Below are positions 1-64,000 of a stretch of DNA of 64,000 nucleotides, one piece after another. The stretch is from the NCBI RefSeq assembly GCF_030409055.1, contig NZ_CP116619.1:2494628-2558627 (forward strand), read 5' to 3'. The position numbers and the translations under genes were made by a program. Origin of the DNA: Trichocoleus desertorum NBK24. Its GTDB lineage: Bacteria; Cyanobacteriota; Cyanobacteriia; FACHB-46. A model generated the notes under the pieces. It made no database searches, had not been told where the DNA came from, and saw only the letters and a list, made by a program, of their open reading frames with translations. Positions within the stretch are counted from its first letter, which is position 1; the number at the start of each line of letters is the position of its first letter.

Positions 1-11
1 GGGGCAGCTAG

Positions 12-50
12 TTTAGAGCCACTAATTTTAGAGCCACCAATTTAGAGCCA
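12..50. repeat. three tandem copies of TTTAGAGCCA
   Basis: The decamer TTTAGAGCCA occurs at 12-21, 27-36 and 41-50, each followed by a short AAT-like spacer, giving a 14-15 bp period. It sits at the window edge upstream of the sugar transferase. No function is visible, and more copies may lie further left. Confidence 0.7.
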
Positions 51-254
51 TTAATGTCGGTCTTGAGGGCAGATGCCACCCTAAGTCTGAAATCTTGACT
101 TGCCTTCATTGAAACTTTATAAAACAGTAGCGTTATGCAGAAGGCAATGAAGATTTAGATAAGCCTTGGGAGAAACCTATCACTATCCATCGAGACACGT
201 CTATATATTATGTGTGCGTACGTGCTTCTACGGTCCTATAATGACAGGCTTGTC

Positions 255-932
255 ATGACGACGCATTCTCTACTGTCATCAACAGCTAGCCCCCTGATGG
301 TGCCGGAGTCTGTCTTTCAGGTTCCCCATCCATCCACCTGCTCTGTAGCAAAGCGGTTGCTCGACATTGTCGGCAGCATTATTGGCTTATTGATTTTAGC
401 TTTAGTGTTCGTCCCGGTGGCGATCGCGATCAAGCTAGATAGCCCTGGCCCGATTTTCTATAAGCAAAAACGTTATGGGCTGCATGGCCAGCCTTTTGAG
501 ATCCGCAAATTCCGCTCAATGGTGGAAAATGCCGATGCTCTCAAAGCGCTAATCCCTAACGAAGCCAAAGGATTGATCTTCAAAAATCGTGAAGATCCTC
601 GAATCACGCAGATAGGTCGTTTTCTGCGCCGTACTAGCCTCGACGAATTCCCGCAGTTTTGGAATGTGTTGAGAGGGGAAATGAGTTTGGTTGGCACCCG
701 TCCTCCCACGGCTGACGAAGTGGTTCACTATGACGAGCGTCACTGGCAGCGCTTGTCCGTAAAGCCCGGTATCACCGGAGAATGGCAAGTCAACGGTCGT
801 TCTTCAGTCAAAGACTTTGAAGCAATTGTAGACTTGGATTTGCGCTATCAGAGCCATTGGACTCCTTGGTACGATCTGACGATCATCTTCAAGACCGTAT
901 TTGTGATCTTTGCCAAAACAGGCGCTTACTAA
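255..932 (+). CDS. bacterial sugar transferase (undecaprenyl-phosphate glycosyl-1-phosphate transferase family)
   Basis: A 225-residue membrane enzyme expected to move a sugar-1-phosphate from a nucleotide sugar to a polyprenyl phosphate at the inner membrane, the first step of exopolysaccharide assembly. It begins with one hydrophobic helix after KRLLDIVGS, followed by family signatures SPGPIFYKQKR, IRKFRSM, LRGEMSLVGTRPP and KPGITGEWQVNGRS. It is the short monotopic form without the extra N-terminal helices of WcaJ/WbaP. I chose the ATG at 255. An in-frame ATG at 210 adds 15 residues but lies next to a TATATATTA stretch that may be promoter. The donor sugar cannot be read from sequence, and no other polysaccharide genes follow. 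Confidence 0.9.
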   Translation: MTTHSLLSSTASPLMVPESVFQVPHPSTCSVAKRLLDIVGSIIGLLILALVFVPVAIAIKLDSPGPIFYKQKRYGLHGQPFEIRKFRSMVENADALKALIPNEAKGLIFKNREDPRITQIGRFLRRTSLDEFPQFWNVLRGEMSLVGTRPPTADEVVHYDERHWQRLSVKPGITGEWQVNGRSSVKDFEAIVDLDLRYQSHWTPWYDLTIIFKTVFVIFAKTGAY

Positions 933-956
933 CTCACTCAGCCAACTCACTCAGCC
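931..956. repeat. 13-bp tandem duplication after the stop codon
   Basis: AACTCACTCAGCC is present twice back to back (931-943 and 944-956), overlapping the stop codon of the sugar transferase. It looks like a small slippage duplication. Confidence 0.8.
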
Positions 957-1023
957 GCGATCGCCTCACTTTTAGGCTGACATCACTTTCGGGCTGATAA
1001 AAAACAGCATGCTCTAGTTCCAC

Positions 1024-1055
1024 CACTCTGTCCTTAAACGGCAGGGTGTTTTTTT
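1024..1055 (+). terminator. intrinsic terminator after the sugar transferase
   Basis: CACTCTG (1024-1030) pairs with CAGGGTG (1042-1048) with one G-U pair, followed by seven T. The rest of the gap to 1307 shows no gene I trust. Confidence 0.6.
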
Positions 1056-1307
1056 ATAGTGGTGCAGTAGAGCAGGGTCACAAACAGCTACTTGGGAACT
1101 ACTGGGGAGACAGATTAGCTGAAAAAAGCATTCAGGATGCTTCGTTGTACTCACTTCGTGCTAGCGTTAGCCCAACTATGGGAGAGTTGCTTGAACATTC
1201 ACAAATGCAAACCAATGGGTCCAGACCAGAGCTGAGATGGCGAGCCATGTCATTAGTACCGCCAGTAAAGCAAAACTCCCTAGTTGGTGATGTGAGGAAG
1301 TGCCGCA

Positions 1308-2351
1308 ATGTTTGAACTATTAACGTTAGTTCTGCTGTGGCTGCTAGTTGGCATAATTATTTGGTACGTCCTCCAGAAGCTGATTCCGAAGGAGTACTAC
1401 ACCTGGCTCGGTGCCTTTGTGATGGTGTTGTTCATCATTCTGGCCTTCCTCACGCCGACCAGCCGAATTGTCTCTACGGTTTGGAGTGTACTCTCGCTGC
1501 CTTTTAAGCCACTGGGCTTGTCTTTGTTGCTGCTGGGTAGTGCGGCCACCAAAATGGACAAAGGAGGGCTAAAAAAGCCTGGAGGCACTTTAGTCATCGC
1601 AGCTTTGTTAATTCTGCTAATTTCCAGTACTCCCTTTGTGGCTTACGCTTTAGCTCAAAAAACAGAGCAATCCGCTATTCAGTTTGATCAGCAACGGCGA
1701 GAACTCTGTGATCTCCAGTGCCCTACCACATTGACACCGCCAGAAGAGCAAACAGCCGCCGCGATCGCGGTTCTGGGGTGGGGAACCACGCAGGCAAATC
1801 TACCGTATCGGCGGCAAATTCAGCTTACAGATACGGGCGATCGCATTATTTACGCCGCTCAACTGTATCAAGATCAACTACGGCTGGGGAATCGACCTTT
1901 AGTCATTGTTAGTGCAGGTCCGAGGGGCGATTTACAAGGGAAGCCGGAGGAAATTGTGGAAGCAAGGGATATTGAAACCTTGCTGATCAATATGGGAGTG
2001 GCTAGAGACGATATTGTAGTGGAACCGACTGGTGTAGATGTGCGAACCAGTGCCGTAGCGGTGGGACGAATTTTAATGGAGCGGCGACTGGGCGATCGCG
2101 TCATCTTAGTTACCTCAGCAACCAACACTAGGCGAGCGGCCCTAACCTTTGCCAGAGTTGGCATTCGAGTCATTCCTCGACCCACTAACTTTTATACCTT
2201 TGAGTCGGGTGGCAATCTCAGGCGCAGATTGCGGATTGCGGATTTTGTCCCCAGTGCCGATACTCTCGTGATCACAACTCGCGTAATTGAAGAGTACTTG
2301 CTCTCTGTTTATTACTTCTTACGCGGTTGGCTCGCACCTTTAGGCATCTAG
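1308..2351 (+). CDS. YdcF/ElyC-like DUF218 membrane protein
   Basis: A 347-residue protein with three or four hydrophobic helices in the first ~120 residues (about 3-22, 34-50, 58-76, 91-115) and a C-terminal DUF218 domain (~150-330). The domain opens with AIAVLGWGTT, contains IVSAGPRG and the stretch from VEPTGVDVRTSA to VTSATNTRRA, and is followed by a last hydrophobic segment. Members of this family (YdcF, SanA, ElyC) act at the cell envelope and ElyC affects peptidoglycan precursor metabolism; substrate here is unknown. GAGG lies about 12 nt before the ATG. The nearby sugar transferase fits an envelope role, by inference only. Confidence 0.8.
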   Translation: MFELLTLVLLWLLVGIIIWYVLQKLIPKEYYTWLGAFVMVLFIILAFLTPTSRIVSTVWSVLSLPFKPLGLSLLLLGSAATKMDKGGLKKPGGTLVIAALLILLISSTPFVAYALAQKTEQSAIQFDQQRRELCDLQCPTTLTPPEEQTAAAIAVLGWGTTQANLPYRRQIQLTDTGDRIIYAAQLYQDQLRLGNRPLVIVSAGPRGDLQGKPEEIVEARDIETLLINMGVARDDIVVEPTGVDVRTSAVAVGRILMERRLGDRVILVTSATNTRRAALTFARVGIRVIPRPTNFYTFESGGNLRRRLRIADFVPSADTLVITTRVIEEYLLSVYYFLRGWLAPLGI

Positions 2352-2440
2352 ATCGGCTCCTAGAGGGGTGCCTGCTAGCCAGGTAATTCGTTTACGATGA
2401 TCAAAAGGATGACGATCAAAAGATTGCTGGATTTTTGCTC

Positions 2441-4189
2441 ATGGCGCGCTCTCAGCTACGGAAACTTGCGGCTTACTTACAACCCCACTGGAAAACCACC
2501 GCTTTAGGCGTTCTATCACTGCTGATTGTGAACATAGTCGGGGTTTATATTCCGCTAGTGATCCGCAACGCGATTGATGATCTCCAAGTCACCTTTAGCT
2601 TCGACCGAGTTTTGTACTATGTGGGGCTGATTTTAGCCCTAGCGTCAGTCATGTGGGGAATTCGCATGATTTCGCGGATTTTACTGTTTGGCACTGGGCG
2701 ACAGGTGGAATTTGACTTAAAGCAGAAGATCTTCAGTCACCTCCTGACTTTAGAGCCGTCTTACTTCTCGCTCAACACTGCTGGGGATCTGATCAGCCGC
2801 GCTACAAGTGATGTAGACAACATTCGGCGCTTGGTAGGGTTTGCGGTGCTCAGCTTGGCGAATACGGTCTTTGCCTACAGCTTAACGTTGCCCGTCATGC
2901 TGACGATTAACTGGAAGCTGAGCTTACTGGCGATCGTGCCTTATCCGTTCATGTTGATGCTGGTGCGCCTGTTTAGCGATCGCCTCCGCAATGAGCAGAT
3001 CGCGGTGCAAGAAGAACTTTCTAGAATGAGCGACCTGATTCAAGAAGACATGAGCGGCATCGCCTTGATCAAGATCTACGCTCAAGAAGAAAACGAGCGG
3101 CGAGCCTTCCGAGAACTGAATCAGCAACTCCTCAAAGCCAACCTGAAGCTAGCCAGAACCCGCAATACTTTATTTCCCTTACTGATCGGCATTGCCAGCC
3201 TTAGTATTTTGGTGTTGTTGTGGCAGGGGGCTAGAGCGATCGCCACGGGAGCGCTTAGTGTAGGTGACTTTATCGCCTTGCTCTTGTATGTCGAACGCCT
3301 GATCTTCCCGACAGCGCTACTGGGCTTTACGATTACGGCGTATCAACGAGGTGAGGTTAGTATCGATCGCGTCGAGTCCATCTTGACGGTGGAACCGAAA
3401 ATCAAAAATGAACCGGGTGTGGTGCCATTAACCTTAACAGAAGTCAAGGGTCGCCTCACCGCTCGCGATCTCAGCTTTACTTATCCTGGCTCAGTCATAC
3501 CAGCGCTGCAAAATGTCAGCTTTACGATCAAACCCGGTGAAACAGTCGCGATCGTTGGGTCAATCGGGTCAGGTAAATCTACTTTAGCCAACGCCATTCC
3601 TCGGTTACTGGATATCTCACCGGGACAGTTGTTCGTCGATGACTACGATATTACGCAGTTACGTCTACAGGATTTGCGGTCTGCGATCGCTTACGTGCCG
3701 CAAGACAGCTTCCTCTTCAGCACCACCGTCAAGAACAACATTCGTTACGGCGACCCCCTAGCAGAACAGCCAGAGGTGGAGTACGCGGCGAAGCAGGCCC
3801 AAATTCACCAAGAAATTCTTAACTTCCCGCACCAATACGAAACGGTAGTAGGCGAACGCGGCATTACGCTATCAGGTGGGCAACGACAGCGCAGCGCTTT
3901 GGGTAGAGCTTTATTAGTTGACGCACCCATCCTGATTCTGGATGATGCCCTCTCTAGCGTCGATAACCAAACCGCCACCCAAATTCTGCAAAATTTGTCG
4001 GAAGGCACCCAGCGTAAAACTGTGTTGTTTATTTCCCACCAACTCGCTGCGGCTGCCACCGCCGACCGCATTTTTGTCATGGAGCATGGTCAGATTGTCC
4101 AGACAGGTACCCATGAACAGCTCCTGAAACAGCCCGGATTGTACCAATCGCTGTGGAACCAACATGCCTTGGAGGAGATGCTGCGATAG
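2441..4189 (+). CDS. ABC transporter, fused permease and ATPase (exporter type)
   Basis: A 582-residue half-transporter. The N-terminal ~310 residues form a six-helix type I exporter domain. The C-terminal part is a nucleotide-binding domain with Walker A GSIGSGKST (~372-380), Q-loop YVPQDSF, signature LSGGQRQRSALGRAL (~477), Walker B ILILDDALSSVD and switch H in FISHQLA. This is the MdlB/MsbA-like class and would work as a dimer in the inner membrane. The substrate is not evident. ATG 2441 is preferred over an in-frame TTG six bases upstream. The gene ends about 55 bp before the cobalamin riboswitch, which reads away from it. Confidence 0.92.
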   Translation: MARSQLRKLAAYLQPHWKTTALGVLSLLIVNIVGVYIPLVIRNAIDDLQVTFSFDRVLYYVGLILALASVMWGIRMISRILLFGTGRQVEFDLKQKIFSHLLTLEPSYFSLNTAGDLISRATSDVDNIRRLVGFAVLSLANTVFAYSLTLPVMLTINWKLSLLAIVPYPFMLMLVRLFSDRLRNEQIAVQEELSRMSDLIQEDMSGIALIKIYAQEENERRAFRELNQQLLKANLKLARTRNTLFPLLIGIASLSILVLLWQGARAIATGALSVGDFIALLLYVERLIFPTALLGFTITAYQRGEVSIDRVESILTVEPKIKNEPGVVPLTLTEVKGRLTARDLSFTYPGSVIPALQNVSFTIKPGETVAIVGSIGSGKSTLANAIPRLLDISPGQLFVDDYDITQLRLQDLRSAIAYVPQDSFLFSTTVKNNIRYGDPLAEQPEVEYAAKQAQIHQEILNFPHQYETVVGERGITLSGGQRQRSALGRALLVDAPILILDDALSSVDNQTATQILQNLSEGTQRKTVLFISHQLAAAATADRIFVMEHGQIVQTGTHEQLLKQPGLYQSLWNQHALEEMLR

Positions 4190-4244
4190 AACTGCCAAGA
4201 GACGCGATCGCAGTTTTGTGTCAATAAACAGTGATATGATTGCC

Positions 4245-4380
4245 CTACTCATGCGGTTCTAGTGAGGAACAGTCACTAGAGGTAACGGGGAAAGTTCGGT
4301 GTAAGTCCGACGCTGTCCCGCAACTGTGAAGGAGTTCTAGCAGCTCAGCGAAAACTTCTTAGCCAGGATGCCCGCCGATG
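4245..4380 (+). promoter_or_regulatory. cobalamin (adenosylcobalamin) riboswitch
   Basis: The conserved core is readable: GGTAACGGGGAAAG, GGTGTAAGTCCGACGCTG (4299-4316), TCCCGCAACTGTG (4316-4328), and a B12 box around GCCAGGATGCCC (4362-4373) followed by CCGCC. Riboswitches of this class turn off B12 synthesis and cobalt or B12 uptake genes when cobalamin is plentiful. It ends about 35 nt before the CbtB-like start, whose ribosome site GCGAGG lies at 4403-4408, so control of translation or early transcription of the downstream pair is expected. Confidence 0.95.
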
Positions 4381-4414
4381 GGAAGTTCTATAGCTCTAAA
4401 GTGCGAGGTACACC

Positions 4415-4612
4415 ATGAGAACTACAGTCATGACTTCTGGCTCTCTTCAGCAACAGGCTATCCGTTGGACGCTTTCGGTGCCTGTGCAAGCCACCCTATT
4501 TACTGCCTTGTGTGCGTTGACCCTCTGGACGGTTTATTTCTCAACCTATCCTGCCGCTCATAACCACATGCACTCGCTGCGTCACCACACCTTGAGTGTT
4601 AGCTGCCACTAG
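4415..4612 (+). CDS. cbtB: CbtB-like small cobalt-transport protein
   Basis: A 65-residue protein with one membrane helix (~27-44, ATLFTALCALTLW) and a histidine-rich C-terminus HNHMHSLRHH ending in CH. This layout, one helix plus a terminal H-x3-H-LRH...CH metal-binding tail, matches CbtB of predicted B12-regulated cobalt transporters. Position directly behind a cobalamin riboswitch supports the call independently. CbtA, the usual multi-helix partner, is not adjacent; a His-rich membrane protein follows 57 bp downstream. An overlapping ORF in another frame (4378-4563) lacks these features. Confidence 0.8.
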   Translation: MRTTVMTSGSLQQQAIRWTLSVPVQATLFTALCALTLWTVYFSTYPAAHNHMHSLRHHTLSVSCH

Positions 4613-4669
4613 AGTTTCTCGCTTCGTCAGAATTCTCACTCGTCAGCATCCTCAAGATTTTAAGTAACA

Positions 4670-5857
4670 ATGGCAAAAATTAAACTTGTTTCGCTCCTCA
4701 GCTTATTAGGGCTGCTAGGAGCTTTAAGCTATGGGTCGGTAGGGCGATCGCAACTCCCACAGCCATCTGTAAAGCTAGCAACTGAACCGTCCACTAGTCA
4801 GCTACTACCCTTTGAGGCCGATGCCGCGCAACCTCAACAACCCGTGCAGTTGACGCTACAAGCGCTGGATGAGACTGGGAAGCCCCTGCAAAGTGCCAAC
4901 ATTCATATCAAGCTGTTGACCCCACCCGCCAATCCTTGGTTGCCTACTGATTTCCCTATGGTTGAGGGTACTCAGCTTCTAGACTTGGCAGCGATCGCAC
5001 CTCAGGGGCAGTTACAGTTTCAGCAAATGCTGCCGATTCGCGGTGAGTATCAATTGCAAGTTGAGGTAACGCCAACGGTTGCCAATGCTTTTACCCCTTT
5101 CCAGCAAACCCTAACTCTGCCTGTCACGGAAAACTCAGTTAAATATCGCAACTTCGCCATCCTAGCCGTGATTTTGGTGGCAGTAGGTTTTGGTGGTGGT
5201 TGGGTGATTGGTGGCAAGCAAGAGCTACAACCCGGAGAAATTGCACCTCAACGAGTTCGCTTATTGCTGAGCGGAGCCATTGTGGTCGCGATCGCTGCTC
5301 TGCTAGTGGTGAATATTAGCGCTGAGTTGTCTCACTCCCATGAGCACTCCCACGAACATGCTCATGGAGATCAAGCCGCAATCCCTTCTAGCTTGAACAC
5401 TCAAGGCTTAGAGGTCAAGCTGTTGGGGCATCACCATGCCACCGTGGGCGAACCTGCGGAACTCGTAATTCAGGCGATCGATGCAAAAACGGGTCAACCT
5501 GCTCAAGATGTTGTGTTTAACATCCAAGCCAAATCTCTAGAAGCGGGTTGGGTTGCGTTTTCTCATCAAGCTAGCCCCGATCGCCAAGGTAAGTTTGCTT
5601 GGCAGCAACAGTTTTTTGATGGCGCACCCCACCAAGTCGAAGTCGAAGTCGCGCCAAAACTGGATGCAGCTCGTCAGTTTTCGCCTTTCAAAGTTGCTCA
5701 AGCAATTGAAGTCGAAGGCATAGAGCCACCGTTGCGATCGCGCCTCCTTTCCCTTGGCTATTTTGTCAGCATTTTGCTGGTGGGTTTAGGACTGGGATTG
5801 TGGGTAAAACAACAGCAGCAACCGCGATCGCGCCTTGACATTAAGGCGGCAAATTAG
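4670..5857 (+). CDS. His-rich membrane protein with duplicated extracytoplasmic domain, riboswitch-linked
   Basis: A 395-residue protein I cannot assign to a named family. It has a signal-like helix (4-22), a soluble domain (~55-150), two helices (161-181, 197-216), a histidine cluster starting SHSHEHSHEHAHGD (221-234), a second soluble domain (~245-345) and a final helix (358-379). The soluble domains look like a duplication: LTLQALDETGKPLQSANIHI in the first aligns with LVIQAIDAKTGQPAQDVVFN in the second, a beta-sandwich style like YtkA/FixH-type domains. The His cluster faces the junction with domain 2, which itself carries GHHHA. Placement after the riboswitch and cbtB suggests cobalt capture or transport; this is inference. 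Confidence 0.75.
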   Translation: MAKIKLVSLLSLLGLLGALSYGSVGRSQLPQPSVKLATEPSTSQLLPFEADAAQPQQPVQLTLQALDETGKPLQSANIHIKLLTPPANPWLPTDFPMVEGTQLLDLAAIAPQGQLQFQQMLPIRGEYQLQVEVTPTVANAFTPFQQTLTLPVTENSVKYRNFAILAVILVAVGFGGGWVIGGKQELQPGEIAPQRVRLLLSGAIVVAIAALLVVNISAELSHSHEHSHEHAHGDQAAIPSSLNTQGLEVKLLGHHHATVGEPAELVIQAIDAKTGQPAQDVVFNIQAKSLEAGWVAFSHQASPDRQGKFAWQQQFFDGAPHQVEVEVAPKLDAARQFSPFKVAQAIEVEGIEPPLRSRLLSLGYFVSILLVGLGLGLWVKQQQQPRSRLDIKAAN

Positions 5858-5914
5858 ACATAATGGCAAATTGTCTGTCTATTCCTGCTCGGACCAGGTG
5901 AAGGCACCACAAAA

Positions 5915-5964
5915 AGCTGGCATGCTGATTGTGCAAAGCATTTCATAAAGAGCATTAGCCAGCT
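5915..5964 (+). promoter_or_regulatory. hairpin leader upstream of rplU
   Basis: AGCTGGCATGCT (5915-5926) pairs with AGCAT (5951-5955) and GCCAGCT (5958-5964), making a 12-bp stem with a 2-nt TA bulge and a 24-nt loop. A smaller GGTG/CACC hairpin precedes it at 5897-5908. It lies 30 nt before the L21 start. Autoregulatory L21 leaders are known in Firmicutes; equivalence here is unproven. Confidence 0.5.
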
Positions 5965-5993
5965 ACCTGTACGGCAACTGTTAGGAGAATTTC

Positions 5994-6338
5994 ATGGCTT
6001 ACGCAATTATTGAAACGGGTGGAAAGCAACTGCGGGTAGAACCGGGTCGCTTTTATGATGTCGAGCGGATTGCAGGGGATGTTGATGCCGCTGTCACCAT
6101 CGACAAAGTTCTGTTTGTGCAGAACGATGGTGAAATCTCTGTTGGTCAGCCTTTAGTGGCAGGGGCAGCGGTTCAAGGCACCATCCTGCGCCAACTGCGG
6201 GGCCGCAAGATCATCGTATATAAGATGCAGCCTAAGAAGAAAACCCGTAAGAAGCAGGGTCACCGTCAAGAATTAACCCGCTTGATGATCAACTCCATCC
6301 ACCTGAATGGCACCGAGTTGGGTGCGGGCGAAGGCTAA
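5994..6338 (+). CDS. rplU: 50S ribosomal protein L21
   Basis: A 114-residue L21 beginning [25 protein letters not shown], with the basic [16 protein letters not shown] segment that binds 23S rRNA. AGGAG sits 8-9 nt before the ATG. It forms the standard L21-L27 pair with rpmA 54 bp downstream; the two share the hairpin leader upstream and the terminator after rpmA. Confidence 0.98.
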
Positions 6339-6392
6339 GATCAAGTCAGGCAGCGTTTTCAAGCAAAACTTGTAGAGATCTCTGAGGGAATA

Positions 6393-6677
6393 ATGGCTCA
6401 TAAGAAAGGTACAGGTAGTACTCGTAACGGTCGCGACTCAAATGCTCAACGCCTTGGCGTAAAGCGCTTCGGTGGTCAGGCAGTTCGCGCTGGCAACATC
6501 TTGGTGCGTCAGCGTGGCACCAAATTCCACCCTGGTAACAACGTCGGTCGTGGCAGCGATGACACTCTCTTCGCTCTCGTTGATGGTGTTGTAACCTTCG
6601 AAAGAAAAGGCAAGAGCGGCAAGAAGGTTAGCGTTTATCCCGCTGCTGCTGAAGCTCCTGTGGCAGTTACTGCTTAA
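6393..6677 (+). CDS. rpmA: 50S ribosomal protein L27
   Basis: A 94-residue L27 starting [20 protein letters not shown], with the mature N-terminus directly after Met, so no Firmicute-type cleaved leader. The core motifs [21 protein letters not shown] and [12 protein letters not shown] are intact. L27 reaches the peptidyl-transferase centre and helps assemble the large subunit. The C-terminal tail is Ala/Val-rich as in other cyanobacteria. Confidence 0.98.
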
Positions 6678-6724
6678 GCAATACTGGCTCTGTAGAGCCT
6701 AGTGCTTAAAATCTAATTTTTAAG

Positions 6725-6756
6725 AAAAGCTACTCTACACGGGGTAGCTTTTTTAT
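6725..6756 (+). terminator. intrinsic terminator of rplU-rpmA
   Basis: AAAAGCTACTC pairs with GGGGTAGCTTTT around a short TACAC loop, followed by a T run to 6756. It is 48 nt after the rpmA stop. Confidence 0.88.
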
Positions 6757-6916
6757 TGCGTACGTCAAGTTTTACAGAAAGTTACCAACTTGTGAGTGGG
6801 CAAGCAACAAGCCTTAAACTAATAAACTGTTGAGAAATTTGAGAGTTAGCCAACCTTTCGTTACGAGGTTGCTAAGCCAGGTAGGTTTTTCTAAATTTTT
6901 ACCTTTAATAGACGCT

Positions 6917-7897
6917 ATGTTTCCGACCCATCGCCCTCGCCGCTTGCGTGCCAATCCTCAGCTTCGTCGGATGGTACGTGAAACCATTGTCACCACCAGC
7001 GATTTGATCTACCCGCTGTTTGCCGTTCCGGGCGAGGCGATCGCTCAGGAAGTTCGCTCCATGCCAGGAGTTTACCAACTGTCTATCGACAAAATTGTTG
7101 AGGAAGCCAAAGAAGTCTATGACTTGGGCATTCCCGCAATTATTCTGTTTGGCATTCCTGCGGACAAAGACATTGATGCCACTGGGGCTTGGCATGACTG
7201 CGGCATTGTCCAGAAAGCGGCAACGGCGGTGAAAGAAGCGGTTCCCGACTTGATCGTCATTGCGGATACCTGCCTGTGCGAGTACACCTCTCATGGCCAC
7301 TGCGGCTATTTACAAGTGGGTGACTTGAGCGGTCGGGTACTCAACGATCCCACTCTAGAATTGCTGAAGAAAACAGCCGTTTCCCAAGCCAAAGCAGGCG
7401 TTGACATCATTGCGCCTTCTGGGATGATGGACGGTTTCGTGCAAGCGATTCGTCAAGGTTTGGATGAAGCGGGTTTCCAAGATCTGCCGATTCTTTCCTA
7501 CGCTGCTAAGTATGCTTCTGCCTACTACGGCCCCTTCCGGGATGCGGCAGATTCTGCGCCTCAGTTTGGCGATCGCCGCACCTACCAAATGGACCCAGGC
7601 AACGCCCGCGAAGCAATCAAAGAAATTGAGCTGGACATCGCCGAAGGCGCGGACATGCTGATGGTGAAACCTGCGCTGTCTTACATGGACATTATCTGGC
7701 GCGTTAAAGAGGCAAGCAACTTGCCTGTCGCGGCTTATAACGTCTCTGGCGAATACTCGATGGTGAAAGCCGCTGCCCTCAACGGCTGGATCGACGAAGA
7801 GAAAGTCGTGATGGAAACCATGACCAGCTTTAAGCGCGCGGGTGCTGACCTCATCCTCACCTACCACGCCAAAGATATTGCTCGTTGGTTGGGCTAA
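6917..7897 (+). CDS. hemB: porphobilinogen synthase (delta-aminolevulinic acid dehydratase)
   Basis: Condenses two 5-aminolevulinates to porphobilinogen, the common step to heme, chlorophyll, bilins and B12. The 326-residue protein shows the catalytic lysine regions [18 protein letters not shown] (~195) and [13 protein letters not shown] (~249), and the cysteine cluster [14 protein letters not shown] of the zinc-binding form. I use ATG 6917, where the protein begins [11 protein letters not shown] as in homologues; the frame stays open upstream to a TTG at 6830 whose extra 29 residues look unconserved. It is preceded by the rpmA terminator and is probably monocistronic. Confidence 0.97.
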
Positions 7898-7913
7898 CCT
7901 CTCCCCCTGTATA

Positions 7914-7989
7914 AGCCCCCCTAGCCCCCCAATTCTGGGGGGAACTTGCTCAAAGTTTTGTAGGGTGGGTTAGGTCTCCGTAACCCACC
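7914..7989. repeat. C-rich palindromic dispersed repeat plus GGTGGGTTA inverted repeat
   Basis: GCCCCCCTAGCCCCCCAATT is followed by CTGGGGGG, so CCCCCC (7925-7930) pairs with GGGGGG (7937-7942). Next, GGTGGGTTA (7964-7972) pairs with TAACCCACC (7981-7989). The first unit recurs in inverted orientation inside the decarboxylase gene near 54875-54905. It lies between convergent hemB and the aldolase, where it may also end transcription. Confidence 0.85.
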
Positions 7990-8031
7990 GCAACTTAGCC
8001 ATATTCTTAATGCAATAAATCCGGTTGTTTC

Positions 8032-8808
8032 TTAATCCAATAAATCGGGTTGTTGGCGAACGATTTTGTCGTAAAGCGGTTGGAAGCTAAACCAGCCGAT
8101 GTTGTGGCTACCCACTTGTCTTTGGGCGATCGCGGCATTTTCAGGATCGATCGGGATCGGGTTTCCTGCGGCTTCTGCCATCAACTGCACTTGGCAAGAG
8201 CGATCCATTGTGATGAACCACCAAGCTGCTTCATCGACGGTATGGCCGACGGTGAGTAAGCCATGATTGCGGAGAATCAGAGCTTTCTTCTCGCCGAGGG
8301 ATTGAGCAATGCGGCGACCTTCGGCAGGGTCAAGTACGACTCCGGTGTAATCATCGAATAAGGCGTGGTCTTGGTAGAAGGAGCAGGCATCCTGTGTCAG
8401 CGGATCGAGCAAGCGGCCCAAGCAAGACCAAGTTTTGCCGTAGGTGGAGTGGGAATGAGCTGCTGCCACCACGTCTGGACGCGCTGCATGAATTTGGGAG
8501 TGAATCGCAAAAGCAGCCCGATTTACGGGGCGATCGCCTTCCACCACTTCGCCTGCATCGTTTACTAGAATCAAGTCGCTGACTCGAATGTGACCGAAGT
8601 ACAAGCCAAATGGGTTAACCCAGAAGTGATCAAGATGTTCAGGGTCGCGGACGGTGATGTGACCTGCGATGCCTTCGTCAAAACCATACTGAGCAAATAG
8701 CCGTAAAGCTGCTGCCAAGCGTTGTTTGCGGTGTAGGCGTTCTTCCGCAAGGGAGGTGAAGGTGGGAGGCTGCGGAATGTTGGGAGTGGCGATCGCAGTC
8801 GTCAACAT
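8032..8808 (-). CDS. class II aldolase/adducin family protein
   Basis: A 258-residue protein of the family that includes L-fuculose-1-phosphate aldolase and adducin head domains. The zinc-site pattern is present: AAHSHSTYGKTWS gives the HxH pair and LRNHGLLTVG the third histidine; a G-H-I-T-VRDPEH segment lies near the start. Many family members are decarboxylases or dehydratases rather than aldolases, so the substrate is left open. It is the last gene of a minus-strand run after rbfA and the NagZ-like gene (12 bp gap), so co-transcription is likely. Confidence 0.88.
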   Translation of the reverse strand: MLTTAIATPNIPQPPTFTSLAEERLHRKQRLAAALRLFAQYGFDEGIAGHITVRDPEHLDHFWVNPFGLYFGHIRVSDLILVNDAGEVVEGDRPVNRAAFAIHSQIHAARPDVVAAAHSHSTYGKTWSCLGRLLDPLTQDACSFYQDHALFDDYTGVVLDPAEGRRIAQSLGEKKALILRNHGLLTVGHTVDEAAWWFITMDRSCQVQLMAEAAGNPIPIDPENAAIAQRQVGSHNIGWFSFQPLYDKIVRQQPDLLD

Positions 8809-8820
8809 GATGTGTAGACC

Positions 8821-10470
8821 TCAGACTTGCGGGTTGAGTAAAGCGTTTAGGGCGATCGCTTGGGCAGCAGGCATTTGGCCGTAGGTAAAGACATAAGGTA
8901 CATCGGCAGGGAGTTGGGGAATAAACTGCTCCACTGCATAAGGACTGCCGTAGATCACCAACGATTGAAGTTGATTTGTTCCTAGCAAAAATTTAAACCA
9001 ATCTTGAGCAGTCTGGGTGAGTCCTGCGCTACCACGAAACGGGTTGCCGCGAATAAAGAGTTGCAGCAGAGTTGGCTGAAGGGTCGCAGGGCGTTCAAAC
9101 GAAATAGCTGGAGTATGACTATCCACCAATTGCAGTTGATAGCCTTTGGTTTGGGGTAGGGCGATCGCGGGGGTATAGCGCCCTAAAAAGTCACAAGTTA
9201 AGGCATCATCCACAATCACAACGTTGCGTAAAGGCTGACTCTCGCTAGGTTGGCTCAGGCGGGATTCTAGAGGGAAATGCACCTGCATGGAATCCTTGAG
9301 GATGCTGTTGGCCGTGGCGATCGCTTCTGGTGGCGAGAGTTGCTCCAGTTGAATTGGGGGTGGCGGTAGATTTTCCCAAGCATGAGTGATGTCAGCACTT
9401 TCAGGCATGGGAGAGCAGACCTTGAACTTAGCCCGCCAAATCCGCTCTACTGACGCTTGAATGCGCTCTGGCGTAATTCGACCTGTTTCGACCGCTTCAC
9501 AGACGGCTTTGATCGCGCCTGCGGGGTCTAGGGGCATCAACAAAATATCTGCGCCTGCTTCCACGGCCAAAACTGGCGCTTCGTTCACGCCATAGCGGTT
9601 GGCGATCGCGCCCATGACTAAGGCATCAGTGACAATCAGCCCGTCAAAGCCCAAGTTCTGCCGCAGTTCTTGAGTCAGAATTCGGTGAGAAAGCGTCGCC
9701 GGAAACTGAGCATCCCAAGCGGGAATTTGCAGGTGAGCACTCATTACCGCATCGACACCTGCCGCGATCGCGCTCTTAAACGGTGGCAGTTCCAGGGCGG
9801 CTAAGCGATCGGGAGAGTGAGCTAGGACAGGCAAATCCAGATGGGAATCTGTAGCGGTGTCACCGTGGCCTGGAAAATGTTTAGCCGCAGTCAGAACGGG
9901 ATGTCGTTGCGCCCCTTGAATAAATGCCGTTGCCAGCTTCGATACCGTTTTTGGCGTTTCTCCAAAAGCCCGCACATTGATCACGGGGTTATTGGGATTG
10001 TTGTTGACATCCACCGTTGGAGCCAAGACCCAGTTGAGGCCGATCGCTAGGGCTTCCTGAGCCGTATAAGCTCCCATCGCCTCAGCGTAATTCAGTGCTT
10101 TGTCTAAATCCCGTTGGGCAATCGCATTGAGCGCCATTGGTGGCGGAAACCAAGTAGCCCCGGAGAAGCGCTGACCTACGCCTTCCTCAATATCAGCGGC
10201 AATCAAGAGGGGAATCTGCGCCCAGTCTTGCAGTTGTTGCGATCGCAGGGCAATCTCGGCAGCGCTCCCACCCAATAAAATCACACCCCCTACGCCCAGA
10301 TCTTGCAACCAATGTTGCAGCGTGGCAGCAGGAGGCTCCCAAATCGGATACTGAATTTGGTGGTCGAACAGGTAGCCTGAAGCTCTGACAACCACCATCT
10401 GAGCCACTTGCTCAGCCAGGGACAAGCTTTCCCAGTCTGGCAGTGGAGGAGTCACGCTAGATCCAACCAA
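8821..10470 (-). CDS. glycoside hydrolase family 3, NagZ-like beta-N-acetylhexosaminidase
   Basis: The first ~340 of 549 residues form a GH3 TIM barrel. The motif AAKHFPGHGDTATDSHLDLP matches the NagZ loop with its catalytic His/Asp pair, and IVTDALVMGAI carries the nucleophile region. This suggests removal of GlcNAc from muropeptides in peptidoglycan recycling. The ~200-residue C-terminal extension, absent from short NagZ, resembles a GH3 C-terminal domain. The start is a TTG at 10470, 5 nt after the rbfA stop; its ribosome site GAGGA is inside the last rbfA codons, pointing to translational coupling. Confidence 0.88.
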   Translation of the reverse strand: MVGSSVTPPLPDWESLSLAEQVAQMVVVRASGYLFDHQIQYPIWEPPAATLQHWLQDLGVGGVILLGGSAAEIALRSQQLQDWAQIPLLIAADIEEGVGQRFSGATWFPPPMALNAIAQRDLDKALNYAEAMGAYTAQEALAIGLNWVLAPTVDVNNNPNNPVINVRAFGETPKTVSKLATAFIQGAQRHPVLTAAKHFPGHGDTATDSHLDLPVLAHSPDRLAALELPPFKSAIAAGVDAVMSAHLQIPAWDAQFPATLSHRILTQELRQNLGFDGLIVTDALVMGAIANRYGVNEAPVLAVEAGADILLMPLDPAGAIKAVCEAVETGRITPERIQASVERIWRAKFKVCSPMPESADITHAWENLPPPPIQLEQLSPPEAIATANSILKDSMQVHFPLESRLSQPSESQPLRNVVIVDDALTCDFLGRYTPAIALPQTKGYQLQLVDSHTPAISFERPATLQPTLLQLFIRGNPFRGSAGLTQTAQDWFKFLLGTNQLQSLVIYGSPYAVEQFIPQLPADVPYVFTYGQMPAAQAIALNALLNPQV

Positions 10471-10475
10471 AGGTG

Positions 10476-10922
10476 CTATTCCTCATCATCCTCGTCTTGT
10501 GCCCCGACTAGATCTTGCTCCCAGTCGTCTGCGTCTTGGTCGATGCCATCGGTTGCATCATCAGGCTTGCGATCCTGACTCAACTGATTAATTAGAGAGA
10601 GAACTCGTGTGCCGCGTTCAATCGAGCGATCTTCGACAAAAATCACTTCTGGGGTGCGCCGGAGCCGAACCCGCTGCCCTAGCTCACTGCGAACGAAGCC
10701 TGTCGCTGACTTCAGGCCCGCCATTGTCTCAGCTCTCGCTTCGTCGCTGCCATAAATGCTGACGAAAACCTTGGCATGCTGCAAGTCGCCCGACACATCG
10801 ACATCAGTAACGCTAACCATGCCCGTACCCACTCGGTCATCTTTAATGCCAGAGAGGAGCATTTGGCTGACTTCTCGTTTGATTAATTCTGAAACGCGAG
10901 AGACGCGACGACTAGTAGCCAT
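10476..10922 (-). CDS. rbfA: ribosome-binding factor A
   Basis: A 148-residue RbfA that helps mature the 16S rRNA 5' end and supports cold adaptation. It starts [21 protein letters not shown] and has the KH-type core [20 protein letters not shown] followed by [14 protein letters not shown]. The ~35-residue C-terminal tail is strongly acidic ([13 protein letters not shown] and a DEDDEE end), longer than in E. coli. It is the second gene of the DUF751-rbfA-NagZ-aldolase run. Confidence 0.96.
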
Positions 10923-11073
10923 AACAAACCTGCTCTTTAACTCGAAAGCGAGACATCAATTTTACTGTGTCCGTACTCGAAACAGGAGCCTTGTATCAGG
11001 GCAGATGTTTGGTACAGACTTCTAATTTAGGCAGGGATTGAGCAGTCAACCTCTCTCCAGAGAAATGAAATGC

Positions 11074-11277
11074 TTATGCAGGGCTTAGTCCTAGCATGGC
11101 CCGGAGTGTCAGACTGAGAAAGACCAAACCTGCGACGAAGATGCCCGTCAAGGCGATCGCGGTGGCAGGTCGCTTAAAGAGGGGAATTAAAGGTCTGACG
11201 GCATTCAGGAAAACCCCCAAACCAATGCTGATGAAGTAGGTGGGGTAGCGAGATACGTTAACCAAAAAGTCTCTCAT
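11074..11277 (-). CDS. DUF751 (Ycf33-like) small membrane protein
   Basis: A 67-residue protein with two hydrophobic stretches (about 12-27 and 38-60). The start MRDFLVNVSRYPTYFISIG fits the cyanobacterial/plastid Ycf33-type DUF751 family, whose function is unknown. It lies 151 bp upstream of rbfA on the same strand, an arrangement I believe is common in cyanobacteria; the gap leaves room for a separate rbfA promoter. Confidence 0.8.
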   Translation of the reverse strand: MRDFLVNVSRYPTYFISIGLGVFLNAVRPLIPLFKRPATAIALTGIFVAGLVFLSLTLRAMLGLSPA

Positions 11278-11468
11278 GGCTTTGATCTATTAGCGGGTTT
11301 TAAACTTGAAGGTTGCCAAGGTGCTGAGTCCGACTTTTATTTTAATGCCAGAAGTCGGTTCTCTAGGGAGGAAGTGACAAGCTGCAAGATTTCTCTACAA
11401 CTCTTGGGCTTTTAGTTAGGTGGGTTTGACATCATAATATTGAGTCTGCTGCTGCACCGCTTTCTTTA

Positions 11469-12299
11469 ATGTCACCTCAAACCGCTCCCTCTATCGCTCC
11501 CCGTCCCTTCTTGAAGTGGGCAGGCGGAAAGAACCAATTGATTCCGCAATACCAGGCTTACTTTCCCTTTCCCAGGAAGTTTAAAACATATTATGAGCCG
11601 TTCTTAGGAGGTGGTGCTGTTTTCTTTCACCTTTTACCTGGGCGAGGAGTGCTGACAGATATCAATCCAGAATTAGTCAATGTTTATTGCTGCGTTCGAG
11701 ACCAGGTTGAACCTCTAACTCAGCTTTTGCAGAAGCATCAGCAAAACCATTCTTATGATTATTACTATCAAGTGAGGGCCGAAAAACCTAACACTGAATT
11801 AGAGCGCGCAGCACGACTAATTTATTTAAATAAAACTTGCTTCAATGGCCTATATCGAGAGAATTCTAAAGGAGATTTTAATGTGCCAATGGGGCGTTAT
11901 AAAAATCCTGGGATTTGCAATGCAGATTTATTGCGGTCGGTTTCTATAGCATTGCGCTCGATTATCATTGAAATCAAACCCTTTGAAGCAGTTTTGCAAC
12001 ATGCCACTCATGAGGATTTTGTCTATTTTGATCCGCCTTACTATCCCTTAAGCCCCACTAGTAATTTTACCGCTTACAGTCGCTATGCCTTTGAGCAAGA
12101 GCATCAAGTAAGACTGAGGGATGTCTTTGTAGAACTCGCGAATCGAGGGGTGAAAGTGATGCTTTCCAATTCGGATTGTGAATTTATTCGAGAGTTATAT
12201 CAGGGCTTCAATATTTATGCGATCGCTGCTGCCCGATCAATCAACTCTAAGGCAAGCAAACGAGGCAAAATCACAGAAGTTTTAGTGACTTCCTATTAA
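11469..12299 (+). CDS. Dam-like N6-adenine DNA methyltransferase (D12 class, probably GATC)
   Basis: A 276-residue alpha-class methyltransferase. FLKWAGGKNQL (motif X) and YEPFLGGGAVFF (motif I, AdoMet site) come first; the catalytic motif is DPPYYPLS (188-195), followed by SNFTAYSRYAFE and VMLSNSD. E. coli Dam has DPPYAPLS and NFTAY at the same place, so GATC specificity is likely. GATC is the centre of the HIP1 octamer that fills this genome. No restriction partner is adjacent, so it is probably a solitary regulatory or repair-related methylase. Confidence 0.9.
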   Translation: MSPQTAPSIAPRPFLKWAGGKNQLIPQYQAYFPFPRKFKTYYEPFLGGGAVFFHLLPGRGVLTDINPELVNVYCCVRDQVEPLTQLLQKHQQNHSYDYYYQVRAEKPNTELERAARLIYLNKTCFNGLYRENSKGDFNVPMGRYKNPGICNADLLRSVSIALRSIIIEIKPFEAVLQHATHEDFVYFDPPYYPLSPTSNFTAYSRYAFEQEHQVRLRDVFVELANRGVKVMLSNSDCEFIRELYQGFNIYAIAAARSINSKASKRGKITEVLVTSY

Positions 12300-12338
12300 C
12301 TCTAAAATAGAAGCTGGTGGTCTTGGAGATGACCGAGA

Positions 12339-12902
12339 ATGGTACAAGCACACCTAAAACCAATCACCTTAGAAGAGTTTCTGACGCTACCAGAAACCGA
12401 GCCTGCTAGCGAGTACGTTGACGGCTACAGTATTCAAAAACCCATGCCCCAGGGAGAGCACAGCACAATTCAAGGAGAGTTAGTGACTGCGATTAATGCC
12501 GTCAGCAAACCTCAAAAAGTCGCTCGTGCTTATCCAGAACTACGCTGTACCTTTTCGGGACGCTCAATTGTGCCCGATGTCGCAGTGTTTCGTTGGGAAA
12601 GAATTCCCCGTAATCAGGATGGCAGTGTGGCGAATGTTTTTGCCTTGGCTCCGGATTGGATCATTGAAATTTTATCGCCAGAGCAAAGCCAAACAAAGGT
12701 CACGGCTAAAATTCTGCATTGCCTGAAGCATGGAACCCAAATGGGCTGGCTGATTGATCCGAGTGAACGGGCTGTGTTTGCATACTATCCCCAACAATCC
12801 CCAGACTTACTGGACGAATCTGCTCAACTGCTACCTGTGCCATCGTTTGCGAGGGAGCTACAGCTCACAGTCGGTGAGTTGTTTGGTTGGCTACTCGAAT
12901 AA
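12339..12902 (+). CDS. Uma2 family (DUF820) putative endonuclease
   Basis: A 187-residue protein of the PD-(D/E)XK-fold Uma2 family, very abundant in cyanobacteria and of unknown biological role. It starts with the typical LTLEEF-like segment (ITLEEFLTLPETEPASEYVDG), then has the nuclease core around CTFSGRSIVPDVAVFRW and PDWIIEILSPEQSQ, and ends with LTVGELFGWL. It begins 39 bp after the Dam-like gene; this spacing allows an operon but does not make it a restriction partner. Confidence 0.9.
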   Translation: MVQAHLKPITLEEFLTLPETEPASEYVDGYSIQKPMPQGEHSTIQGELVTAINAVSKPQKVARAYPELRCTFSGRSIVPDVAVFRWERIPRNQDGSVANVFALAPDWIIEILSPEQSQTKVTAKILHCLKHGTQMGWLIDPSERAVFAYYPQQSPDLLDESAQLLPVPSFARELQLTVGELFGWLLE

Positions 12903-12909
12903 TCTTTTT

Positions 12910-14085
12910 CTAAATCTGCGATCGCTCCGCAGCAGTCAAATCAGTTTCCTGCACATCTCGACGCAGCACCCAACCGTTTGGCCCCACAATTAGTCTGGGT
13001 AGGTCTTGCTGTTTCACCAGTTGCAGAGTGGTCATGTCGTAGGTGGTGTAGGTCGTCGAAGCAGAGCCTAATTTCACATCTACAATTGTCAGCATTTTTT
13101 GCGGAGCGCGATCGCTGTTGAGCAAGCGTCTGGGGCCAGCACCGATCGCGCCTGTGTGCAGTAGTTCTAGCTTGCCACGATGACCGGGGAAATAGGCGTG
13201 ATGGTGGCCGCTGATGTAAGTATGGACGCGATATTTTTCTAAAAGCGATCGCAGCTTATCGGGTTGGTCAAGAATCTCACCCAGGCGATCGCGCCTCACA
13301 GCAACGGCATAGAGGGGTAAGTGACCGATGGCAATTCGCAACTTGGCATTTTGAGCCGCAGGACTAGCTAAGCTTTTCTCCACCCAGGCCAACTGATCTG
13401 CTCGGATGGTGGCGCTAGAGGCATCCCAGACTAGGTAGAAAATGCCGTTTTGCTGAAACGTGTAGTAGAAGGGGAATTTTGTGCGATCGACAAATTGCAA
13501 ACCTGGGTTGTGCTTGGGATTATTCCAGTGAGCCGCTGCGAGGTTGCGATCGCGCTGAAAACTAAATGTGCCATTGGCAGAGAGGGCAGCAGAAGCGTCA
13601 TGATTGCCCACTGTGAAACCATAGGGCAATTTGGCTTTGCGGAGCGGTGCCCCAATATGGCGATCGAATGCCGCCCACATCGCTTTCACCTCTGCATCAG
13701 ACAACGATTGAGATTGCCCCGCCACCATGTCACCGCCACACAGTACCAAATCGGGTTGCCAAGCGGGAATCAGCGCGATCGCTTTGTCTACCTCGGCTTC
13801 GTACGTGGTAGAACCGTACTGACTATTCAAATCGCTAATCACCGCAATCCGCACATCGCCTCTCGCTGGGGCAAACATGCCTTTAGGCGCGATCGCTTTC
13901 CCCGCTTGTGGATTGGCACTTTGGAGCTGAGCAGATGGTTTGGCGGTGGGAGCCTGCCCCAGAGATGGTTGGCTAGAAGGCTGCTTTACGACTGACTCGG
14001 CAAAGGTTCTTTGTATCAGCACAGCAAGGCCAAAACCACCTGTTAAACCGCTCAAAACCAGAAATTGACGGCGATTCAGGCTCAT
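12910..14085 (-). CDS. Tat-exported calcineurin-like metallophosphoesterase
   Basis: A 391-residue phosphoesterase with a twin-arginine signal (MSLNRRQFLVLSG then a hydrophobic stretch to ~28), so it should act outside the cytoplasm. Metal-binding blocks are in order: VISDLNSQYG (normally DxH, here D-x-N), LVLCGGDMVAG, GNHDA, IGHLPLYA and ISGHHHAYF. The Asn in place of the first metal-ligand His is noteworthy. I start at ATG 14085; the frame remains open for 120 codons upstream, but that stretch runs antisense into the next gene. Substrate unknown. Confidence 0.85.
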   Translation of the reverse strand: MSLNRRQFLVLSGLTGGFGLAVLIQRTFAESVVKQPSSQPSLGQAPTAKPSAQLQSANPQAGKAIAPKGMFAPARGDVRIAVISDLNSQYGSTTYEAEVDKAIALIPAWQPDLVLCGGDMVAGQSQSLSDAEVKAMWAAFDRHIGAPLRKAKLPYGFTVGNHDASAALSANGTFSFQRDRNLAAAHWNNPKHNPGLQFVDRTKFPFYYTFQQNGIFYLVWDASSATIRADQLAWVEKSLASPAAQNAKLRIAIGHLPLYAVAVRRDRLGEILDQPDKLRSLLEKYRVHTYISGHHHAYFPGHRGKLELLHTGAIGAGPRRLLNSDRAPQKMLTIVDVKLGSASTTYTTYDMTTLQLVKQQDLPRLIVGPNGWVLRRDVQETDLTAAERSQI

Positions 14086-14218
14086 AGTTGTGTGGAGTAA
14101 GAGAGCGACAGGGTTGAGAGAATATCGGTTGCGTAGGAGGAAATGATAGGCTTTGTGGTAACACCCGTAAGAATTTACCGCGTTTCCTGCGGTTTGCGTA
14201 GCCTTAGAGGGAGATGCC

Positions 14219-15382
14219 ATGTCAGAGGAGCAGCCGAAATCACCATCACCTGTCCCCACAACTCCTAGCCAACCAACTCCTCCTGGCCCTAGTGGATCGG
14301 GTGGGACTAGTTTGCAACAGGTCACCCAGACCTTGCAGCAAAAATGGGAGCAGGTCAAACCTGTATTGAAGACGCAAAGTGCCAAAGCGTTGCGCTTCAC
14401 AATTCGGGGTTTAGAAACGGCAGCCGAAAAACTGGAGACCGACACTCCAGAGCAATCTACATCAGGCTCGGCTACAACTCAGGAAACCTCCTCTAGAACC
14501 GGAACCAAGCCAGCAGCTCAATTCAATACCTCAGAAATCCTAGAGCGATCGCGTCCCTTTTTAACCAAGCTGCAAACCTGGGCGACGACAGCCCTAGAAA
14601 AAATTCAGCCGCAACTCAAGCGACTGCAAGCTTGGTGGACTAAAACTCTGCCCCAAATCCGCAACCGCCTGCCCGCTTCTCTAAATGAAAAACTGTCTGA
14701 CCGCGCCCTGACGAACTTGGCGATCGCGACAGTTGTATTTCTGGTCTTAACGACGAATTCAGTCCTCTCTCCTAGCAAGCCCAAGGCACCGGAAGTTGCC
14801 AAAGTGCCACTTTCCCAGCGGGTGCCGCCAGCGGAACTCACCGCTCCACCAGAACTCAGTGCTCCGGAAGCCGAAATTCCAGTAGCGATCGCCCCACCTG
14901 AGGAAACAACCGCCCCAGAAGCACCTGCGCCTGTTGTGGTAGAGCCAGAACCATCCGCAATCGCCGAGGCTCCAGAAGTCCCGTTAGAGCTAACTGCCCC
15001 CGAACCGCCAGAACCAGTCGAGGTGACAGCACCAGAACCAATCGAGCCACCTGCGCCTATCCTGTCTCCTCAAGAACAAATTCTGGCTTCGATTCAAGCC
15101 AAAGTGTCTGAAGTCACAAGCCAGTATGCTGAGAACTTGGTGCAGTCGGTAAAAACAAACTTAGTAGGCAATCGCCTCACAGTTGCACTGAGCGATCGCT
15201 GGTACAACCTACCAACCAATCAGCAAGACCAGTTAGCCAGTGAAGTGCTAGCCAAAGCCAAAACCCTAGACTTTACTAAGCTAGAAATTACCGATACCGA
15301 AGGCAAACTAATCGCCCGTACCCCCGTCGTCGGTTCAGGCATGGTGATTTTGCAACGAGGCAGTCTTGCCACTGCTTCTTAA
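14219..15382 (+). CDS. proline-rich single-pass membrane protein, cyanobacterial, unknown function
   Basis: A 387-residue protein with a Ser/Pro/Thr-rich start, a basic amphipathic region (~40-160), one membrane helix (~167-183, NLAIATVVFLVLTT), a long Pro/Glu/Ala linker (~190-285) and a C-terminal domain of about 90 residues. That domain (SPQEQILASIQAKVSEVTSQ onward, with VGNRLTVALSDRWYNLPTNQ) looks like a compact folded unit. The design suggests a cytoplasmic anchor and a spacer holding the small domain away from the membrane. It is divergent from the phosphoesterase (133 bp gap). No function assigned. Confidence 0.75.
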   Translation: MSEEQPKSPSPVPTTPSQPTPPGPSGSGGTSLQQVTQTLQQKWEQVKPVLKTQSAKALRFTIRGLETAAEKLETDTPEQSTSGSATTQETSSRTGTKPAAQFNTSEILERSRPFLTKLQTWATTALEKIQPQLKRLQAWWTKTLPQIRNRLPASLNEKLSDRALTNLAIATVVFLVLTTNSVLSPSKPKAPEVAKVPLSQRVPPAELTAPPELSAPEAEIPVAIAPPEETTAPEAPAPVVVEPEPSAIAEAPEVPLELTAPEPPEPVEVTAPEPIEPPAPILSPQEQILASIQAKVSEVTSQYAENLVQSVKTNLVGNRLTVALSDRWYNLPTNQQDQLASEVLAKAKTLDFTKLEITDTEGKLIARTPVVGSGMVILQRGSLATAS

Positions 15383-15453
15383 TCAATGTTTCCGTCAACC
15401 TGTAGAGTGTGTTCCTTCACACAGGCAGATTTCTAGGGAAGTTCATTTCTCCT

Positions 15454-16278
15454 TCATCCCTCCCTTCCAGCAAGTGCTTTCTGAGCCGCTTGCGTAATCT
15501 GAACGATCGCAGCTAAATCCGGTGTGGAAGTATTGCTATTCATGCTTAGCCAAAGCAGGTATTCAATGTTTCCAGCGGGGCCTTGCAGGGGAGACCAGGT
15601 TAGGTCTTGATAGTGCCAACCGAGGGCTTGAGCGGCTTGGATGACTTGGGCGATCGCTTCTGCTTGGTCTTTAGGATCGCGGACTACGCCGTTCTTACCA
15701 ACGCGCGATCGCCCGACTTCAAATTGTGGTTTGACGAGCAAAATTACTTCCCGTGGTTCTTTGAGCAATTGCCATAGGGCGGGTAAGACTTTGGTGAGGG
15801 AAATAAAGGAAACGTCGGCGACTCCCAGGTCTGCGTCAGGTTGCCCTTGTTCGTACAAGTCTTCTGGTTTTAGGTGCCGTAGGTTGGTGCGCTCTCGCAA
15901 AACGACACGGGGGTCTTGGCGCAGTGTCCAAGCGACTTGTCCATAGCCAACATCTACGCCGTAAACTTTCTGGGCTCCTGACTGCAACAGACAATCGGTA
16001 AAGCCCCCGGTAGAAATGCCCCCGTCTAAGCAAATGCGTCCAGTGATTTCGATGGGAAAGGCTTCTAGGGCTTTGGCTAGTTTTTCGCCACCTCTAGAGA
16101 CATAGGGCGATCGCTGTTTTACCGTAATCTGGGCCGCTGGATCAATCTCGGTACCCGGTTTATCTATCACCTGCTGGTTCACCATGACTTCTCCTGCCCG
16201 AATCAGACGCTGGGCCTGTTGGCGAGAGTCACAGAGTTCTAGGTCTACCAGTAGGGTATCGAGTCGTTGCTTGGCCAA
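15454..16278 (-). CDS. tlyA: TlyA family rRNA 2'-O-methyltransferase
   Basis: A 274-residue protein with an N-terminal S4 RNA-binding domain (RLDTLLVDLELCDSRQQAQR to ~60) and an FtsJ-type methyltransferase domain with CLDGGISTGGFTDCLLQ, VYGVDVGYGQ, DVSFISLTKV and VKPQFEVGR. TlyA enzymes methylate ribose in 16S and/or 23S rRNA; the hemolysin name is historical. Its 3' end is followed by a pyrimidine-rich TCCTTCATCC tract at 15447-15470 that recurs elsewhere in the window. Confidence 0.92.
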   Translation of the reverse strand: MAKQRLDTLLVDLELCDSRQQAQRLIRAGEVMVNQQVIDKPGTEIDPAAQITVKQRSPYVSRGGEKLAKALEAFPIEITGRICLDGGISTGGFTDCLLQSGAQKVYGVDVGYGQVAWTLRQDPRVVLRERTNLRHLKPEDLYEQGQPDADLGVADVSFISLTKVLPALWQLLKEPREVILLVKPQFEVGRSRVGKNGVVRDPKDQAEAIAQVIQAAQALGWHYQDLTWSPLQGPAGNIEYLLWLSMNSNTSTPDLAAIVQITQAAQKALAGREG

Positions 16279-16352
16279 GGAACTGCACTAAAAAAATTAG
16301 AATGAGGAAACATCTATAAAATAAAGCCTTTGGGGCTCTATCATCTTCCACT

Positions 16353-16946
16353 ATGCCATCCGAAGGTTCTCCGCAGACGACCGTGAATCCTCCTCCTCGC
16401 ATTTTACAGTCTCGAACTCAGTATCAGCCTTGCCATATCCGCGTGCCTGATCTAGACGATCGCATTGTGGCGATTCGTGTGGATGGAAAGTACTACAGTC
16501 TGATGAAGCTAGTCAAAGAGCGGCAGCAAGCCCTAGAAATTGCCAATCGACTGTCTAACAAGGGCGAAGAAACGATTATTACTGCCACCGTTAAAGGTGA
16601 TGCGATTTGGGTGCTAGAGCGAGATGCTTACCTGGATTTGCCAGCTCAGCCTGCTTCAGCAACGACCCAGCCTAAAAGCTTGGGGGCGGCAAAAATCTTA
16701 GAATCTCGGAGCCAATATCGCCCTTGTCATATTCGAGTGCCTGATCTAGACCATCGCCTATCAGCGATCGCCGTTGAAGGCCAGTATTACAGTTTCTTCA
16801 AAGTTGTTAAAGATCGAGCGCAGGCACTAGAAGTAGCAGCTAGACTCGCTCGCAGAGGTGACCAAACTGCCATTACCAGCACCGTTAAAGGCGAGGTGGT
16901 TTGGGTTCTAGAACCGGAGGCGGAGTTAGACTCTCAAAATCTCTAG
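16353..16946 (+). CDS. duplicated-domain cyanobacterial protein, unknown function
   Basis: A 197-residue soluble protein made of two near-identical ~75-residue repeats (~18-95 and ~113-190). Each has PCHIRVPDLD, a Y-Y-S motif (DGKYYSLMKLVK; EGQYYSFFKVVK), a helix with QALE, and ends TVKG-x2-(V/I)WVLE. I do not recognise the family by name. The repeats are predicted alpha/beta and may bind a ligand or each other. It is divergent from tlyA with 74 bp between. Confidence 0.7.
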   Translation: MPSEGSPQTTVNPPPRILQSRTQYQPCHIRVPDLDDRIVAIRVDGKYYSLMKLVKERQQALEIANRLSNKGEETIITATVKGDAIWVLERDAYLDLPAQPASATTQPKSLGAAKILESRSQYRPCHIRVPDLDHRLSAIAVEGQYYSFFKVVKDRAQALEVAARLARRGDQTAITSTVKGEVVWVLEPEAELDSQNL

Positions 16947-17096
16947 CAGTATGATCCTGCGGTTTAGTCAGGTCTCAAGCTGAAGGGGTAAGCTCAGCAA
17001 CAATTTTTGCAGTCACGCAAATTTTGCTACCAAACCTACCCCTATCTCAATCAAACTTGAACTTAAAGATGTCCCAAAGCAGGGTGGACTGAGCGA

Positions 17097-17606
17097 TTAA
17101 ACGTCTTGTTCGCTAAGTTCGCGAGTCATGTAATCAAAAGGTTGATCCACAAAGGCTGTATCAGCCACACCAGCCGCTACAGCTTGTTCTTTGACAATGT
17201 CTTTCATCAGTTGGATGCCACGCACCGTGGGGCCAATGGGAACGCCTAGAGAGTTGTAAGTTTCTCGCAGACCTTCCAACACTCGCTCATCTAGTACATC
17301 CATGTCTCCTGCTACCAGAGCATAGCTGGCATAGCGCAGGTAGTAGTCCATATCGCGCAGACAAGCTGCATAACGACGGGTGGTATAGGCATTGCCACCA
17401 GGACGAATGAGTTCTGGAAGTTCATCAAACAGACGTGACCCTGCCTGCTTGACGATGGTAGCAGCGTTCGCATTAATGACTGCGGCTGCTTGAACTCTCG
17501 CGGTCCCACTGCCAAAGTAAGACTTCAGTGAGTCAAGGGCATCTCTATCGAGATATCGGCCCGTAATGTCATAGTTTCTAATCAGGCTTGTCACTGCGTC
17601 CCGCAT
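17097..17606 (-). CDS. apcF: allophycocyanin subunit beta-18
   Basis: A 169-residue phycobiliprotein that replaces one ApcB in the terminal-emitter trimers of the phycobilisome core. The chromophore-binding region AACLRDMDYYLRYASYALVAGD carries the phycocyanobilin cysteine. The start MRDAVTSLIRNYDITGRYLD and the end DYMTRELSEQDV, plus a length eight residues above ApcB, favour ApcF. It stands alone, as apcF usually does. The ~380 bp upstream holds a perfect palindrome at 17753-17771. Confidence 0.93.
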   Translation of the reverse strand: MRDAVTSLIRNYDITGRYLDRDALDSLKSYFGSGTARVQAAAVINANAATIVKQAGSRLFDELPELIRPGGNAYTTRRYAACLRDMDYYLRYASYALVAGDMDVLDERVLEGLRETYNSLGVPIGPTVRGIQLMKDIVKEQAVAAGVADTAFVDQPFDYMTRELSEQDV

Positions 17607-17752
17607 GAAATGACTCTCCTAAGTGGTTCCTATACGTGTTTGCTATTCTTGACCTGCGTCAACTTGTCGTTAGAAGTGAGTTGTTCTAGCTGCCAAAAAC
17701 TGGGCGGCACTGTTGAGGTCAGAGATGGCGCATGCAATGGCTACAACTTACT

Positions 17753-17771
17753 GCACAGAATGATTCTGTGC
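17753..17771. promoter_or_regulatory. perfect palindrome upstream of apcF
   Basis: GCACAGAATGATTCTGTGC has 9-bp arms around one G. It lies 147 bp before the apcF start and looks like a dimeric repressor or activator site, or a cruciform. The rest of 17607-17987 is AT-rich and holds a repeated ATAGTAGAAA near 17940 but no gene. Confidence 0.45.
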
Positions 17772-17987
17772 TCCTAGCGCTGAGCTTACCTTTAACCGTG
17801 AGTTGGGCTGGTGCGTTAGGATTTAGGGTTAAGTTTACCACGCCAAGATCAGCCTAATTGACGCTGAATTCCAGGCTAGTCGCTTCTATTCTGTTAAGTT
17901 TTATGTGCTGCAATTTCTGCAATTCTCAACATTTAAAGATAGTAGAAAAATAGTAGAAATCTTAGCTGTTAATTATTTAAAGGAAAA

Positions 17988-18326
17988 TCAAGAAAAAACT
18001 TTGGCTTGCGATCGCTGACTAAAAGCTTGCTGCTTCGTTCTACTATTCATTTTTCGTGATGCTTCGCGATCGCCCAATGAGCAAGCAGGATACTGAGCTT
18101 GTCTTGGGAAGTTTAACCAGGTGCGATTCAGGGCAGGAGTTGGCAAAAGCTGCAACTCTTCTGGGTAGCGTGGCATCGGGTCACTTGCTAATACAATAGG
18201 CGGCACCATCATCGGGTCGTAGTCAACAATAATATCGACCATACCGGGTTGATGTTTTAACTCCACCTTCTGACCTGGCCGAAATTTTAGTGCCTCTTGG
18301 TGCTCAGACTCAGTTTCAAAAATCAT
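17988..18326 (-). CDS. conserved-looking hypothetical protein
   Basis: A 112-residue protein starting MIFETESEHQEALKFRPGQ, with a compact N-terminal half (~1-55, alternating beta-like residues GQKVELKHQPGMVDIIVDYD) and a less ordered, basic C-terminal tail rich in Gln, Arg and Ser. I do not recognise it. ATG 18326 is chosen over an upstream in-frame start because the earlier 17 residues run into the likely promoter. It is divergent from glnA. Confidence 0.5.
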   Translation of the reverse strand: MIFETESEHQEALKFRPGQKVELKHQPGMVDIIVDYDPMMVPPIVLASDPMPRYPEELQLLPTPALNRTWLNFPRQAQYPACSLGDREASRKMNSRTKQQAFSQRSQAKVFS

Positions 18327-18499
18327 GATTGGTCTAAAGTATAGAACGGTAGCTTCTGATACTATTTTAGGGGCCAACTCAGCCTAAAAATGAAAAACTG
18401 TCAATTCCGCTACAATTTTTCATTTTTCAAAAAAAGGCTGAAGGAGGGTAGCGCCAAAATTAATTTCGTCCGTATTTTGGTAAGCTTCGATAGGGTTTG

Positions 18500-18541
18500 G
18501 TAGCAAAGGATACAAAATATCCCCAACCCTATTTTTAGGAT
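18500..18541 (+). promoter_or_regulatory. NtcA-activated promoter of glnA
   Basis: GTAGCAAAGGATAC (18500-18513) fits the NtcA consensus GTA-N8-TAC exactly. TAGGAT (18536-18541) fits TA-N3-T, and the 22-nt gap is the classical spacing for NtcA-activated promoters. Transcription would start near 18548, giving an approximately 300-nt leader before glnA. I found no clear glutamine riboswitch in that leader. Confidence 0.82.
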
Positions 18542-18848
18542 GATTCAGGTGTAACCAACCCTGCCGATGAGTGTGTGCTAAAAGACGCCGCAAAAATTGC
18601 CTAGCTGCTAAGCGCCTCTAGAAATAGCGAGTCGCAGGAATCATCAAGTAACCGTTGTAACTGATCACCTATCAACTGCCAGTGACTTTGGGATTTGCTG
18701 ACTGATCATGTCGCAGCTAACCCTGGCGACTCAGTTGAGGCAGTGCAGTTCTAAATCAGGTTGTCTCCCTCTATTCACCTGGCTGACCTCTCGCGATCGC
18801 TCGCAGACCTTCCCTTCCTAGATTTGCCCAGACATTAAGGAGTAATTC

Positions 18849-20267
18849 ATGGCGACTGCACAAGACATCTTGAATCTGATCAAAGAAAAGCAGATCAAGA
18901 TGATTGATCTCAAATTCATTGATATGCCAGGAACCTGGCAACACCTCACGGTCTATCACGACCAGATCGACGAGAGCAGCTTCACCGAAGGCGTTCCTTT
19001 CGACGGTTCCAGCATCCGGGGTTGGAAAGCGATCAATGAATCAGACATGACAATGGTGCTCGATCCCAACACTGCTTGGATCGATCCCTTCATGGCCGAG
19101 CCGACTCTCAGCATTATTTGCAGCATCCAAGAACCCAGAACTGGTGAGCCTTACAGCCGTTGTCCTCGCACCATTGCTCAAAAAGCAGTGGATTACCTCG
19201 CCTCCACTGGCCTAGGTGATACCGCGTTTTTAGGCCCAGAAGCAGAATTCTTCGTCTTTGAAGACGTGCGGTTCGACCAAACCGAAAACGAAGGCTACTA
19301 CCACGTTGATTCTGTAGAAGGTCGCTGGAACTCTGGTCGCAAAGAAGAAGGTGGCAACTTAGGCTATAAGCCTCGCTACAAAGAAGGTTACTTCCCTGTT
19401 GCTCCTACCGATACGTTGCAAGACATTCGGACCGAGATGTTGTTGGTAATGGCTGAGTGCGGCGTTCCCATCGAGAAGCATCACCATGAAGTTGCCACGG
19501 GCGGTCAGTGCGAGCTAGGCTTCCGCTTTGACACTTTGGTTCGGGCGGCAGACCACTTGATGACTTACAAGTATGTAATCAAGAACGTCGCCAAGCGTCA
19601 CGGCAAAACCGTTACCTTCATGCCCAAGCCTTTGTTTAACGACAACGGTTCTGGTATGCACACCCACCAATCTATTTGGAAAGATGGGCAACCTCTGTTC
19701 TGGGGTGATGGCTACGCCAACCTGAGCCAAATGGCTCTCCACTACATCGGTGGTATCCTCAAGCACGCTCCTGCTCTCCTGGCGCTCACCAACCCTACTA
19801 CCAACTCTTATAAGCGCTTGGTGCCTGGATTTGAGGCTCCCGTGAACTTGGCTTACTCTCAAGGCAACCGCTCTGCTTCTATCCGGATTCCGCTGACTGG
19901 CAGCAATCCCAAAGCGAAGCGCTTAGAGTTCCGTTGCCCTGATGCGACTGCTAACCCTTACCTAGCGTTTGCAGCTATGCTTTGCGCGGGTATCGACGGC
20001 ATCAAAAATCAAATTGATCCAGGTGAGCCTCTAGACGTGGATATCTACGACCTCAGCCCTGAAGAGCTGTCGAAGATTCCTTCTACCCCCGGTTCTCTGC
20101 TGGATGCGCTGAAGGCTCTGGAAGAAGACCACGAGTTCCTCACCGTGGGTGGTGTCTTTACCGAAGACTTCATCAACACCTGGATTGAGTACAAGCTCGA
20201 CAACGAAGTGAACCCCATGCGGTTACGTCCTCACCCCTACGAGTTTGCACTCTACTACGATGTCTAA
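18849..20267 (+). CDS. glnA: glutamine synthetase type I
   Basis: Makes glutamine from glutamate, ammonia and ATP, the main ammonium entry in cyanobacteria. The 472-residue length is standard for GSI. Visible motifs include [50 protein letters not shown] and [23 protein letters not shown] sits 8-9 nt before the ATG. The upstream NtcA site predicts induction under nitrogen limitation. No gif inactivating-factor gene is adjacent. Codon use is strongly biased to C-ending codons, consistent with high expression. Confidence 0.98.
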
Positions 20268-20290
20268 TCTCCTGAATGTCTAATTTTTAG

Positions 20291-20337
20291 CTACCACTCA
20301 GGGTAGTTTGCGAGCCACCTTTCGGGGTGGCTTTTTT
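20291..20337 (+). terminator. double-hairpin terminator of glnA
   Basis: CTACC/GGGTAG forms a first small hairpin (20291-20306). AGCCACC (20313-20319) then pairs with GGTGGCT (20326-20332) and is followed by six T. Confidence 0.88.
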
Positions 20338-20501
20338 GTTGGCTAGTTTTTTTGTTGATTAGGGGTGGGGGCGATCGCCCTTAAAATTGCTCCCCAGACT
20401 ACTAGCCAGATCTCCTTCTTGCGGTTGATTAGAGATGGAGTTTTTCTCGTTACGCTTGTTTACAATAAATGGTAAATCGCAATCATCGCTCTCATCTTCC
20501 G

Positions 20502-21560
20502 ATGGCTGACGTTCTCACCAAACTGGCTTACGAAACCTTCCAACAGGGTAAAAGCGTCTTTGGCTTGGCGCATAAAGCCCTAAATGCTCAACTTTTCCGC
20601 CTTGCCTATCCTGCTCAGCGCCAAGCGGCTCAACCGTTAAAGCCAGAGTTACTGTTCAAAATTCAGCAACGCTTGCAGCAGCTAATGGAAGCAGATTGGC
20701 AGGATGCGGAGCGTGGCGTTTATCCTGCTAGCCTCCTGTTTGATGGCCCTTGGTCAGATTTCTTCCGCTACTACCCAATGATTTGGCTAGAAATGCCAGA
20801 GATTTGGGAGCGATCGCAACAGAAGCGGCATCAGGAATTTGCCCCTGAGATCGACACAGAGCGCTATCCCAGCTACTACTTACAAAATTTTCACCACCAG
20901 ACCAACGGCTATCTGAGTGAGCAGTCAGCCAATCTCTATGATTTACAGGTTGAGATTCTGTTTAGTGGCTCTGCGGATGCCATGCGTCGGCGGATTCTAG
21001 CCCCTCTCAAGCAAAGCCTGAAAACCTTTGCAAACGTCCCAGCCAAAGAAGTTCGAGTGCTAGATGTGGCTTGTGGCACAGGCCGCACCTTGAAAACGAT
21101 CCGAGCGACTTTGCCCCAGACATCTCTGTACGGGGTAGACCTCTCACCTGCTTATCTGCGAAAGGCAAATCAAGTACTGTCTGAGATTCCAGGAGAACTA
21201 CCACAACTAATGCAAGCCAATGCAGAAGAGTTGCCTTATCGAGACCACTACTTCCATGCGTTAACCTGTGTATTTCTGTTCCATGAATTACCTCCAGAAG
21301 CTCGTCAGCGAGTGATTGAGCAGAGCTTTAGAGTTTTACAACCGGGTGGTAGCTTCATTCTCTGCGACTCAATTCAGATAAGCGATTCTCCAGAATTAGA
21401 GCCAGCGATGGAAGGCTTCCATGAGACCTTCCACGAACCCTACTACAAGCACTACATGCGGGATGATTTGGTGGCGCGATTGGAGAAGGCGGGTTTCCAA
21501 GACATTGCTACCGAAGTTCACTTTATGAGTAAGTATTTAGTTGCTCGCAAACCTGCTTAA
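20502..21560 (+). CDS. class I SAM-dependent methyltransferase
   Basis: A 352-residue protein whose C-terminal two thirds is a UbiE/Coq5-like Rossmann methyltransferase: motif I VLDVACGTGRTLKTI, acidic VDLSPAYLRKAN, LPYRDHYFHALTCVFLFHELP, and FRVLQPGGSFILCDS. The N-terminal ~170 residues are specific to a cyanobacterial group and include PSYYLQNFHHQTNGYLSEQSA just before the fold. Substrate unknown; a quinone, lipid or small metabolite is likely. ATG 20502 (MADVLTK) is preferred; an ATG at 20469 adds 11 residues. The ferritin-like gene follows by 58 bp. Confidence 0.88.
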   Translation: MADVLTKLAYETFQQGKSVFGLAHKALNAQLFRLAYPAQRQAAQPLKPELLFKIQQRLQQLMEADWQDAERGVYPASLLFDGPWSDFFRYYPMIWLEMPEIWERSQQKRHQEFAPEIDTERYPSYYLQNFHHQTNGYLSEQSANLYDLQVEILFSGSADAMRRRILAPLKQSLKTFANVPAKEVRVLDVACGTGRTLKTIRATLPQTSLYGVDLSPAYLRKANQVLSEIPGELPQLMQANAEELPYRDHYFHALTCVFLFHELPPEARQRVIEQSFRVLQPGGSFILCDSIQISDSPELEPAMEGFHETFHEPYYKHYMRDDLVARLEKAGFQDIATEVHFMSKYLVARKPA

Positions 21561-21618
21561 TCGTGCTTAATTGACTGCGCTAGGATGAGAAAGTTACTTT
21601 ACAAAACCACATAAAAGT

Positions 21619-22527
21619 ATGACTGTTGCTTATCCTCGCAAGCTGCTCAATACATTGGGTGCACGCGAGATTTTGAGCCAGGTAGTCCGCGATCGCGAGC
21701 TACATTTAGTCACCCTCAACCGCTACCGCTATAGTGAGCAGCGCAGTTGCAAAGACTTAACCGATTTAATTGAACAGTTGGATGGGCAACCTCCAGAGCT
21801 AATCCGTGATCTTTCGCGGCATATTTCTGATGAAGCTCGGCATGCCATGTGGCTGACGGATCTATTGGTGGATTTGGGTGCCAATGTCGGCTTGCCACCG
21901 GGTTCCTCTTATATCCAAGAGTTTGAGCGCTTACTCGATAGAGAGGCTGTGGATCTAGGACGCGATCGCGATGAATTCTTGATTTCAGTTCTAGCAGCCA
22001 TCAATGTCACCGAGAAGCGGGGCTGCGAGTATTTTTCAGCTCACATTCACGCTTTGAAAAAAGCGCCGCAAACCGAGGAAAATATCAAAATTCGGGAAAC
22101 GATTGAGCGGATTTTGCCTGAAGAAGCGGGGCATGTGCGCTGGGGCAACCGCTGGCTGGCAGAACTAGCTCGCAAGAGTCCAGAACATGCTCAGAAGGTA
22201 GATTTAGCCAAGCGTAGGTATGCTGCTGTAGAGCAAGCTGCCTTTGAATCAGGCATGGACATTACGCTTGGGGCCGAGATTCGTCGGGTTGAGAAACTCA
22301 TGGCGATCGCGGAAACTATGCCATTATGGCAGCGCCCCCAATACTTGATGGAGCGGTTACCTCAAACCATACTGGCACCAGAGTTGCAAAAAACTCGAAT
22401 TGACGTGGTGCAGCGAGCCTGGAAACGTGACCCCCAAGCCTTTGTAGAAAAGTTTGTGCCTATGTTTATCAGCGGCATCAGCAAACCGACCAGTAGCAAG
22501 CCAGGAAACTCCAAAGCGACTGCCTAG
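21619..22527 (+). CDS. ferritin-like di-iron domain protein
   Basis: A 302-residue helical protein. Metal-ligand style motifs appear in the right order for a ferritin-like four-helix bundle: E in RYRYSEQRS, DEARHAMW (E-x2-H), TEKRGCEYF, and EEAGHVRW (E-x2-H). This suggests a carboxylate-bridged di-iron or di-manganese centre. Reaction unknown. A C-terminal ~100-residue region is helical and ends in a flexible Ser/Pro/Lys tail. It lies 58 bp after the methyltransferase, so both could serve one pathway. Confidence 0.8.
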   Translation: MTVAYPRKLLNTLGAREILSQVVRDRELHLVTLNRYRYSEQRSCKDLTDLIEQLDGQPPELIRDLSRHISDEARHAMWLTDLLVDLGANVGLPPGSSYIQEFERLLDREAVDLGRDRDEFLISVLAAINVTEKRGCEYFSAHIHALKKAPQTEENIKIRETIERILPEEAGHVRWGNRWLAELARKSPEHAQKVDLAKRRYAAVEQAAFESGMDITLGAEIRRVEKLMAIAETMPLWQRPQYLMERLPQTILAPELQKTRIDVVQRAWKRDPQAFVEKFVPMFISGISKPTSSKPGNSKATA

Positions 22528-22579
22528 TGCTTACATCAATCGCATCAATCGCTTTGCACAGGATGGGGATAATGTTGGT

Positions 22580-22603
22580 AGGGCAATCTCTTGGGGTTGC
22601 CCT
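22580..22603 (+). terminator. terminator-like hairpin
   Basis: AGGGCAA (22580-22586) pairs with TTGCCCT (22597-22603), 52 nt after the ferritin-like gene. No T run follows, so it may protect the transcript end rather than terminate. Confidence 0.4.
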
Positions 22604-22670
22604 CAACTAGCGAATGAGCAAGTTTGGTGCCTGCTGCTACCTATTTCAATCCTTCTGTGACGAAAAAATT

Positions 22671-22716
22671 CCTCACGATCTACAGTTGGTGTAGCGACAA
22701 CCGACGAGGCGTGAGG
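22671..22716 (+). promoter_or_regulatory. possible structured leader of the YbjN gene
   Basis: CCTCACG (22671-22677) pairs with CGTGAGG (22710-22716), enclosing a GTTG/CAAC hairpin. It is 50 nt before the next start codon. It is unlike any riboswitch I know. Confidence 0.35.
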
Positions 22717-22766
22717 TAGATTGGTACTTGCGTCCCGCCGATCTACTCTACTGAGCAGGAACTCCT

Positions 22767-23267
22767 ATGACTAACTATCAACCCGATGCGGAAGCTGTCT
22801 CAACCCAGAGTCTATCTAGCAATCAGCTGGTTAACGAACTAATCGAGAATTCTAACCAGAGCAATCACGCAGAGGTGATTGAAACAGTAATTTCTAGCTT
22901 GGATCAAGACCAGAGCGCGATGGTCAACCATACCGAAAAGGGCCATGTATGGAAATTTAAGTATGGTAGCGTCGAAGTTTTTGTTCAACTCACGGGCAAC
23001 ACGGACGACGATACATTTACCACCTGGGCACAGATTTTGAAGCTGCCTGTGCAAAATGAAGCCCAACTTCTCCGCAAATTGTTGGCAATGAACTGGAGCG
23101 ACACCTTTGAATCTCGGTTTGCTTTGGTGGATGAGCAGGTTGTGGTTGTCGCCACTCGCACCGTTGCTGAGCTTTCACCTGGCGAAATTTCTCGCGCCAT
23201 CACCGTAGTTGCCTCTATTGCAGATGACAACGACGACGCTCTCCAAGCAGAGTTTGCTGCCGCCTAA
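22767..23267 (+). CDS. YbjN domain protein
   Basis: A 166-residue acidic soluble protein. After a Gln/Ser/Asn-rich ~45 residues, the core (VWKFKYGSVEVFVQL to ISRAITVVASIADD) matches the YbjN domain, a fold like type III secretion chaperones, often linked to stress or motility regulation but biochemically undefined. AGGA lies before the ATG. Its 3' end overlaps the start region of the lipoate ligase-like gene by about 44 nt in another frame. Confidence 0.8.
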   Translation: MTNYQPDAEAVSTQSLSSNQLVNELIENSNQSNHAEVIETVISSLDQDQSAMVNHTEKGHVWKFKYGSVEVFVQLTGNTDDDTFTTWAQILKLPVQNEAQLLRKLLAMNWSDTFESRFALVDEQVVVVATRTVAELSPGEISRAITVVASIADDNDDALQAEFAAA

Positions 23268-24045
23268 GTTGGCTCCAGTTTGGCGCTTCATTCCTCCACT
23301 CCAAGCCCCTGGACAAGTACAAATGGCCTTGGATGCTTGGCTGTTTCAGCAGCATTGCTTGGGGCTACATCCCCCCACACTCAGGTTTTACACCTGGGCT
23401 CCAGCAGCCATTTCTCTGGGCTACCATCAGCGACAGTGGCCCTCATTTTGGCAGGAAATTATTTGGCAGGGCACACCTTTAGAGTTGGTGCCACGACCTA
23501 CTGGGGGGCGTGCGGTGCTGCACCAAGGTGATCTAACTTATGCGGTTATTGCTTCCGGTCTGCCAAGCGATCGCACGCAAGCTTACCGAACTATTTGTGA
23601 GTTCTTGATTCAGGGTTGGCGATCGCTCGGCATTGAGTTGCACTACGGTACAGCGGGTCGAGGCTACATTCATAATCCCAACTGTTTTGGTACGGCCACT
23701 GGCGCAGATTTAGTCCTACCACAGGGAGGAAAACTTATTGGGAGTGCTCAGTTGCGTCGTGGACAAACGATTTTGCAACACGGCTCTATGCGTTTAGAAC
23801 CCGATGCCGCGCTTTTTAGCCAAGTGTTTGGCTCAGCTTCTATCCATTTGCCAAGGTTGCCCTTATCCTTACAGGGCGAATCCTTGGTTCAAGCTGTGAT
23901 CGATGCTTTGATAGCAGCTTTAGAGGAATGTTTTGGTGTGCAATTGGTGACGCAGCCGCTCTCTTCCGCAGAATGGGAGGCAGTGCTAGCGCAATCTACC
24001 TTGAGGCAAAAATCCTCTGGTTGTAATGCCAGCAACCCTAATTAG
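23224..24045 (+). CDS. lipoate-protein ligase A-like protein
   Basis: A member of the biotin/lipoate ligase fold that would attach or transfer lipoyl or octanoyl groups to E2 or GcvH proteins. Motifs: PRPTGGRAVLHQGDLTYAV (ligand loop) and KLIGSAQLRRGQTILQHGSM with the expected lysine. I use ATG 23224 (273 residues), which overlaps the YbjN gene; the conserved domain starts near 23275 (APVWRFIPP), so a TTG at 23269 is also possible. The overlap suggests coupled translation. It ends tail-to-tail with the site-2 protease, overlapping by 8 bp. Confidence 0.85.
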   Translation: MTTTTLSKQSLLPPKLAPVWRFIPPLQAPGQVQMALDAWLFQQHCLGLHPPTLRFYTWAPAAISLGYHQRQWPSFWQEIIWQGTPLELVPRPTGGRAVLHQGDLTYAVIASGLPSDRTQAYRTICEFLIQGWRSLGIELHYGTAGRGYIHNPNCFGTATGADLVLPQGGKLIGSAQLRRGQTILQHGSMRLEPDAALFSQVFGSASIHLPRLPLSLQGESLVQAVIDALIAALEECFGVQLVTQPLSSAEWEAVLAQSTLRQKSSGCNASNPN

Positions 24046-25267
24046 CTTCTGATACTAATGATTCTGCGGTAGTTCTGGCGATCGCGGGCAATGGTAAACC
24101 AGGAGGATAGCTGCCTTCTTCTTTAATCCGTTTAATTGCCGCTTCAGACACTTGAATATTTAGCTTATCGCCCACGGCTCGGACAATATCACCGCGATCG
24201 ATTACACCTGCCACAGCTCCTGCCGGAGACAAGACCGTGATGCGGTTGAGCTGTTGAGTTTCCATTTGATTAATCACTTGAATCAATGGAGTAGGTTCCT
24301 GCACCGCTGGAATTGCGGCCAATGGATGCAGCACCGCTTGTAAGGCTTGAGTTTCCCATTGGCTACGCTCGACTTGACGTAAGTCATCAGCCGCTACCAT
24401 CCCTCGGTAACGGCCCTCAGACGCAGCAAAATAGGCAGGGGGCCGAGCCACTTCTAGGAGATAGTCATCGGCAAACTGACGCAAGCTGAGATTGGCATCC
24501 ACTACTCGGAAGTCTCGCGTCATCGCATCTGCCGCTTTTGTCTGCATCAGGGCTTCTTGTAAGTCGGTCATGCGATCGTAAGCGCTAGCGTTGCGTAAGA
24601 TAAACCAACCCAAAAACGCCATCCACAGCCCACTGACAAAATAACCAGGGTTGAGCAGGACGAACACAAGTCCTAAAGTAATCGCGAACCAACCTAAAAT
24701 TTGGCCCGATCGCACCGCCCAACGCACTCCTTGAAAACGGTTGCCCGTCGCTTTCCACACTGCCGCCTTAAAGATCTGCCCGCCATCTAAAGGCAAGCCA
24801 GGAATTAAATTAAATAGCGCTAAAACCAAGTTAATTAAAGATAGGTCTGTGATGACGACTGCGAGTACAGTCTTCTCCGGTAACGCAGAGGCGATCGCTC
24901 TCAATAACAGGTATAAGCCAAGACTGACCCCAGGCCCTGCGATCGCCACCTGAAAAGCCTTACCTGGAGTTTTCGATTCTTGGTCAATCGAGGCAACCCC
25001 ACCAAACAAAAACAGCGTAATAGAATTGACCTTGATGCCCTGAGACTGCGCGATTAAGCTATGCCCCAATTCGTGCAGTAGCACCGAGGCAAACAATAAT
25101 AGAGCCAGGGTCAAACCTGCGACCCACGCAAAAACCGGACTCCAAGGCTGTTGTTTGAGGTAGCCCTCGCTATTGAGAATGGAAAAGAAAGCGAGAACAT
25201 ACAACCAGTTAGGGTCGATAAAAAGGGGAATACCAAATACAGATCCGATTCGCCAGCCTGCCTGCAT
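24038..25267 (-). CDS. site-2 metalloprotease (M50) with CBS domains
   Basis: A 409-residue polytopic membrane protease. HELGHS (65-70) is the zinc-binding HExxH, and NLIPGLPLDGGQ (~155) carries the third ligand. About six membrane helices fill residues 20-220; two CBS domains follow (ADAMTRDFRVVD near 245; LHPLAAIPAVQEPTPL near 310). This matches the SpoIVFB/Rip group with C-terminal CBS, which cuts membrane-bound regulators and may sense nucleotides. No anti-sigma or substrate gene is adjacent. Confidence 0.92.
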   Translation of the reverse strand: MQAGWRIGSVFGIPLFIDPNWLYVLAFFSILNSEGYLKQQPWSPVFAWVAGLTLALLLFASVLLHELGHSLIAQSQGIKVNSITLFLFGGVASIDQESKTPGKAFQVAIAGPGVSLGLYLLLRAIASALPEKTVLAVVITDLSLINLVLALFNLIPGLPLDGGQIFKAAVWKATGNRFQGVRWAVRSGQILGWFAITLGLVFVLLNPGYFVSGLWMAFLGWFILRNASAYDRMTDLQEALMQTKAADAMTRDFRVVDANLSLRQFADDYLLEVARPPAYFAASEGRYRGMVAADDLRQVERSQWETQALQAVLHPLAAIPAVQEPTPLIQVINQMETQQLNRITVLSPAGAVAGVIDRGDIVRAVGDKLNIQVSEAAIKRIKEEGSYPPGLPLPAIARTTAESLVSEAN

Positions 25268-25514
25268 AGGATTTTCCTAAATCGAAGTTGCTCAATGTGG
25301 CTGGTAATGCAGCCCCACTTGTTCTGTGCTGCTCTCATCAAGATGCAGCTCAATCAAGCTCAGTTGATGCATGCTAGCTATAGCCTGATTCCATGACTAT
25401 AGCCATCCATCCAGCTAAAGCCCTCTCCCTACTAGCATAGACAATGCTTTTCTGAAACATCAGCTCCGAGAGGCTCCAAGCACTGAGCCATAAAAAAAAG
25501 CAATAAAAATGCAA

Positions 25515-25573
25515 TAAAAAAGTAGTAGTGCGACTGCCTCCAACCAACGGGGGCGAGCTTTAGCACTACTACT
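25515..25573 (-). terminator. strong terminator of psaK
   Basis: AGTAGTAGTGC (25521-25531) pairs perfectly with GCACTACTACT (25563-25573), with an inner GCCTCC/GGGGGC stem. Read on the minus strand the stem is followed directly by TTTTTTATTG. It lies about 50 nt after psaK. The rest of 25268-25623 shows no gene. Confidence 0.85.
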
Positions 25574-25623
25574 CGGCTAGATTAAAAAATCTCAAATAGG
25601 TTTGTGTGGCCTAAAGATATGGC

Positions 25624-25899
25624 CTAGAGGACACCTGCATTGGTAAGCCCTAGGATGACACCTGCCCCCAGGATGTGACCAAAACTCATCGTAGCGAGTA
25701 ATTCAGGAATGCCAAAATTGCTAAAGAGCGCAGGGGTTTCGACGGGGAGTTTGGGACCGACACCCTTCTTTCTGATGGCAAAGCGACCGATCGCAACTGC
25801 AAACAGGCAGCAAGCTGTCATAATTAGCCCGATGGTAGGGTTCCAATCAACGGCTCTAGCAGAGGCAACTTGTAGCGCTAGCAAGGTCGAATAAAGCAA
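25624..25899 (-). CDS. psaK: photosystem I subunit PsaK
   Basis: A 91-residue two-helix thylakoid protein at the edge of photosystem I. Helices at ~5-40 and ~62-88; WNPTIGLIMTACCLFAVAIG and LLATMSFGHILGAGVILGL are family signatures. I choose a TTG start at 25899: AGGAG ends 8 nt before it and the protein then begins MLYSTLLALQ, like other PsaK. The frame stays open 11 codons further to another TTG at 25932. The loop between helices is longer than in short PsaK. PsaK1 versus PsaK2 cannot be decided. Confidence 0.93.
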   Translation of the reverse strand: MLYSTLLALQVASARAVDWNPTIGLIMTACCLFAVAIGRFAIRKKGVGPKLPVETPALFSNFGIPELLATMSFGHILGAGVILGLTNAGVL

Positions 25900-26107
25900 G
25901 ATCTCGTCTCCTGCATTGATAAACTTATACAAACAAGAAGGATTATAAAAAGATGCTTGGAAATAACTGGAATTTGTCTTAAGAGTTAACAGTCAAGAGA
26001 ACTTTTGCTACAAATCTGCAACAGTTTGCGATCGCAGCTCCGTTCATTAATACTGAGACTCAGTTAAATATCTAACTACGCCCTACCTAGAAGTTTTACA
26101 AGTCAGC

Positions 26108-26773
26108 ATGCGGGTTAAAATTTGCGGCATTACCAAACCGGACCAAGGACGAGCGATCGCCGAACTAGGAGCCACAGCTTTAGGATTCATTTGTGTTGCA
26201 GCTTCCCCTCGCTACGTGACGGCTGAGCAAATTCGTCAGGTAATAGACCAGCTACCCCGCCATCCGCAGACAGATCGCTTGGTCGATCGCATTGGAGTGT
26301 TTGCCAACGCAACGGTGGCTGAGATTAGTCAAGTGGTCGCGATCGGTGGTCTGAATGGGGTACAACTACATGGCGCAGAATCTCCAGAGTTTTGTGCTCA
26401 GGTACGCGCGGAGTTGCCAGACGTAGAAGTGATTAAAGCACTCCGGATCAAAAGCACAGAAGCCCTTCAGGAAGCTTCTGCTTATTACGGCCATGTTCAT
26501 ACCCTCCTACTCGATGCCTACCATCCTGGGATGCTAGGAGGTACAGGTGTCACTCTAGACTGGCAAAGCTTACAACAATTTGCGCCTGCATGTCCTTGGT
26601 TTCTAGCGGGCGGCTTAACGCCAAACAATATCACCCAGGCTCTAGCGCAGTTGCAACCGGATGGCATTGATCTCTCTAGCGGGGTCGAGCGATCGCCTGG
26701 TGACAAAGATTTAATCCAAGTTGCCCACCTATTTCACCAGCTTCAAGAAGCACAAAAAATAGGGGCCAGTTAG
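26108..26773 (+). CDS. trpF: phosphoribosylanthranilate isomerase
   Basis: A 221-residue TIM barrel that converts phosphoribosylanthranilate to CdRP in tryptophan synthesis. It begins [13 protein letters not shown] with the catalytic Cys, has [19 protein letters not shown] (catalytic Asp) and [11 protein letters not shown], and ends with [15 protein letters not shown]. It stands alone, as trp genes are scattered in cyanobacteria. It is divergent from psaK, and its stop codon lies inside its terminator loop. Confidence 0.97.
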
Positions 26774-26792
26774 ACTTACCCCTACCTTTTTT
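26760..26792 (+). terminator. terminator overlapping the trpF stop
   Basis: TAGGGG (26760-26765) pairs with CCCCTA (26779-26784); a T run follows at 26787-26792. The left arm lies in the last trpF codons and the stop codon is in the loop. Confidence 0.65.
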
Positions 26793-26802
26793 ATTTTGCT
26801 CT

Positions 26803-26821
26803 CCTTCCCTGGCAGGGAAGG
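26803..26821. repeat. CCTTCCCT/AGGGAAGG hairpin
   Basis: CCTTCCCT (26803-26810) and AGGGAAGG (26814-26821) form a perfect 8-bp stem around GGC. It sits between convergent trpF and folE and resembles the short GC-rich palindromes dispersed in cyanobacterial genomes. Confidence 0.6.
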
Positions 26822-26852
26822 GGCTGGGGGTTAGGTCTCCCAGAATGGTGTT

Positions 26853-27566
26853 TTAGAAGAAAGCAGGACGATGGCGAATCAAGTTAAGAAACTCTTCGCG
26901 AGTTTTTTGATCTTCTTGAAACACACCCACCATCGCGCTAGTGACAGTCCAAGACCCTGGCTTCTGTACGCCCCGCATCACCATGCACATGTGAGTTGCT
27001 TCTATGACAACCGCCACACCTTTAGGATCTAGAATTTCTTGTACTGCCTCAGCTATCTGACGAGTCAAACGCTCTTGCACTTGCAGGCGACGACCATACA
27101 TCTCGACAATCCGAGCTAATTTGCTCAGGCCGACTACTCTTTGATTCGGAATGTAGGCAACATGAGCTTTGCCCATAAATGGAAGCATGTGGTGCTCACA
27201 GAGGCTAAAGACATCAATGTCTCGCACCAACACCATTTCATTGTGGCCTTCATTGAAGATCGCGCCATTCACCAACTCCTCCAAGGACTGGGTATAGCCA
27301 CTGGTGAGAAACCGCATGGCATCTGCCACTCGCTTGGGAGTTTTCAACAACCCCTCACGCTCTGGATCTTCCCCGACCCCTATCAGGAGAGTCCGGACAG
27401 CATCTGCCATCTCATCCTTGAGTTCGTTGTCTGCGGGAGGAATCACTTTGGCCTCTTGACCATGAAGTGTGTTGCGATCGGGCCGAACTTCAGGAGTTTT
27501 GGAATCAGACACAGCAGGTACGTTAGAGCCGTTAGCACTGTTGGAAGAAGCAGTAGTCATAGTCAA
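26853..27566 (-). CDS. folE: GTP cyclohydrolase I
   Basis: Converts GTP to dihydroneopterin triphosphate for folate and pterins. The 237-residue protein has a ~45-residue variable N-terminus, then [34 protein letters not shown] (zinc site Cys and His-His), [17 protein letters not shown] and [11 protein letters not shown] with the second zinc Cys. It follows the SDR gene by 48 bp on the same strand, in the conserved ado-aar-accA-SDR-folE order. Confidence 0.97.
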
Positions 27567-27614
27567 GGATGTTGTAGCTGCAAATAGGGGTTGCGTAGTC
27601 AGGAACGGAAAAAC

Positions 27615-28340
27615 TTAAAAAACTCCAGCATTTGGCATCAAAGTCAATTCTTCAATCACAGCTTGCTCTGGTAAAAGCACTGTTTGTAGAATCACTTGAG
27701 CCACGATATCTGGGGTTAACATGGCCGAGCGGTCGAAGTCGGCTTGAACTGTGTCAGTGTCCCAAATGGGTGTGTTAACTGAGCCTGGACAAATAGCAGA
27801 GACCCGAATGCCATTGGCTCGCTCTTCTGCGGCCAAGGTTTTGGAGAGCGCCATCAGACCAAATTTACTGACACAATAGGCTCCCCAATTGGGAAAAGCT
27901 TGTTGCCCCGCAATCGAGATGACATTGATGATGGTTCCTTGCTGGCGATCGCGCATCCCTGGCAAAATGCCTTGAATGCACTGCAATACGCTAGTCAGGT
28001 TGAGATCCAAGACCTGCTGCCAGTCATCTAACGGCATCTCCATCAAGCTTCCGGTATAACCCATACCAGCATTGTTGACTAGGATATTAATCGGGCCAAA
28101 ATCTGCCGCGATCGCGCTGATGCGGTCTTTGACTTGACCCACAGCCGACAGATCTAGAGGATAGGTTTTTACCTTCACCCCTGTCTGTCTAGCTTCATCC
28201 GCGACAGCTTCTAACTTGGATGCAGAGCGACTGACTAAGGCCAGATGAATTCCAGCTTTAGCAAACGCCAAGGCAGTTGCTTTGCCAATTCCACTGCTCG
28301 CTCCTGTAATGAGGGCGTGCCGTTCTATTAGAGAAGTCAT
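27615..28340 (-). CDS. short-chain dehydrogenase/reductase (classical SDR)
   Basis: A 241-residue NADP(H)-type SDR: HALITGASSGIGKATALAFA (cofactor site), NNAGMGY, catalytic Ser region NVISIAGQQAF, and Y-x3-K in YCVSKFG. The best-known relatives are FabG-like reductases, but this neighbourhood copy next to accA and the alkane genes has no proven substrate. A minus-strand promoter with an extended -10 lies 227 nt upstream, so it may be transcribed apart from accA. Confidence 0.9.
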   Translation of the reverse strand: MTSLIERHALITGASSGIGKATALAFAKAGIHLALVSRSASKLEAVADEARQTGVKVKTYPLDLSAVGQVKDRISAIAADFGPINILVNNAGMGYTGSLMEMPLDDWQQVLDLNLTSVLQCIQGILPGMRDRQQGTIINVISIAGQQAFPNWGAYCVSKFGLMALSKTLAAEERANGIRVSAICPGSVNTPIWDTDTVQADFDRSAMLTPDIVAQVILQTVLLPEQAVIEELTLMPNAGVF

Positions 28341-28566
28341 GCAATATCCTGATTCTCTTGCGTCAAGTCAAGCATTCCACACAACCACGATCTAAGACCA
28401 ATCGAGGGTATTCCCTTTTTGAAACAATGTCACTCCCATGTAATTTTGAGGAATTGCTCTCTCGTTCTTTGAATTCGTGTTTTACCTTGAGGCATCTGTG
28501 GAGAATCGCAGTCGGGGTTGGAGTCTCAAGCCACCGAGCAAAATGTAAAAAAATGTTACCTTGCGA

Positions 28567-28575
28567 ATTATATCA
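28567..28575 (-). promoter_or_regulatory. extended -10 promoter candidate for SDR-folE
   Basis: Read on the minus strand, TGATATAAT gives TGn plus a consensus TATAAT. It lies within the 342-bp gap between accA and the SDR gene. No good -35 was seen, which is usual for extended -10 sites. I see no gene in this gap. Confidence 0.4.
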
Positions 28576-28682
28576 CTCAGAATTGAGACCGCGCACCCTT
28601 CGCTGCTGGATCAAAGCCTTGGCTCAGCAACATACAAATCTAACCTAAGTCTGCCTAAGCGAACTGTAAGCTGCTCCCTCAG

Positions 28683-29663
28683 CTATGCGGAAGCCTCTAA
28701 GAAAACGCCAATATTACGAAACTTTTGATAACGTAATTCTCGCCGCTGTTGGTTCGTCATTTGGCTTAAGTCTTCCAAATGCTGCAAAAGGGCAGTTTTT
28801 AACGTTGCCGCTGCTTCCAAAGGATTCGAGTGAGCTCCACCAATCGGTTCTGGTAGAAGTTGATCCAAAATGCCAAGCCCTTTCAAATCCCAAGCGGTGA
28901 TCTTTAGAGCCTCTGCTGCTTGGGGAGCTTTACTGGCATCTCGCCACAGAATAGAGGCACAAGCCTCAGGGCTAGCCACGTAATAAACTGAGTGCTCAAA
29001 CATCAGTAGGCGATCGCCAACGCCAATTCCCAACGCTCCACCCGATCCGCCTTCACCAATCACTGTGCAAATAATAGGCACGTCTAAGCGAAACATTTCC
29101 CGGAGGTTGTAGGCGATCGCTTCCCCTTGCCCAAACCGCTCGGCATCCAATCCAGCCCAAGCCCCAGGCGTATTAATAAAGGTCAAAATTGGCATCCCAA
29201 AGCGATCGGCATGCTCCATCAATCGTATGGCTTTGCGATAACCACCAGGAGCCGCCTGACCAAAGTTACGAGCCACATTGTCCTTCGTGTCTCGCCCTTT
29301 CTGATGCCCCAAAATTACCACGGGCCGACCCGCAAACCGAGCCACACCCCCCACTAGAGCAGGATCATCGGTGCCGCCGCGATCGCCATGTAACTCCATC
29401 CACTCATCACTAATCGCTTGAATGTAGTCCAGCGTGCTCGGTCGGCGGGGATGGCGTGCTACTTGGAGTCGTTGGGCAGGAGACAAACCACTGAAGATTT
29501 CTTGGCGAAGTTGCAAAGCTCGCGCCTCAAGCTGACGGATCTGATCAGACACATCGACGTCGTTTTCTTCCGCAAGTTCACGAATTTGATGAATTCGTGC
29601 CTCTAACTCTGCCAGTGGCTTTTCAAAATCCAAAAGAAGCGGTTTGCGTTCAGTCGTTGCCAT
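28683..29663 (-). CDS. accA: acetyl-CoA carboxylase carboxyltransferase subunit alpha
   Basis: A 326-residue subunit that, with AccD, moves the carboxyl group from carboxybiotin to acetyl-CoA to give malonyl-CoA. Signatures: [14 protein letters not shown] at the start, the region from [47 protein letters not shown], and [15 protein letters not shown]. It lies 247 bp downstream of aar on the same strand, which links fatty acid supply to alkane formation. Confidence 0.98.
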
Positions 29664-29910
29664 GCCAGCGCCACACTACTCCGAAGTAACAGTTACAAAA
29701 AGATCCTAAGGCTTTCCACCTGCACCTTAAACCAGGCTACACCTTCGTGCACCATTGTTAAAGTTACCTATAATTTCCCAAGCTCAGCAGCAATCTCGGC
29801 CCCCAGTATGACTTGCTCATACTTTTAGGAAACCTCAGGAGGATTAAGTTTTCGTACGCTCAATCAACCCCAAAAAGTTAGCTGGCAAGTCGATTTTTCT
29901 GGTCTCTCAA

Positions 29911-30942
29911 TTAGCCAATTCTCTCTAGCAATAAAGGTTGGAACCCATGTTTGACGGAGGCGTGACCAATTTGCTCCATTTTGTCAACTGTAATTTGGTT
30001 GCGCCCCCAAGAAAAATTGGTGTGCCATTTTTCGAACTCTAGGAGCATGGATTCTGCAAAGCAGGCAAACAGTTGGCGTGCAGGCACATCCATGCTGACG
30101 ATCTGCATAATACGCCAATCGATGTCGAGGGAATGTTCTACGATACCGCCATTGAGAACATGGACACCAGGATGCTGAATCTTAGTTCCTAAGTTTTTAG
30201 GATAGCCCCCATCAATCAACAGACAAGGCTGCTTTAAACGAGACGGATCGATTTCTACGCCTTTGGGCATGCTTGCTACCCAGACTACGATGTCAGCTAA
30301 AGGCAGAGCTTCTTCTAGCTCCATAACTTTGCCGCGACCTAGCTCTGCTTGCAAATCGAGTAAGCGCTCTTGATTGCGAGCAATGAGTAGAAGTTCCGCC
30401 ACATCTGTCCGGGCATCTAGCCAGCGACAAACCGCACTGCCAATATCCCCGGTGGCCCCACAAACTGCAACCGTAGCTTGCGAGAGGTTAATCCCCAGTT
30501 GCTTGGCTGCCTGCTCTACTTGGCGACAGATGATATAGGCTGTGTGAGTGTTACCTGTGGTAAAGCGTTCAAATTCCAGCTTGATGTTACGAACTTGCTG
30601 GATTTGGTTCAGATTAAAATTTTCAAAGATGATTGAAGAGAAGCCACCCAAGGCAGTGATGTTGAGGCCGTGCTTTTGAGCATGAGCCATTGCATTAATC
30701 ACTTTGCGAGTCGCTGCTTTGATCCGCCGGGTCGCCAGCATTTCTGGCAAGAAGCAAGATTCAACGTATCTGCCCTCAATCTTTTGCCCCGTTAGACTAG
30801 TGACCGTGATGGTATCAACGATCTGCGGGGGAGCGCTGCACCAAAAATCTAACCCTTGGTCAGCATATTCTGGGTAGCCTAATTCTTTAGCAACGGATTG
30901 GGCGTGTTCTAAACTGGTGAGGTGACCGATAAGACCAAACAT
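29911..30942 (-). CDS. aar: long-chain acyl-ACP reductase (alkane pathway)
   Basis: Reduces acyl-ACP with NADPH to a fatty aldehyde, the substrate of ADO. The 343-residue length is standard. The Rossmann motif [15 protein letters not shown] is at ~161-175, and Cys294 in [11 protein letters not shown] falls at the position of the catalytic cysteine of the Synechococcus enzyme. The start [15 protein letters not shown] is typical. The 247-bp gap to ado contains a strong hairpin (31032-31070), so aar may have its own promoter or be attenuated. Confidence 0.98.
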
Positions 30943-31031
30943 GGACGGTTAGGGAGCCTAAGATTCAGGCTAGCTTTAGGTTAGTGGTGATTGAAACGGG
31001 TGATGGCTAAAAGCACTTCAAGATACTACAT

Positions 31032-31070
31032 AAATTTGCCGATCAGCGAGTAGGTTCTGATCAGCAAATT
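31032..31070 (-). promoter_or_regulatory. long hairpin between ado and aar
   Basis: AAATTTGCCGATCAG (31032-31046) pairs with CTGATCAGCAAATTT over 15 positions with one mismatch, loop about 10 nt. No T run follows on either strand, so it is not a plain terminator. A role in ado mRNA stability or partial read-through to aar is inferred. Confidence 0.5.
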
Positions 31071-31189
31071 TGTGTAAGTACTAGATAGCGATCGCTCAGT
31101 GGAAAACAACTGATCTCGTGAGCAAAAAGAAGTTTGCAGAAGCAAGATTATGTCAAGCAACCTCAGAAGGGAGCTTCAAAGTTTCTAGC

Positions 31190-31885
31190 TTAAGCAGCAC
31201 TCAGGCCGTAAGCAGACATGCGCATGATGTCGCGAGTGGTAAAACCAATATTGCTCAGGGCTTCACCGTACTGGATCATAAAGTCTTCTACTAACGCTTC
31301 TTTTTCCATGCCCAAAACCTGAGCGTCTTTTGCAACTTGGTTCAACATGCGCCAAACCAACGGTAAGTTCTCTCGATTGGCTGTTTCTAGCTCAGCTTTG
31401 GCTGTTTCAAAGTTGGCTTTGAGCCATTCTTCGCCGTAGTTAAGATGGCTGTACTCATCTTTCACGACGCCTTCAGTAATTTTGCGCGCGAAGTCGTCAG
31501 CCACAGGAATATAGATGTTGTAGGCGGCGATCGCAAAGCACTCAATAATGAGGGATTGAATCAGCAGGCAAGTCACAACCTGATTGTTTGCCGCTGCGAC
31601 TTGAAAGTTACCGTGCAGGTCAGAGAAAAACTGACGAGCAAACTCCATATCCGGCGTGACTTGAAGGTTACGGCCACAGGCTTCAAAGCCTTTCTTGTGG
31701 CGGTTTTCCATTTTGGCTAGACTCACCAATTGATCACGGTTGTCCGGCAGCATTTCAGCCAGCTTCAGGTAATTTTCGTGAGCCTCTTGTTCGCCTTCAA
31801 TCACGATCGCGTTGATCCGACTGTAAGCATCTTTGTAGGCTGCGCTATGGAAGTCAATTTCTAGACTGGCCTCAAGCTGCGGCAT
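31190..31885 (-). CDS. ado: aldehyde-deformylating oxygenase
   Basis: A 231-residue ferritin-like enzyme that turns fatty aldehydes into alkanes plus formate. All six metal ligands are at the canonical positions: Glu32, Glu60, His63 (MENRH), Glu115, Glu144 and His147 (KDEYSH). It is first in the ado-aar-accA order. A perfect 19-bp palindrome lies 82 bp upstream. The start [17 protein letters not shown] agrees with homologues. Confidence 0.98.
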
Positions 31886-31966
31886 GGATCTCTTGTCTCC
31901 TCATCATGAATCAGTCGGTAATAGTTCAATTGGATGGAACTATGGACAAAGATTGCGACGGCTAAA

Positions 31967-31985
31967 TGTAAATTATTAATTTACA
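31967..31985. promoter_or_regulatory. 19-bp palindrome upstream of ado
   Basis: TGTAAATTATTAATTTACA has perfect 9-bp arms around a single T, 82 bp before the ado start and about 230 bp before the divergent permease. Its size and place suit a dimeric regulator; AT-richness means chance cannot be excluded. Confidence 0.5.
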
Positions 31986-32106
31986 ACCTAAAGTTACTTT
32001 ACCTTTTTTAACGGCGGATTGACTAAACAAGATATAGGAATATCACGCACTGATTCGTGAGCTAGTCGCTACAAAGCCACTCAAAACTCACGCTTTTATA
32101 ACTCTC

Positions 32107-32153
32107 ATGACCTTAACATCGACGATGAGTGGAAAAACTCACTCAATGGTCAT
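32107..32153. promoter_or_regulatory. nested inverted repeats upstream of the ABC permease
   Basis: ATGACC (32107-32112) pairs with GGTCAT (32148-32153), enclosing TGAGTG (32126-32131) paired with CACTCA (32140-32145). It ends 60 bp before the permease start. Confidence 0.35.
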
Positions 32154-32213
32154 ATTTACCATAACTATATATTTACAGTACGACGTTAAGAGTGGTGGGA
32201 GGCTGAACTAGTC

Positions 32214-33089
32214 ATGAACCCAAACTCGTCCCCAAAATTCCATCCTCACTCCCAACCTGCGGAACAGCCTATCTTGAGCTGGAACCAGGTTTTAGGCTGC
32301 TTGAATGGACTCCTGCTCCTGGCTGGCGCTGCGATCGTTCTGTTGCCCCTAGCAGTTGTTTTCTTCACGTCTTTGTCACCCACTCAGACGGTAGGTGCTC
32401 TTAGCTCACCCTCAAGATGGACTTGGGAGCATTACCGGGAAGCTTGGCAGCGAGGCCACTTTTTACTGGCTTTTGCAAATTCAGCGCTGGTCGCGATCGC
32501 TGTGACGGGGCTGCAAACGATTACTTCCGCTTTAGCGGGCTATGCTTTGGCTCGTTTCCAGTTTCGGGGTAGGCGAGCAGTGCTGCTTATTGTCTTGGCT
32601 ACACTTGTGATTCCGTTTCAATTGTTGGTGATTCCCGTTTTTCTGATTTTGAAGTGGGGTCACTTAATTAATACTTATGGGGCTTTAATTTTACCCACAG
32701 CAGCTAATGGGTTTGGCATTTTTCTACTAAGGCAATACTTTCAGACGATTCCTGTGGAGTTGGAAGAAGCGGCGGCGCTAGATGGAGCGACTCGTTGGCA
32801 GATTCTATGGCGAGTGATGCTGCCGTTGGCTCGTCCTGCTTTGGTGACGCTATTTCTGTTTACTTTTATTGGCGAGTGGAATGATTTGTTTAAGCCGCTT
32901 GTGTTTACAACTCGCCCGGAATTGCAGACTGTCCAGCTGTCTTTAGCCAGTTTTCAAGAGCAATTTACCAACAATTGGCCTTTGATGATGGCAGCAGTGG
33001 TGATCGCGACTGTTCCCGTGGTGTTGCTGTTTTTGGTGGGTCAGCGGCAGTTCATTCAAGGGATTGCGACTACGGGAATCAAAAACTAG
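32214..33089 (+). CDS. carbohydrate ABC transporter permease (MalG type), orphan
   Basis: A 291-residue inner-membrane permease with six predicted helices. The EAA loop EEAAALDGATRWQILWRVMLPLARP contacts the ATPase, and FTFIGEWNDLFKPLVF is typical of MalG/LacG/AraQ permeases. The partner permease, binding protein and ATPase are all missing nearby; only a small membrane protein follows. Sugar specificity cannot be read. Confidence 0.92.
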   Translation: MNPNSSPKFHPHSQPAEQPILSWNQVLGCLNGLLLLAGAAIVLLPLAVVFFTSLSPTQTVGALSSPSRWTWEHYREAWQRGHFLLAFANSALVAIAVTGLQTITSALAGYALARFQFRGRRAVLLIVLATLVIPFQLLVIPVFLILKWGHLINTYGALILPTAANGFGIFLLRQYFQTIPVELEEAAALDGATRWQILWRVMLPLARPALVTLFLFTFIGEWNDLFKPLVFTTRPELQTVQLSLASFQEQFTNNWPLMMAAVVIATVPVVLLFLVGQRQFIQGIATTGIKN

Positions 33090-33174
33090 AGAGTGGTTTC
33101 TCCGACAGGCTTGAAGCTCCAACAGTGCATGAAGCGGCTTTTATACTGAAAGACGGGGGCGCAGGAGTTAGAGC

Positions 33175-33441
33175 ATGCAGAAGTTGGGCTTGGTTTTAGT
33201 TGGGGTGTCGTTTTTGCCTTGGGCGGCGATCGCGTTTGTTTTACCTTGGCTACCGATCACGAGAACCCAAAAAACTTTGCTTATTCCTGTGTTGTTGGTT
33301 TTGGCAGAGATATTGTTTTGGCTGGGGTTGCTGATTGTGGGGAAGGAGGCAGCACAGCGCTATAGACAGTTTTTTAATTTCAAGGCTGTGTGGCGATCGC
33401 TGAAGCGGGGGATTAATCGATTAGGGCGCAACTTGAGGTAA
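33175..33441 (+). CDS. small two-helix membrane protein (transporter-suffix-like)
   Basis: An 88-residue protein with two hydrophobic helices (~4-27 and ~36-56), then GKEAAQRYRQFF and a basic tail. The pattern KLGLVLVGVSF...P...GLLIVGKE is that of small proteins annotated as transporter suffix domain, sometimes fused to the ends of transporters. It lies 85 bp after the orphan permease, which fits that name, but function is not known. Confidence 0.65.
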   Translation: MQKLGLVLVGVSFLPWAAIAFVLPWLPITRTQKTLLIPVLLVLAEILFWLGLLIVGKEAAQRYRQFFNFKAVWRSLKRGINRLGRNLR

Positions 33442-33449
33442 TCCGATCC

Positions 33450-33496
33450 TTGGGGGCACTCGCCCCCAAACCCCCGCTGAGGGACGGTTGCGTCCC
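33450..33496. repeat. GC-rich double palindrome repeat
   Basis: TTGGGGGC (33450-33457) pairs with GCCCCCAA (33462-33469); after CCCCCGCTGA, GGGACG (33481-33486) pairs with CGTCCC (33491-33496). The structure is that of a dispersed cyanobacterial palindromic element. It lies 10 bp past the small membrane protein. Confidence 0.8.
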
Positions 33497-33548
33497 CCAG
33501 ACCCCCTCCAAACGAAATTGACTGTAGGGGTTTCGAGTCTTTGGGTTT

Positions 33549-33597
33549 CTCACTCCTCACCTCTCACTCCTCACTCCTCACCTCTCACTCCTCACTT
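33549..33597. repeat. heptanucleotide tandem repeat (STRR type), seven units
   Basis: Seven units with no gap: CTCACTC, CTCACCT, CTCACTC, CTCACTC, CTCACCT, CTCACTC, CTCACTT. Short tandemly repeated heptamers are a known cyanobacterial feature. A TTCATCC-rich tract follows to about 33640, running into the 3' end of the next gene. Confidence 0.9.
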
Positions 33598-33612
33598 TAT
33601 GGCTCTCCCCCT

Positions 33613-34683
33613 TCATCCTTCCTCCTTCATCCCTTCCTCATCGCTCAAGTCTGTTTGAATGCTGAGGCGAATGGTTCGGGAGGATTCTAGGCTACCAATT
33701 TGGGTTTCGATGACTTCTCCGGAGAGGTGGTTGAGGCAGCTGAGGAGCGATCGCAGGTGGGGGGTGCTGGCTCCGCTGTCTACGTAGAGGCGATCGACTA
33801 AGCCTGTGACTCGCTTCCAGGTGGTGTAAAGCTTGGCGATGGTTTGTTCGAGTTGAGCGGCTTGGTTGACTAGATCTGCGGTAGCGCTGAGGGAGCCGAT
33901 GCGGAGGGCTTCTTCTAAGGCTCCTTCTAGGTCTAGGGACTCGTTGTTGAGGGCTTGGACGTTGGTGGCGGCTTCTAGATATTTGGCTAGATACTTGGCC
34001 TCTGAGGTGACTTGCTTGAGGGTGTCTACGTCTGGGCTTTCGGCTACGGTTTCGCGAAGTTCTGCCTGGTGCGATTCTGGCAGTTTTTCCATTTCCCGCA
34101 CGAATGGCGCTAGATAACGAGAGGGGATGGAGTTGGCGGCGGCTTTTTCTTTAATGACTTCTGGTAGCAAATCGGAGGTCATGGCGGTCCATTCGTCGGA
34201 GAGCTGCCGCACTTCACGTCGGGTAATGCGATCGCCTCTTCGCGCGGCATCACTCACCATTTGCTGCACTTCTGGCGCGGCTTGAGCGGTTTCGACAAAG
34301 GCGCGTTTGCTAAAGCGCTCAACAGAGTCGGTGTCGAGATAGCCGCCTTCTAGGAGGGTGTCGGCACTATCAGCTACCTCAATGAGGGAGTAGGCTTGGC
34401 TTTTGCTGATTTCTCGGTCTTGCAGCCACTTGAGGAATCCGGTGCCGCGTCCTTCACCTCCCCGTTTTTCACGATCGCGAACGGTGCGCAAAATTCGCCC
34501 CCGCCAAATATCAGTTTGCAGGTCAAAGCGATCGCAAACTTGCCAAGCTGCTTCTACCCGTTGCTGAAATTCTAGATCTGGAATCTGCTCATCTTCTGGG
34601 TCAGGCAGCTCGAAATTGAGTTCTAGTCCACCTTCTAGCGCAGCTTCGGCAAAGTCGGTGGGAAATTCAGGGGCTTGAACCAT
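33613..34683 (-). CDS. helical cyanobacterial protein, unknown function
   Basis: A 356-residue mostly helical soluble protein I cannot name. An acidic N-terminus (~20-45) leads to a basic region with GTGFLKWLQDREISKSQAYSLI, which resembles DNA-binding or DUF3102-like helices, then RFSKRAFVETAQAAPEVQQM and RGDRITRREVRQLSDEW, which recall ParB/KorB linkers. The C-terminal half is predicted coiled coil (LEQTIAKLYTTWKRV). Its last codons lie in a dispersed TTCATCC tract, so the end (DLSDEEGMKEEG) may derive from repeat DNA. A chromosome- or plasmid-partition-like role is only a guess. Confidence 0.6.
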   Translation of the reverse strand: MVQAPEFPTDFAEAALEGGLELNFELPDPEDEQIPDLEFQQRVEAAWQVCDRFDLQTDIWRGRILRTVRDREKRGGEGRGTGFLKWLQDREISKSQAYSLIEVADSADTLLEGGYLDTDSVERFSKRAFVETAQAAPEVQQMVSDAARRGDRITRREVRQLSDEWTAMTSDLLPEVIKEKAAANSIPSRYLAPFVREMEKLPESHQAELRETVAESPDVDTLKQVTSEAKYLAKYLEAATNVQALNNESLDLEGALEEALRIGSLSATADLVNQAAQLEQTIAKLYTTWKRVTGLVDRLYVDSGASTPHLRSLLSCLNHLSGEVIETQIGSLESSRTIRLSIQTDLSDEEGMKEEG

Positions 34684-34826
34684 GAGAAACCATGTGCAGA
34701 AAACAGCCGGATCATTATGACATGCCTACAAGGGGTTGCCATGAGAAAAACTGACCAAAAAATTAGGTAAGTTTGCGATCGCCCAGTCTTGATTACCCAA
34801 CCGATCGCCGCACCCCTTAGTCGTCC

Positions 34827-35312
34827 TTAACCGCCTGTAAACTGGCGAAATAGCCAACTAAAAACTAAAAAGCTCAAGGTCACCACACCAATAAACACAA
34901 TCAGCAGTCCTAGCAATGCGGCAACCACAATCCAACGGTTGACTGAGTGGGCATTCGCAGGCGCAACTTTGAGATGATCTTCGAGTAAAGCGACGTTTTT
35001 GGTATTCGCCTTCCAAGTGACATCTAAGAAATCGCCAAATACGGGGACAGTGCCAGCTACTGTATCAAATAGTACATTAGACAGCATCCGGGTCAAGGTT
35101 TCTTGAGACACTCCCAATTGGGCACCTTCCCAAATAATGTAGGCCGAGAATAAAAAGCTAGCGAAGTCTCCGCCACCGGGTACAAGCCCTAGAATCGGGT
35201 CTAGCCCAAAACGGTAGCGAGTCCCTGGAATCGTAATCGAGTTGTCGAGCAGGTGACTGAGGCTACGAATTCGCTTGAGCCGAGCAGTTTTGGCATCTGA
35301 ATCGAGACGCAT
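34827..35312 (-). CDS. DUF4112 membrane protein
   Basis: A 161-residue protein matching DUF4112: LLDNSITIPGTRYRFGLDPILGLVPGGGDF, LFDTVAGTVPVFGDFLD and KANTKNVALLEDH are the hallmark segments. Two short hydrophobic stretches lie in the domain and one strong helix at ~132-153. Function unknown across the family. It is divergent from the next small gene across a 210-bp AT-rich gap. Confidence 0.85.
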   Translation of the reverse strand: MRLDSDAKTARLKRIRSLSHLLDNSITIPGTRYRFGLDPILGLVPGGGDFASFLFSAYIIWEGAQLGVSQETLTRMLSNVLFDTVAGTVPVFGDFLDVTWKANTKNVALLEDHLKVAPANAHSVNRWIVVAALLGLLIVFIGVVTLSFLVFSWLFRQFTGG

Positions 35313-35522
35313 GAGAGGTAGCCAATGAGGTTGGCAATTTAGAGTACTAGAATCTTCCTATCTTGTCACGTTGCCACCGTAGAATTATTAACACTTCTGA
35401 TACCAACTCACGCAAAAAACACATAGCAGGAAGTTGTATCAAGAAACACTGGTAATGTTTGGCATAACCTAATTTTCCGAGCCAGAATATAAAACAGCTC
35501 AAATCAAACATCAGGGAAGATT

Positions 35523-35660
35523 ATGGACCCTTTATTAGGTGCGCTAATCGCGGCAGCTACTGTGATTGCTTTACAAATTGCGACTTATAAGCCACCCAAA
35601 GAAACTAAGAAAATTAGTGTAGTAATTAGTGGTAAGACTTACGAGATTACTGAGAAATAA
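35523..35660 (+). CDS. 45-residue small membrane protein
   Basis: Reads MDPLLGALIAAATVIALQIA, then a basic, beta-prone tail ending TYEITEK. One N-terminal helix (~4-20) anchors it. AGGGA lies about 10 nt before the ATG. It stops 3 nt before the TTG start of the reductase gene, so they may be translated together. No family recognised; too short for routine gene calling. Confidence 0.55.
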   Translation: MDPLLGALIAAATVIALQIATYKPPKETKKISVVISGKTYEITEK

Positions 35661-35663
35661 AGC

Positions 35664-36539
35664 TTGAAAAAACTGTTAATCACCGGAGCCAGTGGTTTTT
35701 TAGGTTGGCATCTATGCCAGATCGCTCAGCGTCAATGGGATGTCTATGGCACCTACTGTTCTCAAGCGATCGCTATTGCTGGGGTCACCACTCTCAAAGT
35801 TGATATCAGCGATTTTGTGGCCCTCAAGCACTTGTTTGAAACTGTGCAACCGGATGCAGTCATCCATTTAGCGGCGCAATCCAGCCCTAACTATTGCCAA
35901 ACCCATCCCGAAACCTCTCATGCCATCAATGTGACGGCTTCTAGCAATATTGCGGGGCTTTGTAGCGATCGCGCCATTCCTTGCGTTTTTACTTCTACAG
36001 ACCTGGTGTTTGATGGTCTCAATTCGCCTTACTGCGAAACTGATCCAGTCAATCCAGTGAATCTGTATGGTGAGCAAAAAGTTTTGGCAGAGGCAGGGAT
36101 GCGATCGCGCTACCCCCAAACCGCTATTTGTCGGATGCCTCTGATGTTTGGGGAAGCCAGCCCCACGGCAAGCAGCTTTATCCAGCCGTTTATTCAAATG
36201 CTGCGATCGGAACAAGAACTGCGCTTATTCACTGATGAGTTTCGCACCCCTGCCAGTGGCACTACGGCGGCTCAAGGACTATTGCTAGCGTTAGAAAAGG
36301 TGCAAGGTTGCATTCATTTAGGCGGCAAAGAACGCATCTCTCGGTATGAGTTTGGTCGCTTACTGGTTGAGGTTCTTGACCTACCAAAAGCAGGACTCCA
36401 AGCTTGCCGCCAACAAGATGTCCAAATGGCCGCCCCTCGCCCCCCAGATGTGTCGCTGGATAGCTCGCTGGCATTTTCGCTAGGCTATGCGCCATTGTCT
36501 CTGCGGGAAGAGGTAGAGGCGTTGCGAGGTAAGGTCTAG
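35664..36539 (+). CDS. RmlD-like sugar nucleotide reductase (extended SDR)
   Basis: A 291-residue NAD(P)-dependent protein of the dTDP-4-dehydrorhamnose reductase family. KKLLITGASGFLGWHLCQIA binds cofactor; FTSTDLVFDG holds the catalytic Ser/Thr region and LYGEQKVLAE the Y-x3-K. The C-terminal part has the substrate-domain helix NLYG... and GCIHLGGKERISRYEFG. The start is TTG at 35664, with no better in-frame ATG before the cofactor motif. No rmlABC genes are near, so the sugar is uncertain. Confidence 0.85.
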   Translation: MKKLLITGASGFLGWHLCQIAQRQWDVYGTYCSQAIAIAGVTTLKVDISDFVALKHLFETVQPDAVIHLAAQSSPNYCQTHPETSHAINVTASSNIAGLCSDRAIPCVFTSTDLVFDGLNSPYCETDPVNPVNLYGEQKVLAEAGMRSRYPQTAICRMPLMFGEASPTASSFIQPFIQMLRSEQELRLFTDEFRTPASGTTAAQGLLLALEKVQGCIHLGGKERISRYEFGRLLVEVLDLPKAGLQACRQQDVQMAAPRPPDVSLDSSLAFSLGYAPLSLREEVEALRGKV

Positions 36540-36621
36540 CCTTCGATGATGCTTCTAGTTAGCGAACCGTGTATAACGGAGAGTAGACAAAACTAGCAAG
36601 CAGCTAGGGAGTGGAGCAACC

Positions 36622-36942
36622 TTGAGACAAGAAATAAAGTTTCAACTACCTCAACCAGCACTTGCAGAGTTTTGCCAACGATGGAAGATCAAAGAATTGT
36701 ACTTTTTTGGCTCAGTATTGCGAGAGGACTTTAGACCTGATAGTGACATTGATGTTATGGTGACTTTTTCCGCAGATGCTACTTGGGGGCTCCTAGAGTT
36801 TGTCCGGTTGAAACGTGAGTTGAAAACGGTGTTAGGACGCGAAGTAGACTTGATTACGAAAAAGTCAATTGAGCAAAGCCACAACTGGATTCGTCGGCAA
36901 GAAATTTTAGAGACGGCTCAGCCTGTATATGTCACGGGATAA
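36622..36942 (+). CDS. MNT-type nucleotidyltransferase antitoxin (MntA-like)
   Basis: A 106-residue minimal nucleotidyltransferase with FFGSVLREDFRPDSDIDVMV, the GS-x10-DxD signature. In type VII systems MntA adds AMP to the HEPN toxin to silence it. The start is TTG 36622. The downstream HEPN gene overlaps by 14 nt, the usual arrangement. Confidence 0.88.
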   Translation: MRQEIKFQLPQPALAEFCQRWKIKELYFFGSVLREDFRPDSDIDVMVTFSADATWGLLEFVRLKRELKTVLGREVDLITKKSIEQSHNWIRRQEILETAQPVYVTG

Positions 36943-37270
36943 GGCATCACTGCTCGATATTGTCCAAGCAGGGCAACTGGTTCTGCAATTTTCTCAAGGA
37001 TTTAGCCGCGAACAGTTGGAAGCAGATTTGCGATCGCAATCAGCAATCCTCTACCAAATTGCCATTATGGGAGAAGCAACGAAACGGCTATCCCGTGAAT
37101 TTCGAGAACAATACCCTAACGTTCCTTGGGATGATGTTGCTGGGATGCGAGACGTGATCGCTCACCAATATGACCGCATTGATCTCGATATTGTTTGGCA
37201 AGTAATCCAACGCAACATCCCTGAACTTTTGGACATACTGATTCCACTATTACCTGTTCAAAAGGGCTAA
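36929..37270 (+). CDS. HEPN (DUF86) toxin, HepT-like RNase
   Basis: A 113-residue helical protein with the RNase motif R-x4-H in MRDVIAHQYDRID. HEPN toxins cleave RNA, and the tyrosine next to the motif (HQY) is a likely AMPylation site. It pairs with the upstream MNT gene. Its stop TAA overlaps a minus-strand TAG at 37267-37269 that ends an open stretch following the nucleoside hydrolase. Confidence 0.88.
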   Translation: MSRDKASLLDIVQAGQLVLQFSQGFSREQLEADLRSQSAILYQIAIMGEATKRLSREFREQYPNVPWDDVAGMRDVIAHQYDRIDLDIVWQVIQRNIPELLDILIPLLPVQKG

Positions 37271-37347
37271 GTTCGGAGTTCTCGCAGCATTTTGCTAGTG
37301 CCTTCGGCGATCGCTTTTTGCACCCATTCGAGAATTAGATCCGCTTG
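37267..37347 (-). other. open 26-codon tail after the nucleoside hydrolase stop
   Basis: In the same frame, directly after the TAG at 37348, the sequence stays open for 26 codons reading QADLILEWVQKAIAEGTSKM and on to LRELRT before another TAG. The amphipathic, helix-like composition looks coding, so this may be a C-terminal tail cut off by a nonsense change, or the end of some other gene. Confidence 0.4.
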
Positions 37348-38271
37348 CTAGCGAGACCATTGCTGAAGGATGTAAGTGTAGAAGCGATCGCGATCGACTT
37401 GAGTCATCATGCGGATTTTGCGACCTCCGGGGAAAAGTTTGGTACGGCCTTGGCTGAGTCCGGTGGTGACGATCGCAGTTTCCACTTCTTGCAGTTCATA
37501 GAACTCTGGATGGGCCAGATAAGCCGTGGCGAGGACATCCCAAAAATAGTAATCCTGCGGAATCACCAAGGCGTAGCATTGACCCGCGAAGTCGGAGAGG
37601 CGATATTTGCGCTGCTTGGCGAGACGGTGAGCGAACTCTGACGTGACAGGGACTTGATTGGTGATATCCAAAGAGCACAGCACGATCGGAATATTACTTT
37701 GCCAAACGCGATCGATCGCGAAGGGGTCCCAGTAAGCGTTCCATTCAGCGGAACCATCTTGACCTGCTTCGATCGATTTCTCGACATTTCCCGGCACATT
37801 CACAGCGCCACCCATCCAGACAATCTCTTTGATTTTGGCTTCGATGTCTGGGGCAGTATCGAGGGCGATCGCTACTGTAGTTAATGGCCCTGTCACCAAA
37901 AGCGTCACAGGTTCGGCAGCTTCCCGCAGCGATCGCACCATAAAATCTTGCCCTGACTCTGGCAGCAAAGGCGTCTGGATGGTTTCTGGCTCATTCAAAA
38001 TGGGGAGGTGATCCACAATCCACGAGTCTCGCCGATAGAGACGTGGAAAGGGGTTAATGCCTCGGACGGTGCTGGCTGCTACCGGAACTTCCTCACGACC
38101 CACCAGATCGATAATTTTGCGCGTCGCACTGACAGCGGGCTGAATATAGCAATCGGCAGGTGTCACCACGACCCCTAGCGGATGTAAGTGCCCCATCGTC
38201 ATCAGTAGCAGGGTTGATAGATAATCATCAACGCCGCCATCGTGATCCAGCAAAACTAAGGGCTTAGACAT
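37348..38271 (-). CDS. inosine-uridine type nucleoside hydrolase
   Basis: A 307-residue calcium-dependent hydrolase that splits nucleosides into base and ribose for salvage. DHDGGVDD (9-16) is the D-x-D-x3-DD calcium site; VTGPLTTVAIALD and the region around QDGSAEWNAYWDPFA (the N-x-x-x-D-P metal part) are present. It begins 24 bp after the MscS-DEP gene on the same strand. A TAG ends it, but the frame continues open for 26 more codons; see the separate entry. Confidence 0.9.
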   Translation of the reverse strand: MSKPLVLLDHDGGVDDYLSTLLLMTMGHLHPLGVVVTPADCYIQPAVSATRKIIDLVGREEVPVAASTVRGINPFPRLYRRDSWIVDHLPILNEPETIQTPLLPESGQDFMVRSLREAAEPVTLLVTGPLTTVAIALDTAPDIEAKIKEIVWMGGAVNVPGNVEKSIEAGQDGSAEWNAYWDPFAIDRVWQSNIPIVLCSLDITNQVPVTSEFAHRLAKQRKYRLSDFAGQCYALVIPQDYYFWDVLATAYLAHPEFYELQEVETAIVTTGLSQGRTKLFPGGRKIRMMTQVDRDRFYTYILQQWSR

Positions 38272-38295
38272 TCTGGTTCTCGGTGGATAAACGAC

Positions 38296-40362
38296 TCAGC
38301 GATCGCTAATTTCTGTCTCATCGGCATTCTCTGCATCGGCATCTTCTTCATCGATATAAAAGCGATAGAAAACATAGCCATCTTCAAACGGACGATCCTC
38401 TAAGACGTGGTGAACCACGCCTTGCTCAATCAAGCTTTGCCCCAACTGAATCGCTGACTCACGGGTACAGTTTTGGGTTTGCACCAACCACTCCACTGCT
38501 TCGGCTCCTGTAAAGCAGGCAGGGTATAGATTCATCCGATATCGACGGTCTTGAATTTTAAGTCCTGCTGGCCCTCGCATTGCTGTGATCAAGGCATCCA
38601 GAGAGGTATCCGTTTGTAGGCGAGTGGTGGAGTCGGCAAGCGTGAGTGTGCTCAGAGTAGCTTCAGCAAAACCATCCGTTTCTGGGAGAGCAGAAATCGG
38701 GCGATCGCTAGATTTATTTCCATTTGAGGCAGCGCGTTGCGGCTTCCAGGACGGGAAGGGAGGTGGCTGCAAAGATGCCAATAACTGGTTGAGTTCCGGC
38801 GATCGCACATGAAGATCGCGTTGGGGAAATGGCACTTCAATGCCGTAGCGGCGCAGAGAAGCTTCAATGCGATAGTAAATGTCGCTTTTCACGCGAAACT
38901 GTTTCTTCGGTTCTCCAGTCCAAACCAGTAACTCAAAGTTAAGAGAGTTATCCCCAAAGCCTTGAAACCAAACTTCGGGTTGCGGTTTAACCAATACTTC
39001 AGGATGGCTTTTGGCCGCTTCCAATAGGGCTGTCTGTACCTGATCAATGTCTGAACCGTAAGCCACCCCAACGGCCAGCTTCAAACGGGAGACTGGATCA
39101 CCGTGGCTCCAATTGATCACCTCACTCTCTAGGAAGCGAGAGTTGGGCACAATGATCGTGACTTGATCGAAGGTGCTAATCTCGGTGCTGCGGGCACCGA
39201 TTCGTTTCACCGTCCCTAGCAGCTCATTGACTTTAATCAGATCACCAACTTGGATGGGTCGCTCTAACGTGATGATCAAACCGCTGATGAAGTTGTTGGT
39301 AATGTTCTGGACGCCAAAACCAATCCCTACACCGAGGACGCTGGCTAGAATTGCTAAAGAACGGACATCTAAACCCCAAATTTGCAGCAGCACAATCAAG
39401 CCTAAAAAGGTCAGGACGTACTGAGTTAAGACAGCCACCAATTCTTGAACTCGCGGCTCGGCTCCCGTTCTCGCCAAGACATAAAACCGAAATAAGCGAG
39501 TTAGGCCACTGACTGCAAACCATAAACCAGCGGTAAATGCCAGCAGCAACAGCAGTTGTAGTGCCGAATAGTTGCTCTCCCCTAGGCTGACCACGGGCAC
39601 TGTCACGAAGTGAAATAGCTGATACCGCCAACTCCGAGCCTGCGGAAATAAATCGGTGACGTACCAAACTACGGCAGCCCACAAACCAGCCTGTAGACCA
39701 AGTAATCCTAAATGCAGTAGAAGCCGACTCGGTTGCTCCCAAAGGTGTAGCAGGGAAGCGGGATGCCCCAAGTAGCGAGAGATTTGGCGAGTCAGTAAGC
39801 GCTCCACGAGCCACAAAATCAGATGAACGGCGATCGCCCCTAACAGCACGACTGAACTAAACACCAACGCCTGCTGAAAATAAGCAGGGCTGCGCTCCAG
39901 TTGTCCTTGCCGCAATGCTGCCTGAATCAAACGACTCCAAAAGCGACCCTGACTCGCTGGATTAGTGCCTTGGAGGACATCTCGCTCGGTGACGGTAAGC
40001 AAGGCGCGATCGCTGGGCTGGCTGCGAATGATCGTTTGTTGATTTTCCTCAGCCACCTCAACGGCAATTGGTTCCGAAGACTGAACTTCTTGCTCTAGCG
40101 CTGCATTGACGATCGCCGCCCGTTCTGTAGCTGTAAAGTTACCAAAATTACCGACCTGAAACAGTACCCGACCATCCAACACCACGGGAGCTTGTGCGGC
40201 CCGACTGTTGGGGCTAGTTTGAGCAAATCCTGGGCTGGGTGTAAATGTGAGCCAAAGAGTGAGCCAAGTGAGCAACCCTAGCCAGAACCAACCCCAACGC
40301 CGTTGAACTCGCAACCTTGAGGGATGCGATCGCAGGCGGCACACTGGTTTAGAAGCCGTCAT
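38296..40362 (-). CDS. MscS-type mechanosensitive channel with C-terminal DEP domain
   Basis: A 688-residue protein: signal peptide (~15-45), a periplasmic region to ~150, four or five membrane helices (~165-360), and the MscS core with VLGVGIGFGVQNITNNFISG (pore helix TM3), RPIQVGDLIKV and NSRFLESEVINWS. The C-terminal ~85 residues (LDALITAMRGPAGLKIQDRR to YRFYIDEE) look like a DEP domain, usually a membrane- or G-protein-docking module in signalling proteins; this addition is unusual in a channel. The FHA gene lies 10 bp upstream on the same strand. ATG 40362 starts at MTASKPV. Confidence 0.88.
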   Translation of the reverse strand: MTASKPVCRLRSHPSRLRVQRRWGWFWLGLLTWLTLWLTFTPSPGFAQTSPNSRAAQAPVVLDGRVLFQVGNFGNFTATERAAIVNAALEQEVQSSEPIAVEVAEENQQTIIRSQPSDRALLTVTERDVLQGTNPASQGRFWSRLIQAALRQGQLERSPAYFQQALVFSSVVLLGAIAVHLILWLVERLLTRQISRYLGHPASLLHLWEQPSRLLLHLGLLGLQAGLWAAVVWYVTDLFPQARSWRYQLFHFVTVPVVSLGESNYSALQLLLLLAFTAGLWFAVSGLTRLFRFYVLARTGAEPRVQELVAVLTQYVLTFLGLIVLLQIWGLDVRSLAILASVLGVGIGFGVQNITNNFISGLIITLERPIQVGDLIKVNELLGTVKRIGARSTEISTFDQVTIIVPNSRFLESEVINWSHGDPVSRLKLAVGVAYGSDIDQVQTALLEAAKSHPEVLVKPQPEVWFQGFGDNSLNFELLVWTGEPKKQFRVKSDIYYRIEASLRRYGIEVPFPQRDLHVRSPELNQLLASLQPPPFPSWKPQRAASNGNKSSDRPISALPETDGFAEATLSTLTLADSTTRLQTDTSLDALITAMRGPAGLKIQDRRYRMNLYPACFTGAEAVEWLVQTQNCTRESAIQLGQSLIEQGVVHHVLEDRPFEDGYVFYRFYIDEEDADAENADETEISDR

Positions 40363-40372
40363 CGCAGAATCC

Positions 40373-40954
40373 TCAAGGGTTAGGAGTAGAAGTAGCTGGA
40401 GTAGAAGTAGTTGGAGTAGGGGTTTCTGGAATCTGGGGCCGCGATCGCTCCAGCAAAGTGCCGACCAAGCCCCAAGCACCCACCCCCATCAACAACAGCA
40501 CAATGCCACCAATCAGCCAAATGACCACTGTGTTTTTGTGCAGAGCGCTCGGCTGTTGGTCAAAATGAGTGCGTTCTCGGTTTAAGGCTGTGGCATTGGG
40601 ATCGCCTTCTCCCATCACCGTGGCAATAATTTTGTAAGGCCCAATGCGAATGGTATCTTTGCTAGAAAATGGATGACTTCCGGGACGAATGGCCCGACCA
40701 TTGAGAAAAGTACCGTTGGCGCTGCGATCGGTGATATAAAGCTGAGAGTTCGCGACTGTGATCAGGGTGTGGAAGCGCGAAACTTCTTTGTGGGCTAGCT
40801 CTAGGCGCGAGACTGGTTTTTCTCCTAGTGTCTCTGGCATTTGGTCACTTTCTCGGCCAATGGCGATCGGAGCTTTGAGTAAGGGTTGCTGCACCTCTCC
40901 GGTTGCTGTGTCTTCCCAAACTAGTTGTACATACACAGACTCATCACTAGACAT
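40373..40954 (-). CDS. FHA domain membrane protein
   Basis: A 193-residue protein with an N-terminal FHA domain (about 25-110) that binds phosphothreonine: AIGRESDQ, SRLELAHKEVSRFHTLI and DRSANGTFLNG supply the conserved Gly-Arg, Ser-x2-His-like and Asn-Gly residues. A single membrane helix (~145-165) and a Thr/Pro/Ser tail follow. It is divergent from a Ser/Thr kinase (227-bp gap) and upstream of the MscS-DEP channel, suggesting that the kinase supplies its ligand. Start chosen at ATG 40954. Confidence 0.88.
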   Translation of the reverse strand: MSSDESVYVQLVWEDTATGEVQQPLLKAPIAIGRESDQMPETLGEKPVSRLELAHKEVSRFHTLITVANSQLYITDRSANGTFLNGRAIRPGSHPFSSKDTIRIGPYKIIATVMGEGDPNATALNRERTHFDQQPSALHKNTVVIWLIGGIVLLLMGVGAWGLVGTLLERSRPQIPETPTPTTSTPATSTPNP

Positions 40955-41181
40955 GGCAGGTCTTCTAGCAGCTATTTCCGACTTTATTACCGTCGGTATC
41001 ATAAACCATCAAGCTTGAAATGCCCATTTCAACTGAGCAGTGATGTGAGTAGCAATGTGAGCAGCGATCGCGGGCAAAATCACATAAGTACATTTGACTA
41101 AATTGAAACTTTTTTTGTAGAAAACTTTCAATCTACATGGCGGCAGGTTAGTAGGAACAACTCTGAGGTACAGGGCACAGC

Positions 41182-43137
41182 ATGGGCTTAAATCTTTTAC
41201 GGTTACTGCAATCACCCAACCCTGACAAACCCCTGGGTGGGCGTTATAAAGTCCTGAGCAAGTTGGGTGCAGGTGGGTTTGGGCAGACGTTTCTGGCGGA
41301 AGATATGCACTTACCCGACCATCCCTGCTGCGTGGTCAAGCAACTGAAGCCCCAAGTTACCGATGCCAGTAGCCTACAAACTGCCAGACGCTTATTTGAT
41401 ACCGAAGCGAAAGTACTGTATCAACTCGGCAGCCATGACCAGATTCCTCGCCTCATGGCCCACTTCGAGGAAGACCAAGAGTTTTACTTGGTGCAAGAAT
41501 TTGTGGATGGGGCCGCTCTCTCAGAAGAACTAGTCACTGGGCAGCCTTGGCCGGAAGCGCGAGTGGTGGCACTGTTGCAAGATATTTTGCAAGCCCTGGC
41601 GTTTGTCCATGATCAGCATGTGATTCATCGCGATATCAAGCCGCCTAACCTGATGCGTCGCCGCCTAGACGGCAGAATTGTGCTGATCGATTTTGGGGCG
41701 GTGAAGCAGGTGAGCACCCAAATTGTCACCGCTAAATCTGGGCATACAAATTTAACTATTTCGATTGGCACTCAGGGCTACATGCCCAACGAGCAATTGG
41801 GTGGCAATCCTCGCTTCAGCAGTGATCTTTATGCGGTGGGGATGATCGGCATTCAGGCGCTCACGGGTGTTCATCCTCGGCATCTCAGTGAGGACGTTAA
41901 AACTGGAGAAATTCAATGGCGCGACCGCGCTCCTCATGCAACTCCTGAACTAGCAGATTTCCTCGATCGCATGGTGCGTTACGACTTCCGCGCCCGCTAC
42001 ACCACCGCTGGGGAGGCCTTGGCCGCGTTACAAGCTTTACCCGCTGAATTATTAGCCGCGATCGCTGTCTCTCCTCCCAGCCCTACCCCCCTCGCCCCAG
42101 ACGCAGAAGACACCACAGATTTAGATACAGTCGCCCTTCCAGAACCAACCCCTCTTGCTAACACCGTCACAGCTCCCACTTTGGCTGTAGGGGTTTTACC
42201 TGCTGCCCTGCCAGAAACGCAACCCTCTCCCCCAGTCAAAAGTTCTATTCCCACGGCTGTTTTACCCAGTGCCACCCGCCTTCAAGGTGTGAAGCCAGCG
42301 GCAATTGTGGCCGCTTTAGTGGCGATCGCAGCAACCTTCCTGCTTGCCAAAGCTTTATTCACGCCTAAACCTGCGCCTCAAACTGCTTCTACTCCAGCCA
42401 CTACCGCTTCTGCTCCAACTACTAGTTCTACTCCAACTGCTAGCTCTACTCCAGCTAACAATACCCAACCTGCTGTATCTGCCTCCACTGCCCCAGCTAA
42501 CCCTACGCCCTCTAGTAACCCTCAAGCTGCCGTTCCCCCAACCGTTGCCCCCAGCCCCACTCCTGCTCAGCCTCCCATTGCTCCACTTTTGGCTCAAGCC
42601 GATGGGTTACGCACCGCCAATCAGCCAGAAAAAGCTTTAGCTCTGTATGACCAAGCGGTCTCCCAAGCACCCACCAATGCCACGGCTCAATGGGGTCGCT
42701 GCTACAGCTTGAATCAATTGCAGCGTCCTGGAGAGGCGATTACTGCTTGCGATCAAGCCTTAGCGAGTAACCCTCAATATCCAGAAGCGTTGTGGAGTAA
42801 AGGCTATGCGCTGGATCAACTCAAACGCCACTCAGAAGCGATCGCCCTCTATGACCAAGCGATCGTGCTAAAGCCTAATTTTGCAGAAGTTTGGAGTAAC
42901 AAAGGATCGTCGCTCCTGCTTCTCGAGCGTCCTGCTGAAGCGGTGGCTGCCTATGACAAAGCGACTGCCTTAAAACCTGACCTAGCCGAAGCTTGGAACA
43001 ATCGCGGTGTGGCTTTGTGGAGCTTGCGGCGATTCGATGAAGCTGTGACATCCATCGACAAAGCAATTCAAATTCAGCCAGATTATCCAGACGCGATCCG
43101 AGTACGGCAGCAGATGCGGCAAAAGTTAGGCCGTTAG
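41182..43137 (+). CDS. Ser/Thr protein kinase with membrane helix and TPR domain
   Basis: A 651-residue Hanks-type kinase. Gly loop LGAGGFGQTF (28-37), catalytic Lys53, HRDIKPPN (149-156) and DFG (170-172) are intact. A Pro/Ala region leads to one membrane helix (~373-392), a low-complexity Thr/Ala/Pro/Ser linker (~395-470) and about five TPRs (~480-640), e.g. EALWSKGYALDQLKRHSEAI. Autophosphorylation sites in the Thr-rich linker could recruit the divergent FHA protein; that is inference. Confidence 0.93.
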   Translation: MGLNLLRLLQSPNPDKPLGGRYKVLSKLGAGGFGQTFLAEDMHLPDHPCCVVKQLKPQVTDASSLQTARRLFDTEAKVLYQLGSHDQIPRLMAHFEEDQEFYLVQEFVDGAALSEELVTGQPWPEARVVALLQDILQALAFVHDQHVIHRDIKPPNLMRRRLDGRIVLIDFGAVKQVSTQIVTAKSGHTNLTISIGTQGYMPNEQLGGNPRFSSDLYAVGMIGIQALTGVHPRHLSEDVKTGEIQWRDRAPHATPELADFLDRMVRYDFRARYTTAGEALAALQALPAELLAAIAVSPPSPTPLAPDAEDTTDLDTVALPEPTPLANTVTAPTLAVGVLPAALPETQPSPPVKSSIPTAVLPSATRLQGVKPAAIVAALVAIAATFLLAKALFTPKPAPQTASTPATTASAPTTSSTPTASSTPANNTQPAVSASTAPANPTPSSNPQAAVPPTVAPSPTPAQPPIAPLLAQADGLRTANQPEKALALYDQAVSQAPTNATAQWGRCYSLNQLQRPGEAITACDQALASNPQYPEALWSKGYALDQLKRHSEAIALYDQAIVLKPNFAEVWSNKGSSLLLLERPAEAVAAYDKATALKPDLAEAWNNRGVALWSLRRFDEAVTSIDKAIQIQPDYPDAIRVRQQMRQKLGR

Positions 43138-43454
43138 ATTGGCCAAAGTCGCTAGAAGGCTATAGGGTTATACAGCAAGCTTCTTTCTAATACGTTTCTG
43201 CTACAAGGAGTTGGGGGATTCGCTATCTTGAGTAAGGCTCCTGTGAACAGCAAGATCAATGATTAAATCTATCTAAATATTTAATGAAATATTTGAACTG
43301 GGTTGGACAGTTCGAACTAGTTAGTTATTTTGAATAACTATTACCTATGAGATGTACCTATGAAATGAGGTAGAACCAAAATTTCGCCTCAATAAATTAA
43401 AATTCTAATCTACAAGAAATCTAATCTTTAGTTTGATTTAACGCAATTCTATTC
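43138..43454. other. AT-rich intergenic region with a small inverted repeat
   Basis: About 317 bp between the TPR kinase and the LOV histidine kinase. TAGTTATT (43322-43329) pairs with AATAACTA (43333-43340) around TTG, and ACCTATGA is repeated at 43346 and 43357. No open frame or known RNA was seen. Confidence 0.5.
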
Positions 43455-46034
43455 ATGCGTACAAGTACAGAAATTTCTACAGAAATCGAAGAAAAGTTTG
43501 GATTTTTTCCACCTTTCTTCTCGCCTGCATTAGCGACTCCAAAAATCTTAGAGAATCTCTGGCAGCAGACTCTCGCAGCCTACGTTGAAAATCCTTTACC
43601 CCCTTTATTTAAAGAAAAACTTTCAAGTTATCTTTCCCGGTTCTGTCCTGTTCCCTACTGCCTGATTTGCCATAGTTGTTCACTGCACCAACTGGGTATG
43701 CAAGCGCAAGAAATTCTGACTTTTCTCGAACTTGCGCCACCAAACCCCCAAGAGATCAATATTCATCTAGATCGATTAAGCGGCCAAGCGGATGTCGTCA
43801 GAATGCTCTCACAGCTCAATGCAGCGCTAGATGAGAGTTTGCTGTGCTGCGCTATCTTTATTGCCTTGCAGACCGACCAAGCTGAGGGCTGCCGACAGGA
43901 ATTGCGTCAGCTTTTGGGTGATGAGAACTACCACTATCTCGTCACTTTCATTGCTTATATCAAAACCTCGCATGAATGGATGAAAGCGCATCCTGGAGTG
44001 TCTTACGAAGCAGATCAGCGGTTTCAAAACAACTTCAGCGATTTAGTGGAACGTGAGCCTCGACTGGTTAACTTCTTTAATACTTATTGGCAACGAACGC
44101 AGCAAGAGTCGCTAGGATGTCCGCGCACGCCGGAGATCCAAATCACAAATGAGACTGGAGAAGCTGCGGCGATCGCTAACCTCAACTTTGCCCAAGCCAT
44201 CAACTCTGCTTCCGATGGCATTTTGTTGAGCGATCCAAACCAGGACGACAATCCAATTATTTACGTCAATCCTGCCTTTTCCCGGATTACAGGCTATTCA
44301 GTCGCAGAGGTTTTGGGGCGTAACTGTCGATTTTTGCAAGGTGCTGCCACTGATCCTAAGACTGTGACCCAGATGCGGGAGGCGATCGCTCAACGGCGAG
44401 AAATTCAAACCACGATCCTGAACTACCGCAAAGATGGTCAGTCCTTTTGGAATCAACTGAGGATTTCTCCAGTTTGCTCCAAAAGCGGGGAGCTCCTGTA
44501 TTTTGTGGGCTTACAAACGGACATCACCGAGCGAGAGCAAACCGAGGAGCAAATTCGTGAACAAGCCCTGCTCTTTAACCATTCTCAAGATGCCATTCTG
44601 GTTTTGGATCTAGAAAACCGCATCCTATTTTGGAATAGTGGGGCAGCTCGCTTGTTTGGGTGGGGCGTTCAGGAAGCGATCGGTCGCTACCTAGATGAAC
44701 TGCTGTTTGACGAGCTGTGTCCAACCCTGCAAGCCGCTCAAAGAGCTGTAAACGAACAGGGTGAGTGGCAAGGTGAACTTCAACAACGCACAAAAGATGG
44801 CAGACAAGTAACGGTAGAGAGCCGTTGGTCTTTAATTCGGCAAAGCAATGTCCCTAAGTCGATCTTGATCGTCAACACCGACATCACCCAAAGAAAACAA
44901 GCTGAGAATCAGCGCTTACGAACTCAGCGCCTAGAAGGCATTAGCACCGTAGCAAGCGGATTGGCGCATGACCTCAACAACGCACTCTCACCCATTCTAA
45001 TGGCGATTCCTTTGCTCTCCCAAAAGCTCCAGGACGAGCAAAGCCAGCAACTGTTAGGGATGCTAGAAAGAAACGCGCAACGGAGTGCCAGTCTGCTGAA
45101 GCAGGTGCTAGATTTTGTCCGAGGCATTGAAGGCGAAAAGCGAACTATAGATGTCAATCAACTCATCTTGGGCGTTGAGCAAACCCTGAAACAGCGATTT
45201 CCTCAGAACATCCTCATTCGCAATTCGCTCAGCGCTTCGGACTTATGGGCGATATCGGGAGATGCGAACCAACTGCACCAGGCCCTGATGCATCTCTGTG
45301 ACAATGCGCGCGATGCCATGCTCAACGGCGGTATTCTGCGGATTTTGGCCGAAAATCTTTGGATTGATGCGAGTAATCTGCGGACTCATGCGATCGCTGA
45401 AATGGGTCCCTATGTTCTGATCACGGTTTCTGACACAGGTTTTGGCGTCCCCACCGAAAATCTCAACCGCATTTTTGAACCCTTCTTTACCACCAAAGCG
45501 TTTGGGCAAGGGACAGGCTTAGGGTTGTCGCGAGCCGTAGGCATCATCAAAGGTCACGGGGGAGCCGTTGATGTGTTTAGTGTGGTAGGGAAGGGCACCC
45601 AACTCAAGGTGTATTTACCTGCAATTCCGCGTTCTATTCCTAGCAACCACCCGCCCGAATCAACGGCTGAAGGCAGCTTAATTCTGGTGATCGATGGCAA
45701 CCAGCCTGCCCGTGATCTGGCTCAAATAACGCTAGAAGACTGTGGCTATCAAGTTCTGACTGCTAGTGATGGCATTGAGGCGATCGCGCTTTACGCTCAT
45801 CACTGGTCAGAGATTTGCCTGGTGATTTTGGATATGGCAGTTCCAGAACTTGATGCCCCCACAGTGATTCAGGCATTGCACAAAATCAACCCGCAAGTTG
45901 GGGTCGTTGTCACGACTAACCAGTTCCTCACCGATCCAGTGAGTGCTGAGCTGAGCGGCAATATCAAAGCAGTTCTCAATCATCCCTACACCCGCGAGGA
46001 ACTGACGAGCACGTTACAAGCAATTTTTGGCTAA
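43455..46034 (+). CDS. LOV-PAS sensor histidine kinase with AhpD-like N-terminus and degenerate receiver
   Basis: An 859-residue hybrid kinase. Residues ~1-215 are helical and contain [15 protein letters not shown] (68-81), a CxxCxxC-like cluster recalling AhpD/carboxymuconolactone decarboxylase folds. The LOV domain (~245-357) has GRNCRFLQG with the flavin-adduct cysteine at 291 and the FVGLQTDIT glutamine. A second PAS spans ~372-480. HisKA has [12 protein letters not shown] (His505) and the ATPase has [15 protein letters not shown] and GTGLGLS. The receiver (~742-859) keeps Asp793 but has IDGN instead of the acidic pair, and His843 replaces the conserved Lys. Expected to answer blue light; partner unknown. 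Confidence 0.9.
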
Positions 46035-46897
46035 GTTCCTTCTGCCCTAAGTTTGGGTGCTTGCTTCAGATCCCCCAAGTTGAACAAGAAGGGGACACCA
46101 TTGCCTTGATCTCCCATGACTAACACTTCAGGCATTTGAGACCCACCCTGTCGCCAAGCCTCGATCGCTTCTTTTTGCAGGACGAGCTGGCCTCCTTCCG
46201 CTTTTAGGGTTTCAGCTAGCAGCCGTTGGGCTTCGGCTCGGCCTCGTGCCCGGTTGATGTCTGCTTGGGCTTCCTGTTCTGCTTCTTGCGCCACATACAC
46301 AGCTCTCTGGGCTCGTTGCTCCGCGATTTGCTTCTCCTCTACGGCTCTAGCAAACTCTGGCGAGAAAGTCAGATCTACCACGCTCGTATCGATAACTACG
46401 ATGCCGTACTTTTCCAAACGCTGGCTCAGCGCTGCATCAAAGTCTTCTTTGAGGTCGTTGCGCTTGGTAATCGCTTCTTCGACGGTTCTTCTCGCTGCCG
46501 CAATTTTGAAAGATTCTTGCGTTTGGGGTGCAATGATTTTGGAGACAATGTTTGCCAAGGTACCTTGCTTACGCCGAATCTCAACTACTTCAGCCGGATC
46601 AATGCGGAAGTTGATGGCAAAGCGTGCCGACAAGTCTTGCAGATCGCGCGTGGAGCTTTGGGCGGGTACTTCAAATTTCTGCACAGTCAAATCGTAGATC
46701 GACACCTGAGAAACGAGCGGCGGCTTAAAGTGCAACCCTTCTTCGAGGACGCCATCTTTGGCCTTACCCAAAATGCTGAGTACCCCTGCTTCACCAGGGT
46801 TGATGACAATAAAAGAGTTGAAACCCACTAAGACTAAAACGGAAGCGATAATCCCTAGCACGAGGGATTGCCAGGTCTGAAGATATTGGCTTTTCAA
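46031..46897 (-). CDS. prohibitin family (SPFH) membrane protein
   Basis: A 288-residue protein with one N-terminal helix (~12-32) and an SPFH domain (NPGEAGVLSILGKAKDGVLEEGLHFKPP to ~200), then a coiled coil rich in Ala, Glu, Gln and Arg (QRAVYVAQEAEQEA). Prohibitins form ring scaffolds that regulate membrane proteases such as FtsH. Its TAG and the histidine kinase TAA share the bases CTAA at 46031-46034, so the two genes meet tail to tail with no spacer. Confidence 0.93.
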   Translation of the reverse strand: MKSQYLQTWQSLVLGIIASVLVLVGFNSFIVINPGEAGVLSILGKAKDGVLEEGLHFKPPLVSQVSIYDLTVQKFEVPAQSSTRDLQDLSARFAINFRIDPAEVVEIRRKQGTLANIVSKIIAPQTQESFKIAAARRTVEEAITKRNDLKEDFDAALSQRLEKYGIVVIDTSVVDLTFSPEFARAVEEKQIAEQRAQRAVYVAQEAEQEAQADINRARGRAEAQRLLAETLKAEGGQLVLQKEAIEAWRQGGSQMPEVLVMGDQGNGVPFLFNLGDLKQAPKLRAEGT

Positions 46898-47016
46898 AGC
46901 TGTATTGGCTATTTGTAGCCTTGAGTGCGATCGCCCCTATTATAGTGAGCCTGAGAAAATCCCGTTGGTCACAGGCTCTCGGGATGCAGCTTTGGATTGA
47001 GGATGGTGTTGGGATG

Positions 47017-47625
47017 CTATAGAGGTTTACGTTCTTGGGCCAGCAGATCTCGCTTGCGTGCCAAGCCCCAACGAAACCCACCCAACGAACCATCACTCCG
47101 TAGCACTCGATGGCAAGGCACCACCAAAGCCACTGGGTTAGTCGCGCAAGCCCGTGCCACTGCCCGTACTGCTTGAGGTTGCCCCATCATTGCGGCCACC
47201 TGTGAGTAGGAGCGGGTGTCACCATATTCGATAGAGCGCAAGATTTGCCAAACGCGCCACTGAAACGTCGTCCCTGGTACATCCAAGGGTAAGTCTAACT
47301 GAGGCTCCTGCCCCGCCAAGAATCTCAAAAGCGATTCAGTCCAACTTTGCAGGTATGAATCATCGGGTTGAATCTCACCTGCCGGAAACTCCTGACGCAG
47401 GGCGGCTTCGAGCGTTACTGTTGCATCGCCTAATGTAACGGAACAAAGACCTGTTGGAGTCGCCGCTACTAACAAGAAGCCTAACGAGCAAGGAACAATA
47501 CTGAAACGGATTTGTGCGCCTTTACCATTACGCTCATAAGTCGCTGGAGTCATGCCCAACGGTGAAGCTGCCTGTGTGGAGTCTAAGGTGGGCTGTAAAG
47601 CGTGATCCAAAAGTTGCGATCGCAT
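47017..47625 (-). CDS. methylated-DNA-protein-cysteine S-methyltransferase, Ada C-half type
   Basis: Removes alkyl groups from O6-alkylguanine onto its own cysteine in NPVALVVPCHRVLRSDG; the arginine-finger region AVRAVARACATNP precedes it. Before the domain, SPLGMTPATYERNGKG matches the end of the AraC domain of Ada, so this 202-residue protein looks like Ada stripped of its zinc and DNA-binding parts. In-frame stop just upstream limits the start to near 47625. Confidence 0.93.
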   Translation of the reverse strand: MRSQLLDHALQPTLDSTQAASPLGMTPATYERNGKGAQIRFSIVPCSLGFLLVAATPTGLCSVTLGDATVTLEAALRQEFPAGEIQPDDSYLQSWTESLLRFLAGQEPQLDLPLDVPGTTFQWRVWQILRSIEYGDTRSYSQVAAMMGQPQAVRAVARACATNPVALVVPCHRVLRSDGSLGGFRWGLARKRDLLAQERKPL

Positions 47626-47733
47626 GTTGCATCAATAAAGTGGGAGCATTCTGAATGTACCGCTATCAATCACCTAGCGATCGCTCCTATTAAATTCTTC
47701 TCAACGCAATTTCTCTGACTTTCTGCATGGAAT

Positions 47734-47761
47734 TAGCGATCGCTATGTACAATCCAGCGAT
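47734..47761 (+). repeat. 28-bp direct repeat, left copy
   Basis: TAGCGATCGC, four variable bases, then TACAATCCAGCGAT. A matching copy lies at 48476-48503 on the other side of the DUF433/DUF5615 pair. Three HIP1 octamers fall within 47677-47764. Confidence 0.75.
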
Positions 47762-47880
47762 CGCACATCTCAAACTCTCCTCAAAAAATCAACGGCTAAC
47801 TTGAGCTAACGTCATTGCAGCACTAAATGAAGCTGCTCTAGACTTGAGAAGTTACTATTACTACCGGGTTCAGAACCGTC

Positions 47881-48111
47881 ATGAGCTATCGCAATATCAT
47901 CACAATTGAACCAGATAAGCGAGGTGGCAAACCCTGTATTCGCCGTATGAGAATTACTGTGTACGATGTTCTGGGATGGTTAGCGGTTGGGATGTCTCAT
48001 GCTGAAATTCTAGAAGACTTTCCTGAACTGACCGAAGCAGATATTCGAGCTTGCCTAGAATTTGCTGCTGATCGTGAGCATCGTTTAGTCGCTTCTGTAG
48101 GTGCTGCTTGA
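47881..48111 (+). CDS. DUF433 antitoxin
   Basis: A 76-residue winged-helix-like protein with the DUF433 signature IEPDKRGGKPCIRRMRITVYDVLGWLA and ILEDFPELTEADIRACLEFAADRE. DUF433 proteins (VapB45-like) neutralise PIN-like toxins of the DUF5615 class and likely bind their own promoter. The toxin gene overlaps it by 4 nt. Confidence 0.9.
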   Translation: MSYRNIITIEPDKRGGKPCIRRMRITVYDVLGWLAVGMSHAEILEDFPELTEADIRACLEFAADREHRLVASVGAA

Positions 48112-48440
48112 AGTTACTCTTCGATCAAAATTTAAGCCGTAAGCTAGTTACTCGCTTAGCAAATATTTTTCCTGATTCTAGTCATGTTCAGTTTCATGAT
48201 TTAGCGGAAAAAACTGATACTGAAATATGGGAATTTGCTAAAGCGAATAATTTTTGTATTGTTACTCAGGATGCAGATTTCGCGGAGAGAAGCCGCTTGT
48301 ATGGTTCCCCGCCTAAAGTTGTATGGCTACGCTGTGGAAATGCACCAACTTACCAAATTGAAGCTCTACTTTCTTCTGGAGTAGAAGCTATCCAAGAGCT
48401 TTTAGAAAACCCAAATTTACACTGTTTAGAGTTGTACTAA
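48108..48440 (+). CDS. DUF5615 PIN-like toxin
   Basis: A 110-residue PIN-fold protein: KLLFDQNLSRKLVTRLANIFP gives the first acidic residue, DTEIWEFAKANNFCIVTQDADF the next acidic group, and PPKVVWLRCGNAPT is family-typical. Predicted Mg-dependent RNase. Start TTG 48108 overlaps the antitoxin stop, so translation is coupled. Confidence 0.9.
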   Translation: MKLLFDQNLSRKLVTRLANIFPDSSHVQFHDLAEKTDTEIWEFAKANNFCIVTQDADFAERSRLYGSPPKVVWLRCGNAPTYQIEALLSSGVEAIQELLENPNLHCLELY

Positions 48441-48475
48441 AGCAGCTTTAGTTAGAAATAAGGTTGAAAAAGTAA

Positions 48476-48503
48476 TAGCGATCGCCCTCTACAATCCAGC
48501 GAT
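48476..48503 (+). repeat. 28-bp direct repeat, right copy
   Basis: TAGCGATCGC, CCTC, then TACAATCCAGCGAT: differs from the left copy (47734-47761) only in the four-base spacer. Together they bracket the toxin-antitoxin genes at a spacing of 742 bp. Confidence 0.75.
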
Positions 48504-48507
48504 ACCT

Positions 48508-49650
48508 TTAAAGAAGGTACTGTGCTAACTGCTCATGAGTAGGGATATCAGCAGGTAGGAAGGTTTTTAAGTCGTTCTTTGATGGCTTGGTTAATGCTGC
48601 CAAACGGTTACATTGAATAGCAACACAACGATCAAAAATATTTCTCACGAATCTGCCATTTCCCAGTTCTCCAACTTGATGTTCAAATTGATCAACTAGA
48701 CGACGTAGAGATTCCAGGGTTCTATCTGAGAGTAAATATCCGTGTTGCTCACATCTAACCTTAAAAATTTCAGTCAGCTCAAATGAAGAATAGTCTTCAA
48801 AGTGAATAGACCTTGCAAATCTAGACTTCAATCCAGGATTAGAGTCAATGAATCGAGACATTTCCCCTTTATATCCTGCAACAATGACCACCAGATCTTG
48901 TCTATGATCTTCCATCATTTTTAGGAGAGTGTTGATTGCTTCCTGCCCAAAGATGTCTCCCCTTCCATCTGGAACTAAGGCATAAGCTTCATCAATGAAA
49001 AGTACACCGCCTAAAGCAGAATCAACTACTTTTGCTGTTTTAGGTGCTGTTTGCCCTAAGTATTCTGCAACTAGATTACTTCGATCTACTTCAACAAAAT
49101 GACCTTTTGACAAAACACCAAGATTTTTATAGATGTCACCCAGAATTCTTGCTACTGTAGTTTTTCCTGTTCCGGGATTACCTGTGAATACAAGATGTCT
49201 TGTAATTGAGGGCGCTTTAATGCCTGCCGCAGCTTGCATATGAGCTATTTTTGCAATATTTACTAACTCTTGAACGGTAGACTTAACCGCAGATAATCCA
49301 GTTAATGTATGGAGTTGGTCTAAATATTCTTGAAGGTCATCATTAACTATTCCACACTCATCAGTATCTTCACGCTCATCAGTGTCAATGTGAGATTTCT
49401 CATTAATCAATTTGCGAACTTCTATCGCCCACTCGTTACCTATTTGTTTAGTGTGGGTACCTAGCAGCTTTTGAGCTGTTTTAATTGCAGTCTCTTTAGA
49501 AGATGCTTCAGCGTAAAAGAAACAGTCAAGAGCTAAATTCTTATCGGGCTTTCCCAAAAAGCTATAAGCATCTTTAGTACTATTCCACGCAGCCCATAAC
49601 CAAGTATTACCTGACGCACAGACACTAAAAACGGGAGCATCCCATGACAT
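48508..49650 (-). CDS. CbxX/CfxQ-like AAA ATPase with novel N-terminal region
   Basis: A 380-residue AAA protein. P-loop GNPGTGKTTVARILG (~155-169), Walker B GGVLFIDEAYAL, pore-like region NLVAEYLGQTAP, sensor VIVAGYKGEM and Arg finger SRFARSIHF place it in the CbxX/CfxQ/SpoVK group that remodels other proteins. The first ~120 residues (MSWDAPVFSVCASGNTWLWA onward) resemble no domain I know and are richer in Trp and Ala. AT-richer than its neighbours, next to a toxin-antitoxin pair: possible acquired gene. Confidence 0.85.
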   Translation of the reverse strand: MSWDAPVFSVCASGNTWLWAAWNSTKDAYSFLGKPDKNLALDCFFYAEASSKETAIKTAQKLLGTHTKQIGNEWAIEVRKLINEKSHIDTDEREDTDECGIVNDDLQEYLDQLHTLTGLSAVKSTVQELVNIAKIAHMQAAAGIKAPSITRHLVFTGNPGTGKTTVARILGDIYKNLGVLSKGHFVEVDRSNLVAEYLGQTAPKTAKVVDSALGGVLFIDEAYALVPDGRGDIFGQEAINTLLKMMEDHRQDLVVIVAGYKGEMSRFIDSNPGLKSRFARSIHFEDYSSFELTEIFKVRCEQHGYLLSDRTLESLRRLVDQFEHQVGELGNGRFVRNIFDRCVAIQCNRLAALTKPSKNDLKTFLPADIPTHEQLAQYLL

Positions 49651-49730
49651 AGGTATACGCTAGCTCATGAAAACGACAAACTACTCAGTCATATGTTACC
49701 CATCAAGCTGTAAAGGTGCCCAACTATAAG

Positions 49731-49760
49731 AAAACCCCCGATCGCGCGACCGGAGGTTTT
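49731..49760 (-). terminator. terminator of the DUF4912 gene
   Basis: AAAACCCCCG (49731-49740) pairs with CGGAGGTTTT (49751-49760) with one mismatch. On the minus strand TTTTCTTA follows. It lies 30 nt after the stop at 49790. Confidence 0.75.
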
Positions 49761-49789
49761 GTGGTTTTTAGTTGTGTAACTTTAAGGAA

Positions 49790-51052
49790 TCAAGATAGCC
49801 ATTCGGGAACAGCTTCTTCCTTAGTGTTGGTGTTGCGAGAAGGCGTTTCGCGAGTGAAGCTCATGTGAACCGATCGCGTTTGTTCGCCATCTGACGCTAC
49901 TGCCATGATGGGGTAGTCGATCAGGCCATCTTGGAACGACATCTGGAAGCGGAACGTGCCATCGGGGTTGAGCTTGATGGGGCGACCGCCAATCGTTACC
50001 GTCGCATCAGGTTCGGTAGCACCGTAAACGATTAGTTCCGCGTCAGCAACTAGCCAGAACTGGCGAGGCCGAATGGGAGGAGCGGAAGCGAAACCAGCTC
50101 CAGACATGCCCACACCAGACATATTCAGGCCAGAAGCCGTGGGGACTGCCCACATGCCCACACCAGAGGGGAAGACATAAGAGCTAACTGCTTGCTCATG
50201 GATTGGAGCTTGCTGCATGGAGCCGTAGAGCGAACCCGCTATTCGCTGAGCTTCCGTCGATTGTGCCATGCCAAAGATGGCATCGTAGATGGGGTTGCCA
50301 GCAGCATCGACAGGGGCACCTGCACCGTAGCCAGTCGGAGCAGCCGCAGCAGCCCGCTTGGCAGGTGGAATCAACTCTAGGAAGGTCTTACCGCGCAGAT
50401 CTTCTTCCCAAGCAAGCGTGATGAACTGATCTTCAATCCAGTCGGAGGGATAAACTGGGGGCACCCGCACTGGGGCAGAACGCGCCAACACCAACCAGCG
50501 ACCATCCGCACAGCGATAACCAATGTCTACTACATAGTCGCGATCGCTAACGGGAATTGGCAAATACCACTCCCGCGCCAACTCATCGCTAGGATACTCT
50601 TGAATGCTATGAGGGCTTTGGTATTCCAGGCTGATGTCTGTCACATCGTAAAGACGCAGAGCTAGCTGTTGACCACCTTGACGGCGCAAGTCTTCCTTAT
50701 GCTCATTGGGGATATCCCAGTAGGTGTAAGCCCATTGTGGATCACGAGGCATCAGCACAACGCGGCTTTCTCCATATCCTTCAGGGAGATCTGCCAATCC
50801 TTCGTCAACGGCAGCCAGTGAACCTCCTGTACGGTCCTCTTGACCTACGTCAAACTTTGCTGCTTCCACTTCTTCTTGTGCCTCCAACGTGCGAGATGGA
50901 CTGAGAGAAAACTTGGTACGTTGTACTTCTTGAATCGCTGCTAGCAGCTGATCTTTGCGCATGCGACTGTAGCGAGAAATGTTGCATTCGCTAGCCACTT
51001 TACGTAGCTGCCGCAGGGTCATCTCTTCTAAAGGTGGACGTTCCTTAGCCAT
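49790..51052 (-). CDS. DUF4912 protein with Rho-N/SAP-like N-terminus
   Basis: A 420-residue soluble protein. The N-terminal ~45 residues (MTLRQLRKVASECNISRYSRMRKDQLLAAI) look like a Rho N-terminal or SAP nucleic-acid-binding helix pair. A DUF4912 domain follows (~95-235, MPRDPQWAYTYWDIPNEHKE and DWIEDQFITLAWEE). A Gly/Ala/Met-rich linker (~250-325) leads to a C-terminal beta-sandwich (~330-400, ELIVYGATEPDATVTIGGRP). Function unknown; common in cyanobacteria. Confidence 0.85.
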   Translation of the reverse strand: MAKERPPLEEMTLRQLRKVASECNISRYSRMRKDQLLAAIQEVQRTKFSLSPSRTLEAQEEVEAAKFDVGQEDRTGGSLAAVDEGLADLPEGYGESRVVLMPRDPQWAYTYWDIPNEHKEDLRRQGGQQLALRLYDVTDISLEYQSPHSIQEYPSDELAREWYLPIPVSDRDYVVDIGYRCADGRWLVLARSAPVRVPPVYPSDWIEDQFITLAWEEDLRGKTFLELIPPAKRAAAAAPTGYGAGAPVDAAGNPIYDAIFGMAQSTEAQRIAGSLYGSMQQAPIHEQAVSSYVFPSGVGMWAVPTASGLNMSGVGMSGAGFASAPPIRPRQFWLVADAELIVYGATEPDATVTIGGRPIKLNPDGTFRFQMSFQDGLIDYPIMAVASDGEQTRSVHMSFTRETPSRNTNTKEEAVPEWLS

Positions 51053-51253
51053 GGGTTATGGTCTCCAAATAGTTTCGACGGCAAGTAGATCACTAGATAA
51101 ACTGACGCCTGAACGAGTGATACATGCCTGCTCGTGGAATCTGCACAATCGTTGCCTCTCGCCCTGTAGCCCCCCTTTATTTCAAACTCTGACTAACCGA
51201 GATGAGGCAGTACTCCAGCCAACGGTTTAAAGGACTACGCTCGAAAGCGGATT

Positions 51254-51469
51254 ATGAGTTCAAAGACTCTCAATGCCTTGTGCGAATTCCTGAGCCATCC
51301 AGCTATTGATCAGCGATCGCGAGGAAGTATCTATAAACTGATCCCCGTTAACTTCTGCAATCCTAGACGGATTGAGAGAGCGGTCAGCGAATCAGAATTA
51401 ATTTGGGATCACTGGGATCGTTGGGTTACTCATATGTTGCAAAAAAGTTTTAGTACGGTCAAGGGGTAA
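51254..51469 (+). CDS. possible small hypothetical protein
   Basis: A 71-residue frame starting MSSKTLNALCEFLSHPAIDQ and ending WDRWVTHMLQKSFSTVKG. Helical, tryptophan-rich near the end, with no good ribosome site. It lies in the 770-bp gap between DUF4912 and DUF2993 genes and could be a chance ORF. Confidence 0.3.
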   Translation: MSSKTLNALCEFLSHPAIDQRSRGSIYKLIPVNFCNPRRIERAVSESELIWDHWDRWVTHMLQKSFSTVKG

Positions 51470-51511
51470 AAACAATGATTTTGAGCATTTTTACGCATTT
51501 ACAAGGCGATC

Positions 51512-51560
51512 GGGGATCATATGTCATGAATCTATGACATAAAGAAAAAGCTGGGGATCA
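51512..51560. promoter_or_regulatory. palindrome flanked by GGGGATCA direct repeats
   Basis: TATGTCAT (51520-51527) and ATGACATA (51534-51541) are perfect arms around GAATCT. GGGGATCA occurs at 51512-51519 and 51553-51560 on either side. It lies ~470 bp upstream of DUF4912 and ~345 bp upstream of the chosen DUF2993 start, so either could be the target. The remaining 51570-51820 shows no gene. Confidence 0.55.
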
Positions 51561-51857
51561 AGTATTCATAGCGTTTAGCGATTGCAAAATCAGCAGGCTC
51601 AGCAAAAATCAAGAAACCATGACAATTTAGCTCTCAGCCCTATAGTGGGAATTTCGCCACCTTCCTGTAAGCTTTTGGGCAGTAGAGATTGCACGATGCA
51701 AGGGTGAATTTGCAACCTTTTGGTCTGCTGCCAACGTCATTGATCCCAGTTTCCCACCTCGTTCTATCGAGCCGCTTTTTAGCCTCAGGTTGCAGTCTGA
51801 GCAGACCGTTACAACGGCTTAGTGGTGTTTTCTGTCCCTTTCCCCAGTTCTAACGCA

Positions 51858-52685
51858 ATGGATTCTAGCTCCAGCTCTCCGAAGGTTGCTTCTCCGTCTC
51901 CTGATCCCGCCCAGTCACCATTCCCTGAAAGCACAGAAGTCGACATGCCCACAGCAAAACAAAGCCAACTGATTAGTAAGGTGTTGTCGCCCGCAGTACG
52001 GCTCTGGTTGCGATCGCAGGTGGAGCGGGTTGAAGAATTGCACGTCAAGATTGAAGGAGGCGATCGCCGCATCCTGACTGGACAGATTCAGCGAGTGGGG
52101 ATCACAGCACACAAAGCGATCTACCAAGGACTGCATCTCAGCCACTTGCAACTGGTGGGAGAAAATATTCGGATTAACTTGGGCCAAGTCTTGCGAGGCA
52201 AACCACTGACTTTGCTAGAACCGATCCCCGTTACAGGCAGCCTAGTGCTAGAAGAAGCTGATCTTAATGCTTCGCTGTCAGCCCCCTTACTCGCAACCGC
52301 TTTAGCGGAATTCCTAGCTACTCTGCTGAAATCAGAAATCCAAGCAGTTTTAGATGCGCCGCTCCCAGGTCACCAAGCAATCAACTTGCAAAACTCCCAA
52401 ATTATTATCGCTGCGGGCCAACTAACCTTGAGTGCCAGCCTCATCGCCGTCAGCGGAGCCATGACTCCGATCGTGATTCGCACTGGGTTGCAGCTAAAAA
52501 ACGGCCATACCTTACAGCTCGATCGCCCTCAATGGCTAACTCATCTACAAGCCAAGCGAGGTTTACCTTTAGGCGATCTAGACGGCTTTGAAGTCGATCT
52601 GGGATCAGAAGTTGATCTCCAAGAGTTATCTCTAGAAAACAACACCCTAATTTGTCGCGGTCGCATTATGGTGACGCCAGCATAG
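51858..52685 (+). CDS. DUF2993 (LmeA-like) protein
   Basis: About 275 residues. After a Ser/Pro-rich ~30 residues, the domain runs from LISKVLSPAVRLWLRSQVER with HVKIEGGDRRILTGQI and ends NNTLICRGRIMVTP; these are DUF2993 hallmarks, a BPI/YceB-like lipid-binding fold linked to envelope glycolipid work in actinobacteria. No signal peptide is seen. Starts at GTG 51822 or ATG 51945 are also possible; the conserved part begins near 51966. Confidence 0.82.
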   Translation: MDSSSSSPKVASPSPDPAQSPFPESTEVDMPTAKQSQLISKVLSPAVRLWLRSQVERVEELHVKIEGGDRRILTGQIQRVGITAHKAIYQGLHLSHLQLVGENIRINLGQVLRGKPLTLLEPIPVTGSLVLEEADLNASLSAPLLATALAEFLATLLKSEIQAVLDAPLPGHQAINLQNSQIIIAAGQLTLSASLIAVSGAMTPIVIRTGLQLKNGHTLQLDRPQWLTHLQAKRGLPLGDLDGFEVDLGSEVDLQELSLENNTLICRGRIMVTPA

Positions 52686-52691
52686 AAATCA

Positions 52692-52724
52692 AAAAAAGAT
52701 AATGCTTTTGGTATTACCTTTTTT
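52692..52724. terminator. bidirectional terminator between DUF2993 and cdsA
   Basis: An A-rich arm ending GATAAT (52692-52702) pairs with ATTACCTTTTTT (52713-52724) with one mismatch; poly-A and poly-T flanks serve both convergent genes. Confidence 0.6.
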
Positions 52725-52730
52725 CTTTAT

Positions 52731-53603
52731 TTAAGTTTGAGGCAACAGCGGTAGTAGCAGCGTCACAAAGTAGTAGACCAGGGGTGCCGTAAACACATAA
52801 CTGTCAGCGCGATCGAGAATGCCGCCATGTCCGGGAATTAGCTGCCCGGAATCTTTGACGCCAGCATCTCGCTTCATCATCGATTCGGTGAGGTCGCCTA
52901 ACAAGCTGGCAATGCCAATTAGCAAGCCTAGGGCAAAGCCAGTCAACGGCCAACCAGACCAACCTAGCCACCAGGAGCCAGTCATCGCCACGGCAATGCT
53001 GCCAAACACCCCAAAAACGGCACCTTCTACAGTTTTCTTCGGGCTGATGTCTGAGAGACGAGTGCGGCCAAAGAATTTTCCAAAGGTATAAGCGCCAATG
53101 TCAGCGGCCCAAATGCAGCCAAATGCTAAAAGGGTGACTACCAAGCCTTGGGGCAATGCTTGCAAATCAGTCCAATTGTCAGGCCAGTAGCCCCAGAGGG
53201 GTAAGTTGCTGTGCTCGATGGTGCCTAGCGATCGCAACCTTACCCAGTAACTCGGTAAATAACCGCCATAAAACAAGCCCATAATTGAGGCGGAAATATC
53301 GGCGATCGTGGCAAACTTGGGCTGAAACAACAAGTAAAAGCAGATAAACGTACCCGCCACTGGAAACACAGCATCTGCTAAATCTGGAGACATGGTGGAG
53401 ATCACCAACAAGGCTTGGCTAACTACCAGGGTTGTCTTAGCAGCAGGAGCAATTCCTTTGGCGCGAACTAGCTGAAAGTATTCTAGTTGGCCTAAATAAA
53501 TGATCACACCGAAGGCCAGGGTGAAGTACCAGCCCCCCACCACAGCCAGGGCTAGGGCCAGAGCGATCGCAATAATTCCACTGAAAATCCGAGACCAAGG
53601 CAT
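52731..53603 (-). CDS. cdsA: phosphatidate cytidylyltransferase
   Basis: Makes CDP-diacylglycerol from phosphatidate and CTP at the membrane, feeding phosphatidylglycerol needed by photosystems. A 290-residue polytopic protein with about eight helices. The signature SLLGDLTESMMKRDAGVKDSG...PGHGGILDRADS near the C-terminus is intact. The gap to cbiT is 187 bp. Confidence 0.96.
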   Translation of the reverse strand: MPWSRIFSGIIAIALALALAVVGGWYFTLAFGVIIYLGQLEYFQLVRAKGIAPAAKTTLVVSQALLVISTMSPDLADAVFPVAGTFICFYLLFQPKFATIADISASIMGLFYGGYLPSYWVRLRSLGTIEHSNLPLWGYWPDNWTDLQALPQGLVVTLLAFGCIWAADIGAYTFGKFFGRTRLSDISPKKTVEGAVFGVFGSIAVAMTGSWWLGWSGWPLTGFALGLLIGIASLLGDLTESMMKRDAGVKDSGQLIPGHGGILDRADSYVFTAPLVYYFVTLLLPLLPQT

Positions 53604-53790
53604 AGGATCGATGTCTTACATGAACTGTTCACCCCTCAATTCCTCCAGTATGGAACTTTTGTCAGGGCACTGAGGAATTGATGGATACACTCCAATCTGG
53701 CCTCAGTCTAGGCTTGAGCCGAATCATAAGGTTAGCTGAAGGTTAAGAATTACTTTGGCACACTTTAAGCAATTCGGCGAAAATTCAAGC

Positions 53791-54393
53791 TCACTCTAGC
53801 TTCTCACCGCTAAGGACAAAGATTGGGTCAACGGAGGCAAAGGTTTGATTCATCCCTCGCTTTTCTAAGCGGTTCATGGCTGATTGCACTACTTCGATGT
53901 TGCGAACCTGCAACTCCGAAAAGCTTTCAGAAGCTGCATACAACCCTTCCAAACTGGAAGCCGTCACCACAATCCGCCCCTGCAACTCCAGATGAGACCA
54001 CACAGCTTTGAGGATTGCTTTAACCGAACGACCTCCTTCAAGGCAAATACGATTGGGCTGACGTTGAATAGTTTTGAGGCATTCAGGCGCACTCCCTTCG
54101 ATAATTTCCACATTCTTGACCCCGAAGCGATCGCAGTTTCGCCGAATCAAACTGACAACATCTTCATCTCGCTCAATCGCCACAATATGCCCTTGGGGGC
54201 AGAGCAGCCCTGCCTCTACCGGAATCGTCCCTGTGCCCGCCCCCACATCCCATAATACTGAATCGGCTTTGAGACGCAGATGCGATACCAGCAACAACCG
54301 CACCTCCCGTTGGCTCATCGGAATCCCTGGCAGTCGCTCAAACAGATCGTCAGGAATGCCAGGAGTTACGTAGGGCCAGAGGGGAGAAGACAT
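53791..54393 (-). CDS. cbiT: cobalt-precorrin C15-methyltransferase/decarboxylase CbiT
   Basis: A 200-residue methyltransferase that works at C15 of the corrin ring in B12 synthesis. Motif I DVGAGTGTIPVEAGLL, acidic VAIERDEDVVSLI, and IPMSQREVRLLLVSHL near the start match CbiT. The CbiE half (fused in CobL) is absent, so it is free-standing. Together with the cobalamin riboswitch 49 kb away it shows that the organism both makes and senses B12. No riboswitch was seen here. Confidence 0.93.
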   Translation of the reverse strand: MSSPLWPYVTPGIPDDLFERLPGIPMSQREVRLLLVSHLRLKADSVLWDVGAGTGTIPVEAGLLCPQGHIVAIERDEDVVSLIRRNCDRFGVKNVEIIEGSAPECLKTIQRQPNRICLEGGRSVKAILKAVWSHLELQGRIVVTASSLEGLYAASESFSELQVRNIEVVQSAMNRLEKRGMNQTFASVDPIFVLSGEKLE

Positions 54394-54396
54394 GAG

Positions 54397-54435
54397 GTTA
54401 AAGGATGAAGGAGGAGGGATGAGGGAGGAAGGGAA
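54397..54435. repeat. purine-rich GGATGAAGGAGG tract (dispersed repeat)
   Basis: A GGATGAAGGA/GGGATGAGGGA run; the complementary TTCATCC-type runs occur at 15447-15470, 33607-33640 and 54562-54592, always beside gene ends. Likely a low-complexity dispersed repeat. Confidence 0.55.
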
Positions 54436-54582
54436 AAATTGGAAACAAGCAAAAATTAAAAGAATGACTTCATCGTAATTTCTACCAGTCTAGAAAAATC
54501 AACGTTAGTCAGCACTGAATTTAGTCGTTTTGCTCAACTTTTATCAGTTGCTTCAACCTTTTTCATCCCTCTGCTTCATCCT

Positions 54583-56139
54583 TCATCCCTGCTTTTTAAC
54601 TACTTTCAGCGTTGCCAAACTAGCATCCGCGCAACCTGTAATGAATCCCCCGGCGGCAAGGACTTGTTGTAAATAGCTGATTGCCTCTGGTGCGATCGCT
54701 TCTCCGGGTAGCAAAACGGGGATTCCAGGGGGATAGGGGCAAACGAGTTCGGCACTAATACGATGTATGGCTTGGGCGATCGCAACTGTTTCAGTGGGGG
54801 CAAACCAGGCATCACGCGGTGACACATCTGAAGGCCCCCTAAATCCCCCAACGTTGGGGGACTTTGACTCTTGTCCCCCCCAAAATTGGGGGGCTAGGGG
54901 GGCAAAAATTGCCGTATGTAAAGGGTCAGAATGATGATCGGGTTTAGAGTCGTTGGCAGTTGGAGAGCGATCGCTCCGTTTCGCCAACGCTTTAAACGCC
55001 AGCACCAACTGTTGAATATCAGCTTCGGTGTTGCCTAGGCTAATGATGAAGGTGAGGTGTTGCAGGGAGGGGAGTTCAGCAGTAACACCAAATTCCTCAT
55101 TCAGGATTTCATCTGCTGCGAAGCCAGTCAGCCCTAAACCCGAAACTGTCACAGTTAAGCGAGTGCGATCGAGCGTTTTGAATCCTGGCGTTCCAGCTGA
55201 TTCAGGGTGTAACACGCAGAGTCCCGGAATTCGGCTAATTTCAGTTCTGGCTAAGTCTGCTAGCTGCAAAGTTCGCGTCATCAGTTCTTGGCCTTGGGTT
55301 GCCATCTGCTGCCGTGCTGCATCTAACGAAGCTAGCAAGAGATAGCTGGGGCTGGTAGATTGCACAAGTTGCAGCGCTTTGGTGAGGCGATCGCGGTCTA
55401 CTCTTTCTCCCTGGACATGCACCATTGCCGATTGGGTCATGGCGGACAGCACTTTATGAATCGATTGCACCGTCAAGTCAGCCCCAGCCCTTAAGGCCGC
55501 AATCGGTAACTCTAAATGAAAAGCAAAGTGTGGCCCGTGAGCTTCGTCTACAAGTAACGGTATGTGGTGTTGGTGAGCTAGTTGCGCGATCGCCTGCACA
55601 TCCCCACAGACGCCATAATAGGTGGGGTAAACCATCAACACCGCTTTGGCATCTGGATGTTGGGCTAGGGCTACGGCTACTCCAGTAGATGTGATGCTAT
55701 GCACCAAATCTAAACTTGGGTCGTATTCAGGCTCCACAAATACCGGAATTGCTCCGGAGAGAATTAAGCCTGAGACGGCGGACTGGTGGACGTTGCGCGG
55801 CAAAATGATGCGATCGCCGGGATTGCAAGTCGCCACAATTGCAGCAATTACACCACAGGTGGAACCGTTGGCTAGAAACCAAGTTTGCTCGGCTCCAAAT
55901 GCCTGCGCTGCTAGCTCCTGTGCTGCTTGGATGGGGCCTTGAGGCGCAAATAGATTATCTAATTCCGGGAGTTCTGGCAGGTCAGCTCGAAACACTTCAG
56001 ATCCCAAAAGATCCTCTAGTGCCGCTGGAGTTCCTTGCCCTCGTTTGTGGCCCGGTGCATAGAAAGGAGTGTTAGCGCGTTGAGCACACAGACGCAAGGC
56101 GTCGAGCAAAGGGGTTTGTAATTGCCAGTTAACATCCAC
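54583..56139 (-). CDS. Orn/Lys/Arg decarboxylase family PLP enzyme, with repeat insertion
   Basis: A 518-residue fold-type I PLP enzyme that decarboxylates a basic amino acid; family members make polyamine precursors. The lysine binding PLP is in DLTVQSIHKVLSAMTQSAM, DEAHGPHFAF supplies Asp and His, and FYAPGHKRGQG is at the start. The C-terminal domain has PYPPGIPVLLPGEAIAPEA. Residues ~410-434 (FAPLAPQFWGG and SPNVGGFRGP) are encoded by the palindromic repeat at 54845-54905, which keeps the frame. The hydrolase gene lies 10 bp upstream. Confidence 0.92.
   Translation of the reverse strand: MDVNWQLQTPLLDALRLCAQRANTPFYAPGHKRGQGTPAALEDLLGSEVFRADLPELPELDNLFAPQGPIQAAQELAAQAFGAEQTWFLANGSTCGVIAAIVATCNPGDRIILPRNVHQSAVSGLILSGAIPVFVEPEYDPSLDLVHSITSTGVAVALAQHPDAKAVLMVYPTYYGVCGDVQAIAQLAHQHHIPLLVDEAHGPHFAFHLELPIAALRAGADLTVQSIHKVLSAMTQSAMVHVQGERVDRDRLTKALQLVQSTSPSYLLLASLDAARQQMATQGQELMTRTLQLADLARTEISRIPGLCVLHPESAGTPGFKTLDRTRLTVTVSGLGLTGFAADEILNEEFGVTAELPSLQHLTFIISLGNTEADIQQLVLAFKALAKRSDRSPTANDSKPDHHSDPLHTAIFAPLAPQFWGGQESKSPNVGGFRGPSDVSPRDAWFAPTETVAIAQAIHRISAELVCPYPPGIPVLLPGEAIAPEAISYLQQVLAAGGFITGCADASLATLKVVKKQG
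54845..54905. repeat. palindromic dispersed repeats inside the decarboxylase gene
   Basis: CCCCCAACGTTGGGGG (54845-54860) and CCCCCC-AAAATT-GGGGGG (54876-54893) followed by CTAGGGGGG. The second is the inverted counterpart of the repeat at 7914-7942. Both lie in frame within the coding region. Confidence 0.9.
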
Positions 56140-56149
56140 GGGAGGTAAT

Positions 56150-57103
56150 CTACAGCTTCTGGGTGGGTTGCAATGGACGAGGGTTGCCTAAAAATTTCAG
56201 AATTGCGCTAGTAATTGCGTCGGGGCAACAAACAGCCGCGTCGTGACCACAGTTAATAATTACTTCGAATTGAGCATGAGGTAAACGGCTATGCAACTCC
56301 TCACCGTTGCTGAGCGGAAACCAACGATCGTCTCTACCCCAAAGAATCAGGGTTGGACAAGCGATCGCGCTCAAGTTGTTTTGAATTGGGGTAATCTGAT
56401 TCGGCTGTCCTGCCAGCAATGCCTGAATCTCGCGAGCTGATTGGCGCATGTCCACAGCAAATTGGGTCATGGCTCCCGGAATTTCAACGTAGGGATAGGT
56501 CAACCAGTAGATTTCCTCTGGAGACGTAGAAGTGGGGTCTACCATGACTTCTAAGCGAGCAATCTTCACCAGTAAATGCACCAGCGGTGTGACGGGACGC
56601 GCCAGTTGCAGTTGATCGACCCACTGCACCAACGGCAGCGGAATGTCAGCCATCCATTGCATCCCCCAAGTGGGCAAGCGCTTCGGAAAGATGGGGACGT
56701 TGATCACCACTAACTGAGCCACCAGTTCGGGATAGGTTTCTGCCAAGGCGATCGCGGTCAAAGCGCCTAAAGACTGCCCCACCACGATCGCAGGCTCAGA
56801 GCACAATGCTTGAATTATCCGCGCTAATTCCACAAGCTGATGCCCTGGGACTTCGGCATGGCGAATTTGCTCGGAGAATCCATACCCTTTGGCATCAAAA
56901 CAAATGACGCGAAAGTGCTGCGATAACGGCTCAATTAAATCTCGCCAAGCATAGCTCCAACTAGCAGCACCATGAACCAAAATCAGAGGTGGCCCGCTAC
57001 CTTTTTCTCCATAGGCGATCGCCACTGGATAGCCGCTGGCATCTGTGATTTGAACTTGCTGTCGGCCCAGCGGAAAGGTTGCCTGCCACCAATCCTGTAC
57101 CAT
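56150..57103 (-). CDS. alpha/beta hydrolase
   Basis: A 317-residue hydrolase: LILVHGAASWSYAWRDLIEPL (oxyanion loop), nucleophile elbow VVGQSLGALTA with the Ser, acidic residue in LILWGRDDRWFP and catalytic His in NCGHDAAVCCPD. Relatives range from esterases to epoxide or haloalkane hydrolases; substrate unknown. I start at ATG 57103; an ATG at 57136 adds 11 residues. It ends 10 bp before the decarboxylase start, so the two are probably co-transcribed. Confidence 0.88.
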   Translation of the reverse strand: MVQDWWQATFPLGRQQVQITDASGYPVAIAYGEKGSGPPLILVHGAASWSYAWRDLIEPLSQHFRVICFDAKGYGFSEQIRHAEVPGHQLVELARIIQALCSEPAIVVGQSLGALTAIALAETYPELVAQLVVINVPIFPKRLPTWGMQWMADIPLPLVQWVDQLQLARPVTPLVHLLVKIARLEVMVDPTSTSPEEIYWLTYPYVEIPGAMTQFAVDMRQSAREIQALLAGQPNQITPIQNNLSAIACPTLILWGRDDRWFPLSNGEELHSRLPHAQFEVIINCGHDAAVCCPDAITSAILKFLGNPRPLQPTQKL

Positions 57104-57294
57104 CGTTGCCCCTTTGCCTGATTGACACCAAAACATGAGTCTGGATCAACCAGGCCATCCGTTGCTAACCCAGTCATCCACAGCTCTTGTCCTTAAATCC
57201 TAGCAATCCCAAAAGTGCCTCGGATTTATAGGAGTTCGGCTAGGGGTTCGGCAAAGCCTGAGCACAACGCTTAAGCGCGATCGCTAAGAAGCAT

Positions 57295-57723
57295 CTAAGT
57301 AAGTTCTGAAGTACAAGCTCGACATCGCACCGCCGCGAGGGGCACCTTCTCTAGGCAATAAGGGCATTCCTTCTCAGTAGGGACTGGGGGAGCCGTGGCT
57401 TCTTTCCGCTGCAACCGACTCAAGGCCCGAATGGCTAGAAATAGCACCAAAGCGATTAAGACGAAGTCAAGCACGGCTCCGAGAAAATCACCAATCTTGA
57501 TGCCAGGCCCTACTTCAATGGTGCGCCAGTTACCCCCTGCCCTGGAAAGAATGGGATTTAACAGTGGCATGACCAAATCTTCTACAAAAGCAGTGACGAT
57601 TTTGCCAAAGGCTCCACCAATCACCACTGCGATCGCTAAATCCACCACATTTCCTTTTAAGGCAAATTCTCGAAAATCCCTCAAAAAGCCAGTCGCGGTA
57701 CTTCTACTGCGTCTCATAGCCAT
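57295..57723 (-). CDS. mscL: large-conductance mechanosensitive channel MscL
   Basis: A 142-residue channel that opens under hypo-osmotic shock. FLRDFREFALKGNVVDLAIAVVIGGAFGKIV is the canonical N-terminal helix and pore, with a second helix at ~80-98. The C-terminus has a CPYCLEKVP...CRACTSEL zinc-ribbon-like pair of CxxC motifs, an addition I associate with cyanobacterial MscL. Together with the MscS-DEP gene the window holds two classes of osmotic valve. Confidence 0.96.
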   Translation of the reverse strand: MAMRRSRSTATGFLRDFREFALKGNVVDLAIAVVIGGAFGKIVTAFVEDLVMPLLNPILSRAGGNWRTIEVGPGIKIGDFLGAVLDFVLIALVLFLAIRALSRLQRKEATAPPVPTEKECPYCLEKVPLAAVRCRACTSELT

Positions 57724-57845
57724 GAGTTTCTCAATTTGCTAAATGGATGCAGAGATTGTATCACCCTAAAACTTTATAGTCTTTGCCTAGAAATTAGTCC
57801 TAGGAGCTTGTACGATCGCAGCCAAGTAACTGGCACGAGTGAACC

Positions 57846-58007
57846 ATGCAACGTTATGTCTGTACAGTTTGCAACTATGTTTATGACCCAGCCCAAGGCG
57901 ATCCAGATTCAGGAATTGCTCCTGGTACTGCTTTTGAGGACTTACCAGAAGACTGGGTTTGTCCGGTGTGTGGCGCGACTAAAGCAGACTTTGAGCCGCA
58001 ATCTTGA
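57846..58007 (+). CDS. rubredoxin
   Basis: A 53-residue iron protein: [20 protein letters not shown], then [20 protein letters not shown] and [11 protein letters not shown]. The two C-x2-C(G) pairs (CTVC and CPVCG) bind one iron. No membrane anchor is attached, unlike the longer RubA of photosystem II assembly, so it is a soluble electron carrier or repair partner. It stands 44 bp upstream of the kinase gene. Confidence 0.95.
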
Positions 58008-58051
58008 ATCTGGGAATTGTAGAAATGGGAGCCTAACTTTCTAAACGTAAT

Positions 58052-59473
58052 ATGAGCACTCTAGTGGGTCGTCAGCTTCAAAGCGGCAAGTACACAGTTG
58101 AGCAAGAGCTGGGACGTGGCGGATTTGGTGTGACCTATAAAGCCATTCTCCACTCGCTGGCACAACCTGTAGTGATCAAAACGCTTGATGAATCTTTGCG
58201 TAGAGATCCCAACTTTGCTCAATCACAACAGCAGTTTCAGGATGAGGCGAAAAGATTAGCGCTGTGCATTCATCCTAATATTGTTCGGGTCATGGACTTC
58301 TTCACAGAAGATGGCTTGCCCTTCATTGTGATGGAATACGTTCCTGGAGCGACCCTGGATGCTGTCGTTTTACCGAATGCGCCGCTGACAGAGGCAACAG
58401 CAATTCACTATATTCGGCAGGCTGGGCTAGCGCTGAAAGTCGTCCATCAGAACGGTCTACTTCACCGAGATGTGAAGCCTCAGAACCTGATTTTGCGCCA
58501 AGGTACAGATCAGGTGATTTTGATTGACTTTGGCATTGCGCGGGAGTTTTCTCCAGGAGCCGTTCAAACTCACACTAGCTTCGTCTCTCCGGGTTATGCA
58601 CCCATTGAGCAGTATCTTCCCCAAGAGAAGCGGTCCCCTGCCACGGATGTTTATGGTTTAGCTGCAACTCTCTACACGTTGCTGACCGCTCAAGTTCCCA
58701 TGGCCTCCATTCTTCGCGATCGCCAATCCCTACGCGAACCTAGAGAGTGGCGATCGGACCTCAGCGCTGCGGCCAACCAAGCGGTTGTCAGGGGCATGGC
58801 GGTTGAGCCTCAATTGCGACCAGTCAGTATCGATGCGTGGCTCCAGTTGCTGCCTGATTCCTTACCTGTCCGTCAGCCCGTGGCTTCTTCCACGAGCCAA
58901 GTCGCAACCGTTGCTGTAATTCCCCAACATCGGCCAGTTCCCCAGTCGGTTCCGACTGTAGTTTCAGCATCTCCTCGCTCCCCCTTCTGGCGTTACCTGC
59001 TCATTGGTGGGTTGGCCGCGATCGTAGCTGCAACGGTAGGAGCCTTAGTCGCTAGGCAACCCTCCACTTCAAACCCCTCTGTCGCCCAACCAAGCCCGAC
59101 CGCTCCTTCTCCTAGCCCAACTCAGGAAGCTACAACTCCTGCTCCAGAAGCAATCTCTACTCCCACGCCATCGGTGCTACCAGAGACTCCTGAGCCATCA
59201 CCCCCTGACGAGCCTGAACCGCCCGCTGCAACTTCTCCTGAACCAGAAGGCGAACTAGAACCTGCACCTCCATCAACTAGCCCACCCTTACCTCCAGAAT
59301 CTGAGAGTATTCCTCCTGAACCACTAGACGAAAAAGCCGCAGAGCAACAGCGCGAAGCAGAAAAACAAGCCGCAGAGGCAGCACGCGAAGCAGAAAAACA
59401 ACAGGCGGAACAGCAGCGCGAAGCAGAAAAACAAGCAAAAGAAAAAGCTGAAGGAGACCGCAAAAAAGATTAG
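58052..59473 (+). CDS. Ser/Thr protein kinase with membrane helix and charged tail
   Basis: A 473-residue Hanks-type kinase. Gly loop [11 protein letters not shown] (20-30), Lys43, HRDVKPQN (138-145), DFG (159-161) and an activation loop with [15 protein letters not shown] are intact. A membrane helix follows at ~311-331, then a Pro/Ser/Glu-rich region and a C-terminal helix of [20 protein letters not shown]-type repeats. The left arm of its own terminator lies in the last codons ([11 protein letters not shown]). Confidence 0.93.
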
Positions 59474-59492
59474 GCAACTCCTTCAGCTTTTT
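59442..59492. terminator. 15-bp perfect-stem terminator overlapping the kinase 3' end
   Basis: AAAAAGCTGAAGGAG (59442-59456) and CTCCTTCAGCTTTTT (59478-59492) are fully complementary; the stop codon lies in the loop. A- and T-tails allow use from both strands for the convergent SLH gene. Confidence 0.85.
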
Positions 59493-59532
59493 GTGAGAGC
59501 GTGAGATCTAGCTGTAGTGCAATACCAACAAC

Positions 59533-60876
59533 TTAGCGGCTGGTGCAGCTAGGCCCTGCTAAACGACCTAGAGCCACATCAGGCCCTTTGACTGCGACAT
59601 CAATTTCACCCACGGTCCATTCTCCATTCACAGTGACAGAAAAGTCGCCTTCAACAAATCCACCACCGGGTTGCCATTTAATACCGCTGATCTTCGCATT
59701 TGGGTCTGGATTGACCACTTCTCCTTTCGGTGAAGCATTCACGACGCGAGCACAGCTTGGCAAACCCAACACCCAGTTACTCAAATCTTGCGCTTCTGGC
59801 AGTTCGACTACTCGGTAGCGCCAAGTGGAAGTTCCAGAGCCATAAGTGACACCGAGATAGCTAACTCGGTAGCCATTGGTGAGGGTCACAGTGGAAGAAG
59901 CCGTTGTGGTTTCACTGCTACTACCGCTGGTTTCAGTTCCGGTGCTGGTGGTTATGCCGCTGGTCGAGGTGCTCGTTCCTGTAGTGGTTTCAGTACTGGT
60001 AGAGCTGCCAGTTGTCGTCTCGGTGCTGGTTTCCGTTTCCGTCTCAATTTCAGCTTCCGTTTCGGTGCTGGTTGAGCTACCAGCCTCCGTGCTGGTTGTC
60101 GTTTGAGTACTGGTGGCGATCGCTTGACTCACGATGTAGGGAGAAGAAATGCTAGTCACTCTACCTGTCGTCACCAGGGACTGATAGATAAAACTTGCGA
60201 CTTCCGCTCGAGTAGCAACTCGGTTCAGCTCTAGCCGCTTGCTGTTGGGATAGTTCACAATCAATCCCTTTTCGGTCAGAGCGGCAATTAGGGTTCTGGC
60301 TTCAGCGGGAATCGAGGCAGCATCGCTATAGACAGCCAAGATCGAGTTGACCGAGCCTGTCGTGGAGGTATAGTTCAAGCCTCTGGCTAAGGCAACCAAG
60401 AGATCCAGGCGAGTTAGCCGCTGAGTGGGGTTGAACTGGCGATCGCTATCTGCACCGAAGAAGCCCATTTGATAAGCTTCGCGGACAGCACTGTAAGCCC
60501 AGTAGCGGTTGGAAACGTCGGTGAAGTCAACGGCTTGGCGAACTTCCCGCAGCTCAAAGGCTTGACGCAATACAGCGGCAAACTGAGCTTTGGTCACAGG
60601 TTCGTTAGGCCGATAGGTTTCATCGGGAAACCCTTCAATGATGTCAAGTCTCGCTAGCTCAGCAATGAAGGGAGTAGCCCAGTAGGAGTTAGAGACATCG
60701 GAAAAGCTAACTTGAGTGAGCTGGCTAATTTGGGTAGCCGAGCTGTTTGTCGTAGTGGTTGACTCGGCTTGGACACCCGCAGCAGTTGCGATCGGAGCAT
60801 TAGTCGCAGCGATCGCGGAAGCAGCAGCAACGAGAAGCGCACCTTGAGCAAAGGCGCTAAAAGCTTTAGGACTCAT
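59533..60876 (-). CDS. S-layer homology (SLH) domain exported protein
   Basis: A 447-residue protein. A signal peptide (~1-35) is followed by three SLH domains (~50-230), e.g. FSDVSNSYWATPFIAELARL and FTDVSNRYWAYSAVREAYQM. A Thr/Ser/Glu low-complexity stretch (~255-325) acts as a spacer, and a ~105-residue C-terminal domain (SYLGVTYGSGTSTWRYRVVE onward, with LSNWVLGLPSC, GIKWQPGGGF and KGPDVALGRLAGPSC) completes it. SLH domains anchor to cell-wall polymers. ATG 60876 has GAGAGAA before it. Confidence 0.9.
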   Translation of the reverse strand: MSPKAFSAFAQGALLVAAASAIAATNAPIATAAGVQAESTTTTNSSATQISQLTQVSFSDVSNSYWATPFIAELARLDIIEGFPDETYRPNEPVTKAQFAAVLRQAFELREVRQAVDFTDVSNRYWAYSAVREAYQMGFFGADSDRQFNPTQRLTRLDLLVALARGLNYTSTTGSVNSILAVYSDAASIPAEARTLIAALTEKGLIVNYPNSKRLELNRVATRAEVASFIYQSLVTTGRVTSISSPYIVSQAIATSTQTTTSTEAGSSTSTETEAEIETETETSTETTTGSSTSTETTTGTSTSTSGITTSTGTETSGSSSETTTASSTVTLTNGYRVSYLGVTYGSGTSTWRYRVVELPEAQDLSNWVLGLPSCARVVNASPKGEVVNPDPNAKISGIKWQPGGGFVEGDFSVTVNGEWTVGEIDVAVKGPDVALGRLAGPSCTSR

Positions 60877-61100
60877 AATTCTCTCACACCACATAACTAA
60901 CTTGGAGCGACGCAATAATTTAGCAATTGTTCCTTAGATATAGCGCTGAAGTTAGTCTGGTTACGGATCACAAGGATTGATTTAAGCAAAATTAGGATGT
61001 CTCAGGAAAAAGCAGAAGTTGAACTGGTTAGGGGAGCATGAATGCTGCAATGAAGCGTTAGCCTAGAATTCTAGAGTTTGCAATCAGGGTTAGAATTCTT

Positions 61101-62333
61101 TTGGCTTCACGACCGTTAAAAGTTTTAGTGATTGGGGGCGGGGCGGCAGGTTTTTTTGGCGCGATCGCCTGTGCCGAAGCGCATCCCCACGCGCAGGTCA
61201 TGCTGCTAGAAGCAGGCCGCCAACTTTTGCCCAAAGTTCGGATTTCGGGGGGCGGTCGCTGCAATGTCACCCATGCCTGTTTCGACCCTGCCGTTTTAAC
61301 GCAGTACTATCCCAGAGGCGGCAAAGCCCTGCGGGGAGCCTTTACTCGCTTTCAGCCGCGAGACATGATCGCTTGGTTGGACAAGCACGGGGTTGCAGTC
61401 AAAACTGAAGCCGATGGGCGGATGTTTCCCATCACCGATGATTCTGAGACCATTGTGGATTGCTTTATCCATGCAGCGAAGGCGGCGGGAGTAGAGATTC
61501 GCACAGGCGTTCCGGTTGCAGAGATTACTCGCCTCGACTCTGGCTTTGAGGTGCAGTTGAAGTCTGGACAAACCGTGAGTTGCGATCGCCTCCTCCTCAC
61601 CACAGGCAGCAGTCCCCAAGGCTACCAACTCGCTAAAGCGTTGGGCCACGAAGTCGCCCCCCCAGTGCCATCTTTGTTTACCTTTAATGTCTCTGATCCG
61701 CGTCTGCACGACTTAGCGGGCGTTTCTGCCAATTCGGTGCGAGTACGCTTGCGGACGGCCAATGGTGAGCAATTCGAGCAAAGCGGGCCGCTCCTGATTA
61801 CCCACTGGGGTTTGAGTGGGCCAGCAGTACTGAAACTATCGGCTTGGGGCGCGAGAGCCTTGCATGACAGCCGTTATCAAGGCACTTTGCAGATCAACTG
61901 GTTGCCGCAGTACAAACCAGAAGCGCTCCGGGAACAACTCCTCGCGGTGAAGTCTCAGTTACCCAGAAAAGCGATCGCCCCCAATTGCCCAGTTCCCTTG
62001 CCACGCCGTTTATGGGAGCGATTGATTGCTAGCGCTGGCATTACAGAAACGACTCGCTGGGCCGAACTCTCCAACAAAGCCTTAAACCAACTCCTGCAAG
62101 AACTGACTCAAGGTTCCTACAACATCAAAGGAAAAGGAGTCTTCAAAGAAGAGTTTGTTACCTGTGGTGGAGTCAGCCTCAAAGAAGTAGATTTCAAAAC
62201 GATGGAGAGCCGCTGCTGTCCAGGGCTTTACCTTGCTGGAGAAATTCTAGATATTGATGGGGTCACAGGTGGTTTCAACTTCCAGAGTGCTTGGACCACT
62301 GCTTGGCTGGCAGGGCAGGCGATCGCTCAATGA
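61101..62333 (+). CDS. HI0933/BaiN-like FAD-dependent oxidoreductase
   Basis: A 410-residue flavoprotein. VLVIGGGAAGFFGAIACAEA is the FAD-binding motif; KVRISGGGRCNVTHAC, LLLTTGSSPQGYQLA, and CGGVSLKEVDFKTMES with LYLAGEILDIDGVTGGFNFQ are family hallmarks. Reaction unknown in most members. The start is a TTG at 61101 just before the Rossmann motif; there is no in-frame ATG nearby. It is divergent from the SLH gene. Confidence 0.9.
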   Translation: MASRPLKVLVIGGGAAGFFGAIACAEAHPHAQVMLLEAGRQLLPKVRISGGGRCNVTHACFDPAVLTQYYPRGGKALRGAFTRFQPRDMIAWLDKHGVAVKTEADGRMFPITDDSETIVDCFIHAAKAAGVEIRTGVPVAEITRLDSGFEVQLKSGQTVSCDRLLLTTGSSPQGYQLAKALGHEVAPPVPSLFTFNVSDPRLHDLAGVSANSVRVRLRTANGEQFEQSGPLLITHWGLSGPAVLKLSAWGARALHDSRYQGTLQINWLPQYKPEALREQLLAVKSQLPRKAIAPNCPVPLPRRLWERLIASAGITETTRWAELSNKALNQLLQELTQGSYNIKGKGVFKEEFVTCGGVSLKEVDFKTMESRCCPGLYLAGEILDIDGVTGGFNFQSAWTTAWLAGQAIAQ

Positions 62334-62347
62334 GCTAGATGAAATGG

Positions 62348-63106
62348 TTAGATCAAGCGATCGCGCTCAATTTCTTCAATTACCTGTAAGCCCCGTGGAT
62401 CACCCACTTTCAGCAAAGCAGTTTTGGCATCTTCTTGGACACCCAGTTCTTCGTCCTCGGCAAAGGCTTCGATCAGCGCATCGATCGCTGTGGCATAGAC
62501 CACATTAGAAGGGAGTTCGCGGCAGAGTTGCCCCACTGACCAAGCACAATTGCTCCGCACTGCTGCCACCGGATCGCGTCTTAAGCCTTCGATCAAGGGT
62601 GGAATCGCAGCGATGACTGACTCGTAGTTCACATCCGACATTTGAGCCAAAGCGCTGGCAGCCCAGAGCCGCACCGCAGAAATATCAGTTTTGAGGGCAT
62701 CAATTAACGGCAGGAGAGAACGGCGATCGCGGCAATTGCCCAAGGCCCAAACTACACCTTTGCGCACATATCCATTCCAATCTCGATTGAGCTGATCAAT
62801 GAGGGGTTCTACCGCATCATGGCTAGGATTGCGCCCCAAACCATAGGCCGCACTCACTCGTACCAATGGGCAAGCATCTTGCAACAGACTAATTAATTGC
62901 GGGATTGCGCGCTCATCCTGCAATTCACAAAAGGCTCTGGCTGCCAGCATCCGCTGGTTGGTCTCCGGTGAGTCTAAGAGCGCTAGCATCGCCTCTGGAT
63001 TCGGCTTGGGCGTTTCAGACTCAGCATCAATTGGCCCCATGCGGTCGAGGGGGCTTTCCAGTTCGGCCTCAAGATCGAGTACTGTTAGATCGTCATCATC
63101 ATACAT
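62348..63106 (-). CDS. HEAT-repeat protein
   Basis: A 252-residue protein with an acidic N-terminus (~1-40), then about six HEAT repeats, e.g. AVEPLIDQLNRDWNGYVRKGVVWALG and AVRSNCAWSVGQLC. The repeats resemble those of phycobilin lyases (CpcE/NblB) and other cyanobacterial scaffold proteins, but no lyase-specific partner is near. Probably a protein-protein scaffold. Convergent with the flavoprotein gene. Confidence 0.85.
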   Translation of the reverse strand: MYDDDDLTVLDLEAELESPLDRMGPIDAESETPKPNPEAMLALLDSPETNQRMLAARAFCELQDERAIPQLISLLQDACPLVRVSAAYGLGRNPSHDAVEPLIDQLNRDWNGYVRKGVVWALGNCRDRRSLLPLIDALKTDISAVRLWAASALAQMSDVNYESVIAAIPPLIEGLRRDPVAAVRSNCAWSVGQLCRELPSNVVYATAIDALIEAFAEDEELGVQEDAKTALLKVGDPRGLQVIEEIERDRLI

Positions 63107-63206
63107 ACTGTCACTTTACAGCACTTCGCGGGACGCATGAGCAGGTCAACAGATAGACTTTTTGCAATTATTTGAAAGTCTCTGTAGCAACAACTGGAGC
63201 CGCAGC

Positions 63207-63740
63207 TTAGGGTTCGGTGAGCGGTGGTTCTAACGGTTTAACCATCCATAAAGCCTGTGTTTGAAATCCTAACTTTTGGTACAGATTCAGCGCAGGTTGG
63301 TTGGCTTGAAAAACTTGCAGTCCCAGTTGGCGATCGCCCCTTGCCTGAGACCAAGCGATCGCATGTTGCACTAAAGCTGAAGCAATCCCTCGCCGTCGAT
63401 GTTCTGGTGCCACATACAGCAGAAAAATACAAGCGTGGCGATCGCCTGTGACTTGATCGACCGAGTTACCGAGCCACAGGCAAGCTACAGGAGACGACAC
63501 TCCGCGAGATAACATTGTCGTGACTACAGCGATTGGATTTGACGCTTCTGGCTCGACCCACCACACCGGACTCTCATTCGTCAGGTAACGCTCTACAGTC
63601 TGTGCCAAATGAGAGAAATCTTGCTCTGGATACAACTCCTGGTAGGTTCGCTGCATAAACTTCACCAGCAAGGCTCGTTCCAAGCTAGAGCCAGAACGTA
63701 GCCAGTAACCTGGTAAAAGCAGCTTGGGCGATGACACCAC
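63207..63740 (-). CDS. GNAT family N-acetyltransferase
   Basis: A 177-residue protein with a single GNAT domain in the C-terminal part: LLYVAPEHRRRGIASALVQHAIAWSQ gives the acetyl-CoA loop (RRGIAS) and LGLQVFQANQPALNLYQKLGFQ the last motif. The N-terminal ~80 residues are specific. Acceptor (protein N-terminus, amine or antibiotic) unknown. Confidence 0.9.
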   Translation of the reverse strand: MVSSPKLLLPGYWLRSGSSLERALLVKFMQRTYQELYPEQDFSHLAQTVERYLTNESPVWWVEPEASNPIAVVTTMLSRGVSSPVACLWLGNSVDQVTGDRHACIFLLYVAPEHRRRGIASALVQHAIAWSQARGDRQLGLQVFQANQPALNLYQKLGFQTQALWMVKPLEPPLTEP

Positions 63741-63765
63741 TCTCTAAATTACGGGAGGACAGTGG

Positions 63766-64000
63766 TTAAAGTTGCTCGGACAGGGCTGGATCATCTGGCA
63801 ACCCTTTAATTAGGGCTGAAAGGGCAGGCGGTAGGTCAGCCACTTGTTCGGCGCTGGCAGGAGCACTTTGCAAGCCCACTCCTTCGATGGGTGCAGGTGC
63901 AGCCATATCGCCGGGTAAGAAAATTCGGGCGCTAACCGCAACCAAGGCCACTAAGAAGACCAAGACTACGATCAGGGGGGCAATGTACTGACGGAAGAAA
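63766..64000 (-). CDS. partial small membrane protein, 5' end outside window
   Basis: The frame stays open to the window edge. Visible residues start FFRQYIAPLIVVLVFLVALV, a membrane helix, then a basic break and a Pro/Ala/Leu tail ending DDPALSEQL. At least 77 residues; the start codon lies beyond 64000. No family recognised. Confidence 0.5.
   Translation of the reverse strand, partial: FFRQYIAPLIVVLVFLVALVAVSARIFLPGDMAAPAPIEGVGLQSAPASAEQVADLPPALSALIKGLPDDPALSEQL

Follow-up and report, generated by a model that had tools for sequence, protein, structure and literature searches.

A cyanobacterial LOV histidine kinase with an AhpD-like N-terminal domain and a degenerate receiver

Introduction

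LOV hybrid histidine kinases, represented here by the source of the nearest solved LOV domain (6rhg, annotated 'Multi-sensor hybrid histidine kinase'), combine a LOV domain bearing a photoactive cysteine with PAS, kinase and receiver domains. AhpD/TIGR01926 proteins (PDB 3c1l, 2pfx, 2oyo, 2prr and 6k40) stand alone; they possess the first Cys of a CxxC motif together with the Glu, Tyr, second Cys and His of a proton relay. The relay of PA0269, an AhpD-like protein, is made up of Glu36, Cys48, Tyr50, Cys51 and His55 (PMC3141380). AhpD folds have also been repurposed for ligand binding, as in Sestrin, which binds leucine, and E. coli YciW is described in a review as AhpD-like, with N-terminal cysteines five residues apart (PMC11429811).

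Here we describe a gene in the window (the whole stretch of 64,000 nucleotides that was analysed), which belongs to a complete cyanobacterial genome of 5.46 Mb. Its product has the LOV, PAS, kinase and receiver domains of the LOV hybrid kinases, but adds an AhpD-like domain before LOV and, within its own clade, carries a degenerate receiver. The added domain resembles those of YciW and the Sestrins in that an AhpD fold has been repurposed with its cysteines moved or lost, although neither of these is joined to a kinase, and it differs from the AhpD/TIGR01926 proteins in being fused to a sensor kinase at all. A search confined largely to open-access papers found no AhpD-like or CMD domain fused to a LOV domain or a histidine kinase.

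Domain architecture and genomic context

Pfam placed the PAS/LOV domain at residues 254-359, a second PAS domain at 373-482, HisKA at 498-557, HATPase at 602-723 and the receiver at 743-854, and the domain order of the kinase is well supported (Table 1). The LOV domain has the GxNCRFLQ motif of LOV photoreceptors, here GRNCRFLQG (residues 288-296) with the photoactive Cys291, followed by NYRKDG..FWN and by GLQTDIT, which holds the LOV glutamine; the flavin-contact Asn and Gln residues are present, and the view of a preliminary description that both the cysteine and the glutamine are intact was borne out. The features of a histidine kinase (phospho-acceptor His505 and the ATP-binding boxes DTGFG and GTGLGLS) are likewise all present. 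A paralogue in the same genome, L035, has the same LOV-PAS-kinase-receiver order with an intact receiver.

Table 1. Positions of the kinase gene and its encoded features in the window
Feature	Position	Strand	Remarks
Whole gene: AhpD-like/LOV/PAS/HisKA-HATPase/degenerate receiver hybrid kinase	43455..46034	+	859 aa, ATG start
AhpD-like N-terminal domain (predicted), residues 1-221	43455..44117	+	AF2 pLDDT 92, VIA Z 13.9 to 3c1l, hhalign 96.6%
Active-site helical hairpin (predicted), residues 50-79: Glu54, Val66, Tyr68, Cys69, His73	43602..43691	+	Spacing identical to PA0269
Lineage cysteine cluster, Cys64-x4-Cys69-x2-Cys72-His73-x-Cys75	43644..43679	+	Each Cys in 43-44 of 46 members
LOV domain, residues 243-366; photoactive Cys291 at 44325-44327	44181..44552	+	Best solved match 6rhg, E 3.9e-38
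Second PAS domain, residues 367-485	44553..44909	+	Pfam
Histidine kinase core, residues 486-727; phospho-acceptor His505, DTGFG and GTGLGLS boxes intact	44910..45635	+	
Degenerate receiver, residues 738-859: Asp747-Gly748, Asp793, Thr821, His843	45666..46031	+	

Upstream of the kinase gene lies a Ser/Thr kinase gene with a repeat-rich C-terminus, and downstream, in convergent orientation, a prohibitin/SPFH-like gene (window 46031-46897) that overlaps its 3' end by four bases; both neighbours are kept in the two congeners, in which the locus is syntenic. No response-regulator gene was found near the kinase locus.

A degenerate receiver within one clade

The receiver had been described as retaining the phospho-acceptor Asp793 while losing both its acidic pair and its conserved Lys. 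Asp793 is indeed kept and His843 does stand in place of the Lys, but only the second residue of the acidic pair is gone (Gly748), Asp747 being retained. Thus, where the LOV paralogues have Asp-Asp, Asp, Ser and Lys, the window's protein has Asp747-Gly748, Asp793, Thr821 and His843, and it lacks the second acidic residue and the Lys of a functional receiver.

A tree of the AhpD-like domain places the protein in a clade of six (SH-aLRT 98), all of which have a LOV domain, and the aligned sequences indicate that receiver degeneracy is limited to this clade. One clade-mate (L111) has Glu-Gly and Gln among these positions, another (L004) has Asn at the phospho-acceptor Asp, and in a third (L006) the receiver is absent. 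Ratios of dN/dS, which are rough since synonymous rates are uneven along the gene (0.10 to 0.67 between the window and L110), were 0.20-0.30 for the receiver in the window's same-genus comparisons versus 0.03-0.07 in the L035 paralogue and its orthologues, whose receiver is intact. These values lie well below 1 and point to a domain that is relaxed but still constrained; with the residue substitutions, they agree with the degeneracy first proposed.

It is unlikely, in our estimation, that the receiver still weakly accepts phosphate on Asp793 and that the protein is an ordinary hybrid kinase, a reading compatible with any account of the N-terminal domain. The retention of Asp747, Asp793 and Thr821 and a Pfam Response_reg score of 39.9 bits (cut-off 30.2) are consistent with it, but Gly at the second acidic residue, His at the Lys position, the relaxed dN/dS and the state of the receiver in L004 and L006 all argue against it.

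Two further observations concern relatives of the gene. The close relative in Nostoc sp. T09 (L004:6001-8595) has Ala at the phospho-acceptor His in addition to Asn at the receiver Asp and so may be a pseudokinase; kinase output is therefore not universal even within the window's clade. Synonymous divergence between the window's gene (43455-46034) and L110:4033-6609 is 0.67 in the AhpD-like domain and declines to 0.10 in the receiver, a drop that may reflect intragenic recombination or gene conversion.

Assignment of the N-terminal domain to the AhpD superfamily

Residues 1-225 matched no curated family in Pfam and NCBIfam scans, and PF02627 was not reached by a direct Pfam scan of the domain; missed by these scans, the module is invisible in current annotation. 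Querying the PDB by sequence, with either the single domain or a profile of it, yielded only weak matches, the AhpD core 2ouw (E 0.33 and 0.2) being one of them. The family profile aligned over 148 columns with stand-alone AhpD-like (peroxidase-related) proteins (hhalign 96.6%, E 6.7e-10). These partners match TIGR01926 and PF02627. Four of them (L027, L028, L029 and L050) are recognised by NCBIfam peroxidase-related or AhpD-core models, and L028 provides a bridge to three solved structures of AhpD-like proteins (2oyo, 3c1l and 6k40; E 1e-15 to 1e-16).

An AlphaFold2 model of the domain, built from an input of 15 sequences (pLDDT 92, pTM 0.89), has the all-helical AhpD fold with its active-site helical hairpin. 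Foldseek returned modest E-values (best 7.8e-3) at a probability of 1.00. VIA-align took a second look at Foldseek's own candidates and so covers the folds on that list: its best 20 rows (Z 13.9 to 5.8) comprised 19 AhpD/CMD-superfamily structures, including AhpD, peroxidase-related and carboxymuconolactone decarboxylase structures (among them the Bmp8 debrominase), and one Sestrin2 (Z 7.4), itself an AhpD-fold protein. The top match reached Z 13.9 (rmsd 3.3, 166 aligned), and the fold is common to residues 1-197 and the five AhpD/TIGR01926 structures named above (Z 13.4-13.9).

Together, the profile match, the predicted model with its structural matches and the spacing of the active site indicate that the N-terminal domain belongs to the AhpD superfamily. 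The preliminary description had suggested an AhpD-like N-terminus and would have given the idea up had structure prediction disagreed; the prediction yielded an AhpD fold, and the profile match concurs.

Searching the host genome with PF02627 gave nothing over threshold, and by this model the genome has no stand-alone CMD/AhpD protein; the same model also misses the three host kinases that carry the AhpD-like domain. Two peroxiredoxins with a 1-cysPrx_C domain are encoded in the genome.

Distribution and partners of the AhpD-like domain

The domain is conserved over ~220 residues in an alignment of 46 distinct proteins from which identical copies had been removed, and its dN/dS, a similarly rough ratio, is 0.05-0.08 among the window's same-genus orthologues, indicative of strong purifying selection. 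Conservation on this scale, coupled with such selection, argues that the N-terminal domain is no chance extension. Three copies occur in the host genome and three in each of two other congener genomes searched (3/3 genomes of the genus). Named genomes contributed 14 contigs with the domain (Nostoc, Coleofasciculus, Fischerella, Symplocastrum and Aliterella are among them), and matches were obtained in 13 of 292 sampled cyanobacterial genomes, four of the 13 having only weak partial matches to AhpD-like non-kinases. Non-cyanobacterial matches came from one Bdellovibrionales MAG and one Planctomycetota MAG.

In kinases the AhpD-like domain precedes LOV, GAF or PAS domains, and in the paralogue L035 it sits between GAF and LOV. 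A LOV-type domain follows it in 19 of the 46 members, 18 of which have the photoactive Cys, and the partnership with LOV changed at least eight times across the family tree while being more clustered than in shuffles. The earlier remark that such an N-terminus is not usual in LOV kinases therefore holds for databases, yet within the family the pairing recurs. Reuse with LOV, GAF and PAS kinases, with three copies in each genome of the genus, is as expected for a sensor module.

In one further protein (L038:6167-10186, + strand), the AhpD-like domain and a LOV-like domain without the photoactive Cys are joined to acyltransferase-3 and family-2 glycosyltransferase domains rather than to a kinase.

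A rearranged cysteine site

Counted from Glu54, the residues Val66, Tyr68, Cys69 and His73 sit at exactly the distances of the PA0269 relay, so that the Glu, Tyr, second Cys and His are spaced as in that protein and in AhpD/TIGR01926. The relay residues are nearly invariant across the 46 aligned proteins (Glu in 44, Tyr in 45, Cys69 in 43 and His73 in 43). The first Cys of CxxC, present in AhpD/TIGR01926, is replaced throughout the family, mostly by Val or Ile: none of the 46 members has Cys at position 66. The Cys-x-x-Cys plus Glu/His relay that marks a catalytic AhpD peroxidase is thus incomplete, and with its first catalytic Cys absent in every member, ordinary AhpD peroxidase turnover is unlikely.

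Compared with AhpD/TIGR01926, the family has extra conserved cysteines: Cys64 (44 of 46), Cys72 (43), Cys75 (44) and, in most, Cys172 (43), the last being Ser in the window's protein and both congeners. Read from the alignment, the N-terminal domain is not a canonical AhpD, since its cysteine set is rearranged. The N-terminal cysteine cluster noted in the preliminary description is therefore real (C64, C69, C72 and C75), but it is not the canonical AhpD Cys-x-x-Cys. The five-residue cysteine spacing in the published description of YciW matches that of Cys64 and Cys69.

The CxxCH motif formed by Cys69-x-x-Cys72-His73 raised the possibility of covalent heme, which we set aside; the protein starts directly with AhpD-like helices and carries cytoplasmic signalling domains.

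Proposed mechanism and alternative readings

We propose that the protein is a soluble orphan blue-light kinase (it has no adjacent response-regulator gene) in which an AhpD fold serves as a second, thiol-based sensor and the receiver has become a pseudo-receiver, a proposal to which we give an even chance of being right. Blue light would form a Cys291-flavin adduct in the LOV domain, presumed to bind flavin. The second input would be the thiol pocket of the AhpD fold (Glu54, Tyr68, Cys69 and His73 with Cys64, Cys72 and Cys75), which peroxide or the cellular thiol pool would oxidise or reduce. The PAS domain would relay both signals to the kinase core; this would autophosphorylate on His505 and hand the phosphate to a separate response regulator. 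The fused receiver would no longer be a normal phospho-acceptor and would be retained as a regulatory pseudo-receiver. Taken by itself, a redox role for the AhpD-like domain, argued from analogy, is about evenly balanced. More tentatively, the domain may found an undescribed AhpD-fold sensor family with a relocated cysteine site, mainly cyanobacterial, that supplies blue-light, GAF and PAS kinases with a signal of peroxide or thiol-redox state. If so, light and the oxidative stress it causes would be gauged by one and the same protein; photosynthetic cells need to tell when light does harm, and joint sensing of redox state and blue light would let a protein report this directly. Because the AhpD-like domain recurs beside LOV, the light-plus-redox idea is testable in one purified protein.

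Among other readings of the domain, that of a small-molecule sensor with structural cysteines, by analogy with the leucine-binding C-terminal domain of Sestrin, fares best but still appears unlikely. It would accord with the repurposing of AhpD folds for ligand binding (PMC11429811), with Sestrin2 among the VIA matches and with the loss of the first Cys of CxxC from all members; against it, Glu54, Cys69, His73 and three extra cysteines rank with the best-conserved positions, a pattern that favours thiol chemistry.

A slightly poorer prospect is a metal or iron-sulphur cluster held by Cys64-x4-Cys69-x2-Cys72-x2-Cys75, in which case the domain would sense oxygen, iron or, by way of the cluster, redox state. 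Four cysteines do fall within 12 residues and are conserved together in most members, but three of them lie on one predicted helix (68-79) in the AlphaFold2 model, and in the divergent members that lack parts of the cluster (L043, L046, L048, L049 and L127) the losses are not en bloc: L048 has lost 64 and 69 only, L043 72 and 75 only, L127 72 only and L046 69 only. The paired losses in L048 and L043 are somewhat easier to reconcile with two thiol pairs than with a single four-ligand cluster, a comparison drawn from a small sample in which L127 and L046 lost single cysteines. That the domain is solely a dimerisation or scaffold module, an AhpD fold with no sensing role, would suit its modular reuse with many partners but seems improbable, given that conservation extends beyond core positions to the cysteines and the polar residues of the active site, which hold their places.

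Stand-alone AhpD-like proteins in which neither catalytic cysteine is present (YALxVHLHGL) were also observed (L028:1270-1812 and L029:1270-1812); in the two genomes concerned, their genes adjoin an apparent GAF-adenylate cyclase gene.
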